Shown: in pieces, positions 1 to 24,170 of the stretch | Layout of the letters: the number at the start of each line of letters is the position of its first letter | Position numbering within the stretch: position 1 is the stretch's first letter | Virus record (IMG/VR): IMGVR_UViG_3300008259_000233 | Location: 1 to 24,170 of that record | Direction: 5' to 3' (one strand) | Length of the DNA: 24,170 nt | From: a virus | Position numbers and translations under genes: made by a program | The notes under the pieces: generated by a model | Databases searched by the model: none | What the model saw: the letters and a program-made list of their open reading frames with translations, nothing else | What the model was told of the DNA's origin: nothing

Positions 1-2
1 GC

Positions 3-113
3 AGAACAGTCGTGCAAGAAGGTCTTGTATGGCGGTGCAGTAACTGCTACCTTATATTTTTAACCAAGTCCGCTGGAGATGACCACAAATGCCAAGACCC
101 AAGAGTGAACTGA
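3..113 (+). CDS. 3' end of a possible small zinc-knuckle protein
   Basis: This is an open frame entering from the left edge and ending in TGA at 111-113. The visible 36 residues contain C12-x2-C15 and H28-x-C30, a spacing typical of small zinc ribbons or knuckles. That pattern is the only reason to prefer this frame. The true start is outside the window, unless the GTG at 12 is used. It overlaps the next gene by 25 bases, and that gene's GGAG site lies inside it. The competing frame 1-63, ending in TAA at 61-63, is also open and ends in an ordinary-looking hydrophobic tail. I cannot decide between them from sequence alone. If real, a nucleic-acid-binding or structural zinc role is likely, but nothing more specific can be said. 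Confidence 0.3.
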   Translation, partial: RTVVQEGLVWRCSNCYLIFLTKSAGDDHKCQDPRVN

Positions 114-253
114 CAACAACACAAAAACGCATTGGCACACGGTTGACGGTGTGGCAATACGAGGAATGGAAGTTGCTAGGAGCAACTAAATGGCTCAAGC
201 AAGTGCTCACAGAGAGCAGAAGAAAACGTTTATTGTCAGAGAAAAAATCGTAA
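89..253 (+). CDS. Small ribbon-helix-helix-like basic protein (54 aa)
   Basis: A 54-residue frame starts at ATG 89 behind GGAG at 75-78 (10-base spacing) and ends in TAA 251-253. It begins MPRPKSELT, followed by a basic segment, an aromatic-rich core (W22, Y24, W27, W35) and a very basic tail (SRRKR). The pattern of a short N-terminal strand (RIGTRLTVWQYEEW) followed by amphipathic helices resembles the CopG/MetJ ribbon-helix-helix proteins that phages and proteobacteria often carry as small DNA-binding repressors. The family assignment is inference from overall pattern, not from a diagnostic residue. It is the last gene before the structured leader at 257-405, so a regulatory link to the downstream replication genes is possible but untested. 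Confidence 0.65.
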   Translation: MPRPKSELTTTQKRIGTRLTVWQYEEWKLLGATKWLKQVLTESRRKRLLSEKKS

Positions 254-256
254 CCA

Positions 257-356
257 GCTAAGCGGGGGTATTTAATGTGGTCTGTGCAAACCTAGTAGAT
301 GTAACCACTGCACCACGAACAACAGCGCCGCTTAGCATTGGACTACGCTGTTGTTC
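257..356 (+). promoter_or_regulatory. Leader pseudoknot 1 (9-bp and 11-bp interlocked stems)
   Basis: Two perfect inverted repeats interlock. GCTAAGCGG at 257-265 is complementary to CCGCTTAGC at 328-336 (9 bp). GAACAACAGCG at 317-327 is complementary to CGCTGTTGTTC at 346-356 (11 bp). The second arm of stem 1 lies in the loop of stem 2, and arms 317-327 and 328-336 abut with no intervening base. This is the layout of an H-type pseudoknot with coaxially stackable stems. Loop 1 is 51 bases and can hold a small hairpin (GTGGT 277-281 with ACCAC 304-308). Loop 3 is 9 bases. No convincing coding frame with a ribosome site was found in 254-425. Function is unknown: possibilities are a cis-regulatory leader, a protein-binding operator like the phage T4 gene 32 leader, or a structured ncRNA. 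No U-tract follows, so it is not an intrinsic terminator. Confidence 0.6.
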
Positions 357-366
357 AGCTTTCCAA

Positions 367-405
367 CCGCGAACCGAGGGGGCGCGGAATCTACTTGACC
401 CCCTC
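367..405 (+). promoter_or_regulatory. Leader pseudoknot 2, just upstream of the VRR-NUC gene
   Basis: A second interlocked pair follows directly. CCGCG at 367-371 pairs with CGCGG at 383-387 (5 bp), and GAGGGGG at 376-382 pairs with CCCCCTC at 399-405 (7 bp). Arms 376-382 and 383-387 again abut with zero bases between them. Loop 1 is 4 bases and loop 3 is 11 bases, dimensions typical of classical H-type pseudoknots. The structure ends 8 bases before the AAAGGAA ribosome site (about 414-420) of the gene starting at 426. It could therefore tune translation of the VRR-NUC gene and the operon behind it. Folding is inferred from complementarity only. Confidence 0.6.
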
Positions 406-425
406 ACCAATTCAAAGGAAACTGT

Positions 426-710
426 ATGGCATCGACACCGGAAGTAAAAGTTAAAAAACAAATCAGGAAACTGTTGGACGAGCTGGGCGTGTACTACGCC
501 ATGCCAATCGGCACAGGCTACGGCAACTCAGGGGTGCCAGACTTTCTTGTATGCGCCAATGGTGTGTTCATTGGGGTAGAGGCAAAGGCGGGGAAGAATA
601 AACCAACCGCACTACAAGAAGAACATATGCGCCGCATAAGAAGCGCAGGGGGAGTAGCAATGGTAGTGAACGAAGACAACATAAACGAACTTAGAAAGGT
701 ACTGACATGA
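426..710 (+). CDS. VRR-NUC domain nuclease
   Basis: This 94-residue protein is almost entirely one VRR-NUC domain, the stand-alone phage version of the PD-(D/E)XK fold that in eukaryotes forms the catalytic part of FAN1. The core is G36-V-P-D39 and then V51-E52-A-K54-A-G, which supply the metal-binding Asp/Glu and the catalytic Lys. Q64 follows at the usual distance, and E6 in the first helix is a plausible fourth ligand. VRR-NUC proteins cut branched or flapped DNA structures, which suits a replication or recombination role. The start ATG 426 has AAAGGAA upstream. The stop overlaps the next start (ATGA, 707-710). It is the first gene behind the tandem pseudoknots and probably the first gene of the replication operon. 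The exact substrate cannot be read from sequence. Confidence 0.93.
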   Translation: MASTPEVKVKKQIRKLLDELGVYYAMPIGTGYGNSGVPDFLVCANGVFIGVEAKAGKNKPTALQEEHMRRIRSAGGVAMVVNEDNINELRKVLT

Positions 711-976
711 AAGACGAAGACGCATTAGAAAAACGTTTGACGCTGATGGATGATGACGAGAAGCTGCACTTCAAGATGGTGATACTGGAGTTGGTTAAGT
801 GTTACGGCCCCAACCCAAACCAAGCTGTGCTGATGGTTAAAAAAGAGGGCGAGATAACAACCCTCACCACGATGAACTGTGACGAAATGGAAGCCGCAGA
901 GATGCTGCTGGAGGTCAACAGTTTTTTCGGGTTCTTAAACACTATCGACGCTCCCCCTAAAGAGGCATTTAATTGA
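707..976 (+). CDS. Unrecognised small acidic protein (89 aa)
   Basis: An 89-residue frame is translationally coupled at both ends. Its ATG overlaps the preceding stop (ATGA), and its TGA at 974-976 overlaps the TTG start of the polymerase. The N-terminal third is very acidic (MKDEDALEKR, then LMDDDEKLHF). The middle contains a short strand pattern (NQAVLMVKKEG, TTLTTMNC), followed by an acidic helix (CDEMEAAEMLLEV). No membrane segment, signal peptide or metal motif is visible. Its place between a nuclease and the DNA polymerase suggests a replication accessory role, but the family is not recognised. Confidence 0.85.
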   Translation: MKDEDALEKRLTLMDDDEKLHFKMVILELVKCYGPNPNQAVLMVKKEGEITTLTTMNCDEMEAAEMLLEVNSFFGFLNTIDAPPKEAFN

Positions 977-2940
977 CAAAACCATTTGACCGCATCCTGA
1001 CCATCGACTTTGAAACTCGGTGGGACAAGAAAGACTACACATTATCAAAAATGACAACCGAGGAGTACATCCGTGACAAAAGGTTTCAAGCATTTGGAGC
1101 ATGCGTACATGAATTCGGAACCGATGCTCCTATTGAATGGGTTGGAGGAGATGGACTACGTGAATACTTTTCTGGAATCAACTGGGGACGAACCGCAGTG
1201 CTGGCGCACAACGCACAGTTCGATGTATCCATTATGGAGTGGGTGTATAACGCCAGACCAGCATTCATCTTCGACACGTTATCAATGGCGCGAGCTTTAC
1301 GCGGCGTGGAGGTTGGTAATTCCCTCGCCAAACTTGCAGAAGCTTTTGGACTCCCTGCTAAAGGAACAGCTGTACACAGCACCAACGGACTACTTGAACT
1401 GGACGTTACCATTGAACGAGAACTCGCCGAGTACTGTGCCCATGATGTGTACCTGTGCGAGGAAATCTTCAAACGACTCTCAGCCGGTTATCCCAAATCC
1501 GAACTGCGTCTGATTGACATGACGCTCAAGATGTACACACGACCACGGCTTGAGCTTGACAGTAAGATGCTTATCAAAGCACTGACAGAAGAAGGAGAAC
1601 TGCGTGAAGGACTACTACAAAAACTTGGCATACAAGAGGCTGAGCTTGCGTCGAACCAGAAGTTTGCAAACGTACTTGAAAGCCTCGGGGTTACTCCCCC
1701 GACTAAGGTCAGTAAAACTACCGGCAAAACGACGTACGCTTTTGCAAAGAATGATGCCCTCTTCCAAGCGTTGCTCAACGGTGAACGTGAAGACGTTGCC
1801 CTCCTTTGTGAGGCACGCCTTAAAGTTAAATCCACAACCGAGCGCACACGTGCACAACGCTTCCTTGACATTAGCCAGCGCGGCAAACTACCGGTTCCGC
1901 TCTCGTATTACGGTGCTCTCTCGGGCAGGTGGACGGCGGCGAAAGGTTCAGCAATCAACATGCAAAACCTCAAGCGCGGAAGTTTCTTACGCAAAGCGAT
2001 TATGGCTCCCGAAGGCCATCAACTTGTCGTTGGGGATTTATCGCAGATTGAACCGCGAGTACTCGCGTGGCTGGCTGACTACACAGACATGCTTGACATC
2101 TTCAGGGCAGGCGGTGACCCTTACGCGGCGTTCGGGGCGCAGATGTTTAACATACCCGGACTCACTAAGGACAGCCACCCAGACTTGCGGCAGTCTGCGA
2201 AGAGCGCGTTACTTGGTTGCGGGTACGGTCTCGGTTGGGCTTCGTTTGCATCCCAGCTTCTTACGGGGTTCCTTGGTGCGCCGCCTGTCAGGTACTCCAA
2301 AGACTTTGCCAAGGCGTTAGGGGTTAACTCTGAGTACGCACAGGAGTTTGCCAGCTGGGACGGCAACGATACCAAGCTGTTCGACATCCCACACACTTGT
2401 TCTGATAAAGAACTTCTGACACACGCCCTTGCCGCCAAGGCAATCATTGATACATACCGCCGTACTGCTTGGCCGATTGTGTCCATGTGGGGGTTGTTCA
2501 GCGAACTCATACACAAGTCGCTGTATATAGGTAAAGAACACAAGCACAAATGTTTGACATTCCGCAAAGGCGAGATAGAATTACCAAACGGAATGAAACT
2601 TCTGTACCCCAATCTTCGCCTTGAACAGGGTGATAACGGCAAACCGCAGTGGGTGTACGGAGAGCGTGCAACGAAGCTGTATGCAGGTAAGATAACGAAC
2701 AATGTGACGCAAGCGCTTGCCAGAATCGTGATGACGGATGGCATGTTGAGGGTATCGAAGAAGTACCCCATCGCTGGAACGGTGCACGACGAGTTGATCG
2801 CTGTTGTGCCGGATGAAGAAGTTGCTGACGCTAAGACTTGGGTCTTGGCGCAGATGACTATGGAACCGAGTTACATGCCGGGGATACCCTTGGCCGCTGA
2901 CGGTGGTGCGCACCGTAGGTACGGGTTAGCAAAATCATGA
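973..2940 (+). CDS. Family A DNA polymerase with 3'-5' exonuclease domain
   Basis: A 655-residue replicative polymerase. The N-terminal DEDD exonuclease shows motif I as D12-F-E14, motif II as LAHNAQFDVS and motif III as YCAHDVYLCEE. The polymerase part shows motif A as D355-L-S-Q-I-E360-P-R, motif B as R406-Q-S-A-K410 leading to Y418-G419, and motif C as V604-H-D-E607. All residues expected for proofreading and for two-metal-ion nucleotidyl transfer are present. There is no 5'-3' exonuclease domain, as is usual in phage versions. Motif A differs from the common DYSQIELR (Leu for Tyr, Pro for Leu). The start is TTG 973 behind AGAGG at 961-965 (7-base spacing), overlapping the upstream stop as TTGA. 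It ends four-square against the next ribosome site and should be the phage replicase. Confidence 0.97.
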   Translation: MTKPFDRILTIDFETRWDKKDYTLSKMTTEEYIRDKRFQAFGACVHEFGTDAPIEWVGGDGLREYFSGINWGRTAVLAHNAQFDVSIMEWVYNARPAFIFDTLSMARALRGVEVGNSLAKLAEAFGLPAKGTAVHSTNGLLELDVTIERELAEYCAHDVYLCEEIFKRLSAGYPKSELRLIDMTLKMYTRPRLELDSKMLIKALTEEGELREGLLQKLGIQEAELASNQKFANVLESLGVTPPTKVSKTTGKTTYAFAKNDALFQALLNGEREDVALLCEARLKVKSTTERTRAQRFLDISQRGKLPVPLSYYGALSGRWTAAKGSAINMQNLKRGSFLRKAIMAPEGHQLVVGDLSQIEPRVLAWLADYTDMLDIFRAGGDPYAAFGAQMFNIPGLTKDSHPDLRQSAKSALLGCGYGLGWASFASQLLTGFLGAPPVRYSKDFAKALGVNSEYAQEFASWDGNDTKLFDIPHTCSDKELLTHALAAKAIIDTYRRTAWPIVSMWGLFSELIHKSLYIGKEHKHKCLTFRKGEIELPNGMKLLYPNLRLEQGDNGKPQWVYGERATKLYAGKITNNVTQALARIVMTDGMLRVSKKYPIAGTVHDELIAVVPDEEVADAKTWVLAQMTMEPSYMPGIPLAADGGAHRRYGLAKS

Positions 2941-2950
2941 GGAGAGCATC

Positions 2951-3247
2951 ATGCAAATACCCAAGAAAATAACAGTAGGCACCAAGACCTACGCAATCAT
3001 CAAGGTCAAACAAGCAAGGACAAAGAACACCCTTGCCGCGATTGACTATCAGCACGGCATCATTTGGATGGCGACACATGATGAGCAGGGCAACAAACTC
3101 AACAAAGCAGAAATGGCTGACACGTTCTGGCACGAGTTGACGCATGCCGTACTACACGACATGAACAGCACCCTGTGTTACGACGAGAAGTTTGTGACAG
3201 CATTTGCCAACCGCTTATCCCTTGCCGTGGACTCAGCCCAACTATGA
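2951..3247 (+). CDS. Small HExxH metallopeptidase-like protein
   Basis: A 98-residue protein with a zincin signature: W60-H61-E62-L-T-H65-A-V-L-H. The downstream acidic segment around D78-E79-K-F-V-T-A-F-A-N-R provides a likely third zinc ligand. The N-terminal half forms a predicted strand-rich region (KITVGTKTYAIIKV) ending in an IDYQHGIIWM segment. This layout resembles the small phage metallopeptidase-like proteins related to SprT or ImmA. The start ATG 2951 has GGAG at 2941-2944, directly after the polymerase stop. The stop overlaps the next start (ATGA). Substrate and function are unknown. Within a replication cluster, cleavage of a host or DNA-bound protein is conceivable but speculative. 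Confidence 0.85.
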   Translation: MQIPKKITVGTKTYAIIKVKQARTKNTLAAIDYQHGIIWMATHDEQGNKLNKAEMADTFWHELTHAVLHDMNSTLCYDEKFVTAFANRLSLAVDSAQL

Positions 3248-3909
3248 AAAAACCAGCATGGTCACACTCTTCCCTCAAAGACTTTGAGGGTTGTCAGCGC
3301 CGTTACCAAGAAGTCAAGGTACTGAAGAACTACCCGTTCACAGAGACTGAGGCAACGCGGTACGGCAATCAAGTCCACGAAGCGTTGGAGATGTATGTCA
3401 AGGAGGGCAAACCAATCCCGCCTAAGTACGCGCAGTTCCAGCCTGTGGTGGATGCGTTGCTGAATAAGTCTGGCCGTAAGCTGGCTGAGTATGAGATGGC
3501 GTTGACTTCAGACCTCTTGCCAACAAGTTGGAAAGCAGATAACGTATGGGTGCGTGGCATCGCAGACCTGTTAATTGTTGATGACGAGAACCTGACCGCA
3601 TGGGTGGCAGACTACAAGACCGGCAACAACAAGTACCCAGACCGCGATCAACTTGTGCTCATGTCAATCATGGTGTTTGCGCACTTCCCCCACATACGCA
3701 GAGTTAACTCAGCGTTGTTGTTTCTTGTGAAGAACGACTTTGTAAAGATGACAATGACATCGGACGAAGCAAAAAAACATTGGTGGGGTTACCGTGAACG
3801 CTATGCGCGGCTAGAAGCATCATTCGCAAACGATGTGTGGAACCCAAACCAAACGCCTCTGTGCGGTTGGTGTCCGGTGAAAACATGCGAGTTCAATCCA
3901 AAACACTAG
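3244..3909 (+). CDS. PD-(D/E)XK nuclease with probable Fe-S cluster (RecB/Cas4-like)
   Basis: A 221-residue protein whose start ATG 3244 overlaps the preceding stop. The N-terminus WSHSSLKDFEGC and GNQVH45E match the opening motifs of the RecB/Cas4 nuclease group. The catalytic set is D108 (RGIADLL), then D123-Y-K125-T-G, followed by D135-Q136-L, the conserved Gln motif. C17 near the N-terminus together with C207-x2-C210-x4-C215 at the C-terminus reproduces the arrangement that holds a 4Fe-4S cluster in AddB and Cas4 proteins. It probably acts as an exonuclease or end-processing enzyme in replication or recombination. It is not a CRISPR protein: no array or other cas gene is near. Nuclease assignment is firm; the Fe-S cluster is inferred from cysteine placement. 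Confidence 0.93.
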   Translation: MKKPAWSHSSLKDFEGCQRRYQEVKVLKNYPFTETEATRYGNQVHEALEMYVKEGKPIPPKYAQFQPVVDALLNKSGRKLAEYEMALTSDLLPTSWKADNVWVRGIADLLIVDDENLTAWVADYKTGNNKYPDRDQLVLMSIMVFAHFPHIRRVNSALLFLVKNDFVKMTMTSDEAKKHWWGYRERYARLEASFANDVWNPNQTPLCGWCPVKTCEFNPKH

Positions 3910-3918
3910 GGAACACTC

Positions 3919-4182
3919 ATGCCTTACAAAAATCCAGAAGACCGTCCGTCGTACGCAAAGTACGAACAGAAACCAGAAATCATTAAAAAAAGAGCCGCTC
4001 GAAACAAAGCACGCGCAATGCTTATAAAAGAAGGGCTTGTACACAAAGGAGATGGAAAAGATGTCGACCACAAAAAGCCTCTTTCAAAAGGCGGCGCAAC
4101 AGTTCGAGGCAATCTACGCGTCAAATCTGCATCAGACAACAGGAGCTTCGAGCGTAAATCTGACCACAGTATCAAGCGGTAG
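3919..4182 (+). CDS. HNH endonuclease (87 aa)
   Basis: A very basic 87-residue protein with a minimal HNH motif: D50-H51-K-K-P-L-S-K-G-G, then N65-L-R-V and S72-D-N74-R-S. H51 would be the general base and N65/N74 support the metal site. No zinc-binding cysteines are present, as in the short phage subfamily without a structural zinc. The first 45 residues are Lys/Arg-rich and likely bind DNA. The start ATG 3919 has only a weak GGGAA site upstream, 9 bases after the previous stop. The last 122 bases overlap the next gene in another frame, including most of the HNH motif. It could be a resolvase or nicking enzyme or a free-standing homing-type nuclease; this cannot be decided here. Confidence 0.85.
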   Translation: MPYKNPEDRPSYAKYEQKPEIIKKRAARNKARAMLIKEGLVHKGDGKDVDHKKPLSKGGATVRGNLRVKSASDNRSFERKSDHSIKR

Positions 4183-4459
4183 CTGCGTAAAAATTGCAGA
4201 CTGTGCACTACACGCCAAACTTGTTGTTGAAAGTGAAGTCACAACGGCAATGCTTGACTCCGAAGCGTTCAACATCCCCGTCAACAGACTAATTGATTTG
4301 TGGGTAGCACGTTATGGAAACAAGTGGATAGACCTAACTGAGCTAGAGGACGATGAGTTCTTTAACACAGCGTTCAAGAGACTTAAACAACTCGGAGAAG
4401 TTGAAGTCCATTTTTTAACAGATAGAGCGCGGTATGTATGCCGCATGCCAGAGCAATAA
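4061..4459 (+). CDS. Paralogue A of a tandem small-protein family
   Basis: A 132-residue protein of unrecognised family. The start ATG 4061 is chosen because AGGAG at 4047-4051 lies 9 bases upstream. The first 40 residues are low-information (Ser/Thr/Gln-rich) and overlap the HNH gene. An internal ATG at 4250 would avoid the overlap but has no ribosome site. The informative part is residues 72-120: IPVNRLIDLW, ARYGNKWIDL and an acidic stretch LEDDEFF, followed by a helix and a strand (EVEVHFL). The same blueprint recurs in the next two genes. It looks like a compact helical domain with a short beta hairpin, perhaps nucleic-acid or protein binding. No catalytic motif is visible. Confidence 0.75.
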   Translation: MSTTKSLFQKAAQQFEAIYASNLHQTTGASSVNLTTVSSGSCVKIADCALHAKLVVESEVTTAMLDSEAFNIPVNRLIDLWVARYGNKWIDLTELEDDEFFNTAFKRLKQLGEVEVHFLTDRARYVCRMPEQ

Positions 4460-4471
4460 AAGGAGAAGCAA

Positions 4472-4909
4472 GTGGGAAAAATGAAAACATTGGGTGAAGA
4501 CCTGAAAGAAAAACTAGAAGCGTACGCTAACGCACAAGGATCACGGAACGTGGGCATGGGCATGGGAGTGCAGCAAGCTATGCAACAAGCACAAGTAACG
4601 CACAACATACAAGCAGCACAGCAGATGAATATGTATGGGGCAGCGCGAGCACAAACAATAAAATCAAGAATAGTAAGCAACATGCGCGGCGTAGACGACC
4701 CCAACAAACGTGAAGCGTATGCCATTCCACTATCAAGACTGGTAGACATGTGGCGTATAAAGTTTGAAGATAAGTGGGTTGATGTATCTGAAATAGACGA
4801 TGAGTTTTGGATGGACGCATCGTCAAGACTTCACAGAAATAAACTCATGGAAGAAGTTGAGTTCCACGCCAGCAACACGCCGTGGGCGCGACTGAAGGAG
4901 GACGCATGA
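4472..4909 (+). CDS. Paralogue B of a tandem small-protein family
   Basis: A 145-residue protein starting at GTG 4472. AAAAGGAG at 4458-4465 is 6 bases from this GTG, whereas the ATG at 4481 would be 15 bases away. The N-terminal 75 residues are Met/Gln/Ala-rich and probably helical or disordered (GMGMGVQQAMQQAQ). Residues 85-131 match paralogue A: IPLSRLVDMW, IKFEDKWVDV, EIDDEFW and EEVEFHA. The divergent, low-complexity N-terminal arm compared with the conserved C-terminal domain suggests a conserved docking or binding module on different tethers. The stop overlaps the next ATG (ATGA at 4906-4909), so the third paralogue is translationally coupled. Function is unknown. Confidence 0.85.
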   Translation: MGKMKTLGEDLKEKLEAYANAQGSRNVGMGMGVQQAMQQAQVTHNIQAAQQMNMYGAARAQTIKSRIVSNMRGVDDPNKREAYAIPLSRLVDMWRIKFEDKWVDVSEIDDEFWMDASSRLHRNKLMEEVEFHASNTPWARLKEDA

Positions 4910-5247
4910 GTACGCTGACATACAAAGCAACAGGGCGATACAGCATAGGGGTGACAGACCCACGGATGCCTGACTTTGGAGCGCCAACAACGCTGGAGTT
5001 ACACAAGCATATGAATACAGGCCTTGAAGACGTACCAACTGAAACGCTGCGCAACCTGTGGATGGCTAGATTTGGTGCTCGCAACGTAACGTTGAACGAG
5101 ATGTACGAGCTTAGGTTCGATGACATTACAAGAGTTGCACAAGAGTTGGCAAATAGAAAATTAGTCCGCCAAGAAAAAATAAACCGTATGGAGATTGACG
5201 CGGCATTGCACTACTACGTACTGGAAAGAGAACATGGAAATAATTGA
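4906..5247 (+). CDS. Paralogue C of a tandem small-protein family
   Basis: A 113-residue protein starting at ATG 4906 with GAAGGAGG at 4894-4901 just upstream and a 4-base overlap with the previous stop. The in-frame start 24 bases earlier was rejected because it lacks a ribosome site. Residues 43-62 align with paralogues A and B: VPTETLRNLW, then MARFGARNVTL. Paralogue A has an especially close LW-x-ARYG motif here. The acidic segment is less conserved (YELRFDD), and the C-terminal extension is a charged helix ending HYYVLEREHGNN. The last 14 bases overlap the start of the SNF2-like helicase gene, suggesting coupled expression and possibly a helicase-partner role. That partner role is inference. 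Confidence 0.85.
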   Translation: MSTLTYKATGRYSIGVTDPRMPDFGAPTTLELHKHMNTGLEDVPTETLRNLWMARFGARNVTLNEMYELRFDDITRVAQELANRKLVRQEKINRMEIDAALHYYVLEREHGNN

Positions 5248-6796
5248 CAACAAGGCGTTGGTGTTACGCACACGCGACCCGAGCAAGTACAGCATCATTC
5301 CAAAGCACAAAGTAATCGGTGAAGAAGATGGCATCTACCAAGTTGCTGTTTACTGGGGGCTTGACGAAAGTCGTGTATTAAAAAACCTTGGTGTGAAAGA
5401 TGTGCCGTCTCCAATCAAGGGACGCTATGGATGGCCGGGCAAGCACAAGCCTATGGATCACCAAATTGAAACAGCGGCATTCTTGACACTACACCGCAGA
5501 GCATTCTGTTTCAACGACCCCGGCACTGGCAAGACGCTTGCTGCCTTGTGGGCGGCTGACTACTTGATGGAACGTAGTGAAGTGCGCAGAGTGTTGGTGC
5601 TGTGCCCGTTGTCAATCATGCACAGTGCGTGGATGGGCGACATCATGAAAAGCACAATGCACAGAAGCGCCATCGTTGCCCACCATCAACAAGCATCGCG
5701 TCGCATAGAGATGATTCAACGTGACTACGAAATCGTCATTGCCAACTACGATGGGTTGAACCTGATTGCTGATGAGATACGTAATGATGGGCGCTTTGAC
5801 TTGGTGATCGTCGATGAGGCCAACGCATACAAGAACCCATCAACACGGCGTTGGAAGGCGCTGGCATCCATCATCAAACCTGAGACATATCTGTGGATGA
5901 TGACAGGCACTCCAGCATCACAGTCGCCTGTTGATGCGTACGGCCTTGCACGATTGGTTAACCCAAGCGGTGTGCCCAAGTTCCAAACAGCGTGGCGCGA
6001 CAAGGTGATGAACAAGATAACCATGTTTAAGTGGACACCCAAAGACAACGCAAGGTCGCTTGTGTACGAAGCGTTGCAACCAGCAATCCGTTTCACAAAA
6101 GGGCAGTGCCTTGACTTACCACCAGTCATCACAGTAACGCGTGAAGTACCGATGACACCGCAACAGAACAAGTACTACAGGCTGTTGAAAGAACAGATGA
6201 TGGTGCGTGCGGCGGGAGAAATAATCAGCGCAGTTAACGCCGGTGTTGCGGTAAACAAGTTGCTACAAATATCATGTGGTGCCGCCTACACAGACGACAG
6301 GGAGGTTGTTGAGTTCGACGCATCTCCGCGTCTGCATGTGCTCGACGAAGTGCTTGAGGAGACAGAACGTAAGGTCATAATCTTCGCGTTGTTCCGCTCC
6401 AGCATAGCTACCATCGTTACGCATCTGACCAAGCAGGGCTATGCCGTGGGACAAATTCACGGCGACGTGAGCGCCAGCAAGCGCGGACAAATCATTGGCG
6501 ACTTCCAGACCACTGACAAGATACGCGTGCTTGTCTTGCAACCACAAGCAACCGCCCACGGGATTACCCTAACTGCCGCTGACACCGTGGTGTTTTTTGG
6601 CCCGCTGATGAGCGTGGAGATGTACACACAATGTATTGCCCGCGCAGATCGGAAAGGTCAAGACTCTGACAAAGTTACTGTGGTACACATTGAGTCAAGC
6701 CCTATTGAGAAAAAACTATTCACGGCAATGGCCGGTAAAGTAAACGACCACAAGTTGTTGGTTGATATGTTCGACAGCGAAGTTAAAAATATTTAA
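5234..6796 (+). CDS. SNF2-like superfamily 2 DNA helicase/ATPase
   Basis: A 520-residue two-lobed ATPase. The Walker A motif is D95-P-G97-T-G-K100-T101, motif Ia is VLVLCPLSIMHSAW, Walker B is V-D194-E195-A-N197 and motif III is MMTGTPA. The second lobe carries VIIFALFRSS (motif IV), IHGDVSASKR, then ATAHGITLTAAD (motif V) and Q-C-I-A-R-A-D-R-K-G-Q (motif VI). This motif set is that of SNF2/Rad54-type translocases seen in phage replication modules. The box is DEAN rather than the usual DEAH, a tolerable variant. The start ATG 5234 has AAAGAG upstream and overlaps the paralogue C stop. The in-frame start at 5195 lacks a ribosome site. Likely roles are remodelling protein-DNA complexes, fork repair or recombination. 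Confidence 0.95.
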   Translation: MEIIDNKALVLRTRDPSKYSIIPKHKVIGEEDGIYQVAVYWGLDESRVLKNLGVKDVPSPIKGRYGWPGKHKPMDHQIETAAFLTLHRRAFCFNDPGTGKTLAALWAADYLMERSEVRRVLVLCPLSIMHSAWMGDIMKSTMHRSAIVAHHQQASRRIEMIQRDYEIVIANYDGLNLIADEIRNDGRFDLVIVDEANAYKNPSTRRWKALASIIKPETYLWMMTGTPASQSPVDAYGLARLVNPSGVPKFQTAWRDKVMNKITMFKWTPKDNARSLVYEALQPAIRFTKGQCLDLPPVITVTREVPMTPQQNKYYRLLKEQMMVRAAGEIISAVNAGVAVNKLLQISCGAAYTDDREVVEFDASPRLHVLDEVLEETERKVIIFALFRSSIATIVTHLTKQGYAVGQIHGDVSASKRGQIIGDFQTTDKIRVLVLQPQATAHGITLTAADTVVFFGPLMSVEMYTQCIARADRKGQDSDKVTVVHIESSPIEKKLFTAMAGKVNDHKLLVDMFDSEVKNI

Positions 6797-6805
6797 AGAA
6801 AGGAG

Positions 6806-6833
6806 TTGTGTTTGGTTTTGTTCCGTGTATGAT
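6806..6833 (+). promoter_or_regulatory. Weak sigma70-like promoter candidate in a 70-base gap
   Basis: The gap 6797-6866 holds TATGAT at 6828-6833 (5 of 6 to the -10 consensus), with TTGTGT at 6806-6811 and a 16-base spacer. The -35 match is poor. The gap also contains an orphan AAAGAAAGGAG ribosome-like site with no start codon at a good distance. It separates the nuclease/helicase group from the SSB-like/primase group, so an internal promoter would make sense. Evidence is weak. Confidence 0.22.
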
Positions 6834-6866
6834 GTTAAACGTTAGACAAAAAAACAGGAGAAGCAA

Positions 6867-7316
6867 ATGACTGCAACAGTCGATGATGACGCTCCCCCGC
6901 AAGAGGAGAGCAATGAATTGGCCACTGTCCCAATGGACAAGTTGGCAAAGGTGTACCGTAAGATGGCGGCTCGAATTCAAGAGCTGACTCAAGCGTACGA
7001 AAACGAAGTTGAGGAAATCAAACGGCAGCAAGACACCGTGAAGATTGCCCTCAAAGATCAGATGCTTGCACTGGGCGTGTCCTCTGTGCGCACTGACCAA
7101 GGCACTGTAGTGTTGTCCACAAAGACACGCTACAACACACAAGACTGGGATTCATTCAAGACATTCGTGCTTCAACACGAAGCCGTTGATTTGTTGGAGA
7201 AGCGTATTGCGCAGACCAATATGGCAACATTCCTTGAAGATAACCCCGGCCTCGTACCACCCGGATTGAACTCATTGACTGAGTACGCAATCTCTGTTCG
7301 CAAACCAACCAAGTAA
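6867..7316 (+). CDS. Conserved phage-type coiled-coil protein (149 aa)
   Basis: A 149-residue protein starting at ATG 6867 with AGGAG at 6856-6860. After a disordered acidic start, residues about 22-70 form a coiled coil (DKLAKVYRKMAARIQELTQ, then ENEVEEIKRQQ). A compact C-terminal domain follows, with a strand pair (SVRTDQGTVVLSTKTRY), a W-containing helix (TQDWDSFKTFV), DLLEKRI, QTNM, and NPGLVPPGLN before a final strand (EYAISVRK). This domain layout is familiar from hypothetical proteins of phage replication modules, but no biochemical function is established that I can name. It lies directly before the candidate ssDNA-binding protein and probably shares its transcript. A recombination or replication accessory role is inferred from position. 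Confidence 0.9.
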   Translation: MTATVDDDAPPQEESNELATVPMDKLAKVYRKMAARIQELTQAYENEVEEIKRQQDTVKIALKDQMLALGVSSVRTDQGTVVLSTKTRYNTQDWDSFKTFVLQHEAVDLLEKRIAQTNMATFLEDNPGLVPPGLNSLTEYAISVRKPTK

Positions 7317-7332
7317 TCAGGAGAAATATCAC

Positions 7333-8292
7333 ATGACCAATGTGACGCTTTTTAACAAAGCAAACGTACCAGCGTTTGCAAAGAATCGTGAGGGCTTGTC
7401 CTCAGTAGCCAAAGCTTTGGCTGGCAACAACGTAGATACCACCAAGCGTATCTCAATCAAGGGCGGCGTGTTCCGCTTGTACAGCGGCGGCAAAGAAATT
7501 GCCTCAATCGAAGAGCGCTATCTGGACGTTGTGTTCGTTGCCGCCGCGCCTGAAATCGGACGCGTGTTTTATGCCAAGGCATACGATGGTGAAGTATCTG
7601 CGCCTGACTGCTGGTCTGCTGATGGTAAGACCCCATCTATTGATGCTGGCAACAAGCAGCACTCCAGTTGCAAAGACTGCCCACAGAATATTGCAGGGTC
7701 TGGTCTGGGTAACAGCCGCGCATGCCGCTACCAGCAACGCGTTGCTGTAGTGTTGGCCAACGACATGGAAGGCGACATTCTTCAGTTGACTCTGCCAGCC
7801 AAATCAATCTTTGGTGATGGCGAAGGCGAGAATCGCCCATTACAGGCGTACATCAAGTGGTTGATGGCGCAACAAGAACCAATCGACCCCAGCTTGGTTG
7901 TGACACGCTTGAAGTTCGACACCAAGTCGGAAAGCCCCAAGCTGTTCTTCAAAGAGATGCGCTGGTTGAACGAAGACGAGTACGAAACAATCTCTGTCAA
8001 GGCTGAGTCCGCAGAAGCCAAACGCGCTGTTGCAATGACAATGCCCAAGCAGACTACCGTGTCTGCCCCAGCGCCTCTGGCTATTGCTGGTAAGCGTCCT
8101 GTCGTGGTTGAAGAGACTGAGGAAGAAGAACCCCCAGCACCTCCACCCAAGGCAAAGAAAGCCAAAGCCGCGCCTGTCGCAGAGGAAGAAAGCGAAGAAC
8201 CTACTGTGCGTAAGGAAGAGAAGAAACCGAGTTCCGTGCCTGTCAAGAAATCAAACTTGGCGGCGATGGTTGACGACTGGGAAGAAAACTGA
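7333..8292 (+). CDS. Candidate ssDNA-binding protein with zinc site and acidic tail
   Basis: A 319-residue protein starting at ATG 7333 (AGGAG at 7319-7323). The N-terminal part, about residues 36-210, is strand-rich and could be an OB-type fold. It includes four cysteines, C93, C113-x2-C116 and C131, in a context (CKDCPQNIAGSG) that suggests a metal site. Residues about 240-305 are a disordered Pro/Ala/Lys/Glu-rich linker (EETEEEEPPAPPPKAKK). The protein ends in MVDDWEEN, an acidic tip with an aromatic residue like the protein-docking tail of bacterial SSB and T7 gp2.5. Fold, linker and tail together suggest the phage ssDNA-binding protein that recruits polymerase and primase-helicase. The OB fold is inferred. 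Neighbouring replication genes support the call. Confidence 0.75.
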   Translation: MTNVTLFNKANVPAFAKNREGLSSVAKALAGNNVDTTKRISIKGGVFRLYSGGKEIASIEERYLDVVFVAAAPEIGRVFYAKAYDGEVSAPDCWSADGKTPSIDAGNKQHSSCKDCPQNIAGSGLGNSRACRYQQRVAVVLANDMEGDILQLTLPAKSIFGDGEGENRPLQAYIKWLMAQQEPIDPSLVVTRLKFDTKSESPKLFFKEMRWLNEDEYETISVKAESAEAKRAVAMTMPKQTTVSAPAPLAIAGKRPVVVEETEEEEPPAPPPKAKKAKAAPVAEEESEEPTVRKEEKKPSSVPVKKSNLAAMVDDWEEN

Positions 8293-8320
8293 GGAGGACG
8301 GGGCTTCGGCCCCTCACAAT
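8291..8320 (+). promoter_or_regulatory. Shine-Dalgarno bridged to its start codon by a UUCG hairpin
   Basis: GAGGAGG at 8291-8297 is a near-ideal ribosome site but lies 23 bases before ATG 8321. Between them is GGGGCTTCGGCCCC at 8300-8313, a 5-bp G/C stem closed by the very stable C(UUCG)G tetraloop. If the hairpin forms, the effective spacing drops to 2 + 7 = 9 bases. The same device is known at phage T4 gene 38. No U-tract follows, so termination is unlikely. Confidence 0.7.
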
Positions 8321-8599
8321 ATGGCTTACTCACAACAAACAATAAACATGGTCATGAAAGCGCCTAAGACGTTGGGTAACCAACTGGGGCGCTGGGCTGT
8401 TCACCACAACTTCTCTGTCGTACGAATCTCTCAAGCACTTGGCGTTTCACGCCAATCTGTTTACAACTGGTTCGGTGGTGGTGAAGTGTTTGTAGCTTAC
8501 CGGCCAGCGGCAAGCTCACTTCTCAAAATTCTACAAACATCAAGCACAGCCGATGAGGCTTGGAGAAAAACATGCAAGGCGTTCAACCTAAACAACTGA
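8321..8599 (+). CDS. Helix-turn-helix DNA-binding protein (92 aa)
   Basis: A 92-residue protein whose centre is a helix-turn-helix: SVVRISQALGVSRQSVYNWF, residues about 32-51. The recognition helix SRQSVYNWF is typical of Cro/C1-type and transposase-type HTH units. The flanking helices are TLGNQLGRWAVHH upstream and SLLKILQTS and DEAWRKTCKAF downstream. It probably binds DNA as a small transcriptional regulator or replication-initiation accessory. ATG 8321 is the chosen start because it begins this family-like MAYSQQ N-terminus and is served by the GAGGAGG/hairpin leader. The frame stays open far upstream, but that part is a shadow of the SSB-like gene. Its target site is not evident in the window. 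Confidence 0.88.
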   Translation: MAYSQQTINMVMKAPKTLGNQLGRWAVHHNFSVVRISQALGVSRQSVYNWFGGGEVFVAYRPAASSLLKILQTSSTADEAWRKTCKAFNLNN

Positions 8600-8781
8600 G
8601 CAACAACGAACTTCTACGTTACACATACATTATTGGTTTCGACAAAGTCACGCCTGAATGGGTTGAGACACTTGTTGAACGCTTGGCTGACTTGATTGAT
8701 GCCCGCGAGAAAATCTTCCAAGATGGGTTTGAAGAAGGCTTTGAGCAAGGCGTAGAACACGCAAACGACGACTTCAAATAA
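8572..8781 (+). CDS. Small acidic helical protein (69 aa)
   Basis: A 69-residue frame starting at ATG 8572 with GGAG at 8562-8565 (6-base spacing), overlapping the HTH gene by 28 bases. The body is predicted helical: LSNNELLRYTYIIGF, then TPEWVETLVERLADLI and a strongly acidic end (DGFEEGFEQGVEHANDDF). There are no cysteines, membrane segments or catalytic motifs. It sits between the HTH protein and the primase-helicase and is likely co-translated with the HTH protein. Such small acidic phage proteins often act as inhibitors or adaptors, but no function can be assigned. Confidence 0.8.
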   Translation: MQGVQPKQLSNNELLRYTYIIGFDKVTPEWVETLVERLADLIDAREKIFQDGFEEGFEQGVEHANDDFK

Positions 8782-8795
8782 ACCAAAGGATAGAC

Positions 8796-11705
8796 ATGAC
8801 TCCGCTCGAGTTCCTAGCGGTGGTTTTGCCGTCTTCGGGTTTAGGCTCGTACTGTGCGGTAGAACTCACAAGAAAAAAACAACATGTGTTCAAGGACACA
8901 ATTGAGGAACTGCAACCCCACATAGACAGTTGGAACGCTGACCATTGCGACATCTTCTATGCGGTTTCTTGTTTCAACGGCAACAAGCGTGAGGCTGACA
9001 AAGCCACGCACATAAAGTCTTTCTTTGTTGACTTGGATGGTTACGCATCAAAAAAAGAAGCTGTGCTGGCGCTGGACGCATTCATGGTCAAGGTCGGGTT
9101 GGACAAGCTCGGCAAGCCGTGGATTGTTGGTTCTGGTGGTGGGCTTCACTGCTACTGGCCGATCACACGCGACATGACGATTGCTGAATGGCGGCCTGTT
9201 GCGCAGAACATAAAACTCCTGTGCAAGCAAGAAGGCATGGTCATCGACATGAATGTCACCGCAGATGCGGCGCGGTTGATGCGTGTGCCGGGCACTATGA
9301 ACCACAAGAAGAAGTATGCCGTACCGCTTCATGTAAAGCTGTTGATGGAAGGCGACCTGTTTGACTTCGATGCGTTTGCTGAAGTCATCAACACCAACCT
9401 CAAAGAAAAAGCAGTGCCGCAACCTGACCCGATCATGTTGCCGGGGGCGAGGCCGAAGAATGCCAAGACTGCCGCTCAAGTAAAGATGATGCAGAACAGC
9501 CGCACAATCTTTGATGAGTTCCAACAGCACTGCGCCCAGATTGCTGACTATGTCGCCACCGCCCAAGAGGACGGCAAAGAACCTATCTGGAGAGCGTTGC
9601 TGTCGTGGGCGAAGGTCTGTGATGATGGCGTTGAGAAAGCTGTGTGGCTGTCTGAGTTGCACCCATACACGTCGGACAGGATGAATCAGAAGTTGGCTGA
9701 GATAAAAGGGCCGTACTCCTGCGCGGCAATGGACTCTCTGAACCCCGGCATCTGTACCGCGTGTCCGCACTGGGGGAAGATCACAAACCCGTTGATTCTT
9801 GGGCGTGAGATCAGAGCTGACAACACAGAGAAGGTCATCCCGATGACCACTGTAAGCGAAGACTTTGTTGAAGAAGAGTTCTTTGCGCTTGAGGATGCAG
9901 AAGACGGCGACGCCCCAGAACACATTGATGCAGTTAAACGCCCACTGCCACCACGCGGTTACAGCTACGGCGAGAACGGCGGCGTGTACTTTGTCAAGAC
10001 AGAAGAAGATGAGGACGGCAAGAAATCCAAGAAGACTGTTCAGCTTGTTCCGTACGACTTGTTTGTGGTTGACCTGCTCAAGATGGAGGACGACCATCTG
10101 GTTCACATGGCCGCTGTGCGTCCCGAAGGTGTGTTTACACTTAACTTCCCGCAGAAATCAATCGTGAGCAAAGACGAGACGCTTAAATGGTTAGCTAGTC
10201 AAAACATCGTGTGCACATTTGCGGGCTTCGATAAACAGCTCTATGAGTATGTCCGCGCCTGTGTAGGCGAGGCATCGCAGTCCAAGAAACCGATTGTTGT
10301 CCCGTACCAGTGTGGCTGGCAAGAGAACGACAGCTTTGTTTACAACCACCGCGTATTCAGTAAAGATGGTGGAGAGACCCGCGTCCCGATGCCCGGCCTT
10401 GAGAACATCAACCGCAATACATCTGGGGCTGGCAGTATCGATAAGTGGCGTGAGTTGTGGCAGACCATATTCGTCAACAAACCAAACATGGAAACGGCGT
10501 TAGCTGTGTGTCTGGACTCGTTCGGTTCGCCCTTGATGCGGTTCACTGAGTATGAGGGCTTCGTGTGGCACATCGGCTCACGCCATTCTGGTACTGGTAA
10601 GTCACTGGTTCTGAGTGCGAAGGCTGGCGTTTGGGGACACCCACTGCGGTACAGGACAGGCAAGGGCACATCTCCGGTTGCTATGCAGCAACGCGCCGGT
10701 CTGCTCAACAGCATGCCGCTTCTGATTGATGAGATAACAAATACTCAACGCGCCAACATGGAATGGGCACCAACGTTTATCTTTGACTTTGCTGAAGCGC
10801 AGGGCAAGGAGCGTATGGAGTCCGGTGCGAACAAGGAACGCATCAACAACACGACATGGAAGACAACCTGCACCATGACTTCCAACGAAAGCCTGACAGA
10901 CTACATGGCAGGGGCAAGGAAGTTCAGTTCAAACGGTGAGCTTTTGCGTATGTTGGAATGGAATCCAAACATTAAGTTGGAATGGACTCCGCAAGAACGT
11001 GAAATTTTGTTGCAGATGAAACACAACTACGGCGTAGCTGGTGAAGCGTGGATTAGATGGCTTACAAAGAACCAGCACATAGCAGAACAGGTTGTGAAGA
11101 AAACACACAAACACTTGAAAAAGGTATTGAACTTTGACGACGACGAACGCTACTGGCATGCTGGCTGCACCGTTATTGTTGCGGCTGCTGTGCTTCTTCG
11201 CAGGGACTACGCCAATATCATTGATGTAGAGGTGCAGAAAGTCATTGACGCTCTCAGAGTCATTGTTGAGAAAGCCCGTGGAATTATCCGTGGCAGTGTG
11301 CGCACCGCTGAGGATGTGTTGAATGCCTACACCGGAGACAACTACGGAAGCTTCATCATTATCAAGAAAGCTGAAGGCCGCCTTATGGCTGCATGGGGGG
11401 ATGGTGAGGCTGTTGACAAGTCACTCACCCGATCAAAAGTACTTGGGCGTGTTGAGCACGGGACGCTTGCGGAGGGGTTCAGAGAGTACTACATTGAGGA
11501 ACAGCTTCTCAGGAAGCACTGCGTCAGCATGAGTTTCAGCTACGACGACTTCAAGAAGCAGATGGAGAAGATGTTCCGCGTTAAGTATTCCAAGAAAGAT
11601 ATGCTGGGCAAGACCAACGGCCCGTCCATGCGTGTCAACGCTATGCACATAACTTTTGAGGAAGAACAGTTCAATGGAAACAATCTATCCGTGGGCGACA
11701 CTTAA
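8796..11705 (+). CDS. Primase-helicase (AEP-type primase fused to DUF927-like ATPase)
   Basis: A 969-residue fusion. The N-terminal archaeo-eukaryotic primase-type domain shows F-V-D79-L-D81-G (metal site), S-G-G-G-L-H118-C-Y-W (the sxH motif) and A-R-L-M-R-V-P-G-T-M-N-H-K. A cysteine pair in GICTACPHWGK precedes a linker. The C-terminal part resembles DUF927-type helicases: Walker A G599-T-G-K602-S603 within GSRHSGTGKSL, Walker B L-L-I-D645-E646, and a sensor-like TMTSNES. It should synthesise RNA or DNA primers and unwind the fork for the polymerase encoded upstream. ATG 8796 has AAAGGA in front. The TAA stop is the first base triplet of the hairpin at 11703-11736, and the coding end overlaps the next gene by 32 bases. 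Confidence 0.95.
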   Translation: MTPLEFLAVVLPSSGLGSYCAVELTRKKQHVFKDTIEELQPHIDSWNADHCDIFYAVSCFNGNKREADKATHIKSFFVDLDGYASKKEAVLALDAFMVKVGLDKLGKPWIVGSGGGLHCYWPITRDMTIAEWRPVAQNIKLLCKQEGMVIDMNVTADAARLMRVPGTMNHKKKYAVPLHVKLLMEGDLFDFDAFAEVINTNLKEKAVPQPDPIMLPGARPKNAKTAAQVKMMQNSRTIFDEFQQHCAQIADYVATAQEDGKEPIWRALLSWAKVCDDGVEKAVWLSELHPYTSDRMNQKLAEIKGPYSCAAMDSLNPGICTACPHWGKITNPLILGREIRADNTEKVIPMTTVSEDFVEEEFFALEDAEDGDAPEHIDAVKRPLPPRGYSYGENGGVYFVKTEEDEDGKKSKKTVQLVPYDLFVVDLLKMEDDHLVHMAAVRPEGVFTLNFPQKSIVSKDETLKWLASQNIVCTFAGFDKQLYEYVRACVGEASQSKKPIVVPYQCGWQENDSFVYNHRVFSKDGGETRVPMPGLENINRNTSGAGSIDKWRELWQTIFVNKPNMETALAVCLDSFGSPLMRFTEYEGFVWHIGSRHSGTGKSLVLSAKAGVWGHPLRYRTGKGTSPVAMQQRAGLLNSMPLLIDEITNTQRANMEWAPTFIFDFAEAQGKERMESGANKERINNTTWKTTCTMTSNESLTDYMAGARKFSSNGELLRMLEWNPNIKLEWTPQEREILLQMKHNYGVAGEAWIRWLTKNQHIAEQVVKKTHKHLKKVLNFDDDERYWHAGCTVIVAAAVLLRRDYANIIDVEVQKVIDALRVIVEKARGIIRGSVRTAEDVLNAYTGDNYGSFIIIKKAEGRLMAAWGDGEAVDKSLTRSKVLGRVEHGTLAEGFREYYIEEQLLRKHCVSMSFSYDDFKKQMEKMFRVKYSKKDMLGKTNGPSMRVNAMHITFEEEQFNGNNLSVGDT

Positions 11706-11892
11706 ACCGGGGGAAGGGTTTTTTGTTCCCGGTTTAGATGTTGAGAAAGTAAAGGAATTGGGGCTACGCGCCTCAATTCCCTACAAGTACCGCACCCAAG
11801 CTTTTGTTGGCATCAGAAAGGGGTTGCTAGGCGTATGGTTTTATCGGAAACCTCTCTCACCGTTTGAGCAACGGCGATCTTTATCTTCCTGA
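11674..11892 (+). CDS. Conserved-looking small phage protein at the convergence point (72 aa)
   Basis: A 72-residue protein starting at ATG 11674 with GAGGAA at 11659-11664. An in-frame TTG at 11656 was rejected because it overlaps that ribosome site. The sequence METIYPWATLKPGEGFFVPG, then a Lys/Arg-rich centre (RASIPYKYRTQAFVGIRKG) and a hydrophobic strand (LLGVWFYRK), suggests a small beta-rich fold. The stop lies inside the opposite-strand giant gene: the two coding regions overlap tail to tail by 80 bases. The coding sequence also contains two hairpins, one of which is a likely terminator for the opposite strand. Function is unknown. It is probably the last gene of the left operon. Confidence 0.78.
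   Translation: METIYPWATLKPGEGFFVPGLDVEKVKELGLRASIPYKYRTQAFVGIRKGLLGVWFYRKPLSPFEQRRSLSS
11703..11736. other. 9-bp perfect hairpin starting at the primase-helicase stop codon
   Basis: TAAACCGGG at 11703-11711 is perfectly complementary to CCCGGTTTA at 11728-11736. The first three bases are the primase-helicase stop codon. The stem lies inside the coding region of the 72-residue gene and encodes its KPGEGFFVPGL segment. Neither strand has a proper U-tract after the stem, so it is a weak terminator at best. Alternatives are an mRNA end-stabiliser or a translation modulator of the small gene. Confidence 0.45.
11746..11780 (-). terminator. Intrinsic terminator of the - strand structural block
   Basis: Bases 11754-11764 pair with 11770-11780 in an 11-bp stem with one G-T wobble and a 5-base loop (11765-11769). 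On the - strand the stem is followed by TTTACTTT (11753-11746), a usable U-tract. It lies about 32 bases beyond the stop of the giant gene (11813), exactly where the terminator of the - strand block is expected. On the + strand no T-run follows, and translating ribosomes of the 72-residue gene would cross it. Confidence 0.6.
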
Positions 11893-14800
11893 TTTTATCA
11901 AGCTGCTCACGCTTGGCTTCAGGTGACATGTTTGATGCCGCAATCGCCCGTTCAGCCTGAGTGAGTTTGTTCATGTCGCTCTTAAAGCTGTACGCCATTT
12001 CCGCCTGCAAGTACTCGTTACCTCGTCTTTGCAACAACGCCTTGGCTTCCGACATACGTCCCTCTTCAACCATCTTGTCGAACGACTGTTTGACTTTGAT
12101 GTTTTCATTCATGCGCTCATACACGCTGTTGATGATGCCACCAGCGTCGTTTGGTTGGAACGCACCGCCAAGAATTGGGTACTCCGACAAACGTTTAACG
12201 GCTTTCTCAGGACTCTCATCCGTAGGCGCGGCCACACTTAGTGCGTGCATGAACGCAAGCCCCATACTGCCGGTGTAACCACTGACAAGTTGCTCAAACA
12301 CAATCGGGGAGATACCCAGTGTCTTACCAATACCTTTGGCCAACTCGGATGTGTTGGCGCGGAACTGTTCTTCAGGCAACAGCTCTTTCTCCCGCGCAGA
12401 CAAGATGTCCCGACCTGTGTAGAACGACTTGCCAAGCCCTGCCTCGATGGCGGGTTTCATAATCTGTGGGATGCCGTAAGACGAGCCGCCGGGAATTGTT
12501 TGGAGAAGGATTTGTTTGAAAGCTTTGACTGCTTCCTCACCACCGTGCTCACTGACCATGCTGTTGTACAACGCCTCAGGCAACGCTTTGAAAATGTAGC
12601 CAATTTCAAAAGGCACAGGCAGTTTGATGGGTTCGTCTAAACCCGGCACACGGATAAACCAATTGCCGTATTTCTGATCGGGCGTTGCGTTCTTGTACGC
12701 TTCGTCGTCCTCCATTATGGCGGCGTAGGCAAGGCTGGCAACAGCCATCATGGCACCACGCTGCATCATTTTTTCACGAATACGCAACTGATCGTTGAAT
12801 GGCATCTTACCCATAGACGCTTTGTACAACACGTTCAGACCTTGAATCTGTGCGTTGAAGAAAGGTATCAGGGAGTTGGCCACATGGATTGAGGGTGACG
12901 CGCCGCGCTTGTTAAAGTTCATGGACTCCAGCGCCAACAACGTTGCCTCCATCTCAGACAGACCTTGCTCAATGTAGCTGTTGTACTGCGCACGACGTGT
13001 TGTGGCATCTGCCTCCATGCTCATGGCTTCAAGCCTACCAAGCGCAGTCATCCAACCCGGCTTACCTTCAGACACATCACGCAGAATCTTGGTCAAGTCC
13101 TCGGCACCACCAACAAACTGCTGGCCTCCGGTAACACCACGGCGCTCAAGCGTCTTTTTGGTAGCGGAGTTAATTTCTTTCAACGCACCAATGACAGGCA
13201 TGAAGTCTGCGCCAGAAACAATAGGCGCGGCCAAGGAGTCACGGAACAATTGTTTGGCTGTGTACAAAGGGCTGAGGGTAATAGCTTTGCGTAATACCTG
13301 TGCTGGGAAAGCCATGACGCGCAACATTGCTGGCATCTGTGTGGGGATGCCCTCCATGCCTTTGACCAGTATGTCGGCGGGTACGCCGGTATCAAATTCC
13401 TTGTTGCCGATCTTGACCTTCTCGGTAGCAATAACAGCGTAACGGTCTTCACCGTCATCACGGAATTTAACAACGTCCGGGCCAGCAGACATCTTCACAA
13501 ACTTAGCGGCTTTGAGATCAACCAACTCAAACACAGCGTTCTTGGTAGCCAGATTGCGCATGCCCATATCCATCAACAAATTGGTGTTTTGCACCGAGCT
13601 TGTCATGAAGTCAAGGATGGGCCTGTCGCCGCCAACAAGCTCATGCAGGTACGGCTGTTCGGCAATACTGCCAATGCGGATAGGAGACTCGCCACCAATT
13701 AAAAGTTCGGCTACGCCGTTGCGTTCACGATAGAAGGGTATGTAGTCGTTTTCTCTAACCAAACGTTTACCAACTTCTTTTGACAGTGCGCCAGTGCTAA
13801 CAACAAACTCAATTAAGTTGCGGTTGTACTCGTTGTACTCGTCTTTTGCTTGCTTCAAAACTTTTTCTAAGCCGGGGGTGTTTTTGACGGCGGCCATAGT
13901 TTTATCAAGCAACGCTTGTGTAACGTCTTCACCAAAGTTCAACGAAGCCAAACCTTTGTTGTCTGCACGGATAGCCGCCATGTACAAAGTAAACACACGG
14001 TTTACAGCTTCCGCATTGCCAACCATAGGCTGCGCATCTTTCAGAATTTGCACAACGTTGTGTATGTTGGCGCTCTCTTTGCTTTCAAGCAAGCGCTCAA
14101 TCTTGCCGTCAGCTCTTGTCTTTTCCACGATTGCCGGTGCGCCGTTGGATACTGCTTGGGACACAAAGTTCATGCGCTGGTCGTACATGCGCAAGTAATA
14201 CAGCATCTGCGTTCCCTTGACCTCATCCATGTATTTGGCCAAACGCTCAAAGCCTGCAAACCTATCCACAAGCTGTGTTTCAAAAGCCAGACCTGTTAAG
14301 TTGGCTTTTATTTTTTGCCACAACGTTTTGTCTGTAGCCACAATTTTCTTAATAAATTCACCCTGTTTGGCAAGTTCAGGATTTGTGAACTTTTCTGAAC
14401 GCGAGAACAATATCTCGCTTTTTTGCATTGGCTGTGTTTGATTGATTGGATTAATGTCGGTGGCAATGATCTGCGCACCTTCATCTTTGTCACCAAAGTC
14501 AACGTAGTTGTATGTGCCCGGAGTACCTTGTGCTGCTGAGTATCTTGATACGCCGTCAAAAAACTTAATACCAGCAACACCTTCGGCGTGCAGCATTTCA
14601 GATGTGAACATGTCACACAACTCACTAGGCATACCGCCCTGTTCAAGCACGGCACTTAAAGCGTTATACAAGTCACGCCCGTTTTGCTGATCTGGCCGTA
14701 CATGGCCTATTGCACGGTTAAATACTGCTTGCTGTTTTTTATCTAAACCATCGTAGATACGTTTGAACGCATCTTTAACAACTTCCGGTTGTTTGTCTGC

Positions 14801-17800
14801 GTGGCTGTCATAAAGAACGTACTCGTTCTCAGGACGCGTATGCAAAGTACGCATTATGTAACCCGCTGGCTCAGGTACAGGTGGCCCAGACGGAGGGTTG
14901 TACGTAAAGTCGTTTATATCAAACGCGTCAATATCACGTAAAGTTTCTTTTGCTTCGTCATACACTTGTTTTGTGTATGGGTCTTTTCCGTAAGCAAAGC
15001 GTTCAAAAAACTCCCCAAAATCTTTTACATTTTTGCTTGCTTCAGCTTTCACACTGGCAATAGCTTCTTTCCAAGACGGTGGTGTGCCTTGGTTGGCATC
15101 CATCATTTTGTCAAATGCGTGTATGACCTTTGCGGCAGTGGGGTACGCTTTGTACAACTCAATGTACTCTTTGCCTTTATAAACAGGAAATTGATTAACC
15201 GCTTTTAAATGTTCGTCAGCAGTTTCTGCAAATTTTTTAAGCTCTTCAATTTTTTTATCTACTTCTGCGTCAGACAACCCCTGCATCCACTCCACACGCC
15301 AACTTAAAGGTTTAGTTACAGGCCCGTACCCGTAGTTTCTAACTGGTGTTGCAGTTATAGGTCTGGCAGTTACGCGTGCAGGTGCTGCCGCTGCCCTGAC
15401 TTGTGCTGCTGTTATAGGTGTCGCAGTTCGCGCCGGTGTTGTTTGTGCTGCACGAGGCGCACTACTTAAATTAAAAAACTTTTTTCTTTCCTCTTCAATG
15501 TTTTCAATTTCGCCTTGAACAGCTTCTTTAAAAATTTTATTTGGGTTTTGACCGCTGTACGCGTTATTAGCTTCGCGCAAAGGCATATTCAAAAACTGTT
15601 CTGGAATACCCGCTGGCAATTTACCTGTAAATTCAGGTCTTTGTGTTTGAAGCCATGCTTGTATATCAGGGCGGTCAACCCACTGGTCATACAGGCCACC
15701 TGTTTTTGTAACTGCTTCTATACGGTAACTGTCGGCAGTGCCATACTTCTGTGCGCGGTATGTTCCCCAACCATATGCTTGGGCTTTTGAACCCGTGTTC
15801 ATATACGTATGGTCAAACATGTCAAAACTAACGCCTGTGCCGTGCCAAGTTCCTTTGAGTTCAAGGTGTGCTGCGCCGTAGGCAAAATTAACCAAGTCTC
15901 CAGCAGTCAAGTTCTTAGAAGTGATGCCAAACTTCTCAAGCGCTTTTTTGAACCCGTCCACCACCATCTTCAACCAGTTCTTAACTGCGTTGCCGCCTTT
16001 AACTCCAACAGGTTCTACGCCCATCTGCATAGCTTCTTCAACAGCGTATGCCAACAACTCATCGTCAATCTGGTGTGGTGGAGTGTTAGCAGCCTGAACC
16101 CTGCGCACGGCGGCTTTACCAACACGCGCTTCCATTGAGTCTTCAGTTTTGTTTGCCCAGTTCTTGACTGTCTTAACCAGCGCGTTGTACTGGCCTTCGT
16201 TAAAGAAGTTGCGGAATCCCAAATGCACGCCGACTTCGTGAAGCAGTACGCCCAGTCCGTGGCCCTTACCAATGTTGTTGGCAAACAGTACCGCTTTACC
16301 ATCTTGCACAAAGCCTTTGGCATCTGCTGGAATTAAACCGTCGTATTTGGACTTACCTACACCTTTTAATTTTGGTTGCTTGTCAAGAAAATCTTGAACA
16401 CTCTCATACACCGTCAATTTATTGGACACCATTGCTTCTATTTTGCGCCCAGTAACTGGCTCTCCCATACCGGCGGTGAGTTCGGCTTCAAGCTCAGCCT
16501 TGGTCAGCCCTTTAACTGGTGTGCCACGGGAGAATTCAAAATCATCAAACAACCCTATGTTGGGGTCAATCATCTTGCCTTGCTTGCGTTTGCTTGGCTC
16601 TTTCAGCTGGGGTGCTTTGGTACCCAAAATCTTTTTGGCCAGCTCGTTGGCATCGCGTATATCAGCGCGATCCATCTCATCCATTTCTGCTGGAGTAAAC
16701 GCTTTCGCTACGCCTGACCCAGTACGGAATGGCTTAGCCGCCGCCAACGCAGAAGTGCTCGGCACAGTAGCTGCCTTGGGTGTTGGTGCAGGTTTGCCTG
16801 TAAGAAAAACTTCTTTCTGTGCTTCCAACGAAGCCAGCTTCTGCATAGCGCCCAGCTTGAGGGTTGCCTGTACGCGTTTGACGTTGGTGGTTTTGGGGTC
16901 GGCCATGATGTCGGCCAACTGCTCCATGTTTTCTGGCCCCATGAACGATTGCACTTCACCGCGTGCGTCAAAGATTTCATCATCAAACATTTCAATTTGT
17001 TTGTCTTTGACCCGCTGAAGTACTGCGGCTTCGTCAACTTCTTTTGCGGCTTGCACACCTTTGTCACGCAAATCATCAAGGCGCTTTTGTTCCGGCGTGC
17101 TGATGTCCGCAACTTTGCGGCCTTTCTTAAACACTGCACCGGGCAAGTCTTTGATGCTGATGCCGTCCTTCTTGAACGAAGCAGTAACCTTAGGCCACCA
17201 GACTTCCACATCTTTTTGGAATTCGTTCGCACGTTTCTGTGCTTCATCAACCGCAGCTTGCTGTGTTTTTACTTGCGTTTCTAAACGTTGTGCAGAAAAC
17301 GGGTACTTCAACTTACCCAGTTCGCCACGACCACCAAGTTCAACAGCGGTCAAAGATTCCTTGCGCATGTCTGCCAACTGACGCTCAAGCAGTTCTAAAT
17401 ACTCGCGTTCTGATTTGAGGTCTTTGTCCAACATGGCTTCGGTGACAACAACATCGTTCTCAATCTCACCAAAACGGGCTTCTTGCAAGTCGGCCAGTTC
17501 TGTTTCCGCTTTTTCAATGTTCTCAACAAGCCCTTGCACTTTCTGCAAGTTGTTAATCAGGTTTGGCGCTTGGCCAGTACCCTCAGTCATTTCTTTCTTG
17601 GCCGCTTCAATCTGCGACTCAACTGTGGCCAGACGTGTCTTAGCAGCTTTCAAAGCGCGACGTGCGCGTTCAATTTCAGGATCAAGCAACTCGCCCAAAG
17701 TATCTGACAGCCGTTGACGGGCTTTGCCCATCGCCTTGGCCATAGCGTCTTTGTATGCGCCACGTTGCGCAATCAACTTTTCTTCAGAATCAATTGCGGC

Positions 17801-19954
17801 GCGTTCCCCGTCAGTCAACAACAACGAACCACGCAAACTTTGTTTAATAAGTTTTATTTTGTCCAGTAACGGGTCAGTAAGGCTGCGGCTTTCTTCGGCT
17901 TGTTTACGCACAGCTTCGTTGCTGTCTTGCATAAACTCAACCAAACGATTGTTTGCGTTTTCAAGACGCTGCCCCAAAGCTACGGCTTGCTGTGCTTGTT
18001 TAAGGCGTACAAGGTACTCAGGTCTTATTTTTTCGTTGAAATTTGGAATCAGCTTATCTTTTACATACTCCAATTGCGTGGGGGTGTAAACGGAAGACAA
18101 CCCATCAAAAATCTTTTTGGCCAGTCTTGAATTGCTTTCTTCTGTTTGTTTCAGTGACGGGTTATAGTTTTGATTAAAGATGTTTCGCACAATGGCCAAA
18201 TACTGATCCATCAATGCTTTATCTTCTTTTGTAATTCCTGCTTCAGGGTACGTCACAAACATTTTTGCAATGTCTACGTTTGTGTAAAGCCCCAAATTAA
18301 AGTCTCCTGACTTGGTCAAGAAAAACTTCATGTTATTTTTAATAGCGTCAATCTGTTTTTGCAACGCCTGAATTTGCTCAATGCCTTGTTTGTCTTTGGC
18401 AGAACGCGCTTTCTGGTTGGCTTCTGTTTTTGCCTTGAGCTTGCGTGCTTGATCCAACGCCTCCCACACAGGCTTGATCTGTGGGGATTTGGCAAAGTTG
18501 GCGGGAGTGGCACGGATATAACCAATGTTTTTGCGGGTCTCAGGGAACAACTGGCCTTGACCTGCTGCGCCTTCTCCCGCAATCTCACCCTCTTGGGCTG
18601 TACGTTCATACAGCTTTATGGCATTTTGAAGCTCACGCAGTGCGCTACCCTCGGGTGCCAATTTGGCTTCATACCCCACGGACTTGTATGTGCGCCCGCG
18701 TTCTCCAAAGCGTGTCTCAGCTTCTCTGCCGGGGACATTCTCTACAACGCGTTTGCCGGGGACAGCTTCACGTTTTGTGTACACCTGCTTGCCAAGGTCT
18801 TCGCCACGCAGAATGCGGGCGGCTTGGTTCTGGGCTGCGTCAAGCAACTCTTTACTGGCTTTGCCGTCGTCGATGATTTCTTTGACGCGTTCCAGTGAAT
18901 TTTGTATTTCTTCCGGTGGGTTGCGTGTCAACGCTTTGTCGATCATGTTGCCCACGTATTCACGCAGGCGGCGTAGCTCTCCGCCAGCCGTCTTGGCTGT
19001 TTCACCGCGAGCTTCGGCAACTTTCTGAGCTTCGGTGGCAGCAAACTGCTGCTTCAGTATTGGTGTTTCACGTGAAACCTGCGATGGCAGTTGGGATAAG
19101 CTGTCAACAACTTTGGCGATCTGCGCTTTGAAGTGCTTGATTTCTTTATCACTCAGGCGTGCAATTTCATTCAATGGCGTTGTGGCCAGATCACGGGTCT
19201 TCAAAACACGTTTGGTAACAGCGCCACGGACAAGTTTGTTTGCCCGCATCTGAGCGGGCTGCACCACAACTTCTTCAAATTCTGGTTTTTTAGGAACCGC
19301 CTGTGCGCGGCTTAACCACTCACCCACCACATCGTGAATGCGCGACGCAGCCTTGATTGCTTCGTCGTAAGTCAGTGCGGGTTTGCCAGCCACACGGCGG
19401 TGGATAGCAGCTTCTTCCAACACAGCGGAGATGTACTTGCCACGGGCTTCCTCAGCTTGCTTGGCCAACACTACAGGAGACGCAGCGGCCACGCCTTTGC
19501 CGGATTCCATGCCTTCTCTGCCCAAAGCATCACCGCGACGCAAACGGTCAATCTTGTCTTCAATTGTGTTTAAAGCCGTGTTCTGTTCATTGCGCACCCG
19601 TAGCACTTCTTTGGCGTAGACGCTGGCTTGTGGGCTTACCTTGGCGCTTGGGAACCTTCCTTTTGTCAGTTCTCCAGCAGGCGTGGGTTCTGTAAAAGCG
19701 TTGAGCTGTTCTAACGCTTGGTTGCCTCTTTCAAACGCCGCTGTTGCAGCGTCTTGGTTATTTGAGCGCAGTGCGACATCTCTATCCGTATTAGCCTGAT
19801 CTATTTCATCAAACAGACTGTTTATTTTTTCCCGTGAGCGTTCTGCCAGTTTGATGTTGGCAAACGGCATCAACTGTGGATTGACCGCTATGACTGGGGG
19901 TTTACCCTCACTGATCTTCTCTAGTTTTGGATCGACCATGTACTTGAAGAACAT
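11813..19954 (-). CDS. Giant polyvalent virion protein (2713 aa) with peptidase and ADP-ribosyltransferase-like domains
   Basis: A single 2713-residue frame. Residues 1-1150 are mostly long helices and coiled coils (for example IEKAETELADLQEARFG). A metallopeptidase-like domain carries LLH1239-E-V-G-V-H1244 with acidic DDELLAYAVEEA downstream. An ART-like domain begins W1370-H-G-T, then AQAYGWGTY; its C-terminal half appears only near G1795-I-K-F-F-D, so about 300 residues are inserted, including an Ala/Thr/Pro repeat. The last 550 residues contain a region near YTAKQLFRDSL resembling the phage LPD38 module and an amphipathic end. Such polyvalent proteins are packaged and ejected with phage DNA, where peptidase and ART activities act on host targets. 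The start overlaps the 498-residue frame by 34 bases; a frame change may join them. Domain names rest on motif recognition only. Confidence 0.95.
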   Translation of the reverse strand: MFFKYMVDPKLEKISEGKPPVIAVNPQLMPFANIKLAERSREKINSLFDEIDQANTDRDVALRSNNQDAATAAFERGNQALEQLNAFTEPTPAGELTKGRFPSAKVSPQASVYAKEVLRVRNEQNTALNTIEDKIDRLRRGDALGREGMESGKGVAAASPVVLAKQAEEARGKYISAVLEEAAIHRRVAGKPALTYDEAIKAASRIHDVVGEWLSRAQAVPKKPEFEEVVVQPAQMRANKLVRGAVTKRVLKTRDLATTPLNEIARLSDKEIKHFKAQIAKVVDSLSQLPSQVSRETPILKQQFAATEAQKVAEARGETAKTAGGELRRLREYVGNMIDKALTRNPPEEIQNSLERVKEIIDDGKASKELLDAAQNQAARILRGEDLGKQVYTKREAVPGKRVVENVPGREAETRFGERGRTYKSVGYEAKLAPEGSALRELQNAIKLYERTAQEGEIAGEGAAGQGQLFPETRKNIGYIRATPANFAKSPQIKPVWEALDQARKLKAKTEANQKARSAKDKQGIEQIQALQKQIDAIKNNMKFFLTKSGDFNLGLYTNVDIAKMFVTYPEAGITKEDKALMDQYLAIVRNIFNQNYNPSLKQTEESNSRLAKKIFDGLSSVYTPTQLEYVKDKLIPNFNEKIRPEYLVRLKQAQQAVALGQRLENANNRLVEFMQDSNEAVRKQAEESRSLTDPLLDKIKLIKQSLRGSLLLTDGERAAIDSEEKLIAQRGAYKDAMAKAMGKARQRLSDTLGELLDPEIERARRALKAAKTRLATVESQIEAAKKEMTEGTGQAPNLINNLQKVQGLVENIEKAETELADLQEARFGEIENDVVVTEAMLDKDLKSEREYLELLERQLADMRKESLTAVELGGRGELGKLKYPFSAQRLETQVKTQQAAVDEAQKRANEFQKDVEVWWPKVTASFKKDGISIKDLPGAVFKKGRKVADISTPEQKRLDDLRDKGVQAAKEVDEAAVLQRVKDKQIEMFDDEIFDARGEVQSFMGPENMEQLADIMADPKTTNVKRVQATLKLGAMQKLASLEAQKEVFLTGKPAPTPKAATVPSTSALAAAKPFRTGSGVAKAFTPAEMDEMDRADIRDANELAKKILGTKAPQLKEPSKRKQGKMIDPNIGLFDDFEFSRGTPVKGLTKAELEAELTAGMGEPVTGRKIEAMVSNKLTVYESVQDFLDKQPKLKGVGKSKYDGLIPADAKGFVQDGKAVLFANNIGKGHGLGVLLHEVGVHLGFRNFFNEGQYNALVKTVKNWANKTEDSMEARVGKAAVRRVQAANTPPHQIDDELLAYAVEEAMQMGVEPVGVKGGNAVKNWLKMVVDGFKKALEKFGITSKNLTAGDLVNFAYGAAHLELKGTWHGTGVSFDMFDHTYMNTGSKAQAYGWGTYRAQKYGTADSYRIEAVTKTGGLYDQWVDRPDIQAWLQTQRPEFTGKLPAGIPEQFLNMPLREANNAYSGQNPNKIFKEAVQGEIENIEEERKKFFNLSSAPRAAQTTPARTATPITAAQVRAAAAPARVTARPITATPVRNYGYGPVTKPLSWRVEWMQGLSDAEVDKKIEELKKFAETADEHLKAVNQFPVYKGKEYIELYKAYPTAAKVIHAFDKMMDANQGTPPSWKEAIASVKAEASKNVKDFGEFFERFAYGKDPYTKQVYDEAKETLRDIDAFDINDFTYNPPSGPPVPEPAGYIMRTLHTRPENEYVLYDSHADKQPEVVKDAFKRIYDGLDKKQQAVFNRAIGHVRPDQQNGRDLYNALSAVLEQGGMPSELCDMFTSEMLHAEGVAGIKFFDGVSRYSAAQGTPGTYNYVDFGDKDEGAQIIATDINPINQTQPMQKSEILFSRSEKFTNPELAKQGEFIKKIVATDKTLWQKIKANLTGLAFETQLVDRFAGFERLAKYMDEVKGTQMLYYLRMYDQRMNFVSQAVSNGAPAIVEKTRADGKIERLLESKESANIHNVVQILKDAQPMVGNAEAVNRVFTLYMAAIRADNKGLASLNFGEDVTQALLDKTMAAVKNTPGLEKVLKQAKDEYNEYNRNLIEFVVSTGALSKEVGKRLVRENDYIPFYRERNGVAELLIGGESPIRIGSIAEQPYLHELVGGDRPILDFMTSSVQNTNLLMDMGMRNLATKNAVFELVDLKAAKFVKMSAGPDVVKFRDDGEDRYAVIATEKVKIGNKEFDTGVPADILVKGMEGIPTQMPAMLRVMAFPAQVLRKAITLSPLYTAKQLFRDSLAAPIVSGADFMPVIGALKEINSATKKTLERRGVTGGQQFVGGAEDLTKILRDVSEGKPGWMTALGRLEAMSMEADATTRRAQYNSYIEQGLSEMEATLLALESMNFNKRGASPSIHVANSLIPFFNAQIQGLNVLYKASMGKMPFNDQLRIREKMMQRGAMMAVASLAYAAIMEDDEAYKNATPDQKYGNWFIRVPGLDEPIKLPVPFEIGYIFKALPEALYNSMVSEHGGEEAVKAFKQILLQTIPGGSSYGIPQIMKPAIEAGLGKSFYTGRDILSAREKELLPEEQFRANTSELAKGIGKTLGISPIVFEQLVSGYTGSMGLAFMHALSVAAPTDESPEKAVKRLSEYPILGGAFQPNDAGGIINSVYERMNENIKVKQSFDKMVEEGRMSEAKALLQRRGNEYLQAEMAYSFKSDMNKLTQAERAIAASNMSPEAKREQLDKIRKIKIAVAQTVREVSDKTIRLATPF
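15345..15443 (-). repeat. Imperfect tandem repeat encoding an Ala/Thr/Pro linker
   Basis: Two imperfect copies about 57 bases apart share GTTATAGGT (15354-15362 and 15411-15419) and flanking sequence. In the giant protein they encode related units containing TATPITAAQVR and TARPITATPVR. The repeat sits in the insertion that splits the ADP-ribosyltransferase-like domain and probably forms a flexible linker. Confidence 0.55.
19064..19079. promoter_or_regulatory. parS-like ParB-binding palindrome
   Basis: TGTTTCACGTGAAACC matches 15 of 16 positions of the chromosomal parS consensus (TGTTNCACGTGAAACA) to which ParB proteins bind. The inner 14 bases, GTTTCACGTGAAAC at 19065-19078, are a perfect palindrome. 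It lies within the giant structural gene and encodes V-S-R-E-T there. No parA or parB gene is in the window. Function is unproven. Confidence 0.5.
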
Positions 19955-21417
19955 GTCATCACCAACGTCGCGTCCAACACGGCAGAGTTACGCACACCAG
20001 CAGGTAAACCGGGTAACTGCAATCTACTTCTTTCAACCTGCTCAGCCAAGTTGGGGTTGCGCATCAGGTATGCGACATAGTCGGCAACGGCTTCGTTGGG
20101 GCCTTTTTCACCGGCCATCTGTTGTTCATTGGCCAACTGAATGCTCTCGGCGGCATACTTTGCTGCAATATCCTCTGCCTTCGGTGCCGCAGGCGGCGCG
20201 GCAATCTGCTGTTCATACAGCTCAGGCTCAGCAGGTGCTTGCCCAATCTCCTCAGGCTCCATGCCCAACGCATACTCATACGGAGTCAGCTTGGCAACTC
20301 GTGCTTCTTCCTCAGCACGTTTCAGAATAGGCTTGACACGCACATACTCCTCAGCCAATGGCTTGAGTTCTTTGTTTATGGCCTCGATCTGGCGGTTGAT
20401 TTCACGGTTGTGTGCGTAATCCGTTTCTGGGGATTCGCCTTTCCTTATTGGAATTAATTGCTGTTTGAGCGCCGTGCGCTGCGCTTCCAATTCCTGCGTC
20501 TTCTGGAATACTTCTTGGGCGTACTCAGGGCTGTTCAGTCGTATCTTTTCCTGTTCTGCCTGCGCAGCCGCTTCTTCACGGGCTTGTTTTACCTCGTCTG
20601 TAAGCGGGGTTGTAGGCGCACGACGGCCAATAGCCAAGTCCAACAACCCTTGTGCTAACGCACCAACAGCGCCACCGTAGGCGGCAGACTCACCAACCTG
20701 CTCAATGATTTGTTGCTCAGGTTTGTATATACCTTTGCTGATGATGTTCTGTGCGGCTTGTGCTGCGGCTTCTTGTGCGGCTTCCTCACCGCCAGCCATC
20801 AACGCACGTTTTACATACGACGTGGCACCCTCAAGCACAGGCTCCCCAAGACGTTTCAGAATACGCGTGGGGGCAAACATCTCTGATGCGCCTACCACAG
20901 CACCAAGGGCAGTGGAGGCAGTTTGTTGTCCTTCTGTAGCCCCTTCAGCGGCAGACTTCTCTACCTGTGTGCCAGCACCAGCGCCAATACCAAGGCCGTA
21001 TCCGGCTACACGCCCTGCCAAACCAAACGGGCCGGTGGCAAGGAACGGCGCAATAGAACCTGCGGCTTCACCAAACTTGCGCCCCACCGTGTCTTCATAC
21101 CCCGGCGCAGCGGCAAACGGAGCCTTGGCTGTAGCGGCAACTTCTTTGATGTATTGCTGTGTGGCTTTTTCTTGTTCTTCTGGCAGCAGTGCTGATATAC
21201 CAGTACCGGCTTGCTCAACAAGCCCAATAGCGCCGGGGACAAGACCTTTAAAGAATTCCTTGGTCTGCCCACCAAACGTAGTTTCTTGTGGTTTTTTAGG
21301 CTGTTGCGGAGTTAACTGCCGTCTTACAGCAGCAATAATGTCTTGTTCAGAAGCGCCAGCAGGCCCCTCCACATCGTAAATCCGTCCGTCCGGGCCTTGT
21401 ACGCTGTAAATTGGCAT
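19921..21417 (-). CDS. Probable N-terminal part of the polyvalent virion protein (498 aa frame)
   Basis: A 498-residue frame starting at ATG 21417, 18 bases after the previous stop, with a modest AGGA site. It opens with a small beta unit (MPIYSVQGPDGRIYDVEG) plus ASEQDIIAAVRRQL. Residues about 110-185 are Gly/Ala-rich and hydrophobic (FGLAGRVAGYGLGIGAGAG), as in proteins that line or cross membranes during DNA ejection. Residues 270-400 are charged helix or coiled coil (EEAAAQAEQEKIRL). The last 15 or so residues, rich in Ser/Cys/Trp (CSSSTWSIQN), look unlike coding sequence. The overlapping -1 frame reads VGDDMFFKYMVDPKLEKI into the giant gene. The two frames therefore probably form one protein. 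Whether the split is a mutation, sequence error or programmed shift is open. Confidence 0.88.
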   Translation of the reverse strand: MPIYSVQGPDGRIYDVEGPAGASEQDIIAAVRRQLTPQQPKKPQETTFGGQTKEFFKGLVPGAIGLVEQAGTGISALLPEEQEKATQQYIKEVAATAKAPFAAAPGYEDTVGRKFGEAAGSIAPFLATGPFGLAGRVAGYGLGIGAGAGTQVEKSAAEGATEGQQTASTALGAVVGASEMFAPTRILKRLGEPVLEGATSYVKRALMAGGEEAAQEAAAQAAQNIISKGIYKPEQQIIEQVGESAAYGGAVGALAQGLLDLAIGRRAPTTPLTDEVKQAREEAAAQAEQEKIRLNSPEYAQEVFQKTQELEAQRTALKQQLIPIRKGESPETDYAHNREINRQIEAINKELKPLAEEYVRVKPILKRAEEEARVAKLTPYEYALGMEPEEIGQAPAEPELYEQQIAAPPAAPKAEDIAAKYAAESIQLANEQQMAGEKGPNEAVADYVAYLMRNPNLAEQVERSRLQLPGLPAGVRNSAVLDATLVMTCSSSTWSIQN

Positions 21418-21435
21418 TGCTGCACATCCTAATTT

Positions 21436-23094
21436 TTACGGGGCTGGTCGTGACCCCAAGACTTTGAACTCACCTCCAGCAGTGCCAGAGGAGCCTGTCA
21501 TCATTCTAACGTAGTCATCCACATTTGGGTACTGTGTTTGCAGATACGGCGATTTGGCCCACGCTTCTTTGATTGCTGTATCGGCACGCACGCCTGTTGC
21601 GGCTGTTTGTGCCTCCATGTGTTTCTTAAACAATGTTGGATCGCGATAGATGCGTTCCATTTGACCGGGTGCGTTTGCTTGCATTCTTGTACGTTCGAGT
21701 GCGGCAGCGTTGTTTGCTGCGTCTCGTTGCGTTTGTGCGCTTTGCTCGAACACTGATTTGTTTGCTTGCATCCGCGTTTCATTTTCTGAACGAGCGTTTG
21801 CAGAAGCCTGCGTGTTGCCTGCATTCCAAATATTGGCTGCGGCATCTTTGTTGGTTTTGAACAGCGTGGCGGTGACATCAACACCTTTTTCATTGACCCG
21901 CGCCAGTCGATCAGCCGCTTTTTCTTGTAATCCCACAGACGTTTTAAAGTCGTCCCGTGCGGCAGCGTTACGAGCGGCTTCAATCTCAGCGTAGGCTTTG
22001 TCACGCTCCATGCTCAGTTTGCGGAAATCTTTGATAGAAGCTGCGTAGTCTTCCAGACCTGCCATTGCGCCTTTTCCAATGTTTTCAAACGCGTTTTGTG
22101 ACGTCCCCGCCAGCATGCCCAGACCCGCTTTAAAGATTGCCATTGCTTTAGCATCTGCCTTGCTCACAGCATCTTCAGCTTCACGTTGTTTCAAACGTTC
22201 TTCTGCTTGTTCTCCGGGTTTTGCTAAGCCTGCAAGGCCTTTTTCGTAGGCTTTGGAAACAGCTTCATTTGTTTTAATTGCGTCTGAGCGAAGCTGGCTA
22301 ATACCCGTAGTGAGTTCTGATCCAGTGCCAAACTTGTTGCTTGCAGCCACAGCTTCTTCAGCAGTCATTGGTTTTGTGTTCAATGCTTTTATACCAGTCA
22401 TCAAATCAACCGGAGCCGCAGCAGGAACAGGCACAGCGGGAGCAGCAGGTTTAGCCGCAAGTGGTGGTGGGGGTGGTGCTGGTGCTGGTGCTGGTGCTGG
22501 TGCTGGCGCTGGTGCAGCGGAAACAGCAGGTTTGACCGAAGCCGCAGGAGGCGCAACGTATTGCGGATTAATAATATATCTCTTAGAGGCGGGATCAAGA
22601 ATGTATTGTTGTTTGCTTGCCTTGAGCATACCGTCAGGCGCGTGCGTTGCACCATACTTGCGATCCCACTCTAACGTAATAGGGTCGCCGGGTATGCGTT
22701 GAACTGGACGAGGTGGGACACCACCATTAAACATGCGAGGAACTTCACCACCATCTTCAAACGCAACGATACCGCCTTCAGCCATGTTTTGCATGTTCTG
22801 GGCGGGGAGCTGGCCAATGCCCGTATCTTCGGGGAGCATCTGTTGCTGCGGTGCAGCAACCATCTGTTGTGGGGGAGGAGCCACCATCTGTAAAATCTGC
22901 TGGTCAACCACCTTAGGCTGCGGCTGCATCCCCGCTTGGCCTGCTTTACCGACCATCATTTGTTTCTTCTGGTTTGCAATAGACAGTGCCAGTGAAACAA
23001 CATAAGGGTCGTTTTTGTGCATCGCAGCATACTTCTGCAAGTCCGGCAACTCCATGCGGGACAACGTGTTGGTGAGGTTCTGAACGTTAAGCAT
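21436..23094 (-). CDS. Structural protein with Ala-Pro tract (552 aa)
   Basis: A 552-residue protein starting at ATG 23094 with AAGGAA directly upstream, next to the stop of the previous gene. Residues 1-50 are helical (SRMELPDLQKYAAMHKNDPY). A Gln/Pro/Met-rich segment with QQMVAAPQQQM follows, then NMAEGGIVAFEDGGEVPRMF, a Gly-rich motif I associate with virion proteins of aquatic phages. An Ala-Pro tract near residues 193-207 is encoded by the hexanucleotide repeat at 22475-22516. The C-terminal half (about 260-520) is long helices rich in Ala, Lys and Glu (KQREAEDAVSKADAKAMAIF; RNAAARDDFKTSVG). No enzymatic motif is present. It is probably an internal or tail-associated virion protein made with its neighbours. 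The exact role is unknown. Confidence 0.9.
   Translation of the reverse strand: MLNVQNLTNTLSRMELPDLQKYAAMHKNDPYVVSLALSIANQKKQMMVGKAGQAGMQPQPKVVDQQILQMVAPPPQQMVAAPQQQMLPEDTGIGQLPAQNMQNMAEGGIVAFEDGGEVPRMFNGGVPPRPVQRIPGDPITLEWDRKYGATHAPDGMLKASKQQYILDPASKRYIINPQYVAPPAASVKPAVSAAPAPAPAPAPAPAPPPPPLAAKPAAPAVPVPAAAPVDLMTGIKALNTKPMTAEEAVAASNKFGTGSELTTGISQLRSDAIKTNEAVSKAYEKGLAGLAKPGEQAEERLKQREAEDAVSKADAKAMAIFKAGLGMLAGTSQNAFENIGKGAMAGLEDYAASIKDFRKLSMERDKAYAEIEAARNAAARDDFKTSVGLQEKAADRLARVNEKGVDVTATLFKTNKDAAANIWNAGNTQASANARSENETRMQANKSVFEQSAQTQRDAANNAAALERTRMQANAPGQMERIYRDPTLFKKHMEAQTAATGVRADTAIKEAWAKSPYLQTQYPNVDDYVRMMTGSSGTAGGEFKVLGSRPAP
22475..22516 (-). repeat. Hexanucleotide repeat (GGTGCT)n encoding Ala-Pro
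   Basis: Read on the + strand, five perfect GGTGCT units run from 22475 to 22504, followed by the variant units GGCGCT and GGTGCA. In the - strand gene this encodes alternating Ala-Pro. The unit is a multiple of three, so copy-number changes would lengthen or shorten the linker without shifting frame. Confidence 0.9.
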
Positions 23095-23103
23095 GAGTGT
23101 TCC

Positions 23104-24170
23104 TTACTGCATTTTCATCAGTGCCAACTCAGCCAAACCGGCTGGTCGTTTTTTTGCTTTGACGGAGCCGCCTTTGGCTTTGCCTGCAACCGAGCCTGTG
23201 CCGCCTGAGCTACCGCCTAATTGAGACAACCCATACGCAGCAGTGCCCAGCCCCGCCAATTGAGAAGCCATGCTTGGTTGCGCTTGGTATAGTTGTGTTG
23301 TAGATGCTTGCATAGGCAACCCACGGGTCAATGCGTTCATATTGGCCAACTGCAACATGGGGTACTGTTGTGCGGTAGCGTAATCTTGAATTTGCTGGTT
23401 GATCTTTGCCTGCTCCATTGCTTGTTGCTGTGCGCCATACTGGTTTTGCAACTGGTTGATACCCATTTGCTGGCCGTAAACATTCTGGCCAAGCTGCCCC
23501 AACTGGCCTGCGGCCTGTAGCCCGGTCTGAAGTCCTTGCATACCAAGGGTAGAACCAAACTGCTGTTGTCCAATATTGGCTTGCTGCGCCTGCATGCGTG
23601 CGGCTTGATCGGCGTTGAACTGTTGCTGGGCTTGGCCAAATGCACTTTGCAGCCCTTGGGCTTGTATGGCTCCTTGCTGGTCAGCCAACGCACGGTTAGC
23701 TTCGGCATCGGTAATGGCTTGGCGAGAACCACCAAAAGCACCTGCCTGCACCGCCTGTGCATTACGTCCTGTGCGAGCAATATCTGCTTGGCGTTGGGCT
23801 GCTGCCTGCTGTACGTTTACCACGTTCTGCATGTACGGCGACATGTACTGGTCGGCTTGGCGTTGGCCAAACTGCTGTGACCGCGCCATCATCGGGTCAT
23901 ACTGCATGCCCATAGCGCCCATACCGGCGGCACCGGCCAGCCCAGAAGCCATACCTGTTTCAGGAGCGACCCGCATATTTGCAGCTTGCCGTTGTGCTTG
24001 CTGCTGCATGGGGGAGAACCCAGCAAAGTACGCGTTAGGGTCGGTGCTGAACGGCTTGTACGGTCTGATGCTTGTGCCGTCTGCATTAAAAATCTCTCCC
24101 CGCGCAGCGCCAAGCATCTGCTCAACATAGGGTTGAGCGTACTCAGGTATGTTGGATGTCTGTGTGTATG
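23104..24170 (-). CDS. Gln/Ala/Gly-rich virion protein, 5' end outside the window
   Basis: The frame is open to the right edge. An ATG at 24117 is internal, because the 17 codons upstream (TQTSNIPEYAQPYVEQ and flanks) continue a plausible N-terminal region. At least 354 residues are visible. The centre contains YMSPYMQNVVNVQQAAAQRQ, then ARTGRNAQAVQAGAFGGSRQ, a pattern common in uncharacterised phage structural proteins. Long Gln/Gly stretches follow (GLQTGLQAAGQLGQLGQ), then a Gly/Ser linker and a basic end (KAKGGSVKAKKRPAG). There is no enzymatic motif. Composition and position, upstream of the other - strand virion genes, suggest a tail or internal virion protein. The gene ends 9 bases before the start of the 552-residue gene, which supports an operon. 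Confidence 0.9.
   Translation of the reverse strand, partial: YTQTSNIPEYAQPYVEQMLGAARGEIFNADGTSIRPYKPFSTDPNAYFAGFSPMQQQAQRQAANMRVAPETGMASGLAGAAGMGAMGMQYDPMMARSQQFGQRQADQYMSPYMQNVVNVQQAAAQRQADIARTGRNAQAVQAGAFGGSRQAITDAEANRALADQQGAIQAQGLQSAFGQAQQQFNADQAARMQAQQANIGQQQFGSTLGMQGLQTGLQAAGQLGQLGQNVYGQQMGINQLQNQYGAQQQAMEQAKINQQIQDYATAQQYPMLQLANMNALTRGLPMQASTTQLYQAQPSMASQLAGLGTAAYGLSQLGGSSGGTGSVAGKAKGGSVKAKKRPAGLAELALMKMQ

Follow-up and report, generated by a model that had tools for sequence, protein, structure and literature searches.

New classes of RNA with intricate conserved folds have often led to the discovery of ribozymes, riboswitches and RNA-protein machines. In the leader of T4 gene 32, an H-type pseudoknot serves the binding of the gene's own product. 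The phi29 pRNA is a single-copy phage RNA whose structure is kept more than its sequence and in which a loop pairing is possibly intermolecular. Known small ribozymes can also be intercistronic, pseudoknotted and independent of any given gene. The STAXI motif (RF01728) is presented, in the part of PMC2864571 that deals with it, as a pseudoknot repeated two, usually three times in tandem. According to the sections of PMC9378689 concerned with it, the put RNA of HK022 has ~70 nt and two stem-loops, lies near early promoters and occurs twice per genome. Finally, the account of DRT2 in the relevant part of PMC12039810 describes a non-coding RNA that serves a reverse transcriptase.

We analyzed the window, that is the whole stretch of 24,170 bases of the IMG/VR virus record IMGVR_UViG_3300008259_000233. 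It holds at 257-405, on the + strand and between two genes, an element of ~150 nt. Comparison with its homologues shows the predicted fold to consist of two H-type pseudoknots (P1 crossed by S2, and P6 crossed by P7) tied together by the helix P8, which makes three pseudoknots (Table 1).

Table 1. Helices of the element and flanking genes, in window positions
Feature	Position	Strand	Remarks
Upstream small ORF	89-253	+	54 aa; stop 3 nt before P1
P1	257-265 with 328-336	+	9 bp, perfect; first helix of pseudoknot 1
P2/P3 hairpin in P1 loop	277-281/312-316, 284-286/306-308	+	
2-bp mini-stem in P2/P3 hairpin	290-291 with 301-302	+	
P8	294-300 with 389-395	+	AGTAGAT with ATCTACT; 7 bp, long-range; third pseudoknot
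S2	317-327 with 346-356	+	11 bp, perfect; crosses P1 (pseudoknot 1)
P6	367-371 with 383-387	+	5 bp, perfect; first helix of pseudoknot 2
P7	376-382 with 399-405	+	7 bp, perfect; crosses P6 (pseudoknot 2)
Likely ribosome site of nuclease gene	413-420	+	AAAGGAAA
Downstream VRR-NUC-like/Hjc-like nuclease gene	426-710	+	

Structure of the element and compensatory change in its helices

The initial annotation had described four perfect inverted repeats of 9, 11, 5 and 7 bp, arranged as two interlocked pairs whose middle arms abut. All four were found again where it had placed them, and zero bases indeed separate the S2 5' arm from the P1 3' arm (327/328) and the P7 5' arm from the P6 3' arm (382/383). 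Its two pseudoknots thus stand, but it had missed the P2/P3 hairpin as well as P8, whose strands lie in the P3 apical loop and in the loop of pseudoknot 2. Perfect helices of at least 7 bp number exactly four in 254-425, namely P1, S2, P7 and P8. We also scored 2000 dinucleotide-preserving shuffles of 254-425 for abutting interlocked pairs. A single such pair with minimum arm lengths of 5 and 7 appeared in 97 shuffles. Raising both minima to 7 left 2 shuffles, and two pairs at the minima of 5 and 7 were seen in 3. The second pseudoknot alone could therefore be due to chance, both together hardly.

Homologues were collected by protein, pattern and model searches. Searching with the protein of the downstream nuclease gene yielded 176 relatives, and the best 80 were taken; the full RNA motif is found in 63 of these 80, is absent from 16 and, in L032, is interrupted by the end of the contig. 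The first pattern scans, of viral contigs and of genome contigs, fixed GTAGATG, AATCTAC and CCCC, and a stricter later pattern fixed more bases; the invariance of these three motifs in the collected loci is thus imposed by the search pattern. A covariance model, R1, built from 35 sequences, matches 75 of 100 sources at E<=4e-5 and 18 of 100 in a second set at E<=2e-7. The stricter pattern gave 69 viral stretches with 44 new loci, all of which are matched by a second model, R2. More distant nucleases were gathered by profile search, unselected on the RNA, and the best 80 of at least 574 were examined: the element is present in 14 of these loci (E<=2.1e-6), including 2 contigs previously collected. 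Altogether, at least 175 element loci, mostly from viral contigs and with a few Burkholderiales genomes, provide 131 distinct core sequences.

Exactly one copy is present in each of 50 long virus records. A relative of the 2713-aa protein of the window is encoded by 33 of these 50, which suggests that the remaining records are other lineages or incomplete. As a separate observation, the matches to this protein in G857, G859 and G877 (the records of L332, L338 and L091) contain one in-frame TGA each, found in none of the other matches listed; recoding or a shared nonsense mutation are possible reasons.

Helices were located sequence by sequence in 92 aligned sequences by an ungapped search. The S2 5' arm directly abuts the P1 3' arm in 31 of the 92, and at most one base separates the two in 60; elsewhere the search often chose a shifted or extended P1, and a few assignments are clearly poor (e.g. 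L041, L279). For an arm-swap test, 143 anchored sequences were grouped into 59 clusters with one representative each. The complementarity of a sequence's own arms exceeds that of swapped arms for P1, P2, S2, P6, P7 and P8; for none of these helices did any of 10,000 permutations attain the observed mean. A pair-by-pair count on an alignment of 71 sequences covered the 19 pairs of P6, P7 and P8, with P6 inside the aligning model and P7 and P8 outside it; the support for P1 and S2 is that of the arm-swap permutations. In this count, standard pairs occupy 97.6% of the cells against 83.7% in shuffles, 15 of the 19 pairs show changes on both sides against 6.8, and 160 cells carry such changes against 36.2. 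When the partner is slid by 1-3 columns, pairing falls to 40-58%, with at most 6 pairs and 23 cells covarying; the weakest measure of covariation, further pair types, was reached by 13 of 500 shuffles. Helix by helix, both-side changes affect 5/5 pairs of P6 (98.3% paired), 5/7 pairs of P7 (95.7%) and 5/7 pairs of P8 (98.8% of cells). Compensatory change in homologues, which the initial annotation had put forward as the way to check the stems, is therefore strongly present, and two interlocked helices, as in an H-type pseudoknot, are kept through it.

Since the P8 core was fixed by the search pattern, P8 was re-examined in the loci fetched by the nuclease protein profile. Its core there reads GCAGAT/ATCTGC in L459, L460, L445 and L424, ACAGAT/ATCTGT in L456 and L468, GTAGGT/ACCTAC in L434 and GTATAT/ATATAC in L477 and L454. 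The outermost pair of P8, among the 71 sequences, is U-A in 37, A-U in 16, G-C in 7, C-G in 3 and G-U in 2, and is unpaired in 6. The predicted pairing of P8 is thus supported by covariation, which would fit pairing within one molecule as well as between two.

Single mismatches inside the helices of the representatives amount to 42, namely 21 G-U/U-G, 5 A-C/C-A and 16 others. This excess of G-U over A-C in the helices overall fits an RNA read from the + strand, P7 taken singly being without it (G-U 1, A-C 2). RNAalifold on the first alignment was set aside as a summary of the fold because it shows no pseudoknots, and MAFFT displaces the S2 arm in some rows of that alignment. Apart from the bases fixed by the pattern, the unpaired positions conserved near the two P8 strands are C(-3) in 59/59, A(+9) in 56/59 and little else; this survey covers the surroundings of these two strands, and a pocket built of helices would be invisible to it.

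Gene neighbourhood in phages

As the small upstream ORF is on the same strand and stops just before P1, the element is intercistronic and the term leader, used in the initial annotation, is not right. The product of this ORF looks, by eye only, like a ribbon-helix-helix protein and has no PHROG match. The product of the downstream gene matches Pfam Hjc with E=0.0066, which is below the Pfam cut-off, and its name VRR-NUC comes from the initial annotation and from the annotations of some relatives.

Neighbouring ORFs were found mechanically in the 131 distinct sequences, and some of them are surely chance ORFs. A co-directional ORF lies upstream in 125 of the 131 and downstream in 107. The commonest next gene is the nuclease: its motif is present in 66 of the 107 downstream ORFs (duplicates removed), and 72 of 116 downstream ORFs fall into one cluster. 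Upstream and downstream neighbours nevertheless each fall into many clusters, and the next genes among relatives encode the nuclease, DNA polymerase-like proteins, small proteins or VIT/VWA proteins. The element is tightly packed, with the upstream stop codon at -14 to +9 nt from P1 in 68/91 and the start codon 16-23 nt from P7 in 52/79. In RNA-free nuclease loci, the upstream stop is found at -9 to +29 nt from the start in 13/16, the exceptions being L067 (-31) and L078 and L079 (-133), and the two genes overlap in 5/5 of the RNA-free MerR-VIT junctions examined. Because the flanking genes of RNA-free relatives mostly overlap or nearly abut, the element resembles an insert at gene junctions.

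In 23/131, the element is parted from the next gene by a sigma70-like promoter-like site; 10 of 34 downstream promoter calls (spacer 15, TAAAAG) were dropped since they overlapped the ribosome site and the start codon. A hairpin resembling an intrinsic terminator follows the element in 3/131 (L163, L216, L332) and, by eye, the weak match L476, and in L163 and L216 a promoter-like site is present 3' of this hairpin. Within 110 nt upstream of the element, a loose and uncontrolled scan gave a promoter-like site in 8/131. With no evident promoter of its own, the element seems to depend on read-through from the upstream gene. It lies midway in a ~22 kb co-directional block in the 66 kb record G006 and near the end of such a block in the 63 kb record G009, as judged from mechanical ORFs. 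As a general account, the 'leader of the replication operon' thus finds no support: the element sits between co-directional genes, with neighbours and operon position both varying.

Several other signals surround the element. In L117, L125, L126, L173, L369 and similar loci, the RNA is closely followed on its 3' side by a promoter-like site whose -35 is nearly palindromic (TTGACAAAGTC[AC]AA) and whose -10 comes a few bases ahead of the start codon of the nuclease, which suggests a leaderless mRNA. The palindrome CCTAACA-N(0-3)-TGTTAGG occurs 52 times in 25 loci (e.g. L119, L125, L163, L216, L345, L368). It immediately precedes the RNA in some phages and closely follows it in others, and is perhaps an operator. 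In L412:996-1170, the P7 3' arm is followed ~10 nt later by a run of seven T, which would allow P7 to serve also as a terminator hairpin in that phage.

Bacterial copies beside MerR and VIT/VWA genes

A loose-pattern scan of bacterial genome contigs gave 116 stretches among the matches listed, all of which were scored with the model. At least five contigs carry the element by this score: L244 and L304 from Limnohabitans, L279 from Rhodoferax, and L216 and L314 from a beta proteobacterium and a Burkholderiales bacterium. The remaining stretches of the 116 gave no match better than E=0.08. Each of the five genomes contains one copy, at the sensitivity of the model search. In L244, L304, L279 and L314, the element is located between a MerR-like and a VIT/VWA-like gene, with the Pfam domains confirmed in L244 only, and in L216 the next gene is a phage-type nuclease. 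In the family, 399 genomes searched with the model under strict filters gave a single match, the query genome itself; within the genus, 3 of 41 genomes match, including the weak L325. This last copy (L325:1501-1649; same genus as G001) scores 37 bits, looks partly decayed and is followed by no clear co-directional gene for ~340 nt. Within the order, 399 genomes were scanned with the pattern and two matched, G552 besides the query genome; G552 was rejected as a carrier because the model does not confirm it.

The VIT/VWA gene was considered as an obligate partner of the RNA and rejected, since 16 of the 17 VIT/VWA loci from 299 genomes of the family have no RNA in the stretch examined; a MerR-like ORF lies upstream in 14 of these 16. 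Further out in the L244 genome, ZorC (PADLOC E 1e-86) and ZorD (1e-281) are found on one side, and DndB (PADLOC E 1e-157) on the other side beyond other ORFs. In L371:36-13126 (genome G001, Limnohabitans), the MerR and VIT/VWA pair has ZorC/ZorD on one side and DndB further on, and the N-terminus of its MerR protein resembles PADLOC mad1 (E=8e-7). Related VIT/VWA loci devoid of the RNA lie in 16 other genomes, and the MerR-VIT/VWA pair is possibly an uncharacterised defence operon.

Possible role and relation to known RNAs

What would be the benefit for a phage to carry such an RNA? The overall explanation that we consider best, and rather probable, is that the element belongs to a new class of structured RNAs, is ~150 nt long and is read from the + strand; it would more likely be an RNA in its own right than a switch for a single gene. 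Tentatively, action as an RNA in its own right is the most likely role. The element would be transcribed as part of the operon transcript, its ~150-nt folded domain would be kept stable, and this domain would bind a protein or another partner in trans rather than switch one neighbouring gene. Supporting this idea, there is one copy per record, the neighbours vary, and promoters or terminators separate the element from the next gene in some loci; we also count in its favour the VIT/VWA loci devoid of the RNA. On the other hand, no promoter of its own is evident and the packing between genes is tight, which leaves room for a role in the translation of the neighbours, although compact genomes also explain tight packing. 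Few unpaired bases are conserved in the parts surveyed, so that no clear partner-binding surface is visible there. Among the three roles offered by the initial annotation, the independent structured RNA fits best; the other two, an operator and a ligand-sensing leader for the first replication gene, find no support as a general account. A bolder scenario, speculative and unlikely, would be that, during infection, the phage-borne three-pseudoknot RNA works in trans, and that it was adopted by some Burkholderiales into a MerR-VIT/VWA pair, once in a defence island, to serve as or to sense a phage signal.

As the main rival, possible if less likely than the stand-alone role, we consider a cis-acting intercistronic element. 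It would decouple the translation of two genes that would otherwise overlap or abut, shield the upstream mRNA end against 3'-5' exonucleases or mark a processing site. Such a role would account for the tight spacing to the stop codon and to the next start, for flanking genes that mostly overlap or nearly abut in RNA-free relatives, and for a structure conserved more than its sequence. However, a generic insulator would be odd in exactly one copy in every long record, and the next gene is already separated by a promoter-like site in part of the loci (23/131).

We doubt still more that the element regulates the translation of the downstream gene as a leader, be it a riboswitch or an autoregulatory operator bound by a protein. 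The element often ends ~20 nt before a start codon and the nuclease most commonly comes next, as this reading would have it. But the next genes range from nuclease and DNA polymerase-like genes to those for small proteins and VIT/VWA, promoter-like or terminator-like sites intervene in some loci, and, among the unpaired bases surveyed around the P8 strands, few are conserved that could form a ligand pocket. The constant association in cis with the genes of one pathway that marks a riboswitch is not seen, and downstream genes that differ between relatives speak against autoregulation of the T4 gene 32 type.

An RNA antiterminator like the HK022 put RNA, which would make the polymerase resistant to the terminators of the downstream operon, is improbable. 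It would suit a gene-independent element within co-directional blocks, followed by terminator-like hairpins in L163, L216, L332 and the weak match L476. In G009, however, the element is so near the end of its block that little is left to read through, L163 and L216 have a promoter-like site after the terminator, and the put RNA, where PMC9378689 describes it, is made of two stem-loops in ~70 nt. More improbable again is a new self-cleaving ribozyme cutting the polycistronic transcript: the element is intercistronic, pseudoknotted and gene-independent, but only a handful of unpaired positions around the P8 strands are conserved and no Rfam ribozyme matches it. Chance inverted repeats or a DNA-level structure such as an origin or a binding site, which the vicinity of replication genes might suggest, have next to no chance in view of the covariation in every helix tested and of the overall excess of G-U over A-C, which fits an RNA of the + strand.

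Concerning known families, Rfam 15 gave 0 matches in the whole window at the gathering cut-off, one match at 748-791 and none over the element in window 1-800 at E up to 5, and, in 17 loci at E up to 1, tRNA and one match away from the element, with none over it. The initial annotation, which did not recognise a known riboswitch class here, agrees with these searches. By blastn, no related element was found in the named phages of INPHARED with window 1-800 and three other variants, nor in PLSDB with one variant; a 70-base query gave only 23-base matches (E=7). No earlier description of the RNA was found in the open-licence literature searched. The 'Burkholderiales-1' motif has no Rfam number in the table of PMC2864571 and thus stays outside the comparison. 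On this basis, we read the element as a putative new class of structured RNA, set apart from Rfam 15 and from the open-licence literature, its newness lying in the RNA class and fold, function apart. It is common in IMG/VR virus contigs of this type, yet absent from Rfam 15. With the helices fixed by covariation, the design of compensatory mutants can start straight away. That the RNA is placed in single copy and independently of any given gene makes one ask what service such a fold renders to the phage, and one would also wonder why a few bacteria retain the RNA beside a VIT/VWA gene.

Parallels can be drawn with the systems described above. Like the T4 gene 32 leader, the element places an H-type pseudoknot ahead of a phage gene for DNA metabolism, but its neighbours vary. 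With the phi29 pRNA it shares the single copy, a structure kept over sequence and a loop pairing that may take place between molecules; unlike it, it is found in bacterial loci too, next to MerR and VIT/VWA genes, and it has no Rfam match. STAXI, as far as PMC2864571 describes it, is also a pseudoknot motif near genes that bind or handle DNA. The element has neither its tandem repeats nor a match to RF01728: each record holds one copy, in which two different pseudoknots are tied by a third. The DRT2 RNA, in the part of PMC12039810 devoted to it, is likewise a pseudoknotted RNA beside a defence-system gene, whereas the flanking genes named for the element are others than a reverse transcriptase. 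Finally, the put RNA, following the relevant sections of PMC9378689, is like the element a structured RNA of phage early transcripts that is independent of any one gene, while the element differs by its ~150 nt, its pseudoknots, its single occurrence per record and its varying position in the operon.
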